Below are positions 1-64,000 of a stretch of 64,000 nt of DNA, one piece after another (the first letter of the stretch is position 1; each line of letters starts with the position of its first letter). The notes below the pieces were generated by a model. The model was not told where the DNA came from and made no database searches. It worked only from the letters and a program-made list of their open reading frames with translations. This DNA is from Thermomonospora catenispora. GTDB taxonomy: Bacteria > Actinomycetota > Actinomycetes > Streptosporangiales > Streptosporangiaceae. Made by a program: the position numbers and the translations under genes. The stretch covers positions 1 to 64,000 of the forward strand of contig NZ_RRYT01000003.1 in assembly GCF_006363815.1 (NCBI RefSeq), read 5' to 3'.

Positions 1-1
1 G

Positions 2-259
2 GAACGTCCTGACGCCTTCCTGCCCAACCTGGCCACGAGCTTGACTGTCTTGGGCAAGATGCTGCTCAACTTGGACCAGGTCGGCGAGGCCACGCGCTCC
101 CTCGTTGAAGGGCTCACCATTGCCACAGAGCGTGAGATGACCGATCTGCGCCGCGTCTGCATCACCTTCCTCCAGCAGGCCCGTGCGCACGATGCCGACG
201 CTTTCACCTCCGCATGGAGGCAGGCCACAGGTCAAGAGCCTCCACCGCGGCTTCAATAG
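2..259 (+). CDS. C-terminal end of a tetratricopeptide-repeat protein (5' end outside window)
   Basis: The frame is open from the left edge and ends at TAG 257-259. The visible 85 residues read like TPR helices: a PDAFLPNLATSL segment, then alternating amphipathic helices containing EATRSLVEGLTIA and FLQQARAHD. PDAFLPxLAxSL is common in large actinomycete TPR proteins of the NB-ARC/TPR class, but no ATPase part is in view. The internal TTG at 41 is not a credible start because the repeat continues upstream. Whether this gene is element cargo or flanking chromosome cannot be decided. The next 170 bp hold no gene. Confidence 0.6.
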   Translation, partial: ERPDAFLPNLATSLTVLGKMLLNLDQVGEATRSLVEGLTIATEREMTDLRRVCITFLQQARAHDADAFTSAWRQATGQEPPPRLQ

Positions 260-431
260 GACTCGGCATTGCGCCGGTCGGCCGGGGCGGGATCGGCCCG
301 CAAGAGGCCGCATGCCCGGCCCGGCCAGGCCGGCTCTGTCCGCGCCAGCGGGCGGCTTGAAGACGTAGAGAAAGTTCTCATCCAACGCTCTGGCGTCGCC
401 GGTCGCTCGGGACCTCTGCCGTCTCAGAGGG

Positions 432-1364
432 CTAGGTGGTGATCTTGCGTAGGGCCTCGCAGGTCTGTTCGGCGAGGCTGACGGCCGCGCCCAGACGGTT
501 GTCGATGGTGATCTGAACGCCGGGTGGGCTGTCCTCGGTGTTGAGCGTGCTGGCGTACTCGTCCCAGTTGGCGAGCTTCCAGGCGTCTCGGGGCGCGTCG
601 CGCAGCTCGATGTACTCGCGCATGGAGTCGATGTCGCAGTGCAGCCAGACGGTGGCCACGTCCACGCCCTTGGCCTTGCAGCGGTGGGTGAGCCGGTCGA
701 GCCATGCGGGGTCGTTGAACTCCTCGACGAACGGGGCGGCGAGGATGATCGAGACTCCACAGTCGATGTTGGTGCGGGCGGCGTCGAGCAGGCACCGGTA
801 CTCCAGGGGCCTGACCTCGCGCCGGTAGGTGTCGGTGTGGCGGTCGTGCGGGTCGCCGGTCAAGGTCAGCAGCAGGCGTTCGGTCATGCGGCGGGTGAGG
901 GCGTCTTTGTCCAAGAACGCCCACCCGGAGATCCTGGACAGGAAACGGGCGAATTCGGTCTTGCCTGATCCGGCGTATCCGCCCACCAGGACGAGGACGG
1001 GGCTGCCGCCGGCGCTGGCTGCGGCTCGGCTGTGCAGGGCGTTGGTGATGCGGCTTCTGAGGGTGTCGCCCGAGGGGAAGAAGGCGGACAGGTCCACGGG
1101 GGAGCCGTCTGGGGGTGTCTCGTCGTCTTGGGCTTGGGCTGCCGCACGCTCCAGTACGGCCAGCGGGACCCCGAACGCCTGGGCGAGGTAGGGCAGCCAT
1201 TCAGTGGGAATGCGCTTGCCCCGCTCCCAGCGGGATATCTCATGACGGGTAAGGGTGTCGGTTCCGGAAATTTCGCACAGTAGCTGCGCCAGGGCGCGTT
1301 GGCTTCTGCTGCCACGAAGTCGAGCGAGGTAAGCGCCGAACTCTCGCCGTCTGTCGGTGGTCAT
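432..1364 (-). CDS. XRE-type helix-turn-helix protein fused to a P-loop (zeta-toxin/AAA_33-like) kinase domain
   Basis: This 310-residue protein has an N-terminal helix-turn-helix (about residues 10-68, with the typical HEISRWERGKRIP recognition stretch). A linker leads to a P-loop kinase domain with Walker A GGYAGSGKT at 128-136. An LDKDALTRRM motif at about 151-160 resembles the substrate-side motif of zeta-toxin/AAA_33 small-molecule kinases. The ATG at 1364 has an AAGGGAG ribosome site. It is a paralogue of the gene at 3500-4534: the kinase halves are nearly co-linear while the DNA-binding halves differ. I infer a DNA-binding regulator whose output is tied to phosphorylation of an unknown ligand. 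Toxin-like activity is possible but unproven. Confidence 0.8.
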   Translation of the reverse strand: MTTDRRREFGAYLARLRGSRSQRALAQLLCEISGTDTLTRHEISRWERGKRIPTEWLPYLAQAFGVPLAVLERAAAQAQDDETPPDGSPVDLSAFFPSGDTLRSRITNALHSRAAASAGGSPVLVLVGGYAGSGKTEFARFLSRISGWAFLDKDALTRRMTERLLLTLTGDPHDRHTDTYRREVRPLEYRCLLDAARTNIDCGVSIILAAPFVEEFNDPAWLDRLTHRCKAKGVDVATVWLHCDIDSMREYIELRDAPRDAWKLANWDEYASTLNTEDSPPGVQITIDNRLGAAVSLAEQTCEALRKITT

Positions 1365-1389
1365 GGCCGGCTCCCTTCCGGTTCCAGTC

Positions 1390-1410
1390 TGGCCCCCTGC
1401 TGGCCCCCTG
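1390..1410. promoter_or_regulatory. Direct repeat upstream of the XRE-kinase gene, possible operator
   Basis: TGGCCCCCTG occurs at 1390-1399 and again at 1401-1410. The 11-bp spacing is about one helical turn, and the site lies 26-46 bp upstream of the ATG at 1364. The position suits autoregulation by the XRE domain. This is inference only. Confidence 0.3.
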
Positions 1411-1662
1411 GCAGGCTCCTTTGCGGAAAAGGACCGGACGGGACGCTTGAGGCATGAGCGGCTCCGAGAGCGGCCCGAGTCCTAACACGTCCCGTGTCCG
1501 TGGTGCGCGGGTTCTCGGGAAGCTGCGACGGCTCGATGAGCCGCGAGTCGGCGATGCGACAGGACTCGTGAGGGTCGATTCACGACGCGGCATCTCATCG
1601 TCGGACGAGAAGGAACCTTGCCGCGTCGCCGATTCCCGCTTCGAACGGACGGGAGTGGGGCG

Positions 1663-1986
1663 ATGGATTTTGATCAAGTGCGGTTTGCACAGGCGAACGT
1701 CCGGGGCGCCTTCGGACTTCGTCGAAGGTATCTGGCGGCGCTGGATGCGGCGTTGTGCGAACGCCGAGAGGCGTTGTGCGGCGTCGTGGTGCGCGACGGA
1801 GTGCCGCTGCTTCGGGTGACGCTACCGGGGGCGGCGCTGCGCGTGATCGAAGTGGACTGCGAACAGGGCGCCGACGGGTGGGTGTTCACCCGGGCGGACA
1901 CCAAAGAGCCCATTGGGCCGGTGAGCGATCCGGCAGCGGTGGCCGGCCGGCTGGCCGAGGCCTTGAACAGGAGGACGGTCCGGTGA
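1663..1986 (+). CDS. Small unknown protein, first gene of a coupled pair
   Basis: The protein has 107 residues and I do not recognise it. The start ATG 1663 follows a GGGAGTGGGG purine run. The sequence looks like a compact alpha/beta fold: an N-terminal helix with LRRRYLAALDAALCERREAL, then strands such as VVRDGVPLLRVTLPG and DGWVFTRAD, and a C-terminal helix. No signal peptide or membrane segment is present. Its stop overlaps the GTG of the next gene by four bases, so the two are probably translated together. Confidence 0.6.
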   Translation: MDFDQVRFAQANVRGAFGLRRRYLAALDAALCERREALCGVVVRDGVPLLRVTLPGAALRVIEVDCEQGADGWVFTRADTKEPIGPVSDPAAVAGRLAEALNRRTVR

Positions 1987-2243
1987 CCGCGATGGCGGGC
2001 TCCGCAGGTCAGGCCATGGGAGATGTGGACATACAGATGGCGTACTTGCGGGCGGTCATCCGGGTGTACGGGCCGTGGACGACGTCCAAAACGATCAGCT
2101 CGAGGGAACGCGACTTGGCGGTGCGGCGAGTCCGCTACGCCAGTCACGTGCTGGCTGATCTGGAAGCCCAATTGCCGCGTGAGGAGTCGGGGCGGTGGAC
2201 GGTACGGCATGCCGGTGAACGCTCGGACCAGGTGAAGTCTTGA
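1983..2243 (+). CDS. Small unknown helical protein, coupled to the gene upstream
   Basis: The protein has 86 residues and starts at GTG 1983 within the GTGA overlap with the preceding stop. It is mostly helical and charged, with MAYLRAVIRVYGPW and RRVRYASHVLADLEAQL segments and no recognisable domain. The nested inverted repeat at 2250-2310 begins seven bases after its stop and may end the transcript. Function unknown. It is probably accessory cargo of the integrative element. Confidence 0.55.
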   Translation: MTAMAGSAGQAMGDVDIQMAYLRAVIRVYGPWTTSKTISSRERDLAVRRVRYASHVLADLEAQLPREESGRWTVRHAGERSDQVKS

Positions 2244-2249
2244 TGAACG

Positions 2250-2310
2250 TGGACACGTGCCCGTTGGGGCAACTGGAGGGGTGCCCCAGGCGGCATCGGG
2301 CACGTGTCCA
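2250..2310. repeat. Nested inverted repeat (cruciform-like hairpin)
   Basis: TGGACACGTGCCCG at 2250-2263 is matched by its exact reverse complement at 2297-2310. Inside it, TGGGGCA at 2265-2271 pairs exactly with TGCCCCA at 2282-2288. The result is a 14-bp outer stem and a 7-bp inner stem. It may be a terminator for 1663-2243, but it has no T-tract. A protein-binding site or a transfer/replication structure of the element is also possible. Confidence 0.6.
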
Positions 2311-2454
2311 CCCGCCTTTGGCACGCCTCGGCTGCCAGGGGCGGTGATGAGGGTGCACCTGGTGCGCGTCGAACCCCCGTCACGGCACTGCACACCCTCG
2401 TTGCGGGGCGTGGCGGCGTGGATGTGACTTCTTCGACCGGCCTGAGGAAGAAGA

Positions 2455-2949
2455 GTGTCTTCCCTGCGTCGCCACGCCCCGGCCATCCCTGACGGGTTGA
2501 GCGCTGTGGAACATCGGACGGACGAGAGTTCGCACGTCACCGGTGATGGAGCCGGCAACGGGCCGGCCACCGCCCATGCCCGTGGTCCGGTGTCCTCCTC
2601 GCCCTCGGCGGGTGAAGCGTTGTGGGACTTCATGCATTCGGACGGCGATCCGGGATGGGCGCCCGGGGCGGACGAGGAGTATCACGGGCGGCATGTGGAG
2701 ATGCGGCGCCCGGGCTGCGAGTCGATCCACTGGCAACGCCAGTACCCGCCCTTGACCAAGGTGCGAGTGCTGGCGCACACCTGCGAATGCCGAGCGACGA
2801 TCTACGAGCTGTGCGCCCATGGCGGGGCCTACTTCATCCGGCGGACCACACGCGGTCCCCATGGCGACGAGGTGGACGAATCACCTCACGTGATCGCCCG
2901 GGAAGCCGGTGAGCTGTGGTCCAGGCTGCTGAGCGGCAGGGCCCGGTGA
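2455..2949 (+). CDS. Unknown protein with Cys-containing C-terminal region, element cargo
   Basis: The protein has 164 residues and starts at GTG 2455 behind GAGGAAG. The first 60 residues are low-complexity and probably disordered. The conserved-looking part is the C-terminal half, with VRVLAHTCECRATIYELC and GGAYFIRRT. This style occurs in small proteins encoded near XRE regulators in actinomycete mobile DNA, but I cannot name the family. The 3' end overlaps the convergent kinase-like gene by 64 bp, so one of the two ends may be misassigned. Confidence 0.55.
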   Translation: MSSLRRHAPAIPDGLSAVEHRTDESSHVTGDGAGNGPATAHARGPVSSSPSAGEALWDFMHSDGDPGWAPGADEEYHGRHVEMRRPGCESIHWQRQYPPLTKVRVLAHTCECRATIYELCAHGGAYFIRRTTRGPHGDEVDESPHVIAREAGELWSRLLSGRAR

Positions 2950-3503
2950 TCGCCTTCATCAACGGCGTCGATGATGAGGCGGGCGGCCTTGGCTGGTTCG
3001 GTGGCGTCGGTGTGGATGACCAGGTTGAAGATGGCCGCGTCCTGATGGGCCGCCAGGTCGGCCCGGGTCTCGTCCCATGCCCGCAGGCGCTCGGGCCGGT
3101 CGGCGTCCCCGCGGCCTCGGGAGCGCTCGGCGCAGACTTCGCGGGATATCCACAGCAGGACGCATGTCCAGTTCAGCGAGACGGACGAGCGTAGGCGCCG
3201 CAGGTCGGCGACGTTGCCCATGTGGACGACGGGCACCCGGCCGGTCTTCGTCATGGCCTCGATGTCGTGCCGGTCGACTGCGTAGATGTTGCCGTACCGG
3301 CTCGTCTCGACCGCCAGACGGCCCATGCCGCGGAGGGCCTCCAGTTCAGCGGCCGTCACGATCCGATAGCCGGTGCTGCGGCCCGTGCCCGCCTTCAACT
3401 TGGGCACGAGGGCGAACCGCTCGTCCAGCTCGGCCAGTTCACCCGTGATCGTGTCCTTGCCGCTGGTCGGCGGGCCGTACAGGATCACCCCCTGATCGGT
3501 CAC
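2886..3503 (-). CDS. Guanylate-kinase-like P-loop nucleotide kinase
   Basis: This 205-residue protein opens with a P-loop GPPTSGKDT at 10-18, preceded by a hydrophobic beta strand. A GRSTGYRIVTAAELEAL stretch at 41-57 then resembles the GMP-binding segment of guanylate kinases (GxxYxFVxxxEF). Later come VETSRYGNIYAV and a VVHMGNVADLRRLR strand-helix unit. It starts at GTG 3503, overlapping the stop of the XRE-kinase gene by four bases, so the two are translationally coupled. It is too divergent to be the housekeeping Gmk. I infer a dedicated nucleotide or nucleoside kinase acting with its partner. Confidence 0.72.
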   Translation of the reverse strand: MTDQGVILYGPPTSGKDTITGELAELDERFALVPKLKAGTGRSTGYRIVTAAELEALRGMGRLAVETSRYGNIYAVDRHDIEAMTKTGRVPVVHMGNVADLRRLRSSVSLNWTCVLLWISREVCAERSRGRGDADRPERLRAWDETRADLAAHQDAAIFNLVIHTDATEPAKAARLIIDAVDEGDHRALPLSSLDHSSPASRAIT

Positions 3504-4534
3504 CCCAAGAGCCTACGCAGTGTCTCGCGCGTCTGGTCGGCGACGCTGATAGCGGCGCCCATCCGGTTGTCGACCGTGAGGTGAACACCTGGTGGGCTGT
3601 TCTCGGTGTCGAGTGTGCTGACGTACTCGTCCCAGTTGGCGAGCTTCCAGGCGTCCCGTGGAGCGTCGCGGAACTCGATGTACTCGCGCATGGACTCGGC
3701 GTCGCAGCGAACCCAGATCGCCACCACGTCCACGCCCTTGGCCTTGCAGCGGTTCGTGAGCCTGGCCAACCACCCCTCGTCCTGGAACTCGGCGATGAAG
3801 GGGGCGGAAAGAATGGTCGATATGCCGCGTTCGATGTTGTCGTTCGCGGCATCCAAGAGGCACTTGTACTCCAGCGGCCTGACCTCTTTCAGGTAGATCT
3901 CGCTGTGCCGGTCGTGCGGGTCTCCGCCGAGTGAGATCAACAGGCGTTCCGTCATGCGCCTGGTCAGCGAGTCCTTGTCGAGGATCGCCCAACCGGAGAT
4001 GTCCCCGAGAAAGCGGGCGAACTCCGTTTTGCCCGATCCGGCGTATCCGCCCACCAGAACGAGCGTGGTCACGCCCAGGCTGCGTGCAAGCGCCCTGCCC
4101 CGCCAAGCGTTCACCACACGGTCCTTCAGGGTCTCCGCGACCGCCGGGTCCTTGTCGCGGGCGTGTTCGGAGAGCTGGTCGAGCCCCTTGGCGATGGCGT
4201 TCGCGGCCTGCTCGGCCATGGCGGGGTCGGCGATGCTCCCCACCAGCGACGACAGGTCCAGTTCCTGCTCATCGGGCAGTGGGAGACGAAACCCCAGCTC
4301 CGGTTCGGTGGCCTCGTACATGAGGCAGTAGGCGCGCCGGTAGTGCGGGCCCGGGTAGATGGCCCCGGTCTCGTGTCCCCACAGGGTCTGGAAGTTCGCG
4401 GCCACCGACAGGCCGCTTCGGCGGGCCACTTGCCGCAGCTTCTCCCCTGCGGCCTCCAGGGTCAACCCGTGAGCCTCTCGGCGTTCGCGCAGCTTGGAGG
4501 GCTTCCAACCGGGGCGCTGCTTGGTGGGGGTCAT
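3500..4534 (-). CDS. XRE-type DNA-binding protein fused to a P-loop kinase, paralogue of 432-1364
   Basis: This 344-residue protein has a helix-turn-helix-like N-terminus (about 12-80, containing LRERREAHGLTLEAAGEKL). A helical linker runs from about 90 to 155. The P-loop kinase domain has Walker A GGYAGSGKT at 162-170 and an LDKDSLTRRMTERLL motif. From the Walker motif onward it is closely similar to the protein at 432-1364, including the GDPHDRH and DAPRDAWKLANWDEY motifs. The N-terminal halves are unrelated in detail, suggesting domain swapping on a conserved kinase. It is the first gene of a two-gene operon with the guanylate-kinase-like protein. Confidence 0.8.
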   Translation of the reverse strand: MTPTKQRPGWKPSKLRERREAHGLTLEAAGEKLRQVARRSGLSVAANFQTLWGHETGAIYPGPHYRRAYCLMYEATEPELGFRLPLPDEQELDLSSLVGSIADPAMAEQAANAIAKGLDQLSEHARDKDPAVAETLKDRVVNAWRGRALARSLGVTTLVLVGGYAGSGKTEFARFLGDISGWAILDKDSLTRRMTERLLISLGGDPHDRHSEIYLKEVRPLEYKCLLDAANDNIERGISTILSAPFIAEFQDEGWLARLTNRCKAKGVDVVAIWVRCDAESMREYIEFRDAPRDAWKLANWDEYVSTLDTENSPPGVHLTVDNRMGAAISVADQTRETLRRLLG

Positions 4535-4688
4535 CTCTGGCCTTTCCGTTCACCACGGACAACGGTGCGCATCAAGCGTTTACCGGTCCGTCTGGAGGGG
4601 TGTGAAAGCGGATGTATAAGCAGGCGTGAAAACTATTGATGAGCTGTCAGTGATGGGCTGAACGGGCCTCCTGGGTTGAAATTTCTGC

Positions 4689-4895
4689 ATGCCGAACAAG
4701 GGGACCGATCAAGGCAGGAGGCATTTCCCGGTGGCGGCGACCGGCGGGCATGGGAGCACTCCCGAAGAACTGCTGGCGCTGATCCTGTCGGAACTGGACG
4801 AGATCATTTGTCGGGTTGACGCGCTTGCTGCCGCCCTGCGAACACGCTCTGCTCCAGCCGCGCGACCCGTTCGCCCAGATCCCGGACAGCGGTGA
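4689..4895 (+). CDS. Possible small protein, doubtful
   Basis: This is a 68-codon frame with an ATG start. A helical middle (residues 24-50, TPEELLALILSELDEIICRVDALAAAL) could form a coiled coil. The last 90 bp lie opposite the 3' end of the GntR gene, and no strong ribosome site is present. It may be a real short regulator transcribed divergently from the XRE-kinase gene, or chance coding. Confidence 0.3.
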   Translation: MPNKGTDQGRRHFPVAATGGHGSTPEELLALILSELDEIICRVDALAAALRTRSAPAARPVRPDPGQR

Positions 4896-5190
4896 GCACC
4901 TCCGCGAGCTGCTTCATGAGCGCGCTGTCCTCGCCCGGGGACGTGGCCGGCGTCTCCACGGCGGCCTGATCGCGGACGAACACGCCCTTGCCCTGCTGCC
5001 CCACCACCAGGCCTTCGGTGCGCAGGACGCTGATGGCCGCCTTCACGACGCCGGCGGACACGCCGTAGTGCTCACGAAGCTGGGCGATGGACGGCAAGGC
5101 GTCACCCGGGGCCAACCGGCCATCGGCCACCTGTTGCCGCAGGTCGTCAGCGATCTGGAGGTACCCAGGCCGACCGGTGTTCTTGACCAT
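4804..5190 (-). CDS. GntR-family repressor of the integrative element (KorSA-like)
   Basis: The protein has 128 residues. I chose ATG 5190 because the winged-helix domain begins directly after it (PGYLQIADDLRQQVADGRLAPGDALPS, then REHYGVSAGVVKAAI, residues 7-72). A short coiled coil follows (MKQLAEVLTAVRDLGERVARLE). It lacks a large ligand-binding domain, like the KorSA repressor of pSAM2. It is divergent from the Pra-like gene, with an operator-like repeat between them. By analogy it should repress the activator and keep the element integrated; the analogy is inference from gene order. Confidence 0.85.
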   Translation of the reverse strand: MVKNTGRPGYLQIADDLRQQVADGRLAPGDALPSIAQLREHYGVSAGVVKAAISVLRTEGLVVGQQGKGVFVRDQAAVETPATSPGEDSALMKQLAEVLTAVRDLGERVARLEQSVFAGRQQARQPDK

Positions 5191-5262
5191 CGTCCGCCTT
5201 CCACGTTCGGGGCCGTGGTCTCCCAGTTCAGCACACAACAGCACCAAGTGACTAGGAAGGCA

Positions 5263-5294
5263 TTGACAACATGGTCGACCATGCTGACTATGTT
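5263..5294 (+). promoter_or_regulatory. Promoter with overlapping operator for the Pra-like gene
   Basis: A consensus -35 TTGACA lies at 5263-5268, and GACTAT at 5286-5291 could be the -10 at 17-bp spacing. Between them is a perfect 14-bp palindrome CATGGTCGACCATG at 5270-5283. A third half-site GACTATGT at 5286-5293 mirrors ACATGGTC at 5269-5276. Repressor bound here would cover the whole promoter. The divergent GntR protein is the obvious candidate. Confidence 0.65.
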
Positions 5295-5327
5295 GGCTAA
5301 GTGCTCAGCGAGTGGAGGAGGTTCCTC

Positions 5328-5681
5328 GTGCGAAGCATTCCGGTGGACACGTCCGCTCTCACCTTCGTGTGCGTGGCGGCGCCGCGTCCGAAGCTGGTCA
5401 ATCAGGACACCGGTGAGGTGAAGGTGGACCGGCACGGTCAGACCGTTTACACGGTCGGGTTGTCGGCGGCTGATGAGTCCGGTCGGGTGGAGCTGGTGAA
5501 CGTGGCCGTTGCCGGTGACCCCGAGGTGGTGGTGGGTCAGGTGGTCACGCCGGTGGGGTTGGTCGCCTTTCCGTGGGAGCAGCACATCGGTGGTCGGATG
5601 CGGTGGGGGATCGCCTATCGGGCCGATCAGATCGTCCCCGCCGGTCCGTCGCACCCGGCCTCTGCGGTGGATGTGGCCTGA
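5328..5681 (+). CDS. Pra-like activator (SCO3933-family regulatory protein)
   Basis: The protein has 117 residues and starts at GTG 5328, six bases after GGAGGAGG. It opens with RSIPVDTSALTFVCV and contains PKLVNQDTGEVKVDRHGQTVYTV, features of the small regulators found at this position in pSAM2-type elements. There, Pra activates replication, integration and excision genes. No DNA-binding motif is obvious. Its stop overlaps the RBS region of the FtsK-like gene, so it heads the transfer/replication operon, under the operator at 5263-5294. Confidence 0.75.
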   Translation: MRSIPVDTSALTFVCVAAPRPKLVNQDTGEVKVDRHGQTVYTVGLSAADESGRVELVNVAVAGDPEVVVGQVVTPVGLVAFPWEQHIGGRMRWGIAYRADQIVPAGPSHPASAVDVA

Positions 5682-5686
5682 GCGGG

Positions 5687-7036
5687 ATGGTTCCGGTGAT
5701 GAACGGACGCGTCGTGTTCCTCGCTGTCCTGGCCGTCGTGTTGGTGGTCGGGGTGTGGGGTTGGCGGCGGTGGCATCCGGCCTCGTTCTGGTACGGGGTG
5801 GAGTTCCCCGCTCGTGTGGTGTTGGTGTATCTGACCTGGGCGCATGTGGCCTCGGGGTGTGGGTTGGCGCGTCGGCGGCGGCGCTGGCGTCTGACCCTGG
5901 ATGCCGTGCCGATGGTGGAGACGGCCCGGTCGGTGACGGTGGCCACCTACCGGCGGCGGTGGCGGCGGGTGGAGGTCGAACGTCCTCCCCGGTTGGGGGT
6001 GTTGCGGCCGAATCGGCTGGGCTGGCGGGTGCGGGTTCGGTTGCATGACGGTCAGGTCCCTGGCGACTACGAGAGGGCGGCTGAGCGGATCGCGCATGCC
6101 TGGCGGGTGCACTCGGTCCGCATCGTGGATGTCCGGCCGGGTGTGGTGACGTTGTGGGCGACCCTGCACGACCCCCTCACCGAGGTGAGGGTGACGCCGG
6201 AGACCGGTGAGTTGTTGCGGGTGCGGCCGGGGAAGCTGGAGAACGGCGCCGATTGGGTGATCGATTTTCGCGCCGTGCCGCATTGGTTGAACGCCGGTGC
6301 CACCCAGTCGGGCAAGTCCAACCTGGCCAACGCCATCATCAAGGGTTTGGCGCCTCAGCCGGTGGCGCTGGTCGGGTTGGATCTGAAGGGCGGGGTGGAG
6401 TTCACCCCGTATGCTCCGCGGTTGTCGGCGCTGGCCACCACCCGCACCCAGTGCACCGCCCTCCTGGCCGATCTGGTCGGCGAGCTGGAGCACCGCATGA
6501 CCATCTGCCGCGGCCGGGGGGTGCGGAACATCTGGCACCTGCCCGAGGGGGTGCGGCCGATGCCGATCGTGGTGCTGGTCGATGAGGTGGCCGAGTTGTT
6601 CCTCATGGCCGACAGGAGCGAAAAGGACCAGGTCGCCAAGACGGGCACCGCCCTGCTGCGGGTGGCTCAGTTGGGGCGGGCCTTCGGGGTCCATTTGGTG
6701 GTGTGCGGGCAGCGGATCGGCTCTGATCTCGGGCCCGGGGTGACCGCGTTGCGGTCGCAGTTGTCGGGGCGGGTGTGTCATCGGGTCAATGATCCGGAGA
6801 CCGCCACCATGACCCTCGGCGACCTTGATCCGGCCGCTTTGGATGCGGCGCGGACGATCCCCGCCCAGACGCCGGGGGTGTGCATCGTGGCCGGCCAGGA
6901 CGGCGGTTGGCATCGTGCCCGCTCGGTTTACATCTCCGAGCATGAGGCCGAGCACGCCGCCCGCACCTACGCCCATCTGGCCCCGGACTGGGCCGAGTTG
7001 ATCACCACGCCTGCGGTCCGTCCGGCCGCCGCCTGA
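5687..7036 (+). CDS. FtsK/SpoIIIE-type DNA translocase (conjugal transfer protein, TraSA/TraB type)
   Basis: The protein has 449 residues. One or two N-terminal membrane segments (about 7-25 and possibly 40-58) precede the motor. Walker A is GATQSGKS at 204-211, DLKGGVEF follows at about 232-239, and Walker B is PIVVLVDE at 293-300. Relatives are single-protein hexameric pumps that move double-stranded DNA between hyphae during mycelial conjugation. The start ATG 5687 lies just past the previous stop; ATG 5699 is an alternative. It is shorter than chromosomal FtsK and lacks an obvious gamma domain, as usual in AICEs. Confidence 0.9.
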   Translation: MVPVMNGRVVFLAVLAVVLVVGVWGWRRWHPASFWYGVEFPARVVLVYLTWAHVASGCGLARRRRRWRLTLDAVPMVETARSVTVATYRRRWRRVEVERPPRLGVLRPNRLGWRVRVRLHDGQVPGDYERAAERIAHAWRVHSVRIVDVRPGVVTLWATLHDPLTEVRVTPETGELLRVRPGKLENGADWVIDFRAVPHWLNAGATQSGKSNLANAIIKGLAPQPVALVGLDLKGGVEFTPYAPRLSALATTRTQCTALLADLVGELEHRMTICRGRGVRNIWHLPEGVRPMPIVVLVDEVAELFLMADRSEKDQVAKTGTALLRVAQLGRAFGVHLVVCGQRIGSDLGPGVTALRSQLSGRVCHRVNDPETATMTLGDLDPAALDAARTIPAQTPGVCIVAGQDGGWHRARSVYISEHEAEHAARTYAHLAPDWAELITTPAVRPAAA

Positions 7037-7151
7037 CCCACAGACGCCCTCCCCACCCCTTCTTCTCTGGTGGGGCTGGTGTGAGCCCTCAATCACGCCA
7101 CGCCCTCTCCCCGACCCATGCCCGAAACCGGACCCTGCTTGGAGGTTCCGC

Positions 7152-7523
7152 GTGCCCGCACATGTGATCGTCCTGCGACCTCGTCACCCGGTCCGCCCGC
7201 TCGCCCGTCCCCGTTCCGTCCCGACTTCTTCTCGTCCCGTCCCGGTCCGTTTCGCCTCGTCCCGCCGGTCCGTCCTCGTTCTGGTGGGGCCGGTGGTGGA
7301 GTGGGACGGCATCCGCGGCCTGCACATGGCCCGGTGCGGCCGGTGCGCCGAGTCCTTCACCACCGTCTCGGCCGCCCAGGCCTATGACTGGGCGGACGCT
7401 CACGAGTGCGACCGGGAGCTGGCCGCACTGCTGGCCGACCCGACCGGCAACCTGTCCGACGGCCCGGCCGGTGAGGCGGCCGGTGAGGCGGCCGGTGGGG
7501 TGGTTGGTGGGGTGGTGGCGTGA
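7152..7523 (+). CDS. Mobile-element transfer-associated small protein
   Basis: The protein has 123 residues and starts at GTG 7152 behind GGAGG. A basic Pro/Arg-rich N-terminus leads to a short folded part with a possible metal site (ARCGRC, later HECD). The tail is a Gly/Ala/Val repeat encoded by near-identical 15-bp units. It sits between the translocase and the SpdB-like protein, overlapping the latter's start, a position where AICEs carry spread-related genes. The function is inferred from position only. Confidence 0.65.
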   Translation: MPAHVIVLRPRHPVRPLARPRSVPTSSRPVPVRFASSRRSVLVLVGPVVEWDGIRGLHMARCGRCAESFTTVSAAQAYDWADAHECDRELAALLADPTGNLSDGPAGEAAGEAAGGVVGGVVA

Positions 7524-8365
7524 TGCGGCGGCTGCTGCTCGCCTTGGCCGATACCGCACCGGTCGTGGTGCTGGCCGGTATCGCGGCGGCGGGCTCGTTC
7601 ACCCACATCCGGGATACCGTCCGTGACCACGGTCAGCACGGGTGGATGGCCTGGGCGGTGGCGGTGTGCATCGATCTGACCTGTGTCATGGCGGCTCGGG
7701 AACGGCAGCGGGACAAACGCACCGGCCGTACCACCGCCCGCATCTCCTGGCCCACCTGCGTGCTGGTCGGCGGCATCCTGCTGTCCCTGGCGGCGAATCT
7801 GGCCCAGGCCGAACCGACCGTGTGGGGGTGGGTGACCGCCGGCACCCCCGCCGCCGCCTTCCTGGTCGCGGTATCGATGCTCGAGCGCCGCACCACCGCC
7901 CGCCCTGCCGCCCGCCCGGACGGTTCGTCCTCGGCGGGGATGGCCGTCCCGCCGTCCTTCGGCCGCCCCGACCTCCCGTCCCCATCCCCGTCCTCGCCCG
8001 TCCCCCCGTCCCCGGTGCCGTCCCCGGTGCCGTCCTCGGTGTCGTCCCTGGTGGGGGTGGAGGAAGGGACGCGTCCTGCACTGACCACACCCGATCCTTC
8101 CTCGGTGCGGGAGGGGCAGACCGAGATTCCGCTACCGGACTCCTCGTCCTCGCCCAAGACCACCGGGCCCGGACGGTCCTCGTCAGTGGGCTCGTCGGCG
8201 GGTCCGGCGGCGGCGCTGGTGGATTTCGCCCGCCAGGTGGCCGCTGAGCATCAGGCCAAACACGGCCGCCCCATCACCCGGGACGCCCTGCGGGCCCGGT
8301 TGAAGGTCTCCAACCAGCTCGCCTCCGAACTGCTCCGCCACATCCGCAACCACCCCACCGCCTGA
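7520..8365 (+). CDS. SpdB-like spread protein (DUF2637-type) with C-terminal winged-helix-like region
   Basis: The protein has 281 residues. Three or four hydrophobic segments fill the first 120 residues (APVVVLAGIAAAGSFTHI; WMAWAVAVCIDLTCVMAA; TCVLVGGILLSLAANLAQA; PAAAFLVAVSML), the hallmark of DUF2637/SpdB proteins that help intra-mycelial spread of transferred DNA. A long Pro/Ser-rich linker (about 130-225) connects to a soluble helical end (ITRDALRARLKVSNQLASELL) that resembles a helix-turn-helix. Start GTG 7520 or ATG 7523 overlaps the previous stop. Confidence 0.8.
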   Translation: MMRRLLLALADTAPVVVLAGIAAAGSFTHIRDTVRDHGQHGWMAWAVAVCIDLTCVMAARERQRDKRTGRTTARISWPTCVLVGGILLSLAANLAQAEPTVWGWVTAGTPAAAFLVAVSMLERRTTARPAARPDGSSSAGMAVPPSFGRPDLPSPSPSSPVPPSPVPSPVPSSVSSLVGVEEGTRPALTTPDPSSVREGQTEIPLPDSSSSPKTTGPGRSSSVGSSAGPAAALVDFARQVAAEHQAKHGRPITRDALRARLKVSNQLASELLRHIRNHPTA

Positions 8366-8390
8366 CCGAGGAAAAGAGGGGGTGCTCGTC

Positions 8391-8567
8391 ATGTCCATCG
8401 TCCCGACCGACCAGGACGGACGTTCCGCTGGTGAGGCCCGGCCGACGGCCGAGCGGGATCGGCCCGTGGTGGTGCCGATCCGGTGGGCCTGCTGCCACTG
8501 CGGCGGCACCGGCCTCACCTCCGACGGCGACACCTGCTCGCACTGCCTCGGCCACGGCCACGACTGA
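8391..8567 (+). CDS. Small CxxCxG zinc-motif protein of the element
   Basis: The protein has 58 residues, and ATG 8391 follows AAAGAGGGGG. The C-terminal 25 residues carry CxxCGGTG and CxxCLGHG, a DnaJ-type zinc-knuckle arrangement with four cysteines. It lies in the transfer operon between the SpdB-like and Rep genes. The exact role is unknown. Many AICEs have such a tiny Cys-rich gene here. Confidence 0.65.
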   Translation: MSIVPTDQDGRSAGEARPTAERDRPVVVPIRWACCHCGGTGLTSDGDTCSHCLGHGHD

Positions 8568-8604
8568 CCCCTCACCCACCGCCTGCGAAGGGAGATCCGC
8601 TCTC

Positions 8605-8760
8605 GTGTTCCTCCGCCGCTGCGTCTTCCTGGCCTTGTGGCTGGTGCTGGCCCTGTATGTGCTGCGTCACCCCGCCGCCGCCGCTGATGCCGTGGTCGCG
8701 GTCGGTGGTGGTCTGGCCGCGTTGGCCGATGCGCTGGCCGCCTTCATCACCGCCTTGTGA
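8605..8760 (+). CDS. Small membrane protein of the element
   Basis: The protein has 51 residues, with GTG 8605 behind AAGGGAG. One hydrophobic segment (RCVFLALWLVLALYVL) is followed by an Ala-rich helix. It is probably a single-pass or peripheral membrane peptide in the transfer operon. No family is recognised, but short hydrophobic genes are normal before rep in this element class. Confidence 0.6.
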   Translation: MFLRRCVFLALWLVLALYVLRHPAAAADAVVAVGGGLAALADALAAFITAL

Positions 8761-8865
8761 CCCTCCTCGCCCCCGGCGTGGCTCTCCGTGTGCCTGAGGG
8801 CGTGCCGGGGGGTTCACCACCGCTGGCTTGAACCCACACGCAGCAGAAAGAGGGGGTGGTTTCTC

Positions 8866-10266
8866 GTGTCGCATCCGGTGTTGTCTCCGCTGGCCGTTCG
8901 GGACATGGCCGCCGCCTTGGCCCGCCCCGACTACCGCCGTTGGGCCGCCCGCACCCGTGCCCTGGGCGGATGCGCTCAACCCATTCACCTGCGGGGCCGG
9001 GTGGAGTACCTGGACCCGGCCACCGGGGAGGTGCTGCACCGCTACACCACCGCGCATGAGCCGGGCGGGGTGCTGCGGGTGGCCTGCAAGACCCGCCGCG
9101 CCTCCCGCTGCCCCGCCTGCGCGGAGGTGTACCGGGCCGACACCTACCACCTGGTGCGGGCCGGGCTGGCCGGGGGCAAGGGCGTGCCCGCGTCGGTGGC
9201 CTCCCACCCGGCGGCGTTCGTCACCCTCACCGCCCCCTCCTTCGGCCCCGTCCACACCCGACGGGAGAAGGCCGGTCACGTTCAACCGTGCCACCCCCGC
9301 CGCAACGCAGGCACCTGCCCGCACGGGCGGTCTTTGTCGTGCACCACCCGACACGACGTCGACGACCCCCATCTGGGGGAGCCGTTGTGCCCGGACTGCT
9401 ACGACCACACCGGCACGGTGCTGTTCAACGCCCTGGCCCCCGAACTGTGGCGGCGTTTCACCCTCGCCCTCCGCCGCCGCCTGGCCAAGACCGCAGGCCT
9501 CACCCCCACCGACCTGGGCAGGGTGCTCACCGTCTCCTTCGCCAAGGTCGCCGAATACCAACGGCGCGGCACCGTTCACTTCCACGCCGTCATCCGCCTT
9601 GATGGACCCCACGGCCCGGCCACCGCCCCGCCCGCCTGGGCCACCTACGAGGCGTTGGCCGAGGCGGTGGGGCATGCGGTGCGCGCGGTCACCGTCACCA
9701 CCCCCGAAGCCGACGGCGTCCCGGCCCGCACCCTGGCGTGGGGTGCTCAGCTCGATGTCCGCCCCATCACCACCACCGGGGAACTGACCGACACCGCGGT
9801 GGCCGCCTACATCGCCAAATACGCCACCAAAGCCGCCGAATGCACCGGCACCCTCGACCGCCGCATCCGCCCCACCGACGACCTGAACACCCTCCCGGTC
9901 AGCGACCACGCCCGCCGGTTGATCACCACCTGCCTGCGCCTGGGGGCCCTGCCCGAGATGGCCGGGCTGCGGCTGGCGGAGTGGGCGCACATGCTCGGCT
10001 TCCGCGGCCACTTCTCCACCAAGTCCCGCCGCTACTCCACCACCCTCGGCCACCTGCGCGCCGCCCGCATCCACCACAACCACCACCGCCACCAGATCAC
10101 CACCGGGCGGCTGCCGCTCACCGATGAGGACCAGGTCCTCGTCATCGCCCACTGGCGCTATGCCGGTCAGGGCCTCACCCCCGGCCAGGCCCTGCTGACC
10201 GCCGCCCTGACCGGCAAGCCCCTGCCACCGCTGAATCCGTCTGCGCTCCCTGGAGGTGCCGTGTGA
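8866..10266 (+). CDS. repSA: Replication initiator of the RepSA type (HUH rolling-circle relaxase)
   Basis: The protein has 466 residues and starts at GTG 8866 behind AAAGAGGGGG. All three rolling-circle motifs are visible: a hydrophobic FVTLTAPSFG at 118-127, the metal-binding HFH at 238-240, and a YxxKY-type AAYIAKYATK at 313-322 with the nicking tyrosine. Cys pairs at about 83-86 and 151-178 suggest a zinc site near the N-terminus. RepSA replicates the excised circle before transfer. The stop overlaps the xis start. Confidence 0.9.
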   Translation: MSHPVLSPLAVRDMAAALARPDYRRWAARTRALGGCAQPIHLRGRVEYLDPATGEVLHRYTTAHEPGGVLRVACKTRRASRCPACAEVYRADTYHLVRAGLAGGKGVPASVASHPAAFVTLTAPSFGPVHTRREKAGHVQPCHPRRNAGTCPHGRSLSCTTRHDVDDPHLGEPLCPDCYDHTGTVLFNALAPELWRRFTLALRRRLAKTAGLTPTDLGRVLTVSFAKVAEYQRRGTVHFHAVIRLDGPHGPATAPPAWATYEALAEAVGHAVRAVTVTTPEADGVPARTLAWGAQLDVRPITTTGELTDTAVAAYIAKYATKAAECTGTLDRRIRPTDDLNTLPVSDHARRLITTCLRLGALPEMAGLRLAEWAHMLGFRGHFSTKSRRYSTTLGHLRAARIHHNHHRHQITTGRLPLTDEDQVLVIAHWRYAGQGLTPGQALLTAALTGKPLPPLNPSALPGGAV

Positions 10267-10451
10267 ACGATGACCTGTTGACCGTGCCCGAGGCCATGGC
10301 CCGGCTCAAGGTGAGCCGGTGGACGCTCTACAAGCTGATGCGCTCTGGAGAGCTGGCCTCCGTTGTCGTCGGCGATCGCTGCCGGCGGATTCCCCGGCAG
10401 GCGCTTGACGCCTACATCGCCCGGCTCATCGAGAGGCACGAGGCCGCCTGA
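10263..10451 (+). CDS. xis: Excisionase (HTH_17/MerR-like)
   Basis: The protein has 62 residues. Start GTG 10263 overlaps the rep stop by four bases, and its TGA overlaps the int ATG by one base. The sequence LTVPEAMARLKVSRWTLYKLMRSGEL is a classic excisionase winged helix, with a positively charged wing (GDRCRRIPRQAL). It should bend the att DNA and direct the integrase toward excision. Coupling to int implies matched expression. Confidence 0.92.
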   Translation: MNDDLLTVPEAMARLKVSRWTLYKLMRSGELASVVVGDRCRRIPRQALDAYIARLIERHEAA

Positions 10452-11767
10452 TGTCCGGCATGAAGACGGCCGCGCCGGACGGCGAGGCCCCCAAGAGGCG
10501 CAAGAGCCGCAGCCGGGCCAACGGAGAGGGCTCGATCTTCTCCTACCGCAACGGCTACGCCGCGTACGTCTGGGTCACCACCCCCGACGGCCGGCGGCGG
10601 CGCAAATGGGTGTACGGCAAGACCCGCGAAGCCGTTCACGAGAAGTACGTCAAGCTGCTCAACGAGTCCCGGCAGCGTCCCATCGCCACGACGGTGCCCA
10701 CCGTTGAGAGATACCTCACATACTGGCTTCAGGAGATCATCAAGCCGAACCGGGAGCCCAACACCTACTCGCACTATGAGTTGATGGCCCGGCTGCACAT
10801 CATCCCCGGCCTGGGCAAGAAGCGGCTCGACCGGCTGACCGTGCGCGACGTGCAGGCCTGGCTGAACAAGCTCCCCGGAACCTGCCAGTGCTGCGCCCAG
10901 GGCAAGGACGCCAGGCGCCCCAGGGATCATCGGGATCCCCGCAAGCGGCAGCGTTGCTGTGCGCTGGGCGAGTGCTGCCAGGACTACCCGAGCCGCCGGA
11001 CCATCCAGGCCGCGCGGAACACGCTGCGGGCGGCTCTGAACCACGCGCAGACCGAAGAGATCATCTCCCGCAACGTCGCGGGCCTGGCCAAGCTGCCCAC
11101 GGCGCGGAAACGGACCCGCAAGGCCTCCACCTGGACCGTTGACGAGGCCCGGCGGTTTTTGGAGCACGCGCGCGAGACCGACGACCCGCTGTACGCGGCA
11201 TGGGCGCTGATCCTGGTCATGGGGATGCGCAAGGGGGAGGTGTTCGGGCTGCGCTGGGCGGACGTCGATTTCGACGCCGAGGAACTGGCGATCGGCTGGC
11301 AGTTGCAGCGGGTCGGGAACCGGCTCATCCACAAGGAGCGCACCAAGACGGACGGGTCGACCGACGTGCTGCCGCTGCCGCCGCTGGTGACCGCCGCGCT
11401 GCGCGTCCGGAGGCGTCAGCAGGCCGAGGCCCGGCGGGCCTGCGGCGACGCCTGGCATGACAGCGATCTGGTGTTCACCACCCGGACGGGACGCCCGATC
11501 GAGCCTCGCAACGTCAACCGGGCGTTCGCGTCCCGCTGCGCCGCCGCCGGCGTCAAGGCGATCAGGGTGCATGACACTCGTCACACGTGCGGCAAGCTGC
11601 TGGCCGCTCTCGAGGTGCATCCGCGGGTCGCCATGCAGATCCTGCGGCACAGCCGGATCAGCATCACGATGGAGATCTACACCGAGGTGCCCTCAGAGGA
11701 CACCCGGGCGGCGCTCAAGCGGCTCGGCGACCACCTGTGGGGCCGTGGTCCCGGTGCGGCGGTGTAG
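10451..11767 (+). CDS. int: Tyrosine site-specific integrase
   Basis: The protein has 438 residues. The catalytic set is complete: Arg260 (MGMRKGEVFGLRW), a beta-strand lysine near 297-299, HDTRH with His374 and Arg377, His400 (LRHSRI) and nucleophile Tyr410 (MEIYTEV). An N-terminal arm/SAM-like domain covers about 75-205. It is interrupted by a Cys-rich insert at 145-176 with seven cysteines. The gene ends 68 bp before the tRNA-Arg, its expected attachment site. Confidence 0.94.
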   Translation: MSGMKTAAPDGEAPKRRKSRSRANGEGSIFSYRNGYAAYVWVTTPDGRRRRKWVYGKTREAVHEKYVKLLNESRQRPIATTVPTVERYLTYWLQEIIKPNREPNTYSHYELMARLHIIPGLGKKRLDRLTVRDVQAWLNKLPGTCQCCAQGKDARRPRDHRDPRKRQRCCALGECCQDYPSRRTIQAARNTLRAALNHAQTEEIISRNVAGLAKLPTARKRTRKASTWTVDEARRFLEHARETDDPLYAAWALILVMGMRKGEVFGLRWADVDFDAEELAIGWQLQRVGNRLIHKERTKTDGSTDVLPLPPLVTAALRVRRRQQAEARRACGDAWHDSDLVFTTRTGRPIEPRNVNRAFASRCAAAGVKAIRVHDTRHTCGKLLAALEVHPRVAMQILRHSRISITMEIYTEVPSEDTRAALKRLGDHLWGRGPGAAV

Positions 11768-11794
11768 CTGTACTCCGTTGCTGTACCTGCAACG

Positions 11795-11829
11795 CAGAGG
11801 CCCCTCGCGGTGATCGCGAGGGGCCTCTG
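11795..11829. terminator. Bidirectional terminator between int and tRNA-Arg
   Basis: A perfect 15-bp stem (11795-11809 with 11815-11829) closes a five-base loop. It ends int on one strand and the tRNA transcript on the other. There is no T-tract, as is usual in high-GC actinomycetes. Confidence 0.8.
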
Positions 11830-11834
11830 ACCTG

Positions 11835-11910
11835 TGGCGCAGCCGAGAGGATTCGAACCCCTAACCTTCTGATCCGTAGTCAGATGCTCTATCCGTTGAG
11901 CTACGGCTGC
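11835..11910 (-). tRNA. tRNA-Arg (anticodon ACG)
   Basis: This is a 76-nt cloverleaf on the minus strand with encoded CCA (11835-11837). The acceptor stem GCAGCCG pairs with CGGCTGC. The anticodon arm TCTGA-CTACGGA-TCAGA gives ACG, and the T arm carries GGTTCGAATCC. Its 3' end faces the integrase, so the 3' part of the gene is the likely attB/attR core. Confidence 0.95.
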
Positions 11911-12087
11911 GTGTCTGGGAGAGAGCATACCGCCTGTCGCGCGTTAGGACGAATCAGTTCGCGTGTTCGGGGTGAGATCGGTGGGGCGCGGGCGGTCAAG
12001 CGGTGTTCTCCCGGTGGTCGTCTCGGCGTCCGATGGCGGCAAGCTCCCGCTCCTACGTTCCAGACCCACGGAAGAGGGAGGTATGCC

Positions 12088-13194
12088 ATGTCTCGGATCA
12101 CACGTGTGCTCGCCGGAGGGCTGGCCGCTGTGGCCGTGGCCGGGGTCTGTGCGGCGGTGGTGGACAGGGCCGCGCCGGCTGCGGCCGATCGGATCGGCCG
12201 TCCCGTCGTCATCGCCCATCGCGGGGCCAGCGGGCTGCGGCCCGAGCACACGTTGGCGGCCTACCGGATGGCCATCGCGCAGGGCGCCGACTACATCGAG
12301 CCGGACCTTGTGATGACCAAGGACCGCAGGCTGGTGGCCCGTCATGACAACTGGCTGGCCGACTCCACCGACGTGGAGGACCGTCCGGAGTTCGCCGACC
12401 GCAAGAAGACCAAGACGGTGGACGGGGTCACCCGGACCGACTGGTTCACCGAGGACTTCACGTTGGCCGAGCTGCGGACGTTGCGCACCGAGGAGCGGAT
12501 CCCCGAGCTGCGTCCCGACAACACGGTCTTCAACGGGCTGGAGCCGATCCCCACGCTGGAGGAGGTGCTCGAGCTGGCCCGCAGGCACGGCGTCGGCGTG
12601 TATCCGGAGACCAAGCACCCCACCTACTTCGACGGCATCGGGCTGTCCATGGAGGAGCCGCTGGTCGCCGCCCTGCACAAGTACGGGTTCGACAGCCCGC
12701 GCGACAAGGTGTTCATCCAGTCGTTCGAGACCTCCAACCTGCGGGAGCTGCGCAGGCTCACCAAGGTGCGGCTCGTTCAGCTGATCGACGGCTCGGGCGC
12801 CCCGTACGACCTGGTCAAGAGCGGTGATCCCCGCACCTACGCCGATCTGGTCAAGCCCGCGGGCCTGAAGTGGATCTCCTCCTACGCCGACGGGATCGGC
12901 CCGGCGACCGGCTGGATCATCCCGGTGGACTCCGCCGGCCGGCTCGGCAGGCCCACCGCCCTGGTGCGGGACGCGCGCCGGTACGGCCTGACCGTGCACA
13001 CCTGGACGATCCGCAACGAGAACGAGTTCCTGCCCGTCGACCACCGTCAGGGCAACACCGCCGCCCCCGGCTACCGGTCGGCGACCGGGGACGTGGGCGG
13101 CTGGGTGAGCCGCCTGTACCGGCAAGGGGTGAACGGCGTGTTCTGCGACGATCCGTCGGCCTGTGTGAGCGCCCGTGCCGCGACGTTCGGGTGA
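12088..13194 (+). CDS. Secreted glycerophosphodiester phosphodiesterase (GlpQ type)
   Basis: The protein has 368 residues, with ATG 12088 behind GAAGAGGGAGG. A Sec-type signal peptide covers about 1-34 (hydrophobic LAGGLAAVAVAGVCAAVV, then AAA-D cleavage region). The GDPD TIM barrel starts with VIAHRGASGLRPEHT, continues with EPDLVMTKD and RHD, and contains YPETKHP, giving the His, Glu/Asp and metal ligands of GlpQ. It should release glycerol-3-phosphate from glycerophosphodiesters outside the cell. It is the first chromosomal gene beyond the element. Confidence 0.9.
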   Translation: MSRITRVLAGGLAAVAVAGVCAAVVDRAAPAAADRIGRPVVIAHRGASGLRPEHTLAAYRMAIAQGADYIEPDLVMTKDRRLVARHDNWLADSTDVEDRPEFADRKKTKTVDGVTRTDWFTEDFTLAELRTLRTEERIPELRPDNTVFNGLEPIPTLEEVLELARRHGVGVYPETKHPTYFDGIGLSMEEPLVAALHKYGFDSPRDKVFIQSFETSNLRELRRLTKVRLVQLIDGSGAPYDLVKSGDPRTYADLVKPAGLKWISSYADGIGPATGWIIPVDSAGRLGRPTALVRDARRYGLTVHTWTIRNENEFLPVDHRQGNTAAPGYRSATGDVGGWVSRLYRQGVNGVFCDDPSACVSARAATFG

Positions 13195-13335
13195 TTCGTT
13201 CCAAACAGTGGGACGCGGGGAACCGATCACCGTCATGCGGTAATCAAAGAGGGCGATCGGGGCGGAGTCGCCGGGGCCCGGCCGCCGGGCGGCGCCAACC
13301 CATCCCGACCCCCCAAAGAAAGGCGAGTAGTTCCT

Positions 13336-13731
13336 ATGCGTCTGCAGACCACTCGGCTCCTCGGTGTGCTGGCCCTCGGCGGGGTGATGCTCACCTCCAC
13401 CGCCTGCCTGCCCAATATGGGCGGCGACTCGGACCGGCAGGCGGCTTGCGACAACATCGTCCGCGAGCTCAACGAGCTTCCCTCACGGGCCACCCAGCAG
13501 CTGGGCAATCCCAGCGCGATGATCCAGGCCTACGAGGAGACCGCCAACAACATCCGCACCGAGGGTCGGAAGGCCGGCGGCGATGTCCAGGAGGCCGCTG
13601 AGAACGTCGCCAGCGACCTGGAGAGCCTCGCGCAGACCATCCGCAACGCCAGCAACGGCAACCTCACCATGCCCGACGTCAACAAGATCACCGAGAGCGG
13701 CAACAAGCTCCGGGCCGCCTGCACCGGTTGA
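13336..13731 (+). CDS. Small lipoprotein of unknown function
   Basis: The protein has 131 residues. A signal peptide ends in a lipobox LTSTAC (Cys about 25), so it should be a lipid-anchored outer-face protein. The mature part is one long helical segment rich in Asn, Ala and Glu, beginning around AACDNIVRELNELPS. Two cysteines (near 36 and the C-terminal AACTG) could form a disulfide. It stands alone, and an AAAGAAAGG ribosome site precedes ATG 13336. Confidence 0.75.
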   Translation: MRLQTTRLLGVLALGGVMLTSTACLPNMGGDSDRQAACDNIVRELNELPSRATQQLGNPSAMIQAYEETANNIRTEGRKAGGDVQEAAENVASDLESLAQTIRNASNGNLTMPDVNKITESGNKLRAACTG

Positions 13732-13881
13732 CCTGCTGCCCGCCGGGCGCATCCTCCTCGCCTTCACCGGGGATGCGTCCGGCACTTCCCGATCATGGCC
13801 GCCTCTGGTTACCCTTGGTTCGCCCGAGCGCTTTGCCGCTCGGACCATGGCCCGGTAGCCTGTTTCCGGCTACAGAGCCCA

Positions 13882-13975
13882 GGAGGATTCGCCTAGTCCG
13901 GTCTATGGCGCCGCACTGCTAATGCGGTTGAGGCTTTACGGCCTCTCCGGGGTTCAAATCCCCGATCCTCCGCCA
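13882..13975 (+). tRNA. tRNA-Ser (anticodon GCT)
   Basis: This is a 94-nt class II tRNA with a long variable arm and encoded CCA (13973-13975). The acceptor GGAGGAT pairs with ATCCTCC. The anticodon arm CCGCA-CTGCTAA-TGCGG gives GCT, and the T arm is GGGGTTCAAATCCCC. Confidence 0.95.
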
Positions 13976-13976
13976 C

Positions 13977-14011
13977 AAGCGCCTCCGTCGGAGCATCCGG
14001 CGGAGGCGCTT
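13977..14011 (+). terminator. Terminator of tRNA-Ser
   Basis: AAGCGCCTCCG at 13977-13987 pairs perfectly with CGGAGGCGCTT at 14001-14011, just after the CCA end, followed by a short T run. Confidence 0.85.
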
Positions 14012-14701
14012 TCGGTTGTGAGGGGACGGTCGTGTCGGCTCGGGCCGCGGCGCCCGGGGGCGGCGACGCACGGGTCGGGCAGTGGGGGCGGGCGACGCCC
14101 GGCCCTGGTTCCGGGGTCCGGGCCCTTCATCCCTTCTTCGGGGCGCGGGGCCGGCCTGCACGGATCGCACGGGCGTTCGGCGGTCCCGGCGGTCGAGGGT
14201 CGGTGAACGAGGCTTTGGCGCGGCCTTGGAGGGTTCGGCGCGGGCGCGGGACGGGCGAACGGCCGGGGACGACGAGGGCGGCGCGGGGCCGGGCGTGGCT
14301 GTGATCGCCGGGGCCCTCCGCGGTGGGGGCCGGTTCGGGGAGCCTCCAAGGGGCCTCGGGCGTTGTATGACCGCGAGCGGTCGAGGGAGGGCTGCGGGCG
14401 TGCGGTTGGCGCATCTCGCGGGCGCGTTCCCGTGGGGGATCGTCCTCGTCGCCGCCGAGGGCGCGACGGAGCGGATTCCGGAGTGGAGCTCCGGCGAGGA
14501 GCCGGTGACGGCGTCGGAACACTCCCGGTGTGCCGGGTCCTGCACGGGGACGAAGGCCGTGTCGGCGTCCACTGCTGGCGGGATGGGCGGGATCTGCCGG
14601 GGATCCCGGTGCATCGGGGGAGGATCGGCGTCTCGTCGGGCGTTCTCACGCTGGGCGACGCGGTGGGGGGACAGGCGGTTCGGGCGCGGGTGGGCGCCGG
14701 C
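14012..14701. other. No convincing gene (690 bp)
   Basis: Several long open frames exist on both strands, but all have low-complexity Arg/Gly/Pro-rich translations without domains. The stretch may hold the lost 5' part of the decayed membrane-protein copy that follows. Otherwise I see nothing in it. Confidence 0.5.
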
Positions 14702-15260
14702 GTGCACGAGGCGGTCGTCTGCCTGGACCGGCCGGATAGGGAACAGGGCTCCATCGTCGATGGGAACGCCTATGCCACGAGATATACCGATGCCGATGGG
14801 CGCGTCAATGAGATCGTCCATTACGCGATCACGTGGCGGCGGGGCGACGGACGGTTCCCGATAGACCCGGAATGTGTCGAAGGGGTTCTATGACAAGGCC
14901 CGGCCGGGGCGGCCGATCACGCTGAGCCTCTGGCGCGGGGACGTCGTCGCGGTGGAGGCGGCGGGCGGCACGGAGCGATTCCTGCCGTCTCCCGTGTGGC
15001 GTCTTGTGCTGTGGCTGTTCGCCGCCCATGCCGGCCTCGGGGTCGTGCTGTGGGGGCTGCTTGCGGACCGGTCGCACCGGAGGACTCCGTTCTTCGAGTA
15101 CGCGTTCGTCTGGATGCTCTTGGGGGCGCTGCTGGCCTTTCCGGCCATGGAGTTCCTGGCCTACGGCTGGGGCATCGGGTTGTGGCGCGGCGTGCTGTTC
15201 GGGGCGATCACCCTGGTGAGCCTGGTGTTCGGCGCATTCGTGATCCGGCTGCGCAGATGA
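14702..15260 (+). pseudogene. Decayed first copy of a tandem four-helix membrane protein family
   Basis: From about 14738 the DNA aligns with the intact gene at 15528-16238 (REQGSIVD, then a Thr/Asp-rich strand, then TWRR). Between 14841 and 14880 it carries four extra bases relative to that gene, which shifts the frame. Downstream, in the new frame, homology resumes at SKGFYDKARPGRPITLSLW and runs to TGA 15260 through three membrane segments. The first membrane helix and the Cys-x6-Cys region are missing. The left limit is approximate. Confidence 0.7.
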
Positions 15261-15527
15261 CCGGCGCGGCGCGGCCGGCGGATCCAGGCGGCGTCGCTTC
15301 CGGGCGGGCATTGCGGGTGCCGCCTGTCTGCGTCATGTGGATCGAATGACCGGTGTCGGCAGGTCGCCGAACGATGATCCGATTGTTCTCGTCCCCCTAG
15401 GCAGGGCTCGGTGGCGTGGTCGCCGGTGGTGGTCGCGGCTTCGGCGGTGTCGCCGGCCCGGGTTCTGCGGGGTCCGCCGTCGGGAGGGACCCCGATCGAG
15501 GCCTCGTGCACGGATGAGAGGTGAGGC

Positions 15528-16238
15528 ATGAGGGTTCGCCAAGGTCGCCGGCTTCTGTCGTTTTTCGAGGTGCTGCGTCAGGTTTCCCTGCTGCAGTGGG
15601 CGGTGGCCGTGTTCGGGCTGGGCGTGCTGGCAGTGGGGGTCGCCGGATCAGCTGATCCCTACCACGAGGTCCGGCGGTTCCGTGGGGTCGTGGCGTGTGA
15701 GCGCAGCGTCGGTGACTGCTTCGCCAGGGAACAGGGCTCCATCGTCGACCGGGACAGCTACACCACGACGCATACCGACAGCGATGGGAACACCAGCATC
15801 ACCACCCATTACGAGGTGACCTGGCGGCGGGCCGACGGCTCCCGGGAGACCCGCGAGGTGTCGAAGGGGTTCTATGACAAGGCTCGGCCGGGGCGGCCGG
15901 TCACGCTGAGCCTTTGGCGTGGTGAGGTCGTCAAGGCGGAGGTGGAGGGCAGTACGGAGTGGTTTCTGCCCTCGCCCGGCAAGCGCCTCATACTGTGGCT
16001 GGCCGTCGCCTATACCGGTCTCGGGATCGTGCTGTGGGGGCTGGTGGCCTGGGAGAATTCGAGCTCTTCGTTCTTTGAGTTCATATGCTACTGGGCCGTC
16101 TCGGGATTTTTTCTGATCTACTCGGTCACCGAGTTCCTGGCTTATGGCTGGGACATCGGATTCGGGCACGGCGTGTTGTGCGGAGTGCTCATGCTGATAG
16201 GGCTGGTGGTGGGAATTCTTGCATTCGCGGTCTGGTAG
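15528..16238 (+). CDS. Tandem-family membrane protein, intact copy A (DUF3592-like architecture)
   Basis: The protein has 236 residues, with ATG 15528 behind GAGAGGTGAGG. Layout: a membrane helix at about 22-40, then an external beta-rich domain (42-145) with a Cys57-x6-Cys64 pair and SIVDRDSY...HYEVTWRRADGSRETREVS. It ends in three membrane helices (about 148-170, 178-205 and 212-236). The arrangement recalls DUF3592 proteins, where the domain ends in a GRPVTLxLWRGEV-like strand, but that assignment is inferred. Function unknown. It is about two thirds identical in its core to the next copy. Confidence 0.75.
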   Translation: MRVRQGRRLLSFFEVLRQVSLLQWAVAVFGLGVLAVGVAGSADPYHEVRRFRGVVACERSVGDCFAREQGSIVDRDSYTTTHTDSDGNTSITTHYEVTWRRADGSRETREVSKGFYDKARPGRPVTLSLWRGEVVKAEVEGSTEWFLPSPGKRLILWLAVAYTGLGIVLWGLVAWENSSSSFFEFICYWAVSGFFLIYSVTEFLAYGWDIGFGHGVLCGVLMLIGLVVGILAFAVW

Positions 16239-16730
16239 GCGATCCGGTGCGGTGTGAGCGACGGGTTTGCGCGGTGATGCGGAGGTGAGGCATCGGGCCG
16301 TGCTCGGCCGCTCGGCGCGGCGCCTCCACGGCTTCCCGGGAAGGGGGCGCACGGTCGTGGAAGCCGGGGACGAGGCGGGCGGCCGAGGGAGCGGGGAGCG
16401 GTCCGGACCTCTTCCGGCCCTGGGCGGCGGTCGGCTGCGGCGACCGGCTGATCGAGCCGTCTGGGCGGCTCTCGAGCAGGGCGTGTCGCTTCCACGGCGG
16501 GCGTCGTGGGCGCCGGCCGTCTGCGCCGGGTGAATCGGACGGTCGGTGTCGATCTGGACGTCGAACGATGATCCGGTCTTTTCCGTCTCCACATGTGGGG
16601 CCCCGGAGCGCGGTCGCCGGTGGCGGCGTCTCCGGTGATCGCATCGGCCGGGGCTCTGCGGGGTCCGCCGTCGGGAGGGGCCTCGGCCGAGGCCTCGTGT
16701 GCGGGTGATGTGCGGATGAGAGGTGGGGGC
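16239..16730. other. Intergenic spacer (492 bp) carrying a duplicated upstream region
   Basis: There is no gene. Its last ~200 bp (from about 16530) repeat the region upstream of copy A (15345-15527), including the segments CGAACGATGATCCG, CTGCGGGGTCCGCCGTCGGG and GCGGATGAGAGGTG or close variants. The promoter and leader were therefore duplicated with the gene. Confidence 0.65.
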
Positions 16731-17459
16731 GTGAGGGTCCGCCGATGGCGTCGGTCGTCGGAGCCGAGGAGGCTGCGCCGGTTCTCCCCGTGGCGATGGG
16801 CGGCGATCGCGGCCGGGCTGGGCGTGCTGGTGGGGGCGCTCGCCGGCGCGGCCGATCCGTACCGGCAGATCCGGCAGTTCCGCGAGGTCATGGAGTGCGA
16901 ACGCGGTGTCGGCGGCTGCTTCGCCACCGAACGGAGCTCCATCGTCGACCGGCGTTCCTACGTCGAGATGCAGACCGACCCGGAGGGGAACGCCTACCCG
17001 GTCCCCCACTTCGAGGTCACCTGGCGGCGGGCCGACGGCTCCCGGGAGAGCCGCGAGGTCTCGGACGGGCTCTACCGGAAGGCCCGGCCGGGGCAGCCGG
17101 TCACGCTGCGCCTCTGGCGGGGGGACGTCGTCGCGCTGGAGGCGGCGGGCACCACGGAGTGGTTCCTGCCGTCGCCCGGCCTTCACCTCACGGGGTGGCT
17201 GCTCGCCGCCCACTTCGGCCTCGGGGTCCTGCTGTGGGGGCTGCTGATGGGCTGGTGGGACGCGTTCGTCTTCTTCGTGCTGCGCGCGTTCTCCTGGATG
17301 CTCACGGGCCTGGCGCTGGTCGGCACGGCCGTGGAGGTCCTGTCCTATGGCCCGCGTTCCGAAGGCGGCCGCGGCTGGATGTTCGTGTTCTACGGCGTGC
17401 TGTTCACGGCCGGCGCCGTGTTCACGTGCGGTCTGCTCAAACCGCTGGAGGACGACTGA
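16731..17459 (+). CDS. Tandem-family membrane protein, intact copy B
   Basis: The protein has 242 residues, with GTG 16731 aligned to the ATG of copy A. It has a longer basic N-terminus (RRWRRSSEPRRLRR), a membrane helix at about 22-40, and an external domain with Cys56-x6-Cys63, SSIVDRRSYVEMQTD and TWRRADGSRESREVS. Three membrane helices follow. The external loop differs most from copy A, the last two helices moderately. Its divergence suggests an old duplication kept under selection. Confidence 0.75.
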   Translation: MRVRRWRRSSEPRRLRRFSPWRWAAIAAGLGVLVGALAGAADPYRQIRQFREVMECERGVGGCFATERSSIVDRRSYVEMQTDPEGNAYPVPHFEVTWRRADGSRESREVSDGLYRKARPGQPVTLRLWRGDVVALEAAGTTEWFLPSPGLHLTGWLLAAHFGLGVLLWGLLMGWWDAFVFFVLRAFSWMLTGLALVGTAVEVLSYGPRSEGGRGWMFVFYGVLFTAGAVFTCGLLKPLEDD

Positions 17460-18016
17460 CCGGCCTGTGGCCCGTTCCCGTACGGGCGTGTTCACCTGCG
17501 ATGACGGTGGGCCCCGGTGCGGGGGACGGGGCGGCGTCGTGGCGCACGCCGATGAGAGGACGCGAGGGCCGCGGCGTGAACACCGGAGCCACGCGCCGTC
17601 ACGCGCCGCCGCGGTCGGCGCCGGGCGCAGCCGGTGACCGGTGAGAGCACCGGCTCCCGGCCGGTCGCGGGCGGTCCGCGCCGCCGAGCGCCGGGCCGCC
17701 GACCGCGTCCTGAACGAGGGGGCCGTCCATGCCGCCGCCCGGGCGGCGCCCCGGCGTCGTCCGCCGTTGACCTCGACCGCGGTTGAGGTTGCAGCCTGAG
17801 AGGCGACCGAGAAGCGCGCCGCGGGAGCGTCCACCGCCCCGGACGGTCGGACCGGCCGGCGGCGGGCGTCGCCTGCGGGGGCGTGAGGTCGGCGATGCCC
17901 GCATCCGGCCGGAACCGCTCGCCCAGGGGGCGTCCCGCGGGTGCTCCCGGTGCGGGCGCCCGCGGCTTCGCGTCGGTCATGACCCGACGTCCGGCGAGGC
18001 ATGCGAGGGGGAGCAC
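17460..18016. other. Intergenic region without recognisable gene (557 bp)
   Basis: Open frames here translate to Arg/Pro/Gly-rich sequence on both strands. No domain, tRNA or strong hairpin could be identified. Confidence 0.5.
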
Positions 18017-18556
18017 ATGGTGAACGTCCCGTACATCTCCCGAACCCGCATCGACGGCGAGTGGGTGCCGATCGAGGACTATTCGCGGGACTTCACCGTG
18101 ACGGCGCCCGACGCGGTCGGGCCCGACGAGGAGTTCACGGTGCGGTTCGCTTCGGCTCCGATCCTCGCGGTGGCCGCGTTCAACAAGCGGCTGACGGATC
18201 TGCGGGTGGCGTATCGGGTGACCGGTGCGGGCACCGTCGTCGGATATCGGCTGGAGGGCGGGTCGGACCTCGGGGACGCTCGGTTCTGGGTGGAGCGGAA
18301 CGGGGCGGATCTGGTCGTGCGGTCCGACGGCTCCTTCCCGGGCGGAGTGGAGTTCGACATCCCCGACCTGGTGGTCACGGTGCGCGCCGGCGGATCGGGG
18401 GCCGTCACCACCTCACCCGGCGGGTCGAGCTTCGAAGACCCGGCCTTCTCCTGGTTCCGCGAGCGGACCGGCACCGGATCGTGGGACCCGTTCGAGAACT
18501 ACGTCGACCCCGCCGCCCCCGTCACGTTCACCACCACCGTCATCGAATCCTCCTGA
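18017..18556 (+). CDS. Unknown beta-rich protein
   Basis: The protein has 179 residues, with ATG 18017 behind GAGGGGGAG. The sequence alternates short polar strands (FTVTAPDAV, EFTVRFASAPILAV, LRVAYRVTGAGTVVGYRLEGG, VEFDIPDLVVTVRAGGSG), typical of an all-beta sandwich. It ends with FENYVDPAAPVTFTTTVIESS. There is no signal peptide, membrane segment or catalytic motif I can name. It stands alone between spacers. Confidence 0.7.
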   Translation: MVNVPYISRTRIDGEWVPIEDYSRDFTVTAPDAVGPDEEFTVRFASAPILAVAAFNKRLTDLRVAYRVTGAGTVVGYRLEGGSDLGDARFWVERNGADLVVRSDGSFPGGVEFDIPDLVVTVRAGGSGAVTTSPGGSSFEDPAFSWFRERTGTGSWDPFENYVDPAAPVTFTTTVIESS

Positions 18557-18663
18557 CGGCCGCACGGCGTCCCGTGCGCGACCGTCGGGCGATGCGCCGT
18601 GATCGGGCGGCCGGAGTCTTCGGAGGGCGTCCGCCGACCCGTCTGTCTGTGGAAGGAGCAGCC

Positions 18664-19323
18664 GTGAACGCCGTCGTCGAGGCCGATGTCTACGTCGATG
18701 TGCTGTGCCCGTGGAGCTACATCGCCAAGCGCCGCATAGAGGCGGCGCTCGTCGACGTGACCGAGCCGGAGCGGGTACGGCTGCGGTGGCGCAGTTTCGA
18801 ACTGTCGCCCGACGAACCGCGCGCCCCCTCCCTGACCGCGGCGGAGTCGATGACGACGTGGTGGGGCGAACGCGGCGCCGCGCGGGTCGAGCTCATCCAC
18901 GATGCGGCGCGGGCCGAAGGGCTCGGTATCGATCTGCACCGGGCGCGTCCGGTCAACACCTTCGACGCCCACCGGCTGTATCAGATGGGCGCCGAGCGGG
19001 GGCTGGGCGACGCGGTGCTGGAGCGGTTGCTGCGCGGCTATCTGTGCGAGGGCCTGAACGTCGGCGATCCGCGGGTGCTGGAACGTCTCGGCGTCCGGGC
19101 CGGCCTGGACGCCGCGCAGGTGAGGGACGTGCTGGCGGGCTCGGCGTACGCCGACCGGGTCAGGGCCGACGAGGCCGAGGCCCGCAGGCGCGGCGTGAAC
19201 GGCGTGCCGACGATGACGCTCAACGGCGGGCCGCCGGTGTCGGCTCTTCAGACCTCCGCCGCACTGCGGAGGCTGCTGGAGGACGGCCTGCAGGCCGCGC
19301 GTCGGACCGCCCCCGGCCGGTGA
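18664..19323 (+). CDS. DsbA/FrnE-family thioredoxin-fold oxidoreductase
   Basis: The protein has 219 residues, with GTG 18664 behind GGAAGGAG. DVLCPWSYIAKRRI carries the redox-type CPWS motif (Cys15, Ser18) on the first thioredoxin-fold strand. The all-helical insertion follows, and the cis-Pro signature GVNGVPTMTL lies near 178-187. Having Ser at the second position, it resembles FrnE or 2-hydroxychromene-2-carboxylate isomerase-like members rather than a classical disulfide exchanger. It is cytoplasmic, with no signal peptide. Confidence 0.88.
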   Translation: MNAVVEADVYVDVLCPWSYIAKRRIEAALVDVTEPERVRLRWRSFELSPDEPRAPSLTAAESMTTWWGERGAARVELIHDAARAEGLGIDLHRARPVNTFDAHRLYQMGAERGLGDAVLERLLRGYLCEGLNVGDPRVLERLGVRAGLDAAQVRDVLAGSAYADRVRADEAEARRRGVNGVPTMTLNGGPPVSALQTSAALRRLLEDGLQAARRTAPGR

Positions 19324-19365
19324 CCGCCCCGGCCCGGCACGTCGACGGCCGAAAGGGGATGTGGG

Positions 19366-19740
19366 GTGGACATCGGCATCGGACTGCCCGGGCATGCGCC
19401 CTGGAGCGACGGCGGGGCGCTCGTGGAATGGGCGCGCCGTGCCGAACGCCGGGTTCGCCGCGTTGAGCGTGAGCGACCGGCTGGTCTGGACGACGCCCGA
19501 GCCGCTGACCGCACCGGCTGCGGCGGTCGGCGCGACTTCTCGCATCCGGCTGCTGACGAGCGTGCTGCCGGCGCCGCTGCGCGCCGACCGTGCGCGGTTC
19601 GCCGAGGCGGTCACCACGCTGGACCGGCTGGCCGGCGCCGGGCGACTGCAGCCCGTCCTGGCGCCCGGACCGCATGAGAACGACTTCGCCGTGGGCGGCG
19701 TCGACTACGCGTCCCGGGAAGTCCTGTGTCGTCGCCGTCC
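19366..19740 (+). pseudogene. Frameshifted, truncated F420-dependent LLM-class oxidoreductase
   Basis: A GTG at 19366 begins DIGIGLPGHAPWSDGGALVEWARRAE, the normal LLM-family N-terminus. Homology then moves to another frame near 19440-19450: AGFAALSVSDRLVWTTPEPL, then RIRLLTSVLPAPLR, then GPHENDFAVGGVDYASR. It stops by about 19740, leaving about 125 of the usual ~300 residues. Both a frameshift and loss of the C-terminal two thirds make a functional product unlikely. Confidence 0.75.
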
Positions 19741-19799
19741 GGGGGCGGCGCCGCAGACCCGCTGCATCGCAGCGGCCGTCGACCGACGCGGCGTGGACG

Positions 19800-20756
19800 T
19801 CAGCCGGGATGGCCGTTCGACCGTCGATATCTGGCGCTCATGGCGTGGAAGACCTTCTTCGGCTCCCAGCGGGTCTCGTCCAGCATGCGCACGACCCCAT
19901 AGGAGGCGATGTCGCGGTCGCCGGGTTTGCCGTAGTCGGCGAAGGAGAACCACAGGGCGGTGTCCACGCCTTCGTCCTCGAAGATGTCGAGCAGCTCGGT
20001 GAAGTAGCGCACCTGCTCCTCCTCGTCCGGGACCGCTCCCGGCGGGGGCTGCCAGGCCATGCCGCCCAGGTCGCCCGCGCCGCGGTAGGCGCACGTGCCG
20101 TATTCGGTGACGGCGACCGGCTTGCCGTGGGAGAAGAACTCGCGCAGGCGTGCGCGGAAGACGGCGGCGTTCTGCGCGGTGCGGTAGGCGTCGACGGACA
20201 CCAGGTCGAACGGTTTCCAGTCGACCGGCTCCCAGGGACCGGAGGCGTAGGTGACCCTCCCGCCGAAGTGAGCGCGCACCGCCGCCGCGGCCTCGGCGAG
20301 GAAGTCGTTGAGGCGTTCGACGGCCGGGCCCAGGGAGGTCCACCAGTCCAGGTCGGCGGTGGTCATGGCGTGGAGGCGGTCGCGGTAGGTGTCGCCGGGG
20401 AGGAATCCGCGGGCGAAGGCGCTGAGCTCGCAGCCGGTGACGAACACCACCTGGGCGCCGCCCTCCCGCAGGGCCTCCGCGCGCCGTGCGCAGTCGACGA
20501 AGAACGGCAGGACCTCCTCGGGAGGGAAGTCGATCGGGAACGGGGAGAACCACACCTCCAGGCCGGCGTCGGCCGCATGGCGCGCCGCAATGCTCAGCCG
20601 TTCGGCGTCGCGGCCGGAGATGCGCACGGCGTCGCAGTGCAGGTCATCGGCGATCACCGCCATCTCGCGCCGGACCTGCCCGGGGTCGAAGGTCTTCCGG
20701 GTGAGCTGAGGGCCGGGGAAGGTCCCGGTGTCGTAGTTGATGCCTCGTGCGCGCAT
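19800..20756 (-). CDS. TIM-barrel glycoside-hydrolase-like protein coupled to a TetR gene
   Basis: The protein has 318 residues. I chose ATG 20756, one base after the TetR stop; it begins MRARGINYDTGTF. The architecture fits a glycosidase TIM barrel: DAVRISGRDAERL, LEVWFSPFPID, a possible acid/base Glu110 (FVTGCELSAF) and a possible nucleophile Glu218 (AVTEYGT), with ALWFSFADYG on the last strand. There is no signal peptide, so it is cytosolic. I recall similar actinomycete proteins labelled abortive-infection-like, but cannot verify that. Substrate unknown. It is expressed in one operon with its regulator. Confidence 0.65.
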   Translation of the reverse strand: MRARGINYDTGTFPGPQLTRKTFDPGQVRREMAVIADDLHCDAVRISGRDAERLSIAARHAADAGLEVWFSPFPIDFPPEEVLPFFVDCARRAEALREGGAQVVFVTGCELSAFARGFLPGDTYRDRLHAMTTADLDWWTSLGPAVERLNDFLAEAAAAVRAHFGGRVTYASGPWEPVDWKPFDLVSVDAYRTAQNAAVFRARLREFFSHGKPVAVTEYGTCAYRGAGDLGGMAWQPPPGAVPDEEEQVRYFTELLDIFEDEGVDTALWFSFADYGKPGDRDIASYGVVRMLDETRWEPKKVFHAMSARYRRSNGHPG

Positions 20757-20757
20757 C

Positions 20758-21366
20758 TCAGCGCCTTTCTGTGTGCTTGAGCCCGTGTTCCAGCAGGTCG
20801 AAGGCCCGTTCGACGTCCTGGGCCAGCGCACGGCCGGCGTCTTCGGCGTCGGCGCCGTCCAGCAGGCGCTGGAAGTGGGTCTCTTGGAGGGCGAGCAGGG
20901 ACGCCGCGACCTGGGCCGCCATGAGCGCGGCCGTCGTGGGGTCGTGCTCCTCGGCCAGGACCTGCGCCAGTGCCCGGCGTTGCCGGTACAGCAGGGCGTT
21001 CGCGGCGCCTTGCAGCGTGGGGCTGGCGTGGATCACGCGCAGCCGGGCGAGGAGCGTGTCGAGTTCCGCCGGGGGGATGCGCCGGGCGGCGAACGCGCGG
21101 TAGTGCGTGCGCAGGGCCTCCAGCCAGTGCCGGTCGGGAGGACGGGAGGCGACGATCCCGGCCGGGTCGTCGTCGCCCACGCCCTGCAGGACGAGCGACT
21201 CCTTGGTGGGGAAGTAGGCGAACAGCGTCGCCTTCGCCACCTCGGCGGCCTCGGCGATCTCGTTGACCGTCACCGCGTCGTAGCCGCGCTCGGTGAACAG
21301 CCGCAGCGCCACGGCGGCGATCCGCCGCCTGGTCTGCTCCTTCTTGCGCTGGCGAAGCCCGGTCAC
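20758..21366 (-). CDS. TetR-family repressor
   Basis: The protein has 202 residues and starts at GTG 21366. The N-terminal helix-turn-helix is canonical (RRIAAVALRLFTERGYDAVTVNEIAEAAEVAKATLFAYFPTKE, residues 14-56). The ligand domain is helical and unassigned. It is the first gene of an operon with the glycosidase-fold protein, probably autoregulated through the palindrome at 21390-21403. No ribosome site precedes the GTG, so a leaderless transcript is plausible. Confidence 0.9.
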   Translation of the reverse strand: MTGLRQRKKEQTRRRIAAVALRLFTERGYDAVTVNEIAEAAEVAKATLFAYFPTKESLVLQGVGDDDPAGIVASRPPDRHWLEALRTHYRAFAARRIPPAELDTLLARLRVIHASPTLQGAANALLYRQRRALAQVLAEEHDPTTAALMAAQVAASLLALQETHFQRLLDGADAEDAGRALAQDVERAFDLLEHGLKHTERR

Positions 21367-21389
21367 GCGGCCACACTATCCCATACCTG

Positions 21390-21403
21390 GTTCAAAGTTG
21401 AAC
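21390..21403. promoter_or_regulatory. Palindromic operator upstream of the TetR gene
   Basis: GTTCAA-AG-TTGAAC lies 24-37 bp before the TetR start, where a promoter must be. Perfect 6-bp arms and this position fit a TetR autoregulatory site. Confidence 0.55.
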
Positions 21404-21662
21404 TCGGTCTGATTTTGTGCGGGCTTCACCGGGACGAAGGCGGCCGAGGTGGACGAGAGGGGCCGAAGGCCCGCCGGCGGGGTCCGCATGGCGGGGCCGC
21501 GACCCGCGCCGGTCGCGATCTCGGGTCGCGATCTCGAGCGGTGTGCGGCCTCGTCGGGGCGGGTCGTCTCCGGAGCCGTCTCCCGAGCCGCCGGCGGACC
21601 GCCGGCGGGGCCTCGCGCGGGGCGGAGAGGCCGGAGCGGGACCGGCCGTCGAGGAAGGCGTC

Positions 21663-22922
21663 TCAGCCGGCGTTCGCGGGGGCCTCCAGGGCGCGGGGGA
21701 TCGCCCAGCGCCAGCAGACCAGCGCGCCGAGCAGCGCCACCGCGAAGCCCAGCACCGGGATCCAGACGAACCCCACCGACGACAGCAGCAGGCCGCCGAC
21801 GGCCGAGCCGAGCGAGATGCCCACGTACATGAGGCAGCTGTTCCAGGAGAAGACCGAGCCGATCTGCGGGGTGAAGCCCGCCACCAGCCGGGCCTGGAAC
21901 GCCGGCACGCACGGATAGGCGACCAGCGCGAACAGGGCGAGGACCGTCAGCAGGACCGCGGCCGGGGCGTGGAGCGCGCCGTCCACCAGCAGCTCCAGCA
22001 CGGCCAGCGACAGCAGGCTGGCGGTGGCGACCCGCCGTGCGCCGAACCGGTCGGCGAGGCGCCCGCCGAACAGGCTCCCGGCCACCGCGCCCGCGCCGAA
22101 CAGGACCAGCGCGACGGCGACCAGACCGGTGGACAGTCCGCCCTCCGTGCGCAGCGCCGTGCCCAGATAGGTGTAGAGCGCGTAGACGGCCAGCGCCCAC
22201 AGGCCGGTGACCGAGACCGCTCGGATCTTGGTGAGGACGGTCACCCCGCCGGCGGGGCGGGGCTCCGCCGGATCTTCGGGCCGGATCGTGCTCGCACCGC
22301 CGGGCCAGGTCCGGGCGTTGACCAACGCCAGCAGGGCGGCCAGCGCGCCGAGTCCGACGAAGGCGGTCCGCCAGCTCGTCACCGAGGCCAGCGCCGTGCC
22401 GGCCGGGGCGCCGGTGGTCAGCGAGATGAGGAATCCGGCCGTGGCCACCGCCATCCAGGTGCCGCGTCGGTCCTTCGGCGCCATCTGCCCGACCAGGGCC
22501 TGGACCGAGGGGGTCACGGCGCAGGCGCCGAGGCCGGCGAGCACCCGGGAGATCAGCAGCACCGCGAAGGAGGGGGCCAGTCCGGTCAGCGCGTTGGCCG
22601 CGGCGAACACCGCCAGGCCGGCGACGAGCACCGGGCGCCGTCCGTACCGGTCGCCGAGCAGGCCGATGACCGGCGCCCCGATCAGGTAGGCGACCGAGAA
22701 CGCGGTGACCGAGGCGCCCGCCGCGCCCGGCGAGACCTCGTACTGACGGGCGATCGAGGGCAGCAGCGGGGAGACCACGAACAGGTCGGTGCCGATCGCC
22801 AGCAGGGTGAGGAAGGCGACCGTCAGGACGAGGGGTCCTCGGACGGTCGTGCCCCGGGTCGTGTCCCGCTCCGGGCGTCGGTCCTTGCGCGCCCCGTCCC
22901 GTGTCTCGATCGCGTCGCTCAT
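21663..22922 (-). CDS. MFS drug/metabolite exporter (DHA1-like)
   Basis: The protein has 419 residues. I prefer ATG 22922 because GGGAGA precedes it; ATG 22940 is possible. Twelve membrane helices are apparent. The motif-A-like loop GLLGDRYGRRPVLVAG lies between helices 2 and 3, and RVLAGLGACAVTPSVQALVGQM is a motif B/C-like stretch. Family members export small toxic compounds by proton antiport. It is divergent from the MarR gene, with two operator-like repeats between them, so substrate-induced derepression is likely. Confidence 0.88.
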   Translation of the reverse strand: MSDAIETRDGARKDRRPERDTTRGTTVRGPLVLTVAFLTLLAIGTDLFVVSPLLPSIARQYEVSPGAAGASVTAFSVAYLIGAPVIGLLGDRYGRRPVLVAGLAVFAAANALTGLAPSFAVLLISRVLAGLGACAVTPSVQALVGQMAPKDRRGTWMAVATAGFLISLTTGAPAGTALASVTSWRTAFVGLGALAALLALVNARTWPGGASTIRPEDPAEPRPAGGVTVLTKIRAVSVTGLWALAVYALYTYLGTALRTEGGLSTGLVAVALVLFGAGAVAGSLFGGRLADRFGARRVATASLLSLAVLELLVDGALHAPAAVLLTVLALFALVAYPCVPAFQARLVAGFTPQIGSVFSWNSCLMYVGISLGSAVGGLLLSSVGFVWIPVLGFAVALLGALVCWRWAIPRALEAPANAG

Positions 22923-22959
22923 GCCCGTCTCCCGATCCATGGCGGGCTCAACGCTATCT

Positions 22960-22991
22960 CAGGAAATATTTTCTGAGGAAATATTTTTCTG
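22960..22991. promoter_or_regulatory. Two AT-rich MarR-type operator repeats between MFS and marR
   Basis: CAGGAAATATTTTCTG (22960-22975) is a near-perfect inverted repeat, and GAGGAAATATTTTTCTG follows directly. They stand out in GC-rich DNA and sit in the divergent promoter region. Confidence 0.65.
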
Positions 22992-23010
22992 GTGATGGTA
23001 TGATCAGGAC

Positions 23011-23589
23011 ATGGCGCCCCATGACCCGATCGACGAGCTTCTCGCGCAGTGGTCGTGGGCCGCCTACGACCTGCCGCTGGCCGAGATGGCCGTCGCCGAG
23101 CGGATCACCCGACTGGCCAGGCGTCTGGAGCGGCTGACCGCCGACACGCTCGGGGCCTACGGCCTGGAGCCCGGCGAGTTCGACGTGATCGCCGCCTTGT
23201 TGCGCGCCGGTCCGCCCCACGAGCTGACCCCCACCGTCCTCCACCGGTCGCTGATGATCTCCGGCGGCGGGCTCACCAAACGGCTCAATCGCCTGGAGAG
23301 GCGCGGCCTGATCACCCGGCGGCTCGCCTCCGGCGACCGGCGCTGCCTGCCGGTCGCCCTCACCGACACCGGCCGGCGACTGGCCGAGCAGGCGGTGACG
23401 GCGCACGCGCGGGCGATCGCGGAGTTGATCGGGACCCTCCCCGCCGAGCGCCGTGAGCGGCTGTCCGCGCTGCTGCGCGAGCTGCTCGTCAACGCCGAGC
23501 GGGCCCTCGGCGACCGCCCCCGGCCGGACGGCGCGCCCGTGCGCCGGCCGTCGCCCGCGCCCCGTTCTCCCGCGGGCGACCTCGTCTGA
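23011..23589 (+). CDS. MarR-family regulator
   Basis: The protein has 192 residues. The winged helix spans about 45-130: LEPGEFDVIAALLRAGPPHELTP, the recognition region LMISGGGLTKRLNRLERRGLI, and the wing TRRLASGDRRCLPVALTDTGR. The C-terminal dimer helices end in a Pro/Arg-rich tail. It should control the divergent MFS pump and itself through 22960-22991. Confidence 0.9.
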   Translation: MAPHDPIDELLAQWSWAAYDLPLAEMAVAERITRLARRLERLTADTLGAYGLEPGEFDVIAALLRAGPPHELTPTVLHRSLMISGGGLTKRLNRLERRGLITRRLASGDRRCLPVALTDTGRRLAEQAVTAHARAIAELIGTLPAERRERLSALLRELLVNAERALGDRPRPDGAPVRRPSPAPRSPAGDLV

Positions 23590-23929
23590 ACGACCCGCTC
23601 GGACGACCCGGCTCGAAACGACCGCCCGGGCCGCTCCGCCGGGTGGCCGGGGTCGGATGCCGGGGTCGGATCTCGATCGTCCCGCCGCTGGAGGCGGCGA
23701 TGCGCACGGCCTCGCGGAGCTTGGCCGGCCGGGACGTCAGATGCTCCAGGAGCGGGGTTTCGCCGACGGCGGCCTCGGCGGGCATGAGGCGGGGCCAGTG
23801 CGCGGCCAGCGTGTCCAGTTCCCGGGGGGACGCCTCCGGCTCCTCGCGCTCCACCCGCAGGGAGCCGGTCGCCGGCCGCGACAGGATCGGCGGTCCGAGC
23901 CGTAGGGCCGGCCCCACCCAGTGGGTCAT
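23489..23929 (-). CDS. Doubtful or degenerate ORF of unknown family
   Basis: From ATG 23929 the first ~100 residues look protein-like (THWVGPALRLGPPILSR, SPRELDTLAAHWPRLMP, PLLEHLTSRPAKLREAVRIA). The tail becomes Arg/Gly-rich and runs antisense into marR. The frame also reads sensibly upstream of the ATG (PLPYAHPLGGHSTV) back to an in-frame stop. I therefore suspect the remnant of a longer gene. The surrounding stretch 23590-24269 holds nothing else recognisable. Confidence 0.3.
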   Translation of the reverse strand: MTHWVGPALRLGPPILSRPATGSLRVEREEPEASPRELDTLAAHWPRLMPAEAAVGETPLLEHLTSRPAKLREAVRIAASSGGTIEIRPRHPTPATRRSGPGGRFEPGRPSGSFRRGRPRENGARATAGARARRPAGGGRRGPARR

Positions 23930-24269
23930 GACGGTGGAGTGGCCGCCCAGCGGGTGCGCGTACGGCAGCGGGGGTTCGGCGGAGCCGTCGGCCGGACCCG
24001 GCGCTCAGACGTCGAACGACACGCCCGTCGGGCCTGGCGCCCCCGCCCGCCGCCGGCCCCGGCCTCCGCGGACGGCCGGGGCGGAGTCCGCCGGGGCGAG
24101 AAGGCCCCTGCGGCGGGCCGGTGACGTGGGCGCGGGGGCGGAACGGCGACGGCCGACAGTGTCATCGTTCACAGATGCCCGCGGCGGAGTACGGAAAGCT
24201 GGCGTAAGGGTTCACCATGAGCGCTTCACAGTGGAGGCTTGAAGCAAGGCGGAACGACACGGAGCGACG

Positions 24270-25490
24270 GTGAGTGACAAGGGTGCGGCGCCCATGGGTC
24301 GTGCGACGGTCGAGCACGCCCTGGCGACGCTCCGTGACGAACGTGATCGCATCTCCGCCTCCCTGCTGGACCTGGAGCAGCACCACGGCCATCGGCTGCT
24401 CAAGGGCGCCCGCCTGAGCGGGGGCACTCGGGACCGATGGGAGCGGGCCCAGGCCGCGCTGACCTTCCTGTGGCGGCTGTTCGACGCCTACCAGGGCGTC
24501 CTGGAGGAGGCGACCGAGCTGCAGCGGCGGCGGCCGAGCGAGGCGACCCTCCGAAGGCTGACGGAGCTGCTGACCGGCCCGTCCGTGGAGGTCCCGCGGG
24601 ACGAGATCACCCTCCGGCGGCGGACCCTGCTCGGGCCGGACCGCGAGAGGTGCACCCTCCAGGAGGCCAAGGAGCAGATGACCGAGGCCTATCGGGAGGT
24701 CACCGAGCTGGTCTCGGCCGTGGACGCGGCCTGGGAGGCGCTGCTGGAGCCGCTGGAGGCCGCCGAGCGGGAGTGGCGCGAGGCGGTGCGGCTGGCGCAG
24801 TCGCTGGGCGAGGGACGCGACGCCGAACTGGACCGGCTCGGCCGGGAGCTGGCCGCGACCGGGCAGCTGGTCCGGACCGATCCGCTGGCCCTGGTCGAGA
24901 ACGGGCGGGCCGACGCGGAGCGGATCGAGTCGCTGCGCGCCGGCCTCGCGGCGGTGCGCGAGGGCCTCGCCGAGGCCGCCCGGCTGCGCGCCGAGTACGA
25001 CGAGCGGGTCGCGGCGCTGGAGGCCGGGCTGAGCACCCTGGCCCAGGCCGTCGCCGCCGCCCGGAGCGCCTACCGGACCGTCCAGGTCAAGATCGCCGAC
25101 CCCGGCGTGCCGGAGCCCGCCGACCCCGGCCCCGTGCTGCGGGAGCGGCTGGACGCGCTGCCCGCGCTGCGCGCCGCCGGGCGCTGGTCCGACCTGGCCG
25201 CCCGGATGGCCGAGCTGGAGACGAACATCGCCGGGGCGGTGGAGCAGGCCGAACGCGCCCGCGCCCTCAGCACCGGCCTGTTGGAACGCCGCGACGAGCT
25301 GCGCGGCAGGTTGGACGCCTATCGGGTGAAGGCCGCGCGCCTGGGGTTCGCCGAGCACGACGAGCTGGCCCGGCTGCACGAGCAGGCCCGTGCGCTGCTG
25401 TGGACGGCCCCCTGCGATCTGCGGCGGGCCACCGTCGCGCTCACCCGGTATCAGCGAGCGCTCAGATCCTTGGAGACCGGGACGGACTGA
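24270..25490 (+). CDS. Coiled-coil protein, first gene of the PknG/GlnX operon
   Basis: The protein has 406 residues, with GTG 24270 preceded by a GGAGCGACG stretch. It is almost entirely helical with heptad-like Leu/Ala patterning (HALATLRDERDRISASLLDLEQ, LRRLTELL, ELDRLGRELAATGQLV, LRAGLAAVREGLAEAARLRAEYDERVAALEAGL). There is no signal or membrane segment. Its stop overlaps the pknG ATG by one base. I infer a scaffold or substrate for the kinase. No enzymatic motif is seen. Confidence 0.8.
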   Translation: MSDKGAAPMGRATVEHALATLRDERDRISASLLDLEQHHGHRLLKGARLSGGTRDRWERAQAALTFLWRLFDAYQGVLEEATELQRRRPSEATLRRLTELLTGPSVEVPRDEITLRRRTLLGPDRERCTLQEAKEQMTEAYREVTELVSAVDAAWEALLEPLEAAEREWREAVRLAQSLGEGRDAELDRLGRELAATGQLVRTDPLALVENGRADAERIESLRAGLAAVREGLAEAARLRAEYDERVAALEAGLSTLAQAVAAARSAYRTVQVKIADPGVPEPADPGPVLRERLDALPALRAAGRWSDLAARMAELETNIAGAVEQAERARALSTGLLERRDELRGRLDAYRVKAARLGFAEHDELARLHEQARALLWTAPCDLRRATVALTRYQRALRSLETGTD

Positions 25491-27859
25491 TGGAGAAGTG
25501 CACCAGACCCGGGTGCCCGGGTTACATCGAGGACGGCTTCTGCAACGTCGACGGACTCGCCCCGGAGCCCGCCCCCGCCGTCCCCCCGCCCCGGAGCGCC
25601 TCCGGCGCCACTCCGGGCATCGCCGCCGCACAGCCAGGCCAGGTGCGGTCCGCCTCGCCCACCCGGCCCTCCTCCGCGCCGTCCTCCGGCTCGCGAGGGA
25701 GCGGCTCGGGAGGGACGGGCTCGGGCCGCACCGGGTCGGGCCGGACGGGCTCGGGCCGCAGCACCCGCACCGGACGCACCGGCTCCACCGGGGCGTCGCG
25801 GCGCGGGATGCTCGGCGCGGGCCTGGTGGAGGTGCCGCCCGTTCCGTACCGGGACCCGGCCACCGCGGTCCTGAGCAAGCCGGAGGTCCCCGAGAACCGC
25901 CGGTTCTGCAGCGTCGACGGCGAGCCGGTGGGGCGCAGCCGGGACGGCCGGCCCGGGCGGACCGAGGGGTTCTGCCCCTCGTGCGGGCACCCCTACTCGT
26001 TCACCCCCAAGCTCAAGCCCGGCGACCTGGTCGGCGGCCAGTACGAGGTGCTGGGCTGCCTGGCGCACGGCGGGATGGGCTGGATCTACCTGGCCCGGGA
26101 CAAGAACGTCAGCGACAGCTGGCGGGTGCTCAAGGGCCTGCTGAACTCCGGTGACGCCGACGCGATGCAGGCCGCCGCGGCCGAGCGGGCCTACCTGGCG
26201 CAGGTCGACCACCCCAACATCGTCAAGATCTACAACTTCGTGCACCACCCGGACCCGCAGACCGGGGAGCTCGTCGGCTACATCGTCATGGAGTACGTCG
26301 GCGGGCAGTCGCTCAAGGACATCCTGTCCCGGCTGCGCAAGGAGCAGGGCGAGGAGGCCTCGCTGCCGCTGCCCCAGGTGATCGCCTACGGCCTGGAGGT
26401 GCTGCGGGCGATGGGCTACCTGCACAGCCGGGGGCTGCTGTACTGCGACTTCAAGCCCGACAACGCCATCCAGTCCGAGGAGCAGCTCAAGCTGATCGAC
26501 CTGGGCGGGGTGCGGCGGATCGACGACGAGGACAGCCCGATCTTCGGCACCACCGGGTACCAGGCGCCGGAGATCTCCACCGAGGGCCCGTCGATCAGCT
26601 CCGACCTGTACACGGTGGCGCGCACGCTGGCGGTGCTGAGCTTCCCGTTCCGCGGCTACACCGGCCGGTACGCCACCAGCCTGCCGCCGCGCGAGGAGGT
26701 GCCGCTGTTCCAGCGGTACGAGTCGTTCTACCGGCTCCTGCTGCGGGCGACCGATCCGGACCCCGCCGCCCGGTTCCAGGACGCGGCGGAGATGGCCGAG
26801 CAGCTCACCGGGGTGCTGCGGGAGGTGCTGGCCATCGACGACGGGCGGCCGCGGCCGGGGACCTCGACGCTGTTCGGGCCCGAGCAGCGGGCCGCGGGCA
26901 CGGAGATCGCCGCCGGGGGCGATCAGCGGGCCGTGCTGCCCTCGATGGACGCCCGGTCGGCGGCGGCCGCGCTCCCGGCGCCGCAGGTCGACGGGAACGA
27001 CCCGGCGGCGGGCTACCTGGCGGGCCTGACCGCGCGGGACCCGGCGGAGCTGGAGGCGGCGCTGAAGGCGGCGCCGGTGCAGTCGCCGGAGGTCGGGCTG
27101 ATGCTGGTCCGGGTCCGCATCGAGCGGGGGCGGTTCGCCGAGGCCGCCGAGCTGCTGGAGGAGCTGGACCGCACGACGCTGCCCGGCGACTGGCGGCTGG
27201 ACTGGTACGAGGGGCTGGCCGCGCTGGCCGCCGGGGACTGGCGGCGGGCGGTGGAGCTCTTCGACGGCATGTACGGCCTGCTGCCGGGGGAGCTGCCGCC
27301 GAAGCTGGCGCTGGCGTTCGCCCACGAGTGCGGCGGGGACCTTCCGGCGGCCGCCTACTTCTACGACCTGGTGGCGCGCACCGACCCCGGCTATGTGAGC
27401 GCGGCGTTCGGGGCGGCGCGGGTGCGGCTGGCGATGGGGGACCGCGCCGGGGCGGTGCGGATGCTGGACTCGGTGCCGCGGATCTCCGCCCACCACACGG
27501 CGGCGCAGCTGGCCGCGGTGTCGGCGGCGGTGCGCGGCTGGAGACCCGAGGAGCTGCCGCATCCGGCCCTGGTGGACGCCGGGCGGCGGCTGGCGGACCT
27601 GCAGGCGGACCGCAAGCTGGACGCCGAACGGGCCGGCCTGTTCACCGCGGAGGTCCTGGAGGCCGCGCTGCAGTGGACGCTGCACCACCGGCCGCCGCCG
27701 GACGTCCCCGAGGTGCTGGGCGTCCCCCTTCAGGAGAACGCGCTGCGCCGCAGGCTGGAGGCCGCCTACCGCGGCCTGGCCCGCCTCGCCGACCACGCCG
27801 AGGAACGGCACCGGCTGGTGAACCGGGCCAACGCCGTACGACCGCGGACGCTGGTGTGA
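25490..27859 (+). CDS. pknG: Serine/threonine protein kinase G
   Basis: The protein has 789 residues with the PknG layout: an N-terminal Cys motif (CTRPGCPGYIEDGFC), a Gly/Ser/Arg-rich linker, a rubredoxin-like region (about 138-172), the kinase domain (about 185-440) and a long TPR-like helical half (about 500-789). The kinase shows LAHGGMGWIYLARD, Lys215, YCDFKPDN with Asp320 and Asn325, and DLGG in place of DFG. YCD replaces HRD, a PknG family trait. The first rubredoxin knuckle reads CSVDGE with only one Cys, while the second (CPSC) is intact. Mycobacterial PknG phosphorylates GarA-type FHA proteins to control 2-oxoglutarate/glutamate flux. Confidence 0.93.
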   Translation: MEKCTRPGCPGYIEDGFCNVDGLAPEPAPAVPPPRSASGATPGIAAAQPGQVRSASPTRPSSAPSSGSRGSGSGGTGSGRTGSGRTGSGRSTRTGRTGSTGASRRGMLGAGLVEVPPVPYRDPATAVLSKPEVPENRRFCSVDGEPVGRSRDGRPGRTEGFCPSCGHPYSFTPKLKPGDLVGGQYEVLGCLAHGGMGWIYLARDKNVSDSWRVLKGLLNSGDADAMQAAAAERAYLAQVDHPNIVKIYNFVHHPDPQTGELVGYIVMEYVGGQSLKDILSRLRKEQGEEASLPLPQVIAYGLEVLRAMGYLHSRGLLYCDFKPDNAIQSEEQLKLIDLGGVRRIDDEDSPIFGTTGYQAPEISTEGPSISSDLYTVARTLAVLSFPFRGYTGRYATSLPPREEVPLFQRYESFYRLLLRATDPDPAARFQDAAEMAEQLTGVLREVLAIDDGRPRPGTSTLFGPEQRAAGTEIAAGGDQRAVLPSMDARSAAAALPAPQVDGNDPAAGYLAGLTARDPAELEAALKAAPVQSPEVGLMLVRVRIERGRFAEAAELLEELDRTTLPGDWRLDWYEGLAALAAGDWRRAVELFDGMYGLLPGELPPKLALAFAHECGGDLPAAAYFYDLVARTDPGYVSAAFGAARVRLAMGDRAGAVRMLDSVPRISAHHTAAQLAAVSAAVRGWRPEELPHPALVDAGRRLADLQADRKLDAERAGLFTAEVLEAALQWTLHHRPPPDVPEVLGVPLQENALRRRLEAAYRGLARLADHAEERHRLVNRANAVRPRTLV

Positions 27860-27860
27860 C

Positions 27861-28886
27861 ATGCCGGAGAACGAGATGAAGGCCGCCGGCTGCCCCGAGT
27901 GCGGGTACCCCGTCCTGCCGCACCACGGGTTCTGCGAGGCCTGCGGCGTCCCCCTGCGCGGGGCGGCCTCGCCCGCCCCGAAGGCGCGGGCGCGCCCCGC
28001 CGAGTGCGTCGAGTGCGGGAGCACCGAGATCAGCGACGGGTTCTGCGGGCAGTGCGGGCTGCGGCAGCCCGACGGGCGCGAGCACGTGGAGGTGACGACG
28101 CCGACGGCGGCCGGGGTCAGCGACCGGGGCCGCCGGCACAGCCGCAACGAGGACGCGATGGCGGTCGTCGAGACCGGCGGGCGGGTGATCGCGGTGGTGT
28201 GCGACGGGGTGTCCTCGGCCCCTCGTCCCGAGGAGGCCTCGCAGATCGCCGCCGAGACCGGGGCGGCGATGCTGACCGCCCAGCTGGACGCGGGCGCCGA
28301 CACCGAGGCGGCGACCCGGGCGGCGGTGCTGCGGGCGGGCAAGGCGGTCGCCGCGCTGGCCGCCTCCGAGCACGAGGCCCCCGCCTGCACGTACGTGTCG
28401 GCCGTGGTGGACGTCGGCGCCGTCACCGTGGGCTGGGTGGGGGACAGCCGGGCCTACTGGATCTCCGACGGCACCGGCGCCCGCCCGTCCACCGTGCTGA
28501 CCGCGGACGACTCGTGGGCGGCGCAGATGGTGGAGCTGGGGGTGCTCACGCCCGCCCAGGCCCACGCCGACGTCCGCGCGCACACCCTCACCTCCTGGCT
28601 CGGCGCCGACGCCGGTGAGCTGCGGCCCCGGGTGGAGAGGTTCGAGCCGGGCGGGCCGGGGGCGGTGGTGCTGTGCACCGACGGGCTGTGGAACTACCTG
28701 CCGGAGGCCGCCGAGCTGGCCGAGGCGGTGCACCGGGCCCGGGCCGGCGACCCCGCCCGCCCGCCGCTGGAGATCGCCGGCGAGCTGGTGCGCACGGCGC
28801 TGGACGCGGGCGGCCACGACAACGTCACGGTGGTGTTGATCCCTTTCCCGCCCCCTGAGGCGGGCTCCCCCTACCCGGCCGGATGA
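27861..28886 (+). CDS. PP2C-type protein phosphatase with two N-terminal zinc ribbons
   Basis: The protein has 341 residues. Zinc ribbons lie at 11-28 (C11, C14, C25, C28) and 49-65 (C49, C52, C62, C65). The PP2C domain follows with all acidic motifs: RGRRHSRNEDA, VVCDGVSSA, GWVGDSRAYW, CTDGLWNYL and GGHDNVTVV. It starts one base after the pknG stop. It is the natural antagonist of the kinase next door, or resets the FHA protein downstream. It is soluble, with no transmembrane helix. Confidence 0.92.
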   Translation: MPENEMKAAGCPECGYPVLPHHGFCEACGVPLRGAASPAPKARARPAECVECGSTEISDGFCGQCGLRQPDGREHVEVTTPTAAGVSDRGRRHSRNEDAMAVVETGGRVIAVVCDGVSSAPRPEEASQIAAETGAAMLTAQLDAGADTEAATRAAVLRAGKAVAALAASEHEAPACTYVSAVVDVGAVTVGWVGDSRAYWISDGTGARPSTVLTADDSWAAQMVELGVLTPAQAHADVRAHTLTSWLGADAGELRPRVERFEPGGPGAVVLCTDGLWNYLPEAAELAEAVHRARAGDPARPPLEIAGELVRTALDAGGHDNVTVVLIPFPPPEAGSPYPAG

Positions 28887-28901
28887 GGAGCGAAGCGAGC
28901 G

Positions 28902-30191
28902 ATGCCCGAGTTCACCATCAAGGTCGACCAGAACCGCTACCTGCCCGTGGGCGGTCGCGAGGTGCACGCCATCGTGACCGTGGAGGCCACCGGCGCGGGT
29001 GCGGCGGCCGCCGCGACCTCGGCCGCCGAGGTGATCATCATCGACACCTCCGGGTCGATGTCGTTCGGCGACAAGATGGCCGAGGCCAAGCGGGCGGCCA
29101 AGGCGGCGGTGGACGTGCTGCGCGACGGGGTGCGCTTCGCGGTGGTGGCGGGGTTCAACCTGGCCCGCCCGGTCTACCCGGCCGACGAGACGCTGGCGGT
29201 GGCCTCGCCGCAGACCCGTGAGGAGGCCAAGCGGGCGATCGGGCGGCTGGACGCCTCCGGCGGCACCGCGATCGGCTCCTGGCTGCGGATGGCGCACAAG
29301 CTGATGTCGCGGCACGGCGCGGGCGTGCGGCACGCCATCTTGCTCACCGACGGCAAGAACCAGCACGAGACCCCGGCCGAGCTGGACGCGGCGCTGGCCG
29401 AGGTGAACGGGGGCTTCGTGTGCGACTGCCGGGGCGTGGGCACCGACTGGGAGGTCGCCGAGCTGCGCAAGATCGCCTCGGCGATGCTGGGCAGCGTGGA
29501 CATCGTCGCCGACCCGCGCGACCTGGAGGCCGACTTCCGCGCGATGGCGGAGAAGGCGATGGGCAAGGCGGTCGCCGACGTGGCGCTGCGGGTGTGGACG
29601 CCCCAGAACGGGACGGTGAAGTTCCTCAAGCAGGTCGCGCCCTCCCTGGAGGACCTGACCGGCCGGCGGGTGGAGTCGGCCCCGCAGTCCGGCGACTATC
29701 CGACCGGCACGTGGGGCGATGAGATCCGCGACTACCACCTGTGCGTGCAGGTCCCGCCCAGCGACGTGGGCCGGCAGATGCGGGCGGCCTGGGTGAAGCT
29801 GGTCGTCCCCGACGGGGCGGGCGGCGAGCAGGTGCTGGCGTCGGGCAACGTGCTCGCCGAGTGGACCGACGACGAGGCCAAGTCCACCCAGATCAACCCG
29901 CGGGTGGCGGACTACACCGGGCAGGCGGAGCTGGCCGCGGCCATTCAGGAGGGGTTGGCGGCCCGCCGGGAGGGCGACGTGGACACCGCGACCGCTCGGC
30001 TGGGACGGGCGGTGGTGCTGGCCCGGCAGGCCGGCAACGAGCAGATCGGACGGCTGTTGGAGCGGGTCGTCGACGTGATCGACCCGGTGACCGGGACGGT
30101 CCGGCTCAAGAAGAACGTCGACAAGGTCGACGAGATGTCCCTCGACACCCGGTCGACGAAGACGGTGCGCACCCGCAAGGACGGAGGATGA
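28902..30191 (+). CDS. von Willebrand factor A domain protein
   Basis: The protein has 429 residues. The VWA domain covers about 20-215 with a complete MIDAS start DTSGSMS (Asp48, Ser50, Ser52) and SGGTAIGSWLRMA for the threonine ligand. A beta-rich middle (about 225-330) and a helical end (LAAAIQEGLAARREGDVDTATARLG, TPR-like) follow. GAGGAGCGAAGC precedes ATG 28902. It is probably a metal-dependent protein-protein adaptor in the phosphorylation pathway. Confidence 0.9.
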   Translation: MPEFTIKVDQNRYLPVGGREVHAIVTVEATGAGAAAAATSAAEVIIIDTSGSMSFGDKMAEAKRAAKAAVDVLRDGVRFAVVAGFNLARPVYPADETLAVASPQTREEAKRAIGRLDASGGTAIGSWLRMAHKLMSRHGAGVRHAILLTDGKNQHETPAELDAALAEVNGGFVCDCRGVGTDWEVAELRKIASAMLGSVDIVADPRDLEADFRAMAEKAMGKAVADVALRVWTPQNGTVKFLKQVAPSLEDLTGRRVESAPQSGDYPTGTWGDEIRDYHLCVQVPPSDVGRQMRAAWVKLVVPDGAGGEQVLASGNVLAEWTDDEAKSTQINPRVADYTGQAELAAAIQEGLAARREGDVDTATARLGRAVVLARQAGNEQIGRLLERVVDVIDPVTGTVRLKKNVDKVDEMSLDTRSTKTVRTRKDGG

Positions 30192-30194
30192 GCC

Positions 30195-30929
30195 ATGCCG
30201 ACCTGTCCGAACGGCCACTCCTCCGCCACGGACGACTACTGCGACGTCTGCGGGGAGCTGATGACGGGGGCGGCCCCGGCGCCGCCGCCCTCCTCCGCCG
30301 AGTCGGCGCCGGCCGGCGGGCCGGCGGAGGAGGGCGGGGCCTGCCCCTCCTGCGGCACGCCCCGGGTCGGGCGGTTCTGCGAGACCTGCGGCTATGACTT
30401 CGCGACCGGCCGGGCGCCGGAGCCCCGGCCGTTCCTCCAGCCCGCCGGGACGGACGGGCGGCTCGGGCCGCAGGCCTCCACGTCGGCGCCGATCTACCAG
30501 TGGACGGTGCAGGGGGCCGCGCCCGGCGGCTGGTCGGCGGTGGTGTCGGCCGACCGGGAGTACTTCGAGAAGGTGCTGGCCGAGCTGGGACCGGACGGGG
30601 AGAGGCTGAAGTTCCCGCCGTTCGCGCCGCCGCGCCGTTACCTGCTGGTCGGGCAGCAGGTGCGGATCGGGCGGCGCAGCGTCTCCCGGGGCTTCGTCCC
30701 CGAGATCGACCTGAGCACCCCGCCGGAGGACCCGGCGGTGTCGCACATCCACGCCGTGCTGATGGCCCGGCCGGACGGCACCTGGGTGCTGGTCGACCCC
30801 GGCTCCACCAACGGCACGACCGTCAACGACTCCACCGAGCCGATCCCGTTCAACGTGGAGGTGCCGGTGCACGACGGCGATCGCATCCATGTCGGCGCCT
30901 GGACCACCATCACCCTGCGGAAGGAGTGA
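30195..30929 (+). CDS. FHA-domain protein with double zinc ribbon (GarA-like role)
   Basis: The protein has 244 residues. Zinc-binding clusters are C4/C16/C19 with His8 and C50/C53/C62/C65. A Pro/Ala linker leads to an FHA domain at about 150-240 with RIGRRSVSRG, SHIHAVL and GSTNGTTVN, the phosphothreonine-binding loops. In mycobacteria the PknG target GarA is also a zinc-ribbon-like/FHA protein, so this gene may be the pathway's phospho-switch. It starts three bases after the VWA stop. Confidence 0.92.
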   Translation: MPTCPNGHSSATDDYCDVCGELMTGAAPAPPPSSAESAPAGGPAEEGGACPSCGTPRVGRFCETCGYDFATGRAPEPRPFLQPAGTDGRLGPQASTSAPIYQWTVQGAAPGGWSAVVSADREYFEKVLAELGPDGERLKFPPFAPPRRYLLVGQQVRIGRRSVSRGFVPEIDLSTPPEDPAVSHIHAVLMARPDGTWVLVDPGSTNGTTVNDSTEPIPFNVEVPVHDGDRIHVGAWTTITLRKE

Positions 30930-30935
30930 CCCGCC

Positions 30936-32426
30936 GTGACGGTGACCGCTCAGTCCCCGGCGGGGCCGACGCCCGCCGTTCCCGATCCGACCCCTCCCGC
31001 CGGGCCTCCGCGGCCCGGCGCCGTCCGGCGGCTGGCCCGGCGGATCCACCTGCGCACCGTGCCGGCCCGGATCCGGGCGATGACGCTGGTCGCGGTGGTG
31101 GCGGTGGGCGTGCTGTTCGGCGCGGCGTCCTGGGCGATCGGCAACGCCCGCGACGGCCTGGCGACCATCGGGCACGACGCCGGCCCGCAGGTGGTGGCGA
31201 CCGGCGACCTGTTCTTCGCGTTGAACGACATGGACGCCCAGGTCGCCAACGTGCTGCTGTTGGGCCGCGACCGCGATCTGGGGCGCGGCCGGGAGGCCTC
31301 GCTCCGGCTGTACGCGCAGCGCCGCAGCGAGGCCTCCCGGGCGCTGCTGCAGGCCGCCCAGCTCGCCGGGGACGACCGCACCGAGCAGCGCACCGTTCAG
31401 GCGGTGCTGGACGGCCTGGGGGAGTACGAGCGGCTGGCCGCCCGGGCGATCCAGCTCGACGAGCAGCGGCCGCACCCGGCCGGGCCGCCGTCCGATGAGG
31501 TGCTGGCGCTGTATCGCGAGGCCACCGACCTGATGAAGCTGAAGCTGCTGCCGCAGGCCTACAACCTGACGCTGGAGAGCGGGTCGATCGTCCGCAAGAC
31601 CTATGAGCGGGAGCACTCCTCGCTGGTGGCCGGGCGGCTGTGGGTGCTGGGCTCGGGGCTGGCCGTGGTGGCGGCGCTGGCGGCCGTCCAGGTGTATCTG
31701 GCGCGGCGGTTCCGGCGGCTGGTGAACCCGGCGCTGGCGCTCGCCACGCTCGGGGCGGTGGCGCTGACGGCCGCGGTCGCGGTGCTGGTGGGGACGCAGG
31801 CCGGGCTGCTGCGCAAGGCCAAGGAGGAGGGGTTCGACTCGGTGCTGGCGCTGTCGCGGGCGCGGGCGATCGGCAACAGCGCCTACGCCGACGAGGGCCG
31901 CTATCTGCTGGACCCGGTGCGCCGCGACACCTACGAGCAGGTGTACTTCGACAAGTCCCAGTCGATCCTGTACCTGGACGCCGAGCGGACCAAGAGCCTG
32001 GCCGACTACTACGTCAACCTGGACGCCGCGGTGAACGCCTACCGGTCCCAGCCGCGGGCGACGTTCCTGGGGTTCTTCGGCGATCAGGCGCGGGCGGCGC
32101 GGCCCGGCGGCGCGGAGGCCGCCGCCGTGACGCGGGTGCTGGAGCGGTACCGGGAGTTCCAGCGCAAGGACCGCTCCGTGCGCGAGATGGTGGCCGGCGG
32201 CCGGCTGGGGGAGGCGCTGAGGCTGCATCTGGACGGTCGGGAGTTCTCCCGGTACGACGCCGCGCTGGTGGAGTTGGCCCGCATGCACCGCGCCACCTTC
32301 ACCGGCGCCATCCGCCAGGGCGACCGCGGGCTGCGCGGCTGGGACGTCGCGCTGCCCGTCGCGTCCGCCGCCCTGGTCGTCTTGATCCTGCTGGGGGTCC
32401 GGCCGCGTCTGGCCGAGTACCGCTGA
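30936..32426 (+). CDS. glnX: GlnX-like membrane sensor
   Basis: The protein has 496 residues, with GTG 30936 after AAGGAG. Four membrane helices are visible: about 45-68, 227-250, 263-288 and 467-490. Two large extracytoplasmic helical domains lie between 1-2 and 3-4. The layout and the NARDGLATIGHDAGPQVVATGDLFFALNDMDAQVAN region resemble mycobacterial GlnX, which relays amino-acid binding by GlnH to cytosolic PknG. No kinase or HAMP domain is seen. The glnX name rests on architecture and neighbours. Confidence 0.82.
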   Translation: MTVTAQSPAGPTPAVPDPTPPAGPPRPGAVRRLARRIHLRTVPARIRAMTLVAVVAVGVLFGAASWAIGNARDGLATIGHDAGPQVVATGDLFFALNDMDAQVANVLLLGRDRDLGRGREASLRLYAQRRSEASRALLQAAQLAGDDRTEQRTVQAVLDGLGEYERLAARAIQLDEQRPHPAGPPSDEVLALYREATDLMKLKLLPQAYNLTLESGSIVRKTYEREHSSLVAGRLWVLGSGLAVVAALAAVQVYLARRFRRLVNPALALATLGAVALTAAVAVLVGTQAGLLRKAKEEGFDSVLALSRARAIGNSAYADEGRYLLDPVRRDTYEQVYFDKSQSILYLDAERTKSLADYYVNLDAAVNAYRSQPRATFLGFFGDQARAARPGGAEAAAVTRVLERYREFQRKDRSVREMVAGGRLGEALRLHLDGREFSRYDAALVELARMHRATFTGAIRQGDRGLRGWDVALPVASAALVVLILLGVRPRLAEYR

Positions 32427-32448
32427 GCCGCAGCATCGGAGGTGGAAG

Positions 32449-33276
32449 ATGCGCATTCCCCGTACCGCCGCGCTGGCGTCGGCCGCCGCCGTGGCCGTGG
32501 GCGTGCTGACCGGCTGCAGCGCCGGCGGGGGCGAGTCGATCCTGGACCGGGAGACCTTGACGATCGGGGTGAAGGCCGACCAGCCGGGGCTGGGGCTGCG
32601 GCGGTCGGACGGCGAGTTCGTCGGGTTCGACGTGGACGTGGCCCGCTATGTGGCGGGCAAGCTGGGCTTCTCCGACCAGGAGATCCGCTTCACCGAGACC
32701 CCCTCGAACGTGCGGGAGCAGGTGCTGGAGCAGCGGCGGGTGGACATGGTGGTGGCGTCGTACTCGATCACCGCCAGCCGCAAGACCAAGGTCACCTTCG
32801 CGGGGCCGTACTACGTGGCGCATCAGGACACGCTGGTCCGCGCCGGCGACTCGGCCGTGCGGAACGTGCGGGACCTGGCGAACCGCCGCCTGTGCAAGGT
32901 CACCGGGTCCAACTCCTGGCGGCGGGTGACCGAGGAGCGGGGGGTGCCGGCCCGGCTGGTGGAGACCACCACCTACAGCGACTGCGTGGACCGGCTGATC
33001 AGGGGCGAGGTGGACGCGGTGAGCACCGACGACCTGATCCTGGCCGGGTTCGCGGCCCAGCGCGGGAACGCCGTCAAGATCATCAACGCGCCGATCTCCG
33101 ACGAGAAGTACGGGATCGGGCTGCACAAGGGGGACCTGGACGGCTGCGAGGCGATCAACCGGGCGCTCACCGAGATGTACCAGGACGGGACGGCGGCGCG
33201 GCTGCTGGACAAGTGGTTCGGGCGGACCACGCTGCGGACGACCGACAGCGTGCCGCAGTTCGAGGGCTGCTCCTGA
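32449..33276 (+). CDS. glnH: GlnH-like amino-acid-binding lipoprotein
   Basis: The protein has 275 residues. A lipoprotein signal ends in VLTGC (Cys23). The mature part is a periplasmic-binding-protein family 3 domain: TIGVKADQPGLGLR, FVGFDVDVARYVAGKLG, VDMVVASYSITASRKTKVTFAGPYY, and DAVSTDDLILAGF. No ABC permease or ATPase genes are adjacent, which supports a sensing rather than transport role, as for mycobacterial GlnH with GlnX. It closes the operon. Confidence 0.9.
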   Translation: MRIPRTAALASAAAVAVGVLTGCSAGGGESILDRETLTIGVKADQPGLGLRRSDGEFVGFDVDVARYVAGKLGFSDQEIRFTETPSNVREQVLEQRRVDMVVASYSITASRKTKVTFAGPYYVAHQDTLVRAGDSAVRNVRDLANRRLCKVTGSNSWRRVTEERGVPARLVETTTYSDCVDRLIRGEVDAVSTDDLILAGFAAQRGNAVKIINAPISDEKYGIGLHKGDLDGCEAINRALTEMYQDGTAARLLDKWFGRTTLRTTDSVPQFEGCS

Positions 33277-33633
33277 ACCGGCGACCAAAATTACCAACCG
33301 GTCAGTAGAAATGAAGATCCTTCGGAATTGGCGTGCGCCGGCGGTCGCGTCGGGCCGGAAATGAGAGATGAAACACCCTGAATGCGCTTGCACTGGACAT
33401 ACCGTCCAGTAGTGCGGAGGATTTCCCCGGCCCTCCCGCCCGGCGGCGATCGCGCCGGGACCGGCCGCCCGAGCCGGCCCGGGCGACGAGCGAGGCCGGC
33501 CCCTGTCGGCACCATACGTGCTGGTAGGGACGTTTTCCGTTACCCGAGGGCCAGCCGGTCGTGACGGCGGTGCCGATGCGGGCGCCGTTCCGGCGGGGCG
33601 TTACAGTGGCCGTTGGGGAATTCGGGAGGTCGG
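33277..33633. other. Intergenic region (357 bp) with one palindrome
   Basis: There is no gene. It contains ACTGGAC-ATACC-GTCCAGT at 33392-33410, a TetR-like operator in search of an adjacent regulator, and otherwise presumably the promoter of the acyltransferase gene. Confidence 0.5.
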
Positions 33634-34314
33634 GTGTTCTATACGTTCCTGGCGCGCGTGGTGGCTCCGATCCTTCGGCTGCTTTTCCGGCCGCAGGTGG
33701 AGGGGTTGGAGAATGTGCCGGCCCACGGGCCGCTGATCATCGCGAGCAACCATCTGTCGTTCATCGACAGCTTCATCATCCCGCTGGTCATCCCGCGGCC
33801 GGTGACCTACATCGCCAAGGCCGAGTACTTCGAGCAGCCCGGCCTCAAGGGCCGCTTCATCCGCTGGTTCCTCACCACCCTGGGCCACATGCCCATCCGC
33901 CGCGGCGCCCGGCGCGCCGCCATGGGCGCCCTGGAGCAGGCCGTCGAGGTCCTGCGGAACTCCGGCGCGTTCGCCATCTACCCCGAGGGCACCCGCTCGC
34001 GCGACGGCCGCCTCTACCGCGGCCGCACCGGCACCGGCTGGCTGGTCCTGGCCACCGGCGCCCGCGTCCTGCCCATCGGCCTGCAGAACACCCAGACCGT
34101 CCAGCCCGTGGGCGCCGCCCTGCCCCGCATCGTCTGGCCCGGCCGCCCCCGCCCCATCGTGCGCATCGGCCCGGTGATGGACTTCTCCCACTACCGGGAC
34201 CTGCCTCCGGCCAAGGCCCGCCGCATCATCACCGACGAGATCATCGAGACCATCCAGAAGCTCTCCGGGCAGGACTACGCCGGCGTCTACAACGAGACCG
34301 CCGATCTCTCCTGA
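33634..34314 (+). CDS. 1-acyl-glycerol-3-phosphate acyltransferase (PlsC family)
   Basis: The protein has 226 residues, with GTG 33634 close behind GGGAGG. Motifs: NHLSFID with His40 and Asp45 (HX4D), a GHMPIRRG substrate-binding block at 84-91, and FAIYPEGTRSRDG with Glu118. It belongs to the membrane-associated acyltransferases that make phosphatidic acid. A hydrophobic N-terminal stretch (FLARVVAPILRLLF) should dock it to the membrane. It is monocistronic. Confidence 0.93.
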   Translation: MFYTFLARVVAPILRLLFRPQVEGLENVPAHGPLIIASNHLSFIDSFIIPLVIPRPVTYIAKAEYFEQPGLKGRFIRWFLTTLGHMPIRRGARRAAMGALEQAVEVLRNSGAFAIYPEGTRSRDGRLYRGRTGTGWLVLATGARVLPIGLQNTQTVQPVGAALPRIVWPGRPRPIVRIGPVMDFSHYRDLPPAKARRIITDEIIETIQKLSGQDYAGVYNETADLS

Positions 34315-34385
34315 CTCTCGCCCGACTCAGGACGCCCCCGTCGAAATCCCCTCCCCGCGCGCGGGGTGCGAGTAGGGTCGCGAGC

Positions 34386-35105
34386 ATGGTCTTGTCACGT
34401 AGCGTCCATGGTGTCTTGCCCATTGTGATGGGAAGTGTCCTGCTCGCCACGAGTTGCGGCGGCGGCGGCGACGGAAAGAACGCCCAGGCCCGGGCCGCGC
34501 GGCAGACGGCGCCGCCCGGCAGATACACCGCGGCGCAGCTCCGCGAGGCGCTGCCGACCGAGCTGGTGGGGTATCGGCGGGTCGGAGAGCCGGAGTCCGG
34601 GGAGTACGGGTCGCTGCGGGGCATCCAGAACTTCAACCAGCTCCGGAACGAGATCACCTACGACAAGCCCCAGTGCCGGGAGATGACCGGGGCGGCCACC
34701 GCCTCCGACACCGCGCTGCGGACGGCGCCGGCCGCGGTGGTGCAGTTCGTCAAGGGCTCGGACCAGTCGGTGTCGACCACCCTGATGGCCGTGCCCGACG
34801 AGGTGGCCGAACGGCACGTCCGGGTCCGGACCCCGGAGGGGTGCAAGCGGTTCCGCACCAGGATCGGCCGGCGCTGGTCCGAGCACCGGGTCGTGGAGGC
34901 CGGCGCCGGCAATGTGGGGACGGCCTCCCGGATCCTGGGCGTCTCCACCGTCAGCGACAACGCCGCCGTCAACACCTGGTACGCGGTCCTGCGCGGCCGC
35001 GGCTACCTGGCCACCATCGCCGTCTACGGCCCCAAGGTCACCCGGGCCGAGGCCGAGCAGCTGGCCCGCCAGACCTACGACCACGCCGAACGCGTCCTCC
35101 CGTGA
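34386..35105 (+). CDS. Lipoprotein of unknown function
   Basis: The protein has 239 residues. The signal peptide ends in LLATSCGGGG (Cys about 24), predicting a lipid anchor, followed by a short Gly/Ala linker. The mature domain is alpha/beta with LREALPTELVGYRRVG, a Cys (KPQCREM) and a second Cys (PEGCKRF), possibly a disulfide. The final half has LGVSTVSDNAAVNTWYAVLRGRGYLATIAVYG. It recalls actinomycete sensor-domain/PknH-type extracellular domains, but I do not assign it. ATG 34386. Confidence 0.75.
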   Translation: MVLSRSVHGVLPIVMGSVLLATSCGGGGDGKNAQARAARQTAPPGRYTAAQLREALPTELVGYRRVGEPESGEYGSLRGIQNFNQLRNEITYDKPQCREMTGAATASDTALRTAPAAVVQFVKGSDQSVSTTLMAVPDEVAERHVRVRTPEGCKRFRTRIGRRWSEHRVVEAGAGNVGTASRILGVSTVSDNAAVNTWYAVLRGRGYLATIAVYGPKVTRAEAEQLARQTYDHAERVLP

Positions 35106-35195
35106 CGGGGCGTCCGGACCCCGCCCCCGGGCGGCCCCGGGCGCCGGCGGCGGGCCGGGGCGGACGCGGCGCAGGCGGGGCGCGGGCGCGGCACA

Positions 35196-35879
35196 ATGGC
35201 ACGCATGACCGTGCCCCGGGTCGCCGTCACCGTTGACCTCGTCGTGCTGACCGTGCGCGAGCAGCGACTGTGCGCGCTGGTGTGGCGACGGGACCGGCCG
35301 CCGTACGCCGGCTGCTGGTCGTTGCCCGGGGGGTTCATCCAGCTGGACGAGGACCTTCCGGTGGCCGCCTCCCGGCTGATGGCCGAGCGCGCGGGCCTGC
35401 GGGACGTGCGGATCCATCTGGAGCAGCTCGCCACCTACGGCTACCCGGACCGCGATCCGCGCCAGCGGGTGGTCAGCGTCGCCTACCTGGGGCTGGCGCC
35501 CGACCTGCCCGCCTCCAGCCGGGCGCAGGTGCTGTGGCGGGCCGTGGACGACCTGGTCGAGCGCGAGGAGGCGGCGTTCGACCATCGGCGGATCCTGCGG
35601 GACGGCATCGAGCGGGCCCGGGCCAAGCTGGAGTACACCTCGCTGGCGGCGGCGTTCTGCCCGCCGGAGTTCACGGTGGCGGAGCTGCGCCGGGTGTACG
35701 AGATCGTGTGGGGGACCTCGCTGGACCCCCGGAACTTCCACCGCAAGGTCACCGGGGCGGACCGTTTCCTGATCCCCACCGGCCGCACCACCACCCGCGA
35801 CGGCGGCCGGCCCGCCCGGCTGTACCGGCGCGGAGACGCCGAGCAGCTGCGTCCGCCGATGCTGCGTCCCCGCACCTGA
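35196..35879 (+). CDS. NUDIX-domain protein with winged-helix C-terminus (NrtR-like regulator)
   Basis: The protein has 227 residues. The N-terminal NUDIX fold (about 8-140) has a degenerate catalytic box: G46 and E52 remain, but the REUxEE core reads RLMAER, so two of three metal-binding glutamates are lost. The C-terminal part (about 150-227: [28 protein letters not shown]) is a winged helix typical of NrtR/ADP-ribose-sensing repressors. The NUDIX part is therefore probably a sensor, not an enzyme. No NAD gene is adjacent, so the targets are unknown. Confidence 0.8.
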
Positions 35880-35949
35880 GCGGGGTTTCGTAGGCTTGGG
35901 GCACTTTCACCTGTCGTCCCCTCACCCGTCATCCCCCTGGAGGACAACG

Positions 35950-37023
35950 GTGTCCGTGCCACGCTTCCGTTCCGTGCTCGACCGGTTCACCGCCTACAAG
36001 CCCGGCAAGACCGCGGTGTCGCCGGACGGGCGGTCGTTCAAGCTGTCGTCCAACGAGTCGCCGTTCGAGCCGCTGCCGTCGGTGCAGGAGGCGATCGCCG
36101 ACGCGGCCCGGCGGATCAATCGGTACCCCGACAACAACGCCACCGCGCTGATCGAGGCGATCTCGGCGCGGTTCGGCGTGCCCGCCGACCATGTCGCGGT
36201 GGGCTGCGGATCGGTCGGGGTCACCCAGATGCTGCTGGAGGCGGTGAGCGAACCCGGTGCGCAGGTGCTGTACGCCTGGCGGTCGTTCGAGGCGTACCCG
36301 GTGCTGACGGCGCTGGCCGGCGCGGAGTCGGTGCAGGTCCCGCTGCGCGAGGAGACCCACGACCTGGACGCGATGGCCGAGGCGATCACCGAGCGGACCC
36401 GGCTGATCTTCGTCTGCAACCCCAACAACCCGACCGGCACCGCGGTGCGCCGCGCCGAGCTGGAGCGCTTCCTGGACCGGGTGCCCGAGGACTGCCTGGT
36501 GGTGCTGGACGAGGCCTACCGCGAGTACATCCGCGACCGGGAGGTGCCCGACGGCCTCACCCTGTACGGCGACCGCCCCAACCTGGCGGTGCTGCGGACC
36601 TTCTCCAAGGCCTACGGGCTGGCGGGCCTGCGCGTCGGCTTCCTGGTGGCGCACCCGGTGGTGGCCGAGGCGATCCGCAAGACGATGCTGCCGTTCAGCG
36701 TGAACTCCCTGGCCCAGGCCGCCGCCGTGGCCTCCCTGCGCGCCGAGGACGAGCTGCTGGAGCGGGTCGAGTCCACCGTCAAGGAGCGCGAGCGCGTCGC
36801 CGAGGCGCTGCGCGCCCAGGGCTGGACCGTCCCGCCCACCGAGGCCAATTTCGTGTGGCTGCGGCTGGGGGAGCGCACGCTGGACTTCGCCGCCGCCTGC
36901 GAGGCCCAGGGCATCAGCGTCCGCCCGTTCCCCGGCGAGGGCGCCCGCGTCTCCATCGGCGCCCCGGAGGAGAACGACGCCTTCCTCGCCGTCGCCGAGG
37001 CCTACCCGCATCGTAACGGCTGA
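35950..37023 (+). CDS. hisC: Histidinol-phosphate/aromatic aminotransferase (HisC/Pat family)
   Basis: The protein has 357 residues, with GTG 35950 after GGAGGACAAC. It is a fold-type I PLP enzyme: [15 protein letters not shown] near the N-terminus, [30 protein letters not shown], and the PLP lysine in [15 protein letters not shown] (about residue 221). The N-terminal spacing and RYPDN resemble the mycobacterial HisC2/Pat aminotransferase, which prefers aromatic 2-oxo acids. No his genes are adjacent, so Pat is at least as likely as HisC. Confidence 0.9.
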
Positions 37024-37031
37024 GCGTCGTC

Positions 37032-37077
37032 GCCGACCGCCCCGGCGCCCCTGCGGACGGCGCGCCGGGCGGTCGGC
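37032..37077. terminator. Shared terminator of convergent hisC and EamA genes
   Basis: GCCGACCGCCC at 37032-37042 pairs perfectly with GGGCGGTCGGC at 37067-37077, with a further GGCGCC-like inner pairing. Confidence 0.7.
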
Positions 37078-37117
37078 GGCGGCGCCGTGGCACGGTCCGG
37101 TCTCGCCCTCGCTCCCG

Positions 37118-38155
37118 TCACGGGCCCGGCCGGTCGGAGCGGGCCTCCTGTCCCGTCCGCGGCGACAGGCGGGTCAGGAGGTCTCCGGAGCGGCGCCGCC
37201 GTGGGGCGCGCGTCGCCGGGGGCCGTCCGGCCGGTCCGGACGACCCGGGGCGGCTCTCGGTGGTGACGACGATCGCGACGCCGAGGACGATGATCGCGCC
37301 GCCGAGCAGCACGGGCCAGGTGACGGCCTCGCTCAGGACCAGCGCGCCGAGCAGCACCGCCACCACCGGGTTGACGTAGGCGTAGGTGCCGACGATCGAC
37401 AGCGGCGCGTTGCGCAGCAGCCAGGCGTAGGAGGTGAACGCCAGCAGGGAGCCGAAGGCGATCAGGTAGCCCAGCGCCAGCCAGGACCGGACGGTGATCG
37501 CGCCGACGTCGAGGCTCTCCCCGCGGGCCAGCCCCAGGACCAGCAGCGCCGCGCCGCCGGCGGTCATCTCGTACACGCTGGCGGCGAAGGAGTCGGCCGG
37601 CATCGGCAGCCGCCCGGCCAGGAACGACCCGGTCGCCCACGACAGCGAGGCCGCCAGCAGCACGGCGGCGCCGAACGCGCTGCCGGAGGAGCCGCCGGGC
37701 AGGATCGACAGCAGTGCCACCCCGACGAAGCCCACGGCCACCCCCAGGAAGGTGGCGAGGGGCGGCCGGTCGCCGCCGACGCTGCGCAGCACCACCAGCC
37801 ACAGCGGAACGGCGGCCACCAGCAGCGCCGCCAGTCCGGTGGAGACGTGCTGCTCGGCGATGGCCACCAGGCCGTTCCCGCTGGTGAGCAGCAGCAGGCC
37901 GACCAGCATGGCCGAGCCGATCCGCCGCCGGGAGGCCCGCAGCGCGCCCGGGCCGCGCCGGAGCGCCAGGAAGGCCGCCAGCAGCGCCGCGGCGATCAGG
38001 AAGCGGATCCCGGCGTGCAGCATCGGCGGCATGGACTCGATGGCGATCCCGATCCCCAGGTACGTCGAGCCCCACACCACGTAGACCACCAGCAGCGCCG
38101 CCCAGGCGAGCGGGGTCATCCCCGGCGAGCCGGTGTCATGAGCATCAGCGGCCAT
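37118..38155 (-). CDS. EamA/DMT-family exporter
   Basis: The protein has 345 residues and ten predicted membrane helices in two repeats of five. WGSTYLGIGIAIESMPP stands at the first helix and GSLLAFTSYAWLLRNAPLSIVGTYAYVNPVVAVLLG in the second repeat, both EamA signatures. The last 50 residues are a basic Pro/Arg-rich cytosolic tail (about 295-345), longer than usual. Substrate unknown; relatives export amino acids or metabolites. Confidence 0.9.
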   Translation of the reverse strand: MAADAHDTGSPGMTPLAWAALLVVYVVWGSTYLGIGIAIESMPPMLHAGIRFLIAAALLAAFLALRRGPGALRASRRRIGSAMLVGLLLLTSGNGLVAIAEQHVSTGLAALLVAAVPLWLVVLRSVGGDRPPLATFLGVAVGFVGVALLSILPGGSSGSAFGAAVLLAASLSWATGSFLAGRLPMPADSFAASVYEMTAGGAALLVLGLARGESLDVGAITVRSWLALGYLIAFGSLLAFTSYAWLLRNAPLSIVGTYAYVNPVVAVLLGALVLSEAVTWPVLLGGAIIVLGVAIVVTTESRPGSSGPAGRPPATRAPRRRRSGDLLTRLSPRTGQEARSDRPGP

Positions 38156-38218
38156 GACTCCTGACAGTAGGGCATGGCCTCCCCTGCCGAAAAGGCAGAA
38201 TCACCCCTCTTTACGGGA

Positions 38219-39736
38219 TCATCCCTCTTCTCGTGCGGCGCAGTCGGCGGTGGCGGTGAGGGTGTGCGGCGACGGATCGCCGGGCGAGGCGAAGGCCTGG
38301 GCGGAGTAGGACGAGGGGCAGACCTCGAAGACACGGCTCACGCTCACCACCGCCGAGCCGTTCACCTCCACCGAGACCGTCACCCGGTCGCCGTGCGGGA
38401 CGCCGTCGGCGTGGAACTGCACGGCGATCGTGGCGGTGCCCCGGCCCGAACCGGTGACCTTGACCTGCGCGGTGGCCGTCCCGGTCGCCGGATCGAGATC
38501 GAGCGCCACCACCTGCACGCCGGTGACCCGGAACGGGGCCGGAGCGGACGGGGAGGCGGACGGGCCGCCGGGCCGGTCGGGCCTGCCGCCGGTGTCCGGG
38601 GAGGCGCTCGGGTCGGGCGTCCCGGAACGCGTGACGCGCGGCGTCGCGGTCGCCGACGCCGTCGGAGAGGGGGAGGCCGTGTTGAGGGACGGCTGCGCCG
38701 AGGGGGGCGCGGCCGCGGGCGGCGACCCCTCGGCGAGGGCCTTCCCGGGACCGCCGGGCAGGGCGGCCTGCTCGGCGCCTCCCGACGACCCGCCGGCGTA
38801 GACCGCGGCGGCGGTGCAGGCCAGCAGCGCCGCCGCGGCGGCCAGCGCGGTGAGCGCACCGCGCCGCGCCCGCCGCCCGCAGAACCGGGCGGCGCGCTCC
38901 TCGGGCAGCCTGCTGGCCAGCGGGAACAGCAACGCCAGCACCGCGGCCCGCTCCCCGAGCAGGGCGCGGCCCCGGCTCTCCCAGGCGGCCCCATAGGCGG
39001 CCAGCGCGGCGCTCTCCAGTCGGCCCAGGAAGATCGACGCGGTCGGCGGCCGGTCGTCGGGGTGCTTGGCCAGCCCGGCGGTGATCAGCGATACCAGCTC
39101 GGCGGGCACCCCCTCCAGCGGGATCGGCGCCAGGCAGTGCTCGTCGGCGGTCCCGGCCGGGAACGGCGGCTCCCCGGTCAGGCACTCGTGCAGCACCGCC
39201 GTCGCCGCGTACAGGTCCGTGGCGACCGTGCGCCGCCTGCCCTGCCACAGCTCCGGCGCCCGCTGCCGGACCGGGGTCTCCTCGGCGAACGCGGCCACGC
39301 CCAGCCCGCCCAGCCGGCTCGTGCCGTCCTCGGTGACCAGCACGGCGCCGGGGCTGATCGCGCCGTGCAGGACGCCCGCCCCGTGCATGGCCTTCAGGCC
39401 CAGCAGGATCGTCTTGAAGACCGCCAGGGCGGCCTCGGGGGCCAGCCGGCCCTCGGCCATCAGCAGCCGCTCCAGGCTGAGGCCGTTGACCAGATCGCCG
39501 ATCAGAGCGGCCCCCTGCGGGGCGGTGACGTACTCGTGCTGCCGCACCAGCGCGGGATCGTCCAGCGAGGTGATCAGCTTCGCCTCGGCGTCGGCGTTCC
39601 GTCCGCCCGCCGGCAGGTACCGGATCGCGACGGGCTCGCCGGTGCGCCCGGCGACCGCCAGCACGACCCGGCCGCCGGGCCCCCTCCCCAGCTCACGGAC
39701 ATGGCGATACCCCGCAACCGCCCAGTCGCCGCTCAC
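38219..39736 (-). CDS. Membrane-anchored Ser/Thr pseudokinase
   Basis: The protein has 505 residues, GTG 39736. The first 260 residues follow the Hanks kinase fold (YRHVRELGRGPGGRVVLA; LHGAISPGAVLV; RLGGLGVAAF; RAPELWQGRRRTVATDLYAATAVLHECLTGEPPF). The catalytic residues are gone: the VAIK lysine is Arg (VAIRYL), HRD is HGA, the loop Asn is Ala, and DFG is GGL. One membrane helix (about 288-312) leads to a Pro/Ser/Thr-rich stalk. An outer beta domain resembles an Ig-like or CARDB fold. It is probably a scaffold or sensor rather than an enzyme. Confidence 0.85.
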   Translation of the reverse strand: MSGDWAVAGYRHVRELGRGPGGRVVLAVAGRTGEPVAIRYLPAGGRNADAEAKLITSLDDPALVRQHEYVTAPQGAALIGDLVNGLSLERLLMAEGRLAPEAALAVFKTILLGLKAMHGAGVLHGAISPGAVLVTEDGTSRLGGLGVAAFAEETPVRQRAPELWQGRRRTVATDLYAATAVLHECLTGEPPFPAGTADEHCLAPIPLEGVPAELVSLITAGLAKHPDDRPPTASIFLGRLESAALAAYGAAWESRGRALLGERAAVLALLFPLASRLPEERAARFCGRRARRGALTALAAAAALLACTAAAVYAGGSSGGAEQAALPGGPGKALAEGSPPAAAPPSAQPSLNTASPSPTASATATPRVTRSGTPDPSASPDTGGRPDRPGGPSASPSAPAPFRVTGVQVVALDLDPATGTATAQVKVTGSGRGTATIAVQFHADGVPHGDRVTVSVEVNGSAVVSVSRVFEVCPSSYSAQAFASPGDPSPHTLTATADCAAREEG

Positions 39737-40007
39737 ATCACACCTTCCGGCTCCGGTCCTCTCCCCGACGCCCCGATGCAGACACGCCGCCCGGGCCGGA
39801 GGCGCCGCGGCGGCGTGGGCGTGATGATCCGAACACTACCGGTGTCCGGCTTTCACGCCGACTCATCCGGAGATGACCGCTATCGATGGGACGCCCGAGC
39901 CCACGGGGCGGTTGCCATGCCCCGCCCGCGCGCCGGGGACGCCGTACGGACCGGCGGCGCCGGCCGGCGACGGGGCGGGGCGCCGTGCCCCGCGCCGTCC
40001 GTGAGCC

Positions 40008-40061
40008 GGGGCGCCGCGCGGCCGGTCAGGTGGCGGGGCGCCGCGCGACCGGTCAGGTGGC
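40008..40061. repeat. 27-bp tandem duplication at the 3' end of the 40053-41408 gene
   Basis: Units 40008-40034 and 40035-40061 differ at one base. The second unit holds the last codons and the stop codon of the downstream minus-strand gene. The rest of the gap 39737-40007 shows no gene. Confidence 0.8.
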
Positions 40062-41408
40062 CGCCTTGGACTGGGGGCCGAGTTTCTCCACGATCAGGCG
40101 GTAGAGCTGGCGTGGACGACCCGGCTGGGGGGTCCGGTTGGGCGGCAGCGGCCAGGCCAGCCCCTCCTCCACCAGGGTGCGCAGCAGCCGGCGGGCGGTG
40201 CGCGGGGTCACCCCCAGCATCCGGCCCGCGGTCTCGGCGTCCACGATGAGGGGCTGCCCGTCCCCGTCGGCGTCCGAGCCCTCCTGCTCGAACTTCTCCG
40301 CCAGCCGGGCCAGGATCTCCAGGCCCTTCGCCTTGGGCTGCTGCTGGGGGCGCGGCGGCGTCCGGGGGGCCGGCACCAGCGCCCGGCCGTCGCGGTCCAG
40401 GGCGAAGCCCTGCGCCCGCTGCGAGGTCTGGGAACGCGCCAGCGCCGCCCGCGCGTGCGTCTCGGCCTCGTGCGCGGTGCGGCCCATGCCGATCCCGACC
40501 TCGATCGTCAGGCCCAGCTCCTCGCGGGCCCGGTCCACGAACGGCGGGGTGCGGAAGCCGTCGGTGGCCGCGGCGATCGAGCCCCGGGTGGCGGTCACCA
40601 GGTAGCTGTGGTCGTCCACCGGAGACACCAGGGCGTTCATCCGGTGGGCCTCCTGCAGCAGCATGCGGTGCAGGGACAGCTTCAGCTCATCGCGCCAGTA
40701 GCGGGGGGTGACCCGACGCGGGGTCTCCCGCAGCGTCGGGACGTCCACCAGCACCACGACGAGCTGGGACTCCTCCAGCCGGTGGTGCGCCCCCAGCAGC
40801 GCCGCCGTCTGCAACGAGCTGCGGATGGCGGCCCCGGTCGGGCGCACCCGGATGGTGGGCACGCCGGCCATCTCCATCCGCTCGGCGGTGGCGTGCACGC
40901 AGGTCATCGCCACCGTGGTGATGCCGCGCCGCCACAGCCGCTCGTGGAACGCCGCCAGCGTGCCCGGCCCGGCGGCCTCCTCGCGCAGATGGACGTGCTC
41001 GGTGCCCAGGCTGATCTCGCTGTAGGCCTCCTCGACCTCGGCCCGCCCCAGCACGTCGATGCTCACCCGGGCCGGGTCGTACCGCTCGTCGAGAGCGGCC
41101 CGCAGCAGCGCTCCTTGCAGCGCCGCTCCGTTCAACGGCACGTAGGTGGCCGGCATGGTGAGCACCCCGGCCTTGCGTGCGAAGTCGTAGGGAACGGGAC
41201 TGGCGAACAGGCACACGTCCACTCCCGAGCCCAGCCGCACCACCTTGTCGGCGGCCTCCTGCTCGTCTCGGTACGCCGCCGCGACGAGGCGGCTCGGCAC
41301 CGGAGTGGGCCCGTGGCCCATCAGCATGACGCGTTCCACCAAGTCATGGGGGCCGACCACGCCGATCGTCAGCTCAGGCGTGGATCCGGCCGCTCTCGCC
41401 GCCGTCAC
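40053..41408 (-). CDS. Regulator with cyclase-like (palm) domain and C-terminal helix-turn-helix
   Basis: The protein has 451 residues. I chose GTG 41408 because GGAGGG lies seven to nine bases upstream. An N-terminal alpha/beta region resembles a ligand-binding fold (LTIGVVGPHDLVERVML, VDVCLFASPVPYDFARKAG). The middle (about 235-330) resembles a GTP-cyclohydrolase-III/GGDEF-type palm: SLHRMLLQEAHRMNALVSPVDDHSYLVTATRG and LTIEVGIGMGRTAHEAETHARAAL. After a Pro/Gln-rich linker comes a winged helix (VDAETAGRMLGVTPRTARRLLRTLVEEG). The palm assignment is fold-level inference. It stands alone upstream of nothing obvious. Confidence 0.7.
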   Translation of the reverse strand: MTAARAAGSTPELTIGVVGPHDLVERVMLMGHGPTPVPSRLVAAAYRDEQEAADKVVRLGSGVDVCLFASPVPYDFARKAGVLTMPATYVPLNGAALQGALLRAALDERYDPARVSIDVLGRAEVEEAYSEISLGTEHVHLREEAAGPGTLAAFHERLWRRGITTVAMTCVHATAERMEMAGVPTIRVRPTGAAIRSSLQTAALLGAHHRLEESQLVVVLVDVPTLRETPRRVTPRYWRDELKLSLHRMLLQEAHRMNALVSPVDDHSYLVTATRGSIAAATDGFRTPPFVDRAREELGLTIEVGIGMGRTAHEAETHARAALARSQTSQRAQGFALDRDGRALVPAPRTPPRPQQQPKAKGLEILARLAEKFEQEGSDADGDGQPLIVDAETAGRMLGVTPRTARRLLRTLVEEGLAWPLPPNRTPQPGRPRQLYRLIVEKLGPQSKAAT

Positions 41409-42054
41409 AGGCACCCTCCTGCTCTTGCGGGGGGTGGAGCTCCTGTCTGATCGTGCGCGTTCGCGCATGTTCCGCCCGCCGGTTGACTCATGGCTAGTCG
41501 CCCCTGCCTTCTGACCCAGCACCGCACTTCCCGCGATTCGTTCCTCAAAGGGCAGATCGGGTCAGGGCGACCACGTGTGACGCCCAGACGCGAAATCGAA
41601 TCAAGGGTGCGGCGAAAAAGTAACGTATGCGACCCCTAAGGCAGTAACTTGTCACCATACGGGCAGACTCGATCCGGCATCTGGGACTGTCCGAAGTGCG
41701 GTAATCAGTGCGCTACCGCGCCAAAGGGCCCTTCTGGGGGGCTTTGCGGAAGATGACTGGAGTTTGTTGCCGTCACGGAGCGGTCGCGTCACAGGCACGG
41801 AGAGTGCGCTCCTCGGGCTCGCCGGGCCGCGGCGGCGAGGGGCCGCCGGGTGCGACGGCCGGGTGATGGATCGTTCCACAATCGCCTGCGCGAGCCCTTC
41901 GGCGATCCGTCGTGACCACTTCGCGCCGACGGGGGCCGGGGTGGAGAAGCGGGCGGTCGAGGGACGGTGCGGTGAGCGGAGAGGCGGGCGGCGTGGCGGG
42001 CGAAGAGGCGGGGGAAGAGGCGGGCGGTGAAGCGGAGAAGCGGGCGGGAACGAC
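41409..42054. other. Intergenic region without recognisable gene
   Basis: This holds the promoter of the 40053-41408 regulator near its right side. The last 110 bp (41940-42050) form a strongly purine-rich, GAGGCGGG-like imperfect repeat on the plus strand. I see no gene or RNA. Confidence 0.5.
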
Positions 42055-42082
42055 GCACCGCCCGGGCCGGCCCGGGCGGTGC
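42055..42082. terminator. Perfect 28-bp palindrome downstream of murA
   Basis: This uninterrupted palindrome has arms starting GCACCGCCCGGGCC and no loop bases. It lies 69 bp after the murA stop, the likely transcription end. Confidence 0.65.
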
Positions 42083-42150
42083 GGTGACGTCGTGCAGATC
42101 GCTCGCGGAGGTCCTCGCCGCGAGATCTCGGCGGTCCGGCGCGGTCCGGG

Positions 42151-43434
42151 TCAGTGGACCTCGCGGACGATGTCGGCGCCCAGCTGGGAGAGCCGCTCGG
42201 CGACGTGGGCGTGCCCGCGGTCCAGGTAGTACGCCTGGGTGATCACGGTCTCGCCCTCGGCCGCCAGGCCCGCAAGCACCAGGGCGCTGCCGGTGCGCAG
42301 GTCGTGCGCCACCACCTCGGCGCCGCGCAGCGGGGTGGGCCCGAACACCTTGGCCCGGTTGCCGTTCACCTCGATGTTCGCGCCCATCTTGGTCAGCTCG
42401 CCGGCCAGCTTGAACCGGCCGTCGAAGATCCGCTCGTAGATGTAGCTGAGACCGTCGGCCAGGCAGGACACCGCCATGATCGGCGACTGCAGGTCGGTGG
42501 CGAAGCCCGGGTACTCGTCGGTGATCACGTTGATCGGGCGGAGCGGGCGCTCGCGGCGCACCTGCAGCACCGCGCCCACCTGCTGGAACTCCACGCCCAT
42601 CTGCTCCAGCTTGTCGGCCGCCACGCCCAGGTGCTCCAGGTCGGCGCCGACCAGGCTGACCTCGCTGCCGGTGATCGCGGCGGCCATCACGAACACGCCG
42701 GCGTCGATGCGGTCGGGCATCACGGTGTGCTGGACCGCGGTCAGCTCCTCCACGCCCTCGACCGTGATGAAGCCGGTGCCGCCGCCGGAGATCCTCGCCC
42801 CCATCTTCTGCAGCATGTCGATGACGTCGAGGACCTCGGGCTCCAGCGCGCAGTTCTTGATCAGCGTGGTGCCCTTGGCCAGCGCCCCGGCCATCACCAG
42901 GTTCTCGGTGCCGGTGTGCGAGGGGGTGTCGCAGTACAGGGAGGCGCCGCGCAGGTCGCCGGCCTTGATGTGGATGACGCCGTTGTCGACGTGCTCGGTG
43001 ACGGTGGCGCCCATCCGCTTGAACCCGTTGTAGTGGAAGTCCAGATTGCGGCTGCCCAGGTTGCAGCCGCCGACGCCCTCGATGATCGCCTCACCGAGCC
43101 GGTGCAGCAGCGCCGGGACGAACAGGAACGAGCCGCGGAACCGGGAGGCGATCTCGGCCGGGAGCACCGGGCTGGTCAGCTCGGAGGCGTCGATGACGAG
43201 GGTGCGCTCGGCTTCGTGCAGCTCCGCGTGGGCGCCCACGGCCTGGGCCAGTTCCACCGCGCGACGGACGTCTTCGATGATCGGAACGTTCCGTAGCACC
43301 GTGCGGCCTTTGGACGCCATCAGCGAGGCGCCGATCATCGGCAGCACGGCGTTCTTGGCGCCCTGGATGAAGACGGTGCCCTGCAGCTTGTGGCCGCCGC
43401 GCACGCGGTATCGAACCTCGTGGCCCATGGTCAT
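42151..43434 (-). CDS. murA: UDP-N-acetylglucosamine 1-carboxyvinyltransferase
   Basis: The protein has 427 residues and makes UDP-GlcNAc-enolpyruvate, the first committed step of peptidoglycan synthesis. GAKNAVLP (Lys27, Asn28) binds substrate. The active-site loop has GGCNLGSRNLDFH with the reactive Cys124, so fosfomycin sensitivity is expected for this copy. The loop wording differs from the usual GGCAIGARPVDLH, and actinomycetes often have two MurA paralogues. Start ATG 43434 has AAGGAG 11 bases upstream; ATG 43428 is possible. Confidence 0.95.
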   Translation of the reverse strand: MTMGHEVRYRVRGGHKLQGTVFIQGAKNAVLPMIGASLMASKGRTVLRNVPIIEDVRRAVELAQAVGAHAELHEAERTLVIDASELTSPVLPAEIASRFRGSFLFVPALLHRLGEAIIEGVGGCNLGSRNLDFHYNGFKRMGATVTEHVDNGVIHIKAGDLRGASLYCDTPSHTGTENLVMAGALAKGTTLIKNCALEPEVLDVIDMLQKMGARISGGGTGFITVEGVEELTAVQHTVMPDRIDAGVFVMAAAITGSEVSLVGADLEHLGVAADKLEQMGVEFQQVGAVLQVRRERPLRPINVITDEYPGFATDLQSPIMAVSCLADGLSYIYERIFDGRFKLAGELTKMGANIEVNGNRAKVFGPTPLRGAEVVAHDLRTGSALVLAGLAAEGETVITQAYYLDRGHAHVAERLSQLGADIVREVH

Positions 43435-43636
43435 TACGCCTTAGCTCCTTTTCGGATGCGGGTGTTCAAGGTGCCGGCCGCCCGTTCGTCCGCACCGGCG
43501 GGTCACGAGTGCCAGGCACGCCGCCGCCTGCGCTCCCTCAGTAAACCACCGGGCGGATGGTCAGGATGCCCGTTGCGCCCCCTTATGGGGGGCTGCCCCT
43601 GCCTGTTTGGTTAGAGCGGGGAAGGCGCCGGAAGGT

Positions 43637-43663
43637 TCACACCCTCCCGCCCTGGGAGTGTGA
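43637..43663. terminator. Hairpin after purC
   Basis: TCACACCCTCCC (43637-43648) pairs with GGGAGTGTGA (43654-43663) with a two-base bulge. It lies between the purC stop and the murA start, which are on the same strand. Confidence 0.5.
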
Positions 43664-43739
43664 CCCGAGGAGCGCGAGGGCAAACCCGGACGAGATGAGC
43701 CCATAACGGACGGGTGAGGCCATGGACCGGTCATGGTGT

Positions 43740-44597
43740 TCATGAGAACGGACGGCCGGTGATCCGCTCGTAGGCCTCGATGTACTTGGCCCGGGTGCGT
43801 TCGACGATCTCCGGGGGGAGGGGCGGCGGCGTCCGGCCGCTGGAACGATCCCATCCCGCCTCGGGGGACACCAGCCAGTCCCGCACGAACTGCTTGTCGA
43901 ACGACGGCTGCGGCCGCCCGGGCCGCCACTGGTCGGCGGGCCAGAACCGGGACGAGTCCGGGGTCAGCACCTCGTCGGCCAGCACCAGCTCCCCCTCCGG
44001 GGACCAGCCCAGCTCGATCTTGGTGTCCGCCACGATGATGCCGCGTTCGGCCGCCAGGCGGGCGCCCCGCCGGTAGATCTCGACGGTGACCTCCCGCAGC
44101 CGCCGGGCCACCTCCGGCCCGACCGTCGCGGCGACCTCGGCGAACGTCATCGGCTCGTCATGGGCGCCGACCGCGGCCTTGGTCGTCGGGGTGAAGATCG
44201 GCTCGGGCAGCTTCGAGCCGTCCACCAGCCCCTCCGGCAGCGGCACCCCGCACACCGAGCCGGTGCGCCGGTACTCCGCCAGCCCCGACCCGGTCAGATA
44301 GCCGCGGGCCACGCACTCGACCGGCACCATCTCCAGCCGCCGCACCACCATCACCCGGCCCGCCCACTCGGCCGGCGCGCCGTCCGGCAGGTCGGTGGAG
44401 ATCACATGGTTGGGCAGCACGTCGGCGAGCCGTTCGAACCACCACAGCGACAGCTGGGTGAGGATCCGGCCCTTGTCGGGGATCGGCGGGTCCAGCACGA
44501 AGTCGTAGGCGGAGATGGTGTCCCGGGCCACCATCAGCAGCTCGCCGCCGGGCAGCTCGTACAGGTCGCGGACCTTGCCGCTGTGCAGGTGCTTCAA
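43740..44597 (-). CDS. purC: Phosphoribosylaminoimidazole-succinocarboxamide synthase
   Basis: The protein has 285 residues. The frame is open far upstream, but the family begins at LKHLHSGKVRDLYEL, so TTG 44597 with overlapping GGAGAGG is the start. It overlaps the MOSC stop by four bases (TTGA). SAICAR synthetase motifs: SGKVRDLYE, ISAYDFVL, VPVECVARGYLTGSGLAEY, and LVLADEVLTPDSSRFW. It ligates aspartate to CAIR in purine synthesis. The rare TTG start and coupling imply limited, co-translated expression. Confidence 0.92.
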   Translation of the reverse strand: MKHLHSGKVRDLYELPGGELLMVARDTISAYDFVLDPPIPDKGRILTQLSLWWFERLADVLPNHVISTDLPDGAPAEWAGRVMVVRRLEMVPVECVARGYLTGSGLAEYRRTGSVCGVPLPEGLVDGSKLPEPIFTPTTKAAVGAHDEPMTFAEVAATVGPEVARRLREVTVEIYRRGARLAAERGIIVADTKIELGWSPEGELVLADEVLTPDSSRFWPADQWRPGRPQPSFDKQFVRDWLVSPEAGWDRSSGRTPPPLPPEIVERTRAKYIEAYERITGRPFS

Positions 44598-45382
44598 CGC
44601 CTCTCCAAGATCTCCACGGGGTCGCCGATCCGCAGCACGCCGGTGGTGCGGGGGATGCCGTTCTGGCCGAAGCGGATGCCCCGGCCGATCGTCCGGTACG
44701 CCGCCAGCGTGCGCAGCGGTTCGCGGCCGCGGACCCCGGTGTCCTGGTCGGTGGTGGTGACGACGCACCGTGCGCACGCCTTGACCAGCTCGATCACCGT
44801 GGCGCCGATGCGCAGCAGGCGGACCTCGTCCTCGCCGAACGCGCCGAGCCCGCGCACCACCAGGTTGGGGCGGAAGCGGTTCATCGGCAGCGGCTCATCC
44901 AGCCGGGCGTTCAGATCCGCCAGGGACTCCTCGGAGATCAGCAGCAGCGGGTAGGCGTCCGCGAACGCCATCTCCCCGCCGCCGCGGCCGGTCTCCCGGC
45001 GGCCGGTGAACCGCACCAGCCGGCACTCCAGCCCCAGGAAGTCGGAGAACCACCCGGCCGCCTCGTCGCCCTGGTCGACGCCCCGGCACTGCGACCGGTG
45101 CACGTACACCTGCCGCACCGGCCCGTCGTCGGTCGCCTTGTGCACCAGCGGCGGCAGCGCCGGATCGGTGGTGCCGACGGTGAGGACCTCGCCGTCGTAG
45201 ACCGGCCGCAGCAGCGCCATCCGGCCCTCGTCCCGCTGGGACAGGAACCGCCCCTCCGGGGTCACCAGCATGAACTCCCGATCGTGGGGCAGTCCCCGAC
45301 GGCCCAGCTCCGCGGCGGTCAGCGCCGTTCCGCCTCCGCCCTTGAGCGGGTAGGCGGTCAGGCCGGTCAGCACGGCGGTCAT
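44594..45382 (-). CDS. MOSC-domain protein (molybdenum cofactor sulfurase C-terminal type)
   Basis: The protein has 262 residues, with ATG 45382 five bases after GGAG. An N-terminal MOSC_N beta barrel (LTAYPLKGGGGTALTAAELGRRGLPHDREFMLV) is followed by a MOSC domain with FADAYPLLLISEESLADLNARL, NRFRPNLVV and the conserved Cys in KACARCVVTTTDQDTG. Family members bind Moco and reduce N-hydroxylated compounds or handle sulfur. It sits, unusually, between purB and purC and is coupled to purC. Confidence 0.92.
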   Translation of the reverse strand: MTAVLTGLTAYPLKGGGGTALTAAELGRRGLPHDREFMLVTPEGRFLSQRDEGRMALLRPVYDGEVLTVGTTDPALPPLVHKATDDGPVRQVYVHRSQCRGVDQGDEAAGWFSDFLGLECRLVRFTGRRETGRGGGEMAFADAYPLLLISEESLADLNARLDEPLPMNRFRPNLVVRGLGAFGEDEVRLLRIGATVIELVKACARCVVTTTDQDTGVRGREPLRTLAAYRTIGRGIRFGQNGIPRTTGVLRIGDPVEILERR

Positions 45383-45404
45383 CACATCTCCTGCTCGCTC
45401 GCGG

Positions 45405-46715
45405 TCATGTCAGCGCCGCGAGCCGGTCGAACACCGGCCCGAGCCGTTGCACGAACCGTTCCGGCCGGCACACCTCGTCCAGCCGGGCCTCGTCCAGCGT
45501 CAGCCCCGCCTCGGCGGCGTGCCGGCGCAGCGTCTCGCGGAACGGCACGCCGGTCTCCCAGGTCTCCATCGCCGCCTTCTGGACCAGCGGGTAGGCCTCG
45601 TCGTCGCGGGACAGCCCCATCTCGACCAGTTCCAGCAGCACCGTCGAGGTGTAGATCAGCCCGCCGGTGGCGTCCAGGTTGGCGCGCATCCGCTCGGCGT
45701 CGACGACCAGCCCGGACATCAGCTTGATGGTGAGGTCGAGCATGTAGTCCAGGGCGATCGAGGCGTCCGGCAGCGCGATCCGCTCGGTGGAGGAGTGGGA
45801 GATGTCCCGCTCGTGCCACAGCGGGATGCCCTCCAGCACCGGCACGATCTGCGCCCGCACGATCCGCGCCAGCCCGGCCAGCCGCTCCGAGAGGATCGGG
45901 TTCTTCTTGTGCGGCATGGCCGAGGAGCCCTTCTGCCCCTTGCCGAACGGCTCCCACAGCTCGCGGACCTCGGTGCGCTGGCCGTGCCGCACCTCCAGCG
46001 CGATGGCCTCGCACACCGTCGCCATGATCGCCAGCGCCGACACCCACTCGCTGATGCCGTCCCGCATCACCACCTGGGTGGACACGTCGGCGGGCCGCAG
46101 GCCGAGCCGTTCGGCCACGTACCGCTCCACGGCGGGGTCGATGTTGGAGTAGGTGCCCACGGCCCCGGAGATGGCCATCACGCCCACCGACTCGCGGGCC
46201 CGCCGCAGCCGGTCGCGGGAGCGGGCCATCGCGAACGCGAAGTCCGCCACCCGGTGCCCCCACACGTCCGGCTCGCCGTGGATGCCGTGGGTGCGGCCCA
46301 CCCGCAGGGTGTGGCGGTGCTCCAGGGCGTGGTCGCGCAGCACCGCCACCAGCCGGTCCGCCTTCTCCAGCAGGATGTCGGTGGCCTCGACCAGCTGCAC
46401 CGCCAGCGCGGTGTCCAGCAGGTCCGAGGAGGTCATGCCGAAGTGCACGTAGGCGGCGGCCTCGCGGGGCTCGGTGTTGTCGGCCCAGGCGGTCAGGAAC
46501 GCGATGACATCGTGCTGGGTGACGGCCTCGATCTCGCGCACCCGTTCCGGGGTGGGCGGCGGGGCCTTGCGGATGGGCTCCACCACGTCGGCCGGGATGG
46601 TCCCCGCCGCCGCGTGGGCCTCGACCACGAGGGTCTCCACCCGGCACCACAGCTCGTACTTGTGCGCGTCGCTCCAGACGCGCCCCATCTCCGGAAGGGT
46701 GTACCGCTCGATCAC
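45405..46715 (-). CDS. purB: Adenylosuccinate lyase
   Basis: The protein has 436 residues and is of the fumarase/aspartase superfamily, catalysing the SAICAR and adenylosuccinate cleavages of purine synthesis. Signature SSAMPHKKNP at about 262-271, catalytic His in RTHGIHGEPD, and HFGMTSSDLLDTA near 92-104. Full length. It lies 22 bp upstream of the MOSC gene on the same strand, so purB-MOSC-purC probably form one operon. Confidence 0.96.
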   Translation of the reverse strand: MIERYTLPEMGRVWSDAHKYELWCRVETLVVEAHAAAGTIPADVVEPIRKAPPPTPERVREIEAVTQHDVIAFLTAWADNTEPREAAAYVHFGMTSSDLLDTALAVQLVEATDILLEKADRLVAVLRDHALEHRHTLRVGRTHGIHGEPDVWGHRVADFAFAMARSRDRLRRARESVGVMAISGAVGTYSNIDPAVERYVAERLGLRPADVSTQVVMRDGISEWVSALAIMATVCEAIALEVRHGQRTEVRELWEPFGKGQKGSSAMPHKKNPILSERLAGLARIVRAQIVPVLEGIPLWHERDISHSSTERIALPDASIALDYMLDLTIKLMSGLVVDAERMRANLDATGGLIYTSTVLLELVEMGLSRDDEAYPLVQKAAMETWETGVPFRETLRRHAAEAGLTLDEARLDEVCRPERFVQRLGPVFDRLAALT

Positions 46716-46735
46716 ACGAGGAGTCTATGAGGAGG

Positions 46736-47449
46736 TCACACCTGCTGTGATGGGCGGTGCACCCGGTCGCCGGGGGCGGCGGCGCCCGCTGCGCCCGCCC
46801 CGCGGGCGGCGGTGAGGCAGTCGACGAGGTCGCACCAGCCGGCCTCCAGGCGCCGCAGGCTCATGCCGCGGCGGGTGACCAGATGGTCGACGAAGGTGCT
46901 GTCCAGATAGCCCAGGAGCGTATGGGCGATCAGGTCCGGGTCGCCGCAGGAGCCGATCCCGCGCAGCAGCATCCGGACGTGGGCGAAGCGGAACTCATAG
47001 ACCGGGGTGGTGTAGCGGCGGCTGGTGTCGGCGCCGAGGGCCAGGTACAGGTCGTGGTGGGCGTGCTCGTGGCGCATGACGGCCGGGCCGAAGGCGCGCA
47101 GGCGTTCGAGGGCGGGGGCGCCCGGGCCGAGCGGGGGCGGGCCGTACAGCAGCGCGTTCTGCAGCTGCCGTTCACGGTGGTCCAGCAGCGCCGCCAGCAG
47201 CCCGGAGCGGTCGCCGAACCGCCGGAAGACGGTGCCCTTGCCGACGCCGGCGGCGGCGGCGACGGCCTCCATCGTGAGGTTGGCCACTCCGCGTTCGCTC
47301 GCCAGCCGGTCGGCGGCCTCCAGCAGGCGGGCGCGGTTGCGGGCGGCGTCGGCCCGCAGCCGGGCGGGGGCGCCGCGGGAGGTGAGGACCGTCAGGACCC
47401 GTCCGGGATCGCCGGAGGAGAGGGGTCGCGGGGGTGTGGTCATGTCCAC
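46736..47449 (-). CDS. TetR-family repressor, divergent from the FMN reductase
   Basis: The protein has 237 residues. The helix-turn-helix covers about 37-85 (NRARLLEAADRLASERGVANLTMEAVAAAAGVGKGTVFRRFGD). A His-rich patch (MRHEHAHHD) in the ligand domain is notable. It is divergent from the flavin reductase gene with two palindromes in between, so it should repress that gene and itself, probably in response to an electrophile or quinone (inference). Confidence 0.9.
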   Translation of the reverse strand: MDMTTPPRPLSSGDPGRVLTVLTSRGAPARLRADAARNRARLLEAADRLASERGVANLTMEAVAAAAGVGKGTVFRRFGDRSGLLAALLDHRERQLQNALLYGPPPLGPGAPALERLRAFGPAVMRHEHAHHDLYLALGADTSRRYTTPVYEFRFAHVRMLLRGIGSCGDPDLIAHTLLGYLDSTFVDHLVTRRGMSLRRLEAGWCDLVDCLTAARGAGAAGAAAPGDRVHRPSQQV

Positions 47450-47473
47450 AGCGTAGCCTGCGCCGGGAATAAA

Positions 47474-47524
47474 CGGACCGAGGTCCGGTTATAGTGGGGC
47501 GACATGTAAGCGGACCGCGGTCCG
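47474..47524. promoter_or_regulatory. Paired palindromic operators between tetR and the FMN reductase gene
   Basis: CGGACCGAGGTCCGG at 47474-47488 and perfect CGGACCGCGGTCCG at 47511-47524 are followed by the same GGTTAT extension. The spacing of 37 bp between starts puts them about 3.5 helical turns apart, flanking a TATAGT -10-like element. Confidence 0.75.
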
Positions 47525-47555
47525 GTTATCTGCGCATCTGTTTCGGGAGGCTTTC

Positions 47556-48119
47556 ATGACCGTCCGTGTCCTCGCGCTCGTCGGCAGCCTGCGCGCCGGC
47601 TCCCACAACCGCCGCATCGCCGAGGCCGCCGCCCGCCTCGCCCCCGAGAACGTGCGGGTCGACCTGTACGGGGGACTGGGCGAGCTGCCCTTCTACAACG
47701 AGGACATCGACACCGAGACCGCCCAGCCCGAGCCCGCCGCCCGGCTCCGCGCCGCCGTGCGCGAGGCCGACGCCCTGCTGCTGGTCTCGCCCGAGTACAA
47801 CGGCTCGATCCCGGCCGTGCTGAAGAACGCCATCGACTGGCTCTCCCGCCCCTACGGCGCCGGCGCCATCGCCGGCAAGCCGGTCGCCGTGGTCGGCACC
47901 GCGCTCGGCCGCTACGGCGGGGTGTGGGCGCACGAGGAGATCCGCAAGGCCGTGCGCATCGCCGGCGGCACCGTGCTGGAGGACGTGAAGCTGGCCGTCC
48001 CCGACTCGCTCGGCCGCTTCGGCGACCTCGACCCCGCCGACGACCCCGAGGTCGCCGAAGGGCTCTCCGCCGCCGTCGACCGCCTGACCGTCGCGGCCTC
48101 CTCCACCGCCGCGGCCTGA
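47556..48119 (+). CDS. NAD(P)H-dependent FMN reductase
   Basis: The protein has 187 residues, with ATG 47556 after GGGAGG. Flavodoxin-like fold: LVGSLRAGSHNRRIAEAAARL binds the FMN phosphate, and LVSPEYNGSIPAVLKNAIDWLSRP is the family signature. It reduces flavins, quinones or azo compounds with NAD(P)H. It is probably induced when the divergent TetR protein is released. Confidence 0.93.
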   Translation: MTVRVLALVGSLRAGSHNRRIAEAAARLAPENVRVDLYGGLGELPFYNEDIDTETAQPEPAARLRAAVREADALLLVSPEYNGSIPAVLKNAIDWLSRPYGAGAIAGKPVAVVGTALGRYGGVWAHEEIRKAVRIAGGTVLEDVKLAVPDSLGRFGDLDPADDPEVAEGLSAAVDRLTVAASSTAAA

Positions 48120-48144
48120 CCGAGGCGCCGGAGGGGCGGGGCCG

Positions 48145-49401
48145 TCAGCCGCGCGCCCGCTCGACCGCCGCGCGGGCGATGTCGCCCCGGTGGTGGGAGC
48201 CGCGCAGCCGGATCTTCTCCACGGCCGCATAGGCGGTCCGCCGGGCCGCGGCCAGGTCCGGGCCGGTGCCCACGACGTTCACCACCCGGCCGCCGCCGGA
48301 GACCAGGACACCGTCCTCGTTCACCGCGGTGCCCGCGTGCAGCACGTACGCGCCCTCGACGGCGGCGGCCTCCTCCAGCCCGGTGACGGGATCGCCCTTG
48401 ACCGGGCTCGCCGGGTATCCCTCCGCGGCCACCACGACCGTCACCGCCGCCCCCGGCCGCCACTCCAGCCGCTGCTCGGGGGCCAGGCCCCCGGTGGCGC
48501 ACGCGTGCAGCAGACCGCCCAGCGGGGTCGCCAGCCGGTCCAGCACCACCTGGGTCTCCGGATCGCCGAACCGGGCGTTGAACTCCACCACCCGCACGCC
48601 CGCGGAGGTCAGCGCCAGCCCCGCGTACAGCACGCCGACATAGGGGGTGCCCCGGCGGCGCAGCTCGGTGACGGTGGGCCGGACGACGGTGCTCATCACC
48701 TCGTCCACCAGTCCCTCCGGAGCCCACGGCAGCGGGGTGTAGGCCCCCATGCCGCCGGTGTTGGGGCCCTCGTCGCCGTCGTAGGCCCGCTTGAAGTCCT
48801 GGGCGGGCATCAGCGGCACGGCCGTGGTCCCGTCGCAGAGCGCGAACAGCGACGCCTCCGGCCCGTCCAGATACTCCTCGATCACCACCCGGCCGCAGGA
48901 CCGCGCGTGACGCACCGCCAGTCCACGGTCCTCGGTGACGACCACGCCCTTCCCGGCGGCCAGCCCGTCGTTCTTGACCACATACGGCGGGCCGAACTCC
49001 GTCAGCGCCGCCTCCACCTCCTCGGGCGCGGTGCACACCCGCGCCTTCGCGGTCGGCACGCCCGCCGCGGCCATGACCTCCTTGGCGAACGCCTTGGACC
49101 CCTCGATCCGCGCCGCCTCCCGATCCGGGCCGAACACCGGCACCCCGCTTGCGCGCAGCGCGTCCGCCACCCCGGCGACCAGCGGCGCCTCCGGGCCGAC
49201 CACCACCAGGTCCGGACGCAGCCGGGCGGCCAGCGCGGTCACCGCGGCCGGGTCGGCCGGGTCGATCGCGTGGCCCTCGGCGAGCTCCCGGATGCCCGGG
49301 TTGCCGGGGGCCGCGTGCAGGTCGGCGACGGCGGGGTCGAGATGCAGGGCGCGGACGATGGCGTGCTCGCGCCCGCCGGATCCGAGAACGAGGATGCGCA
49401 C
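48145..49401 (-). CDS. purD: Phosphoribosylamine-glycine ligase
   Basis: The protein has 418 residues, with GTG 49401 starting RILVLGSGGREHAIV. It is an ATP-grasp enzyme: YVVKNDGLAAGKGVVV loop, DFKRAYDGDEGPNTGGMGAYTP, and EFNARFGDPETQ near 290 for metal/ATP binding. It catalyses GAR formation in purine synthesis. The frame stays open upstream through a repeat array, but family length fixes the start at 49401. Confidence 0.96.
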   Translation of the reverse strand: MRILVLGSGGREHAIVRALHLDPAVADLHAAPGNPGIRELAEGHAIDPADPAAVTALAARLRPDLVVVGPEAPLVAGVADALRASGVPVFGPDREAARIEGSKAFAKEVMAAAGVPTAKARVCTAPEEVEAALTEFGPPYVVKNDGLAAGKGVVVTEDRGLAVRHARSCGRVVIEEYLDGPEASLFALCDGTTAVPLMPAQDFKRAYDGDEGPNTGGMGAYTPLPWAPEGLVDEVMSTVVRPTVTELRRRGTPYVGVLYAGLALTSAGVRVVEFNARFGDPETQVVLDRLATPLGGLLHACATGGLAPEQRLEWRPGAAVTVVVAAEGYPASPVKGDPVTGLEEAAAVEGAYVLHAGTAVNEDGVLVSGGGRVVNVVGTGPDLAAARRTAYAAVEKIRLRGSHHRGDIARAAVERARG

Positions 49402-49430
49402 GTCGGATGAGCCTAGCGGGCCGCGACACC

Positions 49431-49552
49431 GAGTCCGCGCGGAGTCCGTCCGGCGCCCGCACGGAAGTTCGCGCGGCGCCCGTCCGGCGCCCGTCCGGAG
49501 CCCGTCCGGCGCCCGTCCGGAGCCCGCGCGGAGTTCGCGTGGCGCCCGCGAC
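49431..49552. repeat. Array of eleven 11-bp units upstream of purD
   Basis: Units are variants of GCGCCCGTCCG and GAGCCCGTCCG, each 11 bp except one of 12, starting 30 bp before the purD GTG. The 11-bp period matches the DNA helical turn. The remaining gap to corA (49553-49914) shows no supported gene. Confidence 0.8.
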
Positions 49553-49914
49553 AAACCCGGCGTTCGCCGGGTTCGGCGGGGCCCGGTCGTGTATGAATGC
49601 TCGTGTGCGAACGCCGGTGCCGGCGAAGACGTCTTGGCACGGCGTGACAACCTTCGCCCGGAACAGGGCGTCTTTCCCTGTGGTTGATAGCCTTTTGAGG
49701 TTGTGTGCCCTGACGCCGTCGCACGGAAGGAGGTGGTCGGAATGAGCTCTGGTGATCCTTGCAGTACGGCAGAGATCCCGCACAGTCCGAGCGTGACCGT
49801 TCATCCGTCCGCCTTTGTCCGGCGTCCGGCCGCAGCCGTCGTGCGCTCCCTCCGCTGAACGCGCAGGTCGAGCGCGCTTTGCGTGCTCGCGGCCGGAGGG
49901 AAGGAGCACCAGCG

Positions 49915-51024
49915 ATGGCCATGACTCGCGTTCGCCCCCGTCGGGCGACCATGGCGCTGCTCAAGCCACTGGCACGTCCGAACCGCACTGCTCCCGAACC
50001 CGTCCCCCAGCCGCGCACCTCGGCGGTCATCGACTGGGCCGCCTACATCGACGGACAGCGCGTCGACACCGAGACCATCGCCGACGCCGTGCGTCTGGTC
50101 CGGGACGGCGAGCTCGCCGAGAACGACAACGGCATGGGCTTCGTGTGGGTCGGGCTGCACGAGCCCGACGCCGCCGAGCTGGAGCGCCTCGCCCCCGTCT
50201 TCGGCCTGCACCCGCTGGCGGTCGAAGACGCCATCCACGCCCATCAGCGGCCCAAGCTCGAGCGCTACGACGACGTCCAGTTCTTCGTGATGAAGACGCT
50301 CGGGCTCGCCGACCGCGCCGGCCAGCACGACGGCGACGTCGTGGAGACCGGCGAGATCATGATCTTCTGCGGGGCCGACTTCGTGGTCACCGTCCGGCAC
50401 GGCCGCCACGGCGACCTGGCCCGCGTCCGGCGCCGTCTGGAGGCCGACCCCGAGCGGCTCAACCTCGGCCCCACCGCCGTCGTGCACGCCGTCGTGGACC
50501 ACGTGGTGGACGGCTACATGTGCGTCGCCGAGGCCGTCCAGGACGACATCGACGAGGTCGAGGAGGCCGTCTTCTCCCCCGGCCGGACCGACGAGTCCCG
50601 CCGGATCTACCGCCTCAAGCGCGAGGTCATCCAGCTCAAGCGCGCCGTGGGGCCGCTCGCCGGGCCGCTGCGCAACCTGGCCGGCCGGCGTTTCGTCCCG
50701 CCGGAGATCAAGGAGTATCTGCGCGACGTCGAGGACCACCTGACCCGGGTCCGCGACCAGGTCGAGTCCTACGACGAGCTGCTCAACCCGATCCTGCAGG
50801 CCCACATGACCCAGGTGACGGTCGCCGACAACCAGGACATGCGCCGGATCTCCGCCTGGGGCGCCATCATCATGCTCCCCACCGCCGTCACCGGCGTGTA
50901 CGGGATGAACTTCGACAACATGCCCGCCCTGCACACCGAGTGGGGCTATCTGGCGGTGCTGGCCGTCATCGCCGTCATGTGCCTGGCCCTGTACCGGGGC
51001 TTCCGCAAGAACGGCTGGCTGTGA
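49915..51024 (+). CDS. corA: CorA-family magnesium/divalent cation transporter
   Basis: The protein has 369 residues, with ATG 49915 after AAGGAG (ATG 49921 also possible). A long soluble N-terminal domain (about 40-270) with the long stalk helix is followed by two membrane helices. The pore signature YGMNFDNMP stands between them at about 329-337. The cytosolic C-terminus is basic (RKNGWL). It transports Mg2+ down its gradient as a pentamer. Confidence 0.94.
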   Translation: MAMTRVRPRRATMALLKPLARPNRTAPEPVPQPRTSAVIDWAAYIDGQRVDTETIADAVRLVRDGELAENDNGMGFVWVGLHEPDAAELERLAPVFGLHPLAVEDAIHAHQRPKLERYDDVQFFVMKTLGLADRAGQHDGDVVETGEIMIFCGADFVVTVRHGRHGDLARVRRRLEADPERLNLGPTAVVHAVVDHVVDGYMCVAEAVQDDIDEVEEAVFSPGRTDESRRIYRLKREVIQLKRAVGPLAGPLRNLAGRRFVPPEIKEYLRDVEDHLTRVRDQVESYDELLNPILQAHMTQVTVADNQDMRRISAWGAIIMLPTAVTGVYGMNFDNMPALHTEWGYLAVLAVIAVMCLALYRGFRKNGWL

Positions 51025-51056
51025 GCGGGATCCCCGGGCCGGGAGGGGGATCCCGC
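51025..51056. terminator. Terminator between convergent corA and GDPD genes
   Basis: GCGGGATCCCC (51025-51035) pairs perfectly with GGGGATCCCGC (51046-51056). Confidence 0.75.
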
Positions 51057-51078
51057 GCGGGCGGCCGGTCGGGGACGG

Positions 51079-52029
51079 TCAGGGGATGAAGGCGGGGACG
51101 CAGGGCTCGGGGAGCGGCAGGTCGTGCTCGGCGAGGACCCGGCGGAGCCGGTCGGGATAGTCGGTCACGATGGCGTCCACGCCGTACTCGACGAAACGGG
51201 CCATGTCGGCGGGGTCGTTCACCGTCCACACGGCCACCGGGAGGCCCAGGCCGTGGGCGTCGTGGACCAGCTGCGAGGTCACCAGACCGTGCTCGGGGGA
51301 GAGGATCCCCGCGCCGGCGGCGACCGCGGCGGCGGCCGGATCCTCCGGGGACAGGTCGGCCAGCCACCCGCCGTCGGGGGCGAGGGTCTCCCGATCGAAC
51401 AACGCGACCCGGGTGACCTGCGGGACCTGGCGGTGCGCCTCGAGCAGCACCCGCCAGTCGAACGCCAGCAGACGGGACGACGGCAGCAGGTCGAAGTCCG
51501 CCAGGACCGCGGCGACGGCGGCGACGAAACGGCGGATCTCATCGTCCGGCCAGCCCGGATCGGTCTTGAGCTCCACGGCCAGCCGGACGGCGTGCAGATC
51601 CTGCAACAGGGCGCAGACCTCGGCGAGGGTCGGCACCCGCGTGCCGGGCACCGGAAGCTGGGTGAGCACGAACGGGTCGCGGTCCTGATCGGGGCCCAGC
51701 CGCCGCACCCCCGCCTCCACGGTCTTGATCTGGGCGAGGGTGAGGTCGCGCAACTCGCGGCCCACATAGGGGAACAGCGGGTCGTCGGGGACGACCGGCA
51801 CGGTGTCGGCGGTGGTGACCGGAGACAGCGACTGGTCGTGGTTGACGACCACCACTCCGTCGGCGGTCAGCCCCACGTCCAGCTCGATGGCGTCCACGCC
51901 GAGCTCGAGGGCGTGCGCGAAACCCGGAAGCGTGTTCTCCGGCCGCAACCCGCGTGCGCCTCGATGCCCGTGAACCTCGATGCGTCCGTTCGGCAAGGTC
52001 ACGCCGGGAACGTTACGAGGAGTGACCAA
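51079..52029 (-). CDS. Cytosolic glycerophosphodiester phosphodiesterase
   Basis: The protein has 316 residues, GTG/ATG region at 52029. GDPD barrel: EVHGHRGARGLRPENTLPGF, AIELDVGLTADGVVVVNHD, LAVELKT, and AVWTVNDPADMARFVEYGVDAIVTDYPDRL. There is no signal peptide, unlike the GlpQ at 12088, so it acts on intracellular glycerophosphodiesters. It lies downstream of the MocR gene on the same strand with a 131-bp gap. Confidence 0.93.
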   Translation of the reverse strand: MVTPRNVPGVTLPNGRIEVHGHRGARGLRPENTLPGFAHALELGVDAIELDVGLTADGVVVVNHDQSLSPVTTADTVPVVPDDPLFPYVGRELRDLTLAQIKTVEAGVRRLGPDQDRDPFVLTQLPVPGTRVPTLAEVCALLQDLHAVRLAVELKTDPGWPDDEIRRFVAAVAAVLADFDLLPSSRLLAFDWRVLLEAHRQVPQVTRVALFDRETLAPDGGWLADLSPEDPAAAAVAAGAGILSPEHGLVTSQLVHDAHGLGLPVAVWTVNDPADMARFVEYGVDAIVTDYPDRLRRVLAEHDLPLPEPCVPAFIP

Positions 52030-52160
52030 ACGTCCCCCGATCCAACGGTTACGACCTCACCAACGGCCGCTGGCGTCAGCGTAGCGGCATCGCCGAGGTG
52101 ACCAAGGGTGATTCGCATCATAGGGCGATAAGGTGGCGCACGCCACACTCCGATCGACGA

Positions 52161-53573
52161 TTACTGTCCGTGACCGGCGCTGGCGGACGGCAGCGCCCGC
52201 ACTAGAGCGTCCACCGCCGCCGCGAACCCGTGCTCGGGCGGCGTGCCGTACCCCACCACCAGCCCGTCCCGGGGCGGCATGACGCCCGCCGGATGCCGGT
52301 AGTCGCCGAGCCCGTCGACGGCCACGCCGTGTCGCCGGGCGGCCCGCACGGTGTCCTCCTCGGTGCCGGGCGGCAGGGCGAGCACGGCGTGCAGGCCCGC
52401 GGCGATGCCGCTGACGGTGATGTGCGGGGCGCGTTCGGCGAGGGCGGCCACCAGCCGGTCGCGGCGGCGCCGGTAGACCTGCCGCATCCGGCGCACGTGC
52501 CGGTCGTAGCCGCCGCAGGCGATGAAGTCCGCCAGGGTGAGCTGGTCCACCACCCCCGACCACAGCTCGCGCTCCCCCTTGACCCGCAGCAGCTCGTCCG
52601 TCAGGTGGGCGGGCACGACCATCCAGCCCAGGCGCAGCGAGGGCGACAGGCTCTTGCTGACCGAGCCCAGATAGACCACCCGGTCCGGATCCAGGCCCTG
52701 CACGGCGCCGACCGGCTGGCGGTCGTAGCGGAACTCGCCGTCGTAGTCGTCCTCCAGCACCAGCCCCCCGGTGGCGGACGCCCAGTCGATGACGGCGGCG
52801 CGGCGCTCGGGATGCAGCGGCCCGCCGGTCGGGTACTGGTGCGCCGGGGTGAGCAGCACGGCCCGCGCCCCCGTGCCGGGCAGCTCGTCGATCCGGGCGC
52901 CGCCCTCGTCGATCCGCAGCGGCGGCGTGTCCAGTCCCGCCCCGGTCAGCAGCGAGCGGTGAAAGCCCAGCCCGTAGGCCTCCACCGCCACCGGGCCCTC
53001 CAGCACCTCGCCCAGCAGGCGCAGCGCGTGCGCGAATCCGGCGCAGACGATGATCCGGTCCGGCGTGGTGCGGACCCCGCGGGCCCGGGCCAGGTACTCG
53101 GCGAGGGCGGTCCGCAGCTCGATCCGCCCGCGCGGGTCCCCGACCCCGAAGGCCTCGGCGGGCGCGGCGTTCAGTGCCCGGCGCGCCGACCGCAGCCACT
53201 CGGTGCGGGGGAACGCCGAGGCGTCCGGGGAGCTCGGCCTCAGGTCGTGGACGGGGCGCCGCCGGGCGGGCACGGTGCGGCGCGGACGCCGGGTCGGCGG
53301 CGGCAGGGCGCGCGGGGCGACCCGGGTGCCCGAGCCCTGCCGGGCGACCAGCCAGCCCTCGGCGACCAGCTCGGCATAGGCCGCGCCGACGGTGTTGGGC
53401 GCGACGCCCAGGTCGCCGGCCAGGCTCCGGTACGGCGGCAGCCGGGTGCCGGGGGCGAGCCGGCCGGAGCGGATCGCCTCGCGCAGCGCCCGCATCAGCC
53501 GTTCCCGCACGGTGCCGTCCCCGGTCAGCTCCAGGTGGAGGTCGCTCCCGGAATTGACCCAATGATCTTCCAT
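52161..53573 (-). CDS. MocR/PdxR-type GntR-aminotransferase regulator
   Basis: The protein has 470 residues. A GntR winged helix lies at about 18-90 (RLMRALREAIRSGRLAPGTRLPPYRSLAGDLGVAPNTVGAAYAELVAEGWL). A fold-type I aminotransferase-like domain follows, with the PLP lysine in SVSKSLSPSLRLGW and a LEDDYDGEFRY aspartate. Members sense PLP or aminated ligands. It is divergent, with a 47-bp gap, from the AhpD-like gene, its likely target. Confidence 0.93.
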   Translation of the reverse strand: MEDHWVNSGSDLHLELTGDGTVRERLMRALREAIRSGRLAPGTRLPPYRSLAGDLGVAPNTVGAAYAELVAEGWLVARQGSGTRVAPRALPPPTRRPRRTVPARRRPVHDLRPSSPDASAFPRTEWLRSARRALNAAPAEAFGVGDPRGRIELRTALAEYLARARGVRTTPDRIIVCAGFAHALRLLGEVLEGPVAVEAYGLGFHRSLLTGAGLDTPPLRIDEGGARIDELPGTGARAVLLTPAHQYPTGGPLHPERRAAVIDWASATGGLVLEDDYDGEFRYDRQPVGAVQGLDPDRVVYLGSVSKSLSPSLRLGWMVVPAHLTDELLRVKGERELWSGVVDQLTLADFIACGGYDRHVRRMRQVYRRRRDRLVAALAERAPHITVSGIAAGLHAVLALPPGTEEDTVRAARRHGVAVDGLGDYRHPAGVMPPRDGLVVGYGTPPEHGFAAAVDALVRALPSASAGHGQ

Positions 53574-53620
53574 GAAAATGCACCATAGCCGGGGGTCAAT
53601 CAGGGGATAGCGTCATCGGC

Positions 53621-54073
53621 ATGCAAGCAGTGCAGATCCCCCAGCGGATGAACCTCCCCCAGGTCGCCCCCAAGGTCTTCTCGGCGATGCTCGCCCTGGA
53701 CGCCGCCGCCCGGCAGGGGCTGGACCAGACCCTGATCGACCTGGTGCAGATCCGCGCCTCCCAGATCAACAAGTGCGCCTACTGCCTCGACTACCACATC
53801 GCCGACGCCCGCAAGGCCGGCGAGACCGAGGACCGGATCTACCAGCTCAGCGCCTGGGAGGACGCCGGCCTGTACACCGCGCGGGAGCGCGCCGCCCTCG
53901 CGCTCACCGAGGCGATGACCCTGCTGCCGGGCGGTGTGTCCGACGAGGTCTACGACGAGGCCGCCCGGCACTTCGACGAGGCCGAGCTGGCCCAGCTCAT
54001 CGCCTTGATCGCCACGATCAACGCCTGGAACCGGCTGAACGTCACCACCCGCAAGACCCCCGGAACCGCCTGA
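53621..54073 (+). CDS. AhpD-like carboxymuconolactone decarboxylase family protein
   Basis: The protein has 150 residues. The signature LVQIRASQINKCAYCLDYH gives Cys52, Cys55 and His59, the peroxidase-type redox site of AhpD-like members. The fold is all-helical. It probably reduces peroxides or alkylating species. It is under the divergent MocR-type regulator and is followed by the 15-bp repeat array. Confidence 0.92.
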   Translation: MQAVQIPQRMNLPQVAPKVFSAMLALDAAARQGLDQTLIDLVQIRASQINKCAYCLDYHIADARKAGETEDRIYQLSAWEDAGLYTARERAALALTEAMTLLPGGVSDEVYDEAARHFDEAELAQLIALIATINAWNRLNVTTRKTPGTA

Positions 54074-54081
54074 TCCTCCGC

Positions 54082-54141
54082 CGCGCGATCACCCATCGCG
54101 CGATCACCCATCGCGCGATCACCCATCGCACGATCACCCAC
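54082..54141. repeat. Four 15-bp tandem repeats
   Basis: Three exact copies of CGCGCGATCACCCAT and one variant lie between the AhpD-like stop and its hairpin. Confidence 0.85.
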
Positions 54142-54144
54142 CGC

Positions 54145-54180
54145 ACGGGCGGCGGCCCTCGGGCGAGGGCCGCCGCCCGT
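54145..54180 (+). terminator. Terminator after the AhpD-like gene
   Basis: A perfect 16-bp stem (54145-54160 with 54165-54180) with GGGC loop and no T-tract. Confidence 0.8.
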
Positions 54181-54214
54181 GGCGTGTCCCGACACGTGGA
54201 GAGGACCCGCCTCG

Positions 54215-55387
54215 ATGACCACGGCACCGCTCGCCGACTCGCCGCCCTCCCCGCTCCGCGGCTGGTGCGCCGCGTCGGCCGTCGCGCTGGGCATCTTCGC
54301 CCTGATGACCTCGGAACTGCTGCCCGTGGGCCTGCTCAGCCCCATCGGGCGCGAGCTGGGCGTGTCCGAGGGGACCGCCGGGCTGATGGTGACGGTGCCC
54401 GGCCTGGTCGCCGTCGTCTCCGCTCCGCTGCTGACCGTGGCCGCCGGCCGGCTGGATCGGCGGATCGTGCTGGCGGCCCTGGTCGGCACGGTCGGCACCG
54501 CCAACCTGCTCTCGGCGCTGGCCGACGCGTTCGCCCTGATCCTCCTGGCGCGGGTGCTGATCGGCGTGGCGGTCGGCGGCTTCTGGGCGCTGGCCGGCGG
54601 CATCGCGACCCGCCTGGTGCGGCCCGAGGACGTGCCGCGCGCCACCGCCGTGATCTTCGGCGGGGTGGAGGCCGCCTCCGTGCTCGGCGTCCCCGCCGGG
54701 ACGTTGCTGGGCGACCTGGGCGGCTGGCGCACGGCGTTCGCCGCCGTGGGCGCGCTGGGCCTGGTGGCGCTGACCGGGCTGGTCCTGCTCCTGCCCCCGC
54801 TGCCGCCGGAACGTTCCATCACCTTCGCCGACCTGCCCCGGGCCTTCCGGGCGAACGCCGGGCTGCGCGTCGGGCTGGCGCTGACCTTCCTGATCGTCAC
54901 CGGCCACTTCCTCGCCTACACGTTCGTGCGGCCGATGCTCTCCGCCCGCGGCGTGCCCGACGAGGAGATCGGCGTGCTGCTGCTGGTGTTCGGGGTCGCC
55001 GGGCTGTGCGGCAACTTCCTGGCGGGCGCGCTCATCGGCCGGCGCCTGCGGACCGTCGTCCTCGCCCTCGGCCCGATCCTGGCGGCGGCGATGGCGCTGG
55101 TCGCGCTGACCGGCGGCGGCGTCGCCGGCGTCGTCGGGCCGCTGGTGCTGTGGGGCCTGGGCTATGGGGCCGTCCCGGTGACCCTGCAGAGCTGGATCAT
55201 CGCGGTCTCGCCCACCGCCACCGAGGCCTCGACCTCGCTGTACACGTCGATGTTCAACCTGTCCATCGCGCTCGGCGCGCTGGTGGGCGGGCTGGCCGTC
55301 GACGCCCTCCCGCTGAGCGCCGTGCTGTGGGCGGGCGGTGCGCTGGCCCTGGCGGCGCCGCTCCTGCCGGTCCGCCGCGTCCGGTGA
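54215..55387 (+). CDS. MFS transporter (AraJ/DHA1 sugar- or drug-efflux type)
   Basis: The protein has 390 residues, with ATG 54215 after GGAGAGGA. Twelve membrane helices. FALMTSELLPVGLLSPIGRELGVSEGTAGLMV is the opening signature of the AraJ/YdhP/NepI-like subfamily, and GRLDRRIVL is the loop 2-3 motif. Substrate unknown. It is separated from the AhpD-like gene by the hairpin and convergent with purA. Confidence 0.92.
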   Translation: MTTAPLADSPPSPLRGWCAASAVALGIFALMTSELLPVGLLSPIGRELGVSEGTAGLMVTVPGLVAVVSAPLLTVAAGRLDRRIVLAALVGTVGTANLLSALADAFALILLARVLIGVAVGGFWALAGGIATRLVRPEDVPRATAVIFGGVEAASVLGVPAGTLLGDLGGWRTAFAAVGALGLVALTGLVLLLPPLPPERSITFADLPRAFRANAGLRVGLALTFLIVTGHFLAYTFVRPMLSARGVPDEEIGVLLLVFGVAGLCGNFLAGALIGRRLRTVVLALGPILAAAMALVALTGGGVAGVVGPLVLWGLGYGAVPVTLQSWIIAVSPTATEASTSLYTSMFNLSIALGALVGGLAVDALPLSAVLWAGGALALAAPLLPVRRVR

Positions 55388-55396
55388 CCGGCGCGG

Positions 55397-56680
55397 TCAG
55401 ATCAGCGGGCGGATGGACAGGGTCTGCTCCCGGCCCGGGCCGACGCCGATGGCGGAGATCGGGGCGCCGGACATCTCCTCGACGGCGCGCACGTAGGCCT
55501 GGGCGTTCGGCGGGAGGTCCTCGAAGGTCTTGGCGCCGGAGATGTCCTCCTGCCAGCCGTCGAAGTACTCCAGGATCGGCTTGGCGTGGTGGAACTCGGT
55601 CTGCGACATCGGCATCTCCTCGTGCCGCACCCCGTCGACGTCGTAGGCGACGCAGACCGGGATCCGCTCCAGGCCCGACAAGACGTCCAGCTTGGTCAGG
55701 AAGTAGTCGGTGATGCCGTTCACCCGGGTGGCGTAGCGGGCGATCACCGCGTCGAACCAGCCGCAGCGGCGGTCCCGGCCGGTGGTCACCCCGTACTCGC
55801 CGCCGGTCTTGCGCAGGTACTCGCCCATCTCGTCGGTCAGCTCGGTGGGGAACGGGCCGGAGCCGACGCGGGTGGTGTAGGCCTTGAGGATCCCGATCAC
55901 CCGGGTGATCTTGGTGGGGCCGATGCCGGAGCCCGCGCAGGCGCCGCCCGCGGTGGGGCTGGAGGAGGTGACGAACGGGTAGGTGCCGTGGTCGATGTCC
56001 AGCAACGTGCCCTGGGCGCCCTCCAGCAGCACGACCTTGCCCTCCTCCAGGGCCTTGTTGAGGATCAGCGCGGTGTCGGCGACGTAGGGGCGCAGCCGCT
56101 CCCCGTACCGCAGGTACTCCTCCACCACCGGGCCGGTCTCGATCCGCCGCCGGTTGTAGACCTTGGTGAGGACCTGGTTCTTCTCCCGCAGCGCCAGGTC
56201 CAGCTTCTGCATCAGGATGTTCTCGTCGAACAGGTCCTGCACCCGGATGCCGGTGCGGGTGATCTTGTCGGCGTAGGCGGGGCCGATGCCGCGCCCGGTG
56301 GTGCCGATCCGGGACTTGCCCAGGTAGCGTTCGGTGACCTTGTCCAGCGCCCGGTGGTGGGGCATGATCAGGTGCGCGTCCGCCGAGATCAGGAGTCGTT
56401 CGCAGGAGACGCCGCGCTCGGCCAGCCCGTCGATCTCGCCGAGCAGCACGCCCGGGTCGATCACCACGCCGTTGCCGATCACCGGGATCACGTCCGGGGA
56501 CAGCACGCCCGAGGGCAGCAGGTGCAGCGCGTAGCTCTGCTCCCCGATGACGACGGTGTGACCGGCGTTGTTGCCGCCCTGGTAGCGGACGACGTAGTCG
56601 ACGTCCCCGCCGAGCAGGTCCGTGGCCTTGCCCTTGCCTTCGTCTCCCCACTGGGCTCCGACAAGCACGATGGCAGGCAT
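55397..56680 (-). CDS. purA: Adenylosuccinate synthetase
   Basis: The protein has 427 residues. ATG 56680 begins [18 protein letters not shown] (GTP/IMP loop at 8-18), preceded by AGGAG. Other motifs: [43 protein letters not shown] and [13 protein letters not shown]. It catalyses the GTP-dependent ligation of aspartate to IMP. The start overlaps a duplicated initiation region, see the leader frame upstream. Confidence 0.97.
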
Positions 56681-56693
56681 CAGGTCATCTCCT

Positions 56694-56780
56694 TCAAGCG
56701 GCTGTGCGGTGGCCGAGGGTACGCTGCGGCCCCTGCATGTCCGCACCACCGGGGGTCCCGGCGAGGGCGCTGGCAGGCAT
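56694..56780 (-). CDS. Putative 28-residue leader peptide upstream of purA
   Basis: A short frame with ATG 56780 has a strong GGAGGAG ribosome site nine or ten bases upstream and ends at TGA 56694, 13 bases before the purA ATG. Its first codons ATG CCT GCC and the AGGAGAT...CCTG stretch before them match those of purA closely, suggesting a duplicated start site. The peptide starts [12 protein letters not shown] and ends HRTAA, with no known domain. It may regulate purA by translation or be incidental. Confidence 0.5.
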
Positions 56781-57105
56781 CAGGGAAATCTCCTCCGCGG
56801 CACACCGGCGGCGGCCACATCCCTCTCACGACGAAGGCCCCTGTACGCAAGCGCGAAGGGGCCTCTTGCAGGCAAATCGTACCTGCTCCCGGGGAAGGAG
56901 GGCGAGCCCCCGCCCCCGGCCGCCCCCTCGGCGGCCCCTCCTCATGCGCGGGCGCTGTGGACGTCGTGGGAGGTCTCGCCTCCGCGTTCCCGGCCGGTCT
57001 CGGTCCGTTGGTGCGTTGGGCTCCTACCCGCGGGACGGACGGGCGAACCGCCGGGGGCCGGCGACCTGAGGGCGGGGCCGCGGGGCGCCGCGGCCGGGCG
57101 GACGG
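56781..57105. other. Intergenic region with a hairpin in the purA leader (56835-56864)
   Basis: AGGCCCCT (56835-56842) pairs with AGGGGCCT (56857-56864). It could end the DUF3151 transcript or fold within a long purA 5' leader. Nothing else is recognised. Confidence 0.5.
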
Positions 57106-57531
57106 TCAGGAGGAGCGGTCGGCGGACTCCAGGATCTCGGCGGCCGTGGGGCTGCTGTCGCGCAGGAACTCGCGGCAGCGCTCGGCCTCGTCGGTCTCGC
57201 CGATCGCGGCGGCGGCCCGGCCGAGGGCGTGCAGCGAGCGCAGGAAGCCGCGGTTGGGCTCGTGCTCCCAGGGGATCGGGCCGTGGCCCTTCCAGCCGGC
57301 CCGGCGCAGCTGGTCCAGTCCTCGGTGGTAGCCGGTCCGCGCGAACGCGTACGACTCGATGACGTTCTCGTTCTCGAACGCGCGGTCGGCCAGGGCGGCC
57401 CAGGCCGCCGAGCAGGCCGGGTGCTTGGCGGCGACCTCGACCGGGTCCACGCCGTTCTCCAGAGCTTCGCGGGCCTCGGGGTCGTCCGGAAGTTCGGTGG
57501 GCGGCGGTCCGCCGAGCAGGTTCTGGCTCAT
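57106..57531 (-). CDS. DUF3151 protein
   Basis: The protein has 141 residues, with ATG 57531 starting SQNLLGGPPPTELPDDPEARE. This is the conserved actinobacterial DUF3151 opening. Next come HPACSAAWAALADRAFENENVIESYAFARTGYHRGLDQLRRAGWKGHGPIPWEHEPNRGFLRSLHAL, TPR-like helices. The family lies next to purA in mycobacteria too, so the link is conserved, but the function is unknown. Confidence 0.93.
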   Translation of the reverse strand: MSQNLLGGPPPTELPDDPEAREALENGVDPVEVAAKHPACSAAWAALADRAFENENVIESYAFARTGYHRGLDQLRRAGWKGHGPIPWEHEPNRGFLRSLHALGRAAAAIGETDEAERCREFLRDSSPTAAEILESADRSS

Positions 57532-57578
57532 CCCGTCATCGTAATTCGCTCCGGTCCCTCGTCCGACCGGGCGGGGCG

Positions 57579-58130
57579 CTAGGCGGCGGCCGGGAGGAGC
57601 GGGAGGTGGAAGACCGCCGAGCCGTCCGCATAGCGGGGGCGGGCGAAGGGCCAGCAGGAGCGGACGGCCGCCAGGGCGGCGCGGTTGTCCGGCAGGATCT
57701 CGGCGCCGAACGCGGTGACGCCCCGGCGGAGGGCCGTATGGGCCAGGCAGCAGACCAGCAGGCGGCCCACGCCGCGGTGCTGCCAGGGGTCGACGACCAG
57801 GACCGCCAGCTCGGCGCGGCGGGGGTCGGCGCGGTCGCGGACGTACTCGGCGACGCCCACGATGTCGTCGTCGAGCAGGGCCACCAGCGCCTCGTGGTCC
57901 CAGTGGTCGATGCCCTCCAGCCGGTGCACGTACGTCTCGGGGATGTGCGGGCTTCCGGTGAAGAACCGGGCGAACAGGCTGGCCGGGGACAGCCGGTCCG
58001 ACATGCGGCGCAGCCGGGGGCCGTCGGTGACCCCGTAGGGGCGCACCCGCACGTCCTCCAGGCGGAGATCCGGCCGGATCCCGTCCTGGAGACGAGCGCC
58101 CTCCTCATTGAGTTGCGTCATAAAACTCAT
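57579..58130 (-). CDS. GNAT-family N-acetyltransferase
   Basis: The protein has 183 residues (ATG 58130, or 58121 which drops three residues). RPYGVTDGPRLRRMSDRLSPASLFARFF opens the fold. LAVLVVDPWQHRGVGRLLVCCLAHTA is the acetyl-CoA-binding loop (HRGVGRLL), followed by ILPDNRAALAAVRSCWPF. Substrate unknown; it resembles the acetyltransferase domain found with protein-lysine acetyltransferases of actinomycetes. Confidence 0.85.
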   Translation of the reverse strand: MSFMTQLNEEGARLQDGIRPDLRLEDVRVRPYGVTDGPRLRRMSDRLSPASLFARFFTGSPHIPETYVHRLEGIDHWDHEALVALLDDDIVGVAEYVRDRADPRRAELAVLVVDPWQHRGVGRLLVCCLAHTALRRGVTAFGAEILPDNRAALAAVRSCWPFARPRYADGSAVFHLPLLPAAA

Positions 58131-58199
58131 TGGAGCTCAGGAAGGTTGCTTCAAGCAACCCTCAGCGGATGCGAGGTGCGCCACGCAGGCGGACGCCGA

Positions 58200-58649
58200 T
58201 CAGCGGGCGCCGGGGCCGGGGAGGGCCTCCACGTCCGTCGGCCCCAGCGGGGCCCCGCAGGAGCTGCAGGTCAGACGCGCGGTGATGGTGCCGTCGCAGC
58301 CGCGGTGGCGGACCACCACGGGCGGGCCGTCGGCGGCGTAATAGCGGTCGCCCCACACCAGGAGGGACATGACGACGGGCCACAGCTCGACGCCCTTGCG
58401 GGTCAGGCGGTACTCATATCGCTCCGGGCGCTCGCAGTAGCGGTGCCGGCGCAGGACGCCCTCGTCGCACAGCCGGTTGAGCCGGTCGGTCAGCACGTTG
58501 CGGGCGACGCCCAGGCGCTCGGTGAAGTCGTCGAACCGCCGCACCCCCTCGAACGCGCTGCGGATCACCAGCAGCGTCCAGCGGTCCCCGACCACCTCCA
58601 GGGCGCGGGCGATCGAGCAGTTCTGCGTCTGGTAGGTGCGCGGCAACAC
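58200..58649 (-). CDS. HxlR-family regulator
   Basis: The protein has 149 residues, with a winged helix at about 10-110: NCSIARALEVVGDRWTLLVIRSAFEGVRRFDDFTERLGVARNVLTDRLNRL is the HxlR signature. The Cys near 11 is the usual redox-sensing position. A C-terminal extension CDGT...CSSCGAPLG forms a probable zinc knuckle. Neighbours do not reveal its target. Confidence 0.92.
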   Translation of the reverse strand: MLPRTYQTQNCSIARALEVVGDRWTLLVIRSAFEGVRRFDDFTERLGVARNVLTDRLNRLCDEGVLRRHRYCERPERYEYRLTRKGVELWPVVMSLLVWGDRYYAADGPPVVVRHRGCDGTITARLTCSSCGAPLGPTDVEALPGPGAR

Positions 58650-58708
58650 GTTAAGAGGCTACCCGCGTTGCGTGACACAACCCCTTCCCTCGGGCGGCCG
58701 GAACGACG

Positions 58709-58747
58709 ACGGCCGTGGCCGCCCCCCGCGGGGCGCGCCACGGCCGT
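58709..58747. terminator. fba terminator
   Basis: ACGGCCGTGGC (58709-58719) pairs perfectly with GCCACGGCCGT (58737-58747), with an inner CGCCCC/GGGGCG pairing. It lies 15 bp after the fba stop. Confidence 0.8.
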
Positions 58748-58761
58748 GGGACGGGCCGGTG

Positions 58762-59784
<1,023 letters not shown>

Positions 59785-60027
59785 TGTGAGCGTCCTTTCT
59801 TCACGCCTGTCCGCTGCGAGGTGCCATGACCGGCCCTGTGACGGGGGCCGCCCCCGGTGGGGGATGCCACCGGCCAGCCTTAGGGCCCAGTATCCCGGAC
59901 AGGGGGTCGGAAAGCACCGGCGGGGCGGCCTGGAGCGGTCCCGCGGCGCAGGTGAGAGGGGGTGCGCGGTCGGCCGATGCGTCGCTTGGGCGAGAAACGC
60001 CGGGCGTGGCCGGTTAAGCTCGCACGT

Positions 60028-60732
60028 GTGGATCTCGCGGTGAACTTCCTAGACCCCCAGAAGCTCATCCTGGCTTTCGGCGTGGTCGGCATCCTGGCCA
60101 TCATCTTCGCCGAGACCGGGCTGCTGTTCGGCTGCATCCTGCCGGGAGACTCGCTGCTGTTCGCGGCGGGCATCTTCACCGTCGGCTCGGCCGCCAGCGG
60201 CCTGGGCCTGGACGAGCCCCTGTCGCTGCCGGTCCTGCTGGTCGGCGGGCCGATCTGCGCGATCGCCGGGGCGCAGCTCGGGCATTGGCTGGGCGCCAAG
60301 TACGGGCGGAAGCTGTTCGACCGGCCCGACTCGCGGATCTTCCGCCAGGAGTGGGTGGAGAAGGCCGAGCACTACTTCGAGAAGTTCGGCCCGGCCAAGG
60401 CCGTGGTGCTGGCCCGGTTCATCCCGATCGTGCGGACGTTCCTCAACCCGCTGGCCGGGGTGCTGGGGATGGACGCCCGCCGCTTCTTCGTGTGGAACGT
60501 GGTCGGCGGGATCCTGTGGACCGATGGGCTGTTCCTGGCGGGCCACTTCCTCGGTTCGAAGATCCCGAACATCGAGACCTACATCCTGCCCGGAATCATC
60601 GTCATTGTCCTGCTTTCGGTGATTCCGATCATCCGTGAGGTCCTCAAGGCGCGCTCCGAGAACGCCCGGAAGGGCGACAACACGGCGGTCGAGGAGTCGC
60701 GACCGTCGCTGAGCGGTGACAGTTCTCGCTAA
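60028..60732 (+). CDS. DedA-family membrane protein
   Basis: The protein has 234 residues, with GTG 60028. About five hydrophobic segments. FAETGLLFGCILPGDSLLFAAG and LARFIPIVRTFLNPLAGVLGMDARRFFVWNVVGGILW carry the DedA signature acidic and arginine residues. Members are lipid (C55-P or PE) flippases. It is divergent from fba across a 243-bp gap. Confidence 0.93.
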   Translation: MDLAVNFLDPQKLILAFGVVGILAIIFAETGLLFGCILPGDSLLFAAGIFTVGSAASGLGLDEPLSLPVLLVGGPICAIAGAQLGHWLGAKYGRKLFDRPDSRIFRQEWVEKAEHYFEKFGPAKAVVLARFIPIVRTFLNPLAGVLGMDARRFFVWNVVGGILWTDGLFLAGHFLGSKIPNIETYILPGIIVIVLLSVIPIIREVLKARSENARKGDNTAVEESRPSLSGDSSR

Positions 60733-60741
60733 CCTCCCCAT

Positions 60742-61191
60742 GTGGGACGTCATCGGTCGGACCCTAGGGGTCTCGCGCGCATCCTCTTTGCGGTCCTCGC
60801 CGTGGTGGCTGCGCTGACACTCGTCGTCGTCGGTGGACTGGCGCTGTTCAACGCGCTCACCGCTCCGGCACCGGGCCCAGCGCCGAGCCGGGCGATCAGC
60901 GACACCGCCACCGACGGCGCCACCGCGACACCGTCGGATCCGACCGCCCCTCCTCTGCAGATCACCGTCATCGGCAAACCGACCGAGGTCTTCGTGAAGG
61001 TGTCCGGCAGCGGCGGGGCGGTCCTGCAGCGCGGCGTGCTCGGCCCCGGCGAGACACGCAGATACGACCAGGTGCCGCTGGACGTGGTCGTCTACGACTC
61101 CTCCTCCGTCGAGGTCCGCATCTACGGCGAGATCGTCGAGGACCCCGACGGCGGTCGAGGCGAGTGGGAGGTTCCCGAGCGACGTCGGTGA
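60742..61191 (+). CDS. Single-pass membrane protein with RodZ-C-like domain
   Basis: The protein has 149 residues, GTG 60742. A short basic N-terminus, one membrane helix (about 14-40), a Thr/Ala/Pro-rich stalk (to about 70), then a beta domain LQITVIGKPTEVFVKVSGSGGAVLQRGVLGPGETRRYDQVPLDVVVYDSSSVEVRIYG. This resembles the DUF4115/RodZ C-terminal beta fold. It could interact with the cell envelope. It lies ten bases after the DedA stop, probably in the same operon. Confidence 0.8.
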   Translation: MGRHRSDPRGLARILFAVLAVVAALTLVVVGGLALFNALTAPAPGPAPSRAISDTATDGATATPSDPTAPPLQITVIGKPTEVFVKVSGSGGAVLQRGVLGPGETRRYDQVPLDVVVYDSSSVEVRIYGEIVEDPDGGRGEWEVPERRR

Positions 61192-61217
61192 GCCGTGCGG
61201 ACGACCCCACGGCTCAC
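61188..61217. terminator. Shared terminator overlapping the stop of the RodZ-C-like gene
   Basis: GTGAGCCGTG (61188-61197) pairs perfectly with CACGGCTCAC (61208-61217). The first arm includes the stop codon. Confidence 0.75.
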
Positions 61218-61238
61218 GGCGTCCCCGTCGGTCATCCG

Positions 61239-61775
61239 TCAGTCGAGGCCGAGGTCGGCCACCTGATAGGCGAAACGGTAGGTCAGCCCCTCGGCGGCCA
61301 GCCGTTCGGCGGCGCCTCGCTCGACGATGGTGGCCACGGCGACCACCTCGGCACCGGCTTCGCGGAGGGCCTCGACGGCGGTGAGGACCGAACCGCCGGT
61401 GGTGGAGGTGTCCTCCACCGCCAGCACCCGGCGGCCCGCCACGTCGGGGCCCTCGATCCGGCGCTGCAGCCCGTGGGTCTTGCCGGACTTGCGCACGACG
61501 AAGGCGTCCAGCCGACGCCCCCGGGCGTGCGCGGCGTGCAGCATGGCGGTCGCCACCGGGTCGGCGCCCAGCGTGAGACCGCCCACCGCGTCATAGTCCA
61601 GGTCGGCGGTCAGCTCCAGCATCACCCGGCCCACCAGGGGAGCGGCGTGTCCGTCCAACGTCACCCGGCGCAGGTCCACGTACCAGCTGGCGCGCCGGCC
61701 CGACGACAGGACGAAGTCACCGTGCACCACGGCCTTCTTCTTGATCTCTTGCAGCAGCTCTTCGCGGTCGCTCAC
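61239..61775 (-). CDS. pyrE: Orotate phosphoribosyltransferase
   Basis: The protein has 178 residues, GTG 61775. I took this start because the family begins with a SDREELLQEIKKKAVVHGDFVLSSGRRASWYVDLRR block. The PRPP loop VLAVEDTSTTGGSVLTAVEAL lies at about 117-137, and RKSGKTHG is the flexible catalytic segment. It converts orotate to OMP in pyrimidine synthesis. The frame stays open upstream but without homology. Confidence 0.95.
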   Translation of the reverse strand: MSDREELLQEIKKKAVVHGDFVLSSGRRASWYVDLRRVTLDGHAAPLVGRVMLELTADLDYDAVGGLTLGADPVATAMLHAAHARGRRLDAFVVRKSGKTHGLQRRIEGPDVAGRRVLAVEDTSTTGGSVLTAVEALREAGAEVVAVATIVERGAAERLAAEGLTYRFAYQVADLGLD

Positions 61776-61869
61776 GGGAGGAACCCTAGCGGCGGGCCCG
61801 CCGTGACCGATCCGCCCCGGTGTACCGTCGGCTGGATGCCGCGACGACTCCGCCGGGCCGGGTGACGCC

Positions 61870-62388
61870 GTGACACCCGGTTCGCTGATCCTGCTGCACC
61901 CGCCGCGCGCCACCGCCGCCGCCTGGGGGGAGGTGCCGGAGCTGCTGCGCGCCCGGGGCCGTGAGGTCCTCGTCCCCGACGTCGGGGAGGTGGGCGGCAT
62001 GCGCTATGTGGCCCGTGCGTCCCTCGCCGTGGCCGCCGCCGCCCCCACCGCCCCCCTCGTCCTGGTCGGCCGGAGCGCCGCGGGCCCGCTGCTGCCCGCC
62101 ATGGCCGCCGCGCAACGCGCCGCCCACCGCGCCGTGGGCGGATACGTCTTCGTGGACGCCGACCCGCCCGCGCCCCGCGCCCCGGCCGCGGGCCACGCCC
62201 ACGCCCTCGATGCGGCGCCCCCCGTCCCCGCCGACTGGCCGGAGGCGCCCTGCGGCTATCTGAGCACCGCAGGCGAGACCCCTCGGGTGCGTCAGGCCCG
62301 CCTGCGGGGCTGGCAGGTCACCGTCCTCGCCACCGGGTCGGCGGACCGCCTGGCCGCCGCCCTGGACGCCCTCATCGGCGCCCTGTAG
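61870..62388 (+). CDS. Small alpha/beta-hydrolase-like protein
   Basis: The protein has 172 residues, GTG 61870. It begins SLILLHPPRATAAAW and contains a nucleophile-elbow-like VGRSAAG (Ser69), with DADPP and a C-terminal LDAL helix, as in short serine hydrolases. It is much shorter than a full alpha/beta hydrolase (usually over 240). The cap and perhaps the catalytic acid/His strand are reduced, and activity is doubtful. Convergent with the TPR gene. Confidence 0.65.
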   Translation: MTPGSLILLHPPRATAAAWGEVPELLRARGREVLVPDVGEVGGMRYVARASLAVAAAAPTAPLVLVGRSAAGPLLPAMAAAQRAAHRAVGGYVFVDADPPAPRAPAAGHAHALDAAPPVPADWPEAPCGYLSTAGETPRVRQARLRGWQVTVLATGSADRLAAALDALIGAL

Positions 62389-62402
62389 CCGCCGGTGGGC
62401 CC

Positions 62403-62984
62403 TCAGGCCTGCTTGAGGAGGTCGTCGAGCATCGCGTCGTACTCGTCCTCGGGCCGGCCGAGGTCGATGCGGGCGCGATAACGAAGGCGCAGCAGGGCCT
62501 CCAGGCTGTCCTCGGCGACGCGGCCCTCCTCGTCGGGGGCCTGCTCGCGGACCGACAGCACCACGTCGGCGCCCCGGGTGGCCCACTCGTAGGCGCCGCT
62601 CACATCGCCGTGGGCGTAGAGGATCTCGGTGACGGTGCGGTAGACCTCCGGATCGCGCGGACGGTCGGCGCTGATCCGGTCGAGCAGGGAACGGGCCTCA
62701 TCGGTCTCCCCCAGCTCGAACAGGGCGTCGGCGAGGTAGACACGGGGATCCCCGTACGTCTCGCCGCCGTCCTCGATCGCCTGCCGGTACAACTCGGCGG
62801 CCTTGGCGTGGTCTCCGGCGTGCTGCCACTGCTCGCCGGCGCGCAGCAGGATGTTCGCGCGGGAGACCCCTCCGGAGACCGACGCGGCCAGCTCCGACAG
62901 CCGCCGCGCCGCCGATGCGTGATCGCCAGTGCGCAGGGTGTCGAACTCCAGATCGTCGAGATCGTCTTCCGTCACATGCGTCAC
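62403..62984 (-). CDS. Tetratricopeptide-repeat protein
   Basis: The protein has 193 residues, ATG 62984. Three to four helix pairs with TPR spacing: AARRLSELAASV, ANILLRAGEQWQHAGDHAKAAELYRQAIEDGG, ARVYLADALFELGETDEARSLLDRI, and VYRTVTEILYAHGDVSGAYEWATRG. An acidic N-terminus (TEDDLDDLEFDTL). It is a soluble protein-protein interaction module with no catalytic motif. Confidence 0.88.
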   Translation of the reverse strand: MTHVTEDDLDDLEFDTLRTGDHASAARRLSELAASVSGGVSRANILLRAGEQWQHAGDHAKAAELYRQAIEDGGETYGDPRVYLADALFELGETDEARSLLDRISADRPRDPEVYRTVTEILYAHGDVSGAYEWATRGADVVLSVREQAPDEEGRVAEDSLEALLRLRYRARIDLGRPEDEYDAMLDDLLKQA

Positions 62985-63092
62985 AGTTCCACGCTACCCG
63001 CCGGTCGTCGTGCGGAGCGGGATATTCGCCGATGATCGTGAACCGGGACGGAAGCGTCGAACCGGACGGTCGGGGACCGGAGCCGGCGACGG

Positions 63093-64000
63093 TCAACGAC
63101 GAGAGCGCTCGAGGGCGTCCCAGAAACCCCGGCGCAGGGCGTGCCGGACCTCATCGTGCAGCAGGAAGTCGATGGGCAGCGAAGACCCCTGCAGCAGACG
63201 GGCCTCCAGGTCCGAGGGCATGCGGGGCTTGCGGGCCAGCACCGCCTCCAGCCAGAGGGCGGGCGCGTCGCGGGCCACCGACTCGCCGAAGTCCTGGCCC
63301 TCCTTGTGCGCGGCCTTCACCGCGTCGGACAGGGTGGGCGCCTGGCTCTGCTGCGGCACGGCCGGCAGATGGGCCGCCTGCTGCGGACCGGTGGGGATCG
63401 GGGAGCCGGAGGGGCCCGCCGGCGACGACTGCCCGTACCCCGTCGGCGGGGCGGGCGCGGGCTGGACGGGCGAGGGCGGCGCCTGTGCGCCCGTCGACGG
63501 GCCGGACGCATGGTGGGCGCCGGTCGACGGGCCCGACGTCTGGTGGGCGCCGGTTGACGGGCCGGACGCGCCGCCCAGGGAGGCGTAGCCGGCGGCGGGC
63601 TGCTGGTCCGTGGAGGTCGTCCCCAGGCTCCGCATCCCGGTGCTGTTCAGGGCGGACCCGTACGACCCGTTGGAGGAGGACGGCAGCGGCTGCGGGCCGC
63701 TGTTGGACGACGATCCGCCCGAGGCGGGGCCGAGCGACGGTCGGCCGGTGATGGGGGAGGACGGCGGCGGGGCCGAGTGCGGCCCGGTCGATATCGGCGC
63801 GGACATCGTCTGCCCGGTGCTGGTGCCGTGCCCGTTGGACAGCGGCGACACCGAACCGCCGCCCTGGTCGACGCCGCTGAGCAGGTTCACGTACGGGCGC
63901 AGATGGTTGGCGCCGATCTCGATCAGGTCGTCGCACTCCTGCCGCAGCGCCCGCGAGATCGTCCAGTTCCCGTCCACCGCCACGTGCACGATCGTGACCC
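63093..64000 (-). CDS. Partial gene: protein with N-terminal helical domain, Pro/Ser/Thr repeats and C-terminal helix bundle
   Basis: The frame is open to the right edge, so the start may lie outside (GTG 63998 or 63989 are internal candidates). Visible: an N-terminal block VAVDGNWTISRALRQECDDLIEIGANHLRPYVNLL, a long disordered Ser/Thr/Gly/Pro segment (about 45-195) with a threefold ten-residue repeat SGPSTGAHxx, and a folded C-terminal region AVKAAHKEGQDFGESVARDAPALWLEAVL. No family is recognised. Confidence 0.7.
   Translation of the reverse strand, partial: VTIVHVAVDGNWTISRALRQECDDLIEIGANHLRPYVNLLSGVDQGGGSVSPLSNGHGTSTGQTMSAPISTGPHSAPPPSSPITGRPSLGPASGGSSSNSGPQPLPSSSNGSYGSALNSTGMRSLGTTSTDQQPAAGYASLGGASGPSTGAHQTSGPSTGAHHASGPSTGAQAPPSPVQPAPAPPTGYGQSSPAGPSGSPIPTGPQQAAHLPAVPQQSQAPTLSDAVKAAHKEGQDFGESVARDAPALWLEAVLARKPRMPSDLEARLLQGSSLPIDFLLHDEVRHALRRGFWDALERSRR
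63481..63570. repeat. Three 30-bp tandem repeats inside the right-edge gene
   Basis: Units 63481-63510, 63511-63540 and 63541-63570 encode the ten-residue SGPSTGAHxx repeat in the disordered segment of the minus-strand protein. Confidence 0.8.

Follow-up and report, generated by a model that had tools for sequence, protein, structure and literature searches.

The window, the whole 64,000-nucleotide stretch of DNA that was analysed, carries seven close-packed genes on the forward strand between positions 24270 and 33276. They encode, in order, a coiled-coil protein (CC), the kinase PknG, a zinc-ribbon PP2C phosphatase, a VWA protein, a zinc-ribbon FHA protein, GlnX and GlnH (Table 1). The intergenic spacings in 5' to 3' gene order are -1, 1, 15, 3, 6 and 22 bp, with the PknG ATG overlapping the CC TGA at the first junction; the sequence-only reading had described seven genes joined by overlaps or by gaps mostly of less than 25 bp, and its coordinates were right. 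Its limits for the unit also held, as the upstream MarR and MFS genes were present in 0 of 90 same-family loci and the downstream acyltransferase in 16. A scan for sigma-70 promoters and terminators gave no signal above chance, and no type VI secretion genes were found in the eight flanking reading frames scanned.

Table 1. Genes and features of the seven-gene unit (positions within the window)
Feature	Position	Strand	Remarks
CC, coiled-coil/helical protein, 406 aa, first gene of the unit	24270..25490	+	No family above cut-off; AlphaFold2
PknG, 789 aa	25490..27859	+	N-terminal ribbon-like motif, Ser/Thr/Gly/Arg-rich linker, rubredoxin-like domain, kinase, TPR
PknG N-terminal ribbon motif CTRPGCPGYIEDGFCNVD, Asp at fourth ligand place	25499..25552	+	
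PknG_rubred domain, one ligand Cys to Asp (CSVDG...CPSCG)	25805..26014	+	
PknG_TPR domain	26855..27850	+	
PP2C-type Ser/Thr phosphatase, 341 aa	27861..28886	+	PP2C_2 profile; acidic motifs
PP2C double zinc ribbon	27891..28058	+	DZR 28.6 bits, cut-off 27.3
VWA protein, 429 aa, MIDAS motif DTSGS, VWA_3_C domain	28902..30191	+	Full-length relative of 4FX5
VWA C-terminal tail LDTRSTKT, proposed phospho-acceptor/docking motif	30141..30164	+	
FHA protein, 244 aa, two N-terminal zinc ribbons	30195..30929	+	
FHA protein, first zinc ribbon CPNGHSSATDDYCDVC	30204..30251	+	C4, H8, C16, C19 invariant, n=16 sequences
FHA protein, second zinc ribbon	30342..30389	+	C50, C62, C65 invariant, C53 nearly, n=16 sequences
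FHA domain with phospho-Thr-binding residues	30660..30896	+	R..S..H..N set
GlnX membrane transducer, 496 aa, four membrane helices	30936..32426	+	Simple hydropathy scan; NCBIfam NF058618
GlnX C-terminal tail RLAEYR, proposed contact with PknG TPR	32406..32423	+	
GlnH family-3 solute-binding lipoprotein, 275 aa, lipobox LTGC	32449..33276	+	SBP_bac_3
GlnH Arg89, equivalent of mycobacterial Arg147 (binds ligand side-chain carboxylate)	32713..32715	+	

Proteins of the unit

The window kinase matched PknG_TPR at 322.6 bits (cut-off 27), Pkinase at 93.3 bits (cut-off 31.7) and PF16919 (PknG_rubred) at 99.1 bits (cut-off 28.5). The rubredoxin domain of PknG is recognised, in the excerpt of PMC8546545, by PF16919 or by two CxxCG motifs; the window rubredoxin has one intact CxxCG only, the other motif being CSVDG. 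Asp is found both there and in the N-terminal motif (CNVDG), at places where the ligand is Cys in most relatives. Because Asp replaces the ligand twice, PknG has a less secure claim to the term zinc motif than PP2C or FHA. A tally of Cys and Asp in the rubredoxin was left unused, being unreliable for PDCG-type motifs.

Of the 79 canonical kinases that could be scored (out of 106 canonical loci, the anchor pattern having failed in the other 27), 78 have the N-terminal ribbon, against 0 of 24 kinases of family f4, by inference the Mycobacteriaceae, for which the readable part was 149-239 residues ahead of the kinase core. Loci were called canonical at a PknG profile score of at least 880, which places a seven-gene locus with a split PknG frame (L166, family f3) outside the class. 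Judged from these sequences, the presence of the kinase ribbon goes with that of the module.

The window PP2C scored 64.8 bits against PP2C_2 (cut-off 24) and contains the acidic motifs CDGV, GDSR, TDGL and DNVT. Among 92 PP2C proteins, 75 had two ribbons, 6 had one and 11 had none, although 7 of these 11 belong to family f92, in which the upstream sequence was probably misread. For CC, recognised in 83 of the 106 canonical loci, no family scored above cut-off in the profile search. Its AlphaFold2 model (mean pLDDT 90.5) is helical almost throughout and had no Foldseek match at E <=0.001. The top fold match was to EzrA-type repeats (best Z 11.5, rmsd 3.6, 164 aligned), but this lies below the level reachable by a common helical arrangement, and no claim is made from it.

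The VWA protein is a full-length relative of PDB 4FX5 (profile E 4.7e-178, profile residues 2-423), a solved von Willebrand factor type A structure with no role named in its listing. Among canonical VWA proteins, 164 of 165 carry its tail motif, the sole exception (L088) having Ile for Leu in an otherwise identical tail; the motif was found in 0 of 10 divergent copies. When compared with the presence of FHA in the locus, the tail and FHA occurred together in 83 cases, the tail without FHA in 2 (L106 and L112), FHA without the tail in 1 (L173) and neither in 9.

GlnX of the window scored 286.3 bits against NCBIfam NF058618, above the cut-off of 250, and 47.9 against the PknG-activating equivalog NF041460, below the cut-off of 780. 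Four further module GlnX proteins also fell below the latter, the best being 195.3 (L161, family f3). Of 189 GlnX matches of module loci, 187 have the pattern R[LIVR].[ED][YF] close to the C-terminus; the two misses have a shifted tail (L188) or a frame that ends elsewhere (L267). In 15 loci the frame was chosen by the tail itself, and these are illustrative only. The conservation of the VWA and GlnX tails suggests that they could be docking and phospho-reading sites. In GlnH, the equivalent of mycobacterial Arg147 was Arg in 106 of 106 aligned proteins. Of the ligand residues of the mycobacterial protein, Arg147, Ser164, Arg169 and Asp250 are kept in the window GlnH, while Thr162 is replaced by Ser and Trp232 by Tyr. 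All 82 proteins of the same family share this Tyr, and the position varies elsewhere.

Conservation of the unit across actinobacteria

The same kit, in the same core order, is present in many soil actinobacteria. All seven genes were found in 63 of the 121 PknG neighbourhoods compared, where family presence was decided by our own score thresholds (e.g. GlnX 30 bits, CC 40) and related loci were counted as independent. The core order CC-PknG-PP2C-VWA-FHA was scrambled in none of the 121, and GlnX-GlnH was placed downstream, upstream or inverted. The 120 fetched loci were hand-picked among the matches listed, 90 from the same family as the window, 30 from others and none from f4. Among 80 named loci, 65 had all seven genes in one of two orders; as these were chosen by VWA, among the matches listed, they cannot show the rate of VWA loss. 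The genes are also inherited together: of 296 class genomes, 66 carry VWA and 65 of these also PknG, and 71 of the 77 FHA-bearing genomes have PknG, with 6 lacking a PknG match. PP2C and FHA tend to be present or absent as a pair (both in 88 neighbourhoods, one only in 3 and 10, neither in 20). No VWA frame intervenes in L102 and L116, where 4 bp separate the PP2C frame from that of FHA; VWA is therefore dispensable in some loci.

The additional genes are thus part of a conserved unit and are not scattered. The unit is not special to Streptosporangiales; the PknG-PP2C-VWA-FHA run is kept across eight families and two classes. The module had also been suspected of being under-described, and this seems to be so: no description of PP2C, VWA or FHA genes beside pknG was found in the excerpts (figures not visible) of the open-licence literature searched. 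Work on this pathway has until now concerned a set of three genes in mycobacteria and their relatives; here it forms a compact kit of seven, phosphatase and partner proteins included.

Proposed working of the module and alternatives

We slightly favour the view that the seven genes make up the GlnH-GlnX-PknG amino-acid sensing pathway in its complete form, which would work as follows. The lipoprotein GlnH would bind extracellular Asp or Glu and act on GlnX, whose short tail, RLxEYR, would contact the PknG TPR and switch the kinase. PknG would then autophosphorylate its own Thr-rich linker and phosphorylate GarA, encoded elsewhere, as well as the VWA protein on its Ser/Thr tail. The FHA protein may read these phosphates and hold the kinase, VWA and PP2C together on a scaffold of the coiled-coil and VWA proteins, and the on-board PP2C would reset the state by acting on PknG targets. 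What the computation established here is the gene content, the kept order, the co-inheritance, the conservation of the tails and the binding-site residues. Sensing by GlnH, the requirement for GlnX and the TPR, and GarA/OdhI as the target are known from other species; Asp/Glu sensing and TPR dependence are described in the excerpts of PMC6069109 and PMC8546545, and according to that of PMC9769921 neither the GlnH-GlnX contact nor the GlnX-PknG contact has so far been demonstrated. For the control of a soluble kinase by a periplasmic binding protein, and for signal switch-off, the module names candidates: the GlnX tail towards the kinase, PP2C for switch-off, and the VWA tail and FHA as a phospho-reader pair.

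The module resembles the GlnX-GlnH-PknG operon of mycobacteria and Corynebacterium glutamicum in its PknG architecture, GlnX family, family-3 lipoprotein with the acidic-ligand Arg and GarA encoded elsewhere. In contrast to that operon, it adds CC, PP2C, VWA and the zinc-ribbon FHA protein, has a ribbon at the kinase N-terminus and Asp at one rubredoxin ligand, and places GlnX-GlnH downstream. GarA of the window genome, on contig 16 and away from the module, also differs, with an N-terminal zinc ribbon of its own and ESTSTIS instead of ETTSVFR. GarA orthologues were found in 36 of 36 genomes searched; as four of these lack PknG (G398, G404, G411 and G008), GarA is independent of PknG. The GarA ribbon is present in three PknG-less genomes and in the reduced-module genome G417, and is absent in two Pseudonocardiaceae with the extra genes, Kutzneria and Kibdelosporangium. 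A zinc ribbon as a general link between GarA and the kinase was therefore rejected, and the proposal that the zinc motifs dock to a common scaffold stays a conjecture: the ribbons are kept within the module, but that of GarA follows neither PknG nor the extra genes. An exact search for ETTSVFR gave hits in 8 of 36 genomes, six of which were true GarA in f4; the matches in G402 and G417 were read as unrelated frames, so the notion of a switch of G417 to a mycobacterial-type GarA was set aside.

The ubiquity of GarA would also fit a different and rather unlikely explanation, in which the FHA protein is the main substrate and output, a module-specific GarA counterpart acting on targets other than 2-oxoglutarate dehydrogenase, while GarA is mostly served by other kinases. 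Known PknG substrates are FHA proteins, and a profile comparison relates the module FHA to GarA (hhalign 97.3%). Human kanadaptin was the first match of its model in the fold search; second and third came chains from complexes of C. glutamicum 2-oxoglutarate dehydrogenase (OdhI, by inference) and of PknB with GarA. However, an ETTS-type phosphorylation motif before the FHA domain is absent from the module FHA and 15 aligned relatives, and T208 and T237, the only Thr residues that do not vary, are located inside the FHA domain or at its end. The ribbons, which are the conserved extras of the module FHA, suggest a reader or adaptor. In the FHA domain, the phospho-Thr-binding R..S..H..N set is kept in 95 of 98 relatives.

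The TerY-P triad consists of a VWA protein with a zinc ribbon, a PP2C and a kinase. The module shares with it, and with the GAP1-N2-linked theme in the excerpt of PMC7159879, a ribbon kinase, PP2C and stand-alone VWA in one operon, and that excerpt describes actinobacterial triads of a kinase (often with a zinc ribbon), PP2C and VWA. A general triad of this stress and conflict type could have been joined to GlnX-GlnH, with a role in stress or defence signalling rather than metabolism, and the VWA with a C-terminal zinc ribbon in four divergent copies agrees with this. We consider this improbable, as the kinase has the full PknG architecture and GlnH keeps the acidic-ligand Arg. The unit differs from the triads in that its kinase is PknG, it contains FHA, CC and an amino-acid sensor, and its VWA has no zinc ribbon. 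PADLOC gave no match for CC, VWA, FHA, GlnX or GlnH and no specific defence-system match; PP2C matched PDC-M21C only (36 bits), and the kinase matched 30 models, those listed being kinase models (e.g. PD-T4-6, mad6 and PglW) that aligned to its kinase domain. That PP2C, VWA, FHA and CC are housekeeping signalling genes, merely co-transcribed and not acting with PknG, is the least probable explanation, and a very unlikely one: VWA, PP2C or FHA is each missing from some loci, but VWA almost never occurs without PknG, and both the spread of the four-gene run and the covariation of the kinase ribbon speak against it.

A further parallel to the full pathway is the type VI secretion threonine-phosphorylation pathway, with the kinase PpkA, the phosphatase PppA and Fha1. 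PpkA also has a VWA domain (PMC1262709, in excerpt). A kinase, an opposing PP2C and an FHA partner are alike in working, with a different kinase and sensor, and no homology is claimed.

Divergent and probably reduced versions

The three-gene operon looks like a reduced form, because 23 of 24 f4 genomes with PknG have neither VWA nor FHA and the f4 kinases lack the ribbon. The three-gene version was probably derived in at least two lineages, and two nested reductions occur outside f4. In the PknG tree (89 sequences after same-family thinning; L190, labelled f4 there, is actually f42), a three-gene locus of family f115 branches with Kibdelosporangium, which has all seven genes, and Kutzneria, which has six and no GlnH match (support 0.97 and 0.94). 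The position of the f4 kinases is unsupported (0.29-0.36), so reduction in f4 rests on parsimony. The studied species may have lost half the machinery, and antibiotic-producing actinobacteria may control glutamate with extra parts.

There is an even chance, in our estimate, that PknG forms the heart of a general plug-in platform, the soluble kinase being gated by a solute-binding lipoprotein together with a transducer of the GlnX type. Its full version would be a write (PknG), read (FHA, of the VWA tail and kinase linker) and erase (PP2C) unit, the sensors would be exchangeable, and the mycobacterial pathway would be a stripped remnant. In paralogous copies, PknG and a ribbon-VWA are accompanied by a GlnX-like protein and by a binding lipoprotein of family 1 (carbohydrate type); in four such loci the family-1 binding protein takes the place of GlnH, and both FHA and PP2C are absent.

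Gene content and order of the module

The sequence-only reading had described seven closely joined genes here, and both the gene content and the coordinates were confirmed, with the order CC-PknG-PP2C-VWA-FHA-GlnX-GlnH (CC being a coiled-coil protein) and spacings, from CC to GlnH, of -1, 1, 15, 3, 6 and 22 bp. The CC protein (406 aa) is a helical coiled-coil. The long open frame of PknG begins further upstream of the ATG that was taken as its start, which was chosen because it matches the overlap with CC and the conserved N-terminus, resulting in a protein of 789 aa. This kinase retains its catalytic motifs VLK, YCDFKP, LIDLG and APE. The PP2C phosphatase has a double zinc ribbon and retained acidic motifs, the VWA protein has an intact MIDAS motif, the FHA protein carries two zinc ribbons and GlnH is a lipoprotein.

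Positions of features in the window and of GarA in the same genome
Feature	Position	Strand	Remark
Seven-gene module	24270-33276	plus	
PknG start (ATG)	25490	plus	
Ribbon-like motif at PknG N-terminus	25499-25552	plus	
PknG rubredoxin-like domain	25805-26014	plus	
Open frame of 1604 aa	27642-32456	minus	antisense to the module; presumed to result from high G+C content
Acyltransferase, NUDIX/NrtR-type regulator and aminotransferase genes	33613-37023		downstream of the module, outside it
GarA (locus L289)	contig 16, 43012-43437		outside the window

For the conservation analysis, PknG_TPR was searched in genomes at the level of phylum (396), order (150) and class (296); 120 matches were hand-picked, 90 of them from the window's own family (f1), and up to 20 kb around each was fetched and scanned with profiles made from the window genes and their relatives. 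With the window, 63 of 121 loci contained the complete set, and a scrambled CC-PknG-PP2C-VWA-FHA order was found in none of the 121. The genes form a conserved unit. In the 106 canonical loci (PknG profile score of 880 or more), the profiles detected CC in 83, PP2C in 89, VWA in 91, FHA in 95, GlnX in 105 and GlnH in 99. Across the 121 loci, GlnX-GlnH shifts as one block relative to the core: it is downstream in f1 (judged to include Actinomadura), upstream in families f3 (judged to include Streptomyces), f92, f8, f86 and f111, and downstream and inverted in f42, from another class. Second copies in f92 (L173, L175, L177 and L179) are PknG paralogues with the GlnH-GlnX pair inverted downstream. 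At loci L102 and L116 the PP2C and FHA frames are separated by 4 bp, without a VWA gene in between.

A set of 80 named loci was obtained from VWA protein matches. Among the matches listed, 40 of the 80 had all seven genes with GlnX-GlnH upstream (Streptomyces and relatives, Kibdelosporangium) and 25 had all seven with the block downstream (Actinomadura, Actinoallomurus, Streptosporangium, Thermocatellispora, Sphaerisporangium). Of the remaining 15, 11 are truncated where the contig stops. PP2C is missing from the run at L209, L220 and L223, the last being without FHA too, and L247 (Kutzneria) had no GlnH match. The seven-gene set is a real, widespread and co-inherited module.

Co-inheritance, probable reduction and possible exchange of parts

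Among the 296 class genomes, VWA was present in 66, of which 65 also have PknG; in the one remaining genome, G369, the PknG_TPR match is just a fragment (1.2e-12). FHA was present in 77, 71 of them with PknG. Less than 7 kb from PknG lay 66 of 83 VWA places and 63 of 95 FHA places, the rest being on other contigs or distant. Both VWA and FHA were missing from 26 PknG genomes, which are 23 of the 24 genomes of f4 (inferred from its GarA and PknG to be Mycobacteriaceae) plus G400, G407 and G417 of the window's family. In f4 the lone exception is G764, where PknG occurs three times (contigs 24, 75 and 144); one copy adjoins VWA, FHA and GlnX, and that locus has a gap of PP2C size.

The three-gene operon is the known form, described in the available text of PMC6069109, PMC8546545 and PMC9769921, and the seven-gene module is a variant of that pathway. 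The available portions of the first two never use the word phosphatase, and those of PMC9769921 use it for Ppp, for alkaline phosphatase assays and for sensor domains. The STRING-based Figure 2B of PMC6069109 could show more genes. In open-licence PubMed Central literature, PknG with a zinc ribbon gave no match, and PknG with von Willebrand and Streptomyces gave only a 2005 survey, without that link in its accessible text. The actinobacterial kinase, PP2C and VWA triad in the available part of PMC7159879 is different from the PknG module.

The three-gene form looks to have been reduced from a fuller module. Locus L187 (f115) has GlnX-GlnH-PknG only, and in the kinase tree it groups with the Pseudonocardiaceae Kutzneria and Kibdelosporangium (support 0.97 and 0.94), where six of the seven and all seven genes were seen, respectively. 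L187 is also the single miss among 79 scored canonical kinases for the N-terminal ribbon, present in the other 78. Within the window's family, L141 (G417) is a PknG-GlnX-GlnH locus. The branching of f4 kinases is without support (0.29-0.36), therefore reduction in f4 is argued by parsimony, as outgroup copies also have VWA and some also have CC and the kinase N-terminal ribbon. In f4 this ribbon was found in 0/24 kinases and the rubredoxin in 24/24.

Four divergent copies, i.e. paralogous PknG loci (L158, L075, L188 and L170), carry, in this order, CC or a CC-like gene, PknG, VWA, a GlnX-like gene and a lipoprotein. Instead of GlnH, the lipoprotein is a family-1, carbohydrate-type protein (SBP_bac_1; L170 barely above the cut-off), with 32-48% pairwise identity among the four. 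Their GlnX-like proteins match NF058618 under the cut-off, that of L170 very weakly (16 bits, E 0.005), the VWA C-terminus carries a zinc ribbon, and PP2C and FHA profiles gave no match at these four loci. L090 differs in having a transporter gene downstream. From the gene sets of the four, it looks as if transducer, kinase and VWA form a shared platform whose sensors can be exchanged.

Sensing, partner proteins and metal sites

PP2C and FHA occurred together in 88 loci, PP2C only in 3, FHA only in 10 and neither in 20, related loci being treated as independent in this and all other counts of this paragraph. A VWA C-terminus of the form L[DEN][TASVI].S..T was found in 164/165 canonical and 0/10 divergent copies; this tail and FHA were both present in 83 loci, with tail only in 2, FHA only in 1 and neither in 9. 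The set of phospho-Thr-binding residues was retained in 95/98 FHA domains. The C-terminal tail R[LIVR].[ED][YF] was found on 187/189 GlnX module proteins, and the Arg to which the ligand's acidic side chain binds in mycobacterial GlnH was kept in 106/106 aligned proteins. GlnH of the module likely senses Asp/Glu; mycobacterial Trp232 is Tyr in the window's family. The GlnX tail is a conserved candidate for a TPR-recognised peptide, a kind of peptide proposed for the short cytoplasmic GlnX ends in the available text of PMC6069109. The FHA structure model matches FHA chains, the top three including a 2-oxoglutarate dehydrogenase complex chain and a GarA chain; an ETTS-like site was looked for in the module FHA protein and none was found. 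The parts of the module likely act jointly, and a write-read-erase scheme and a zinc-based scaffold are hypotheses.

A GarA profile gave one match (E 1e-18 or better) in each of 36 genomes searched, including four without PknG. In the window genome this target is encoded away from the module, on contig 16; the protein has an N-terminal zinc ribbon, and ESTSTIS replaces ETTSVFR. Outside f4 the panel had 30 genomes, 24 with a readable locus and six without a locus. In 22 of the 24 an N-terminal zinc ribbon precedes a site of the ESTSTIS or ETTSTIS kind, three of these being in genomes without PknG; L285 (f115) was ribbonless and L297 unparsed. The ribbon was present in 4/6 named genomes (Kutzneria and Kibdelosporangium being without) and in 0/6 f4 proteins. 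With this distribution across genomes with and without PknG or the module, the GarA ribbon does not track the module.

One Cys ligand of the kinase rubredoxin is replaced by Asp in the window and L071-L074 (5/5 main loci of the window's genus). The N-terminal ribbon has the same change at one ligand in the window's genus (3/3 scored) plus L071. These ligand changes suggest that rubredoxin-based redox control may differ from that described for mycobacteria. Other genera have Asp at the second knuckle instead, e.g. CPHDG.
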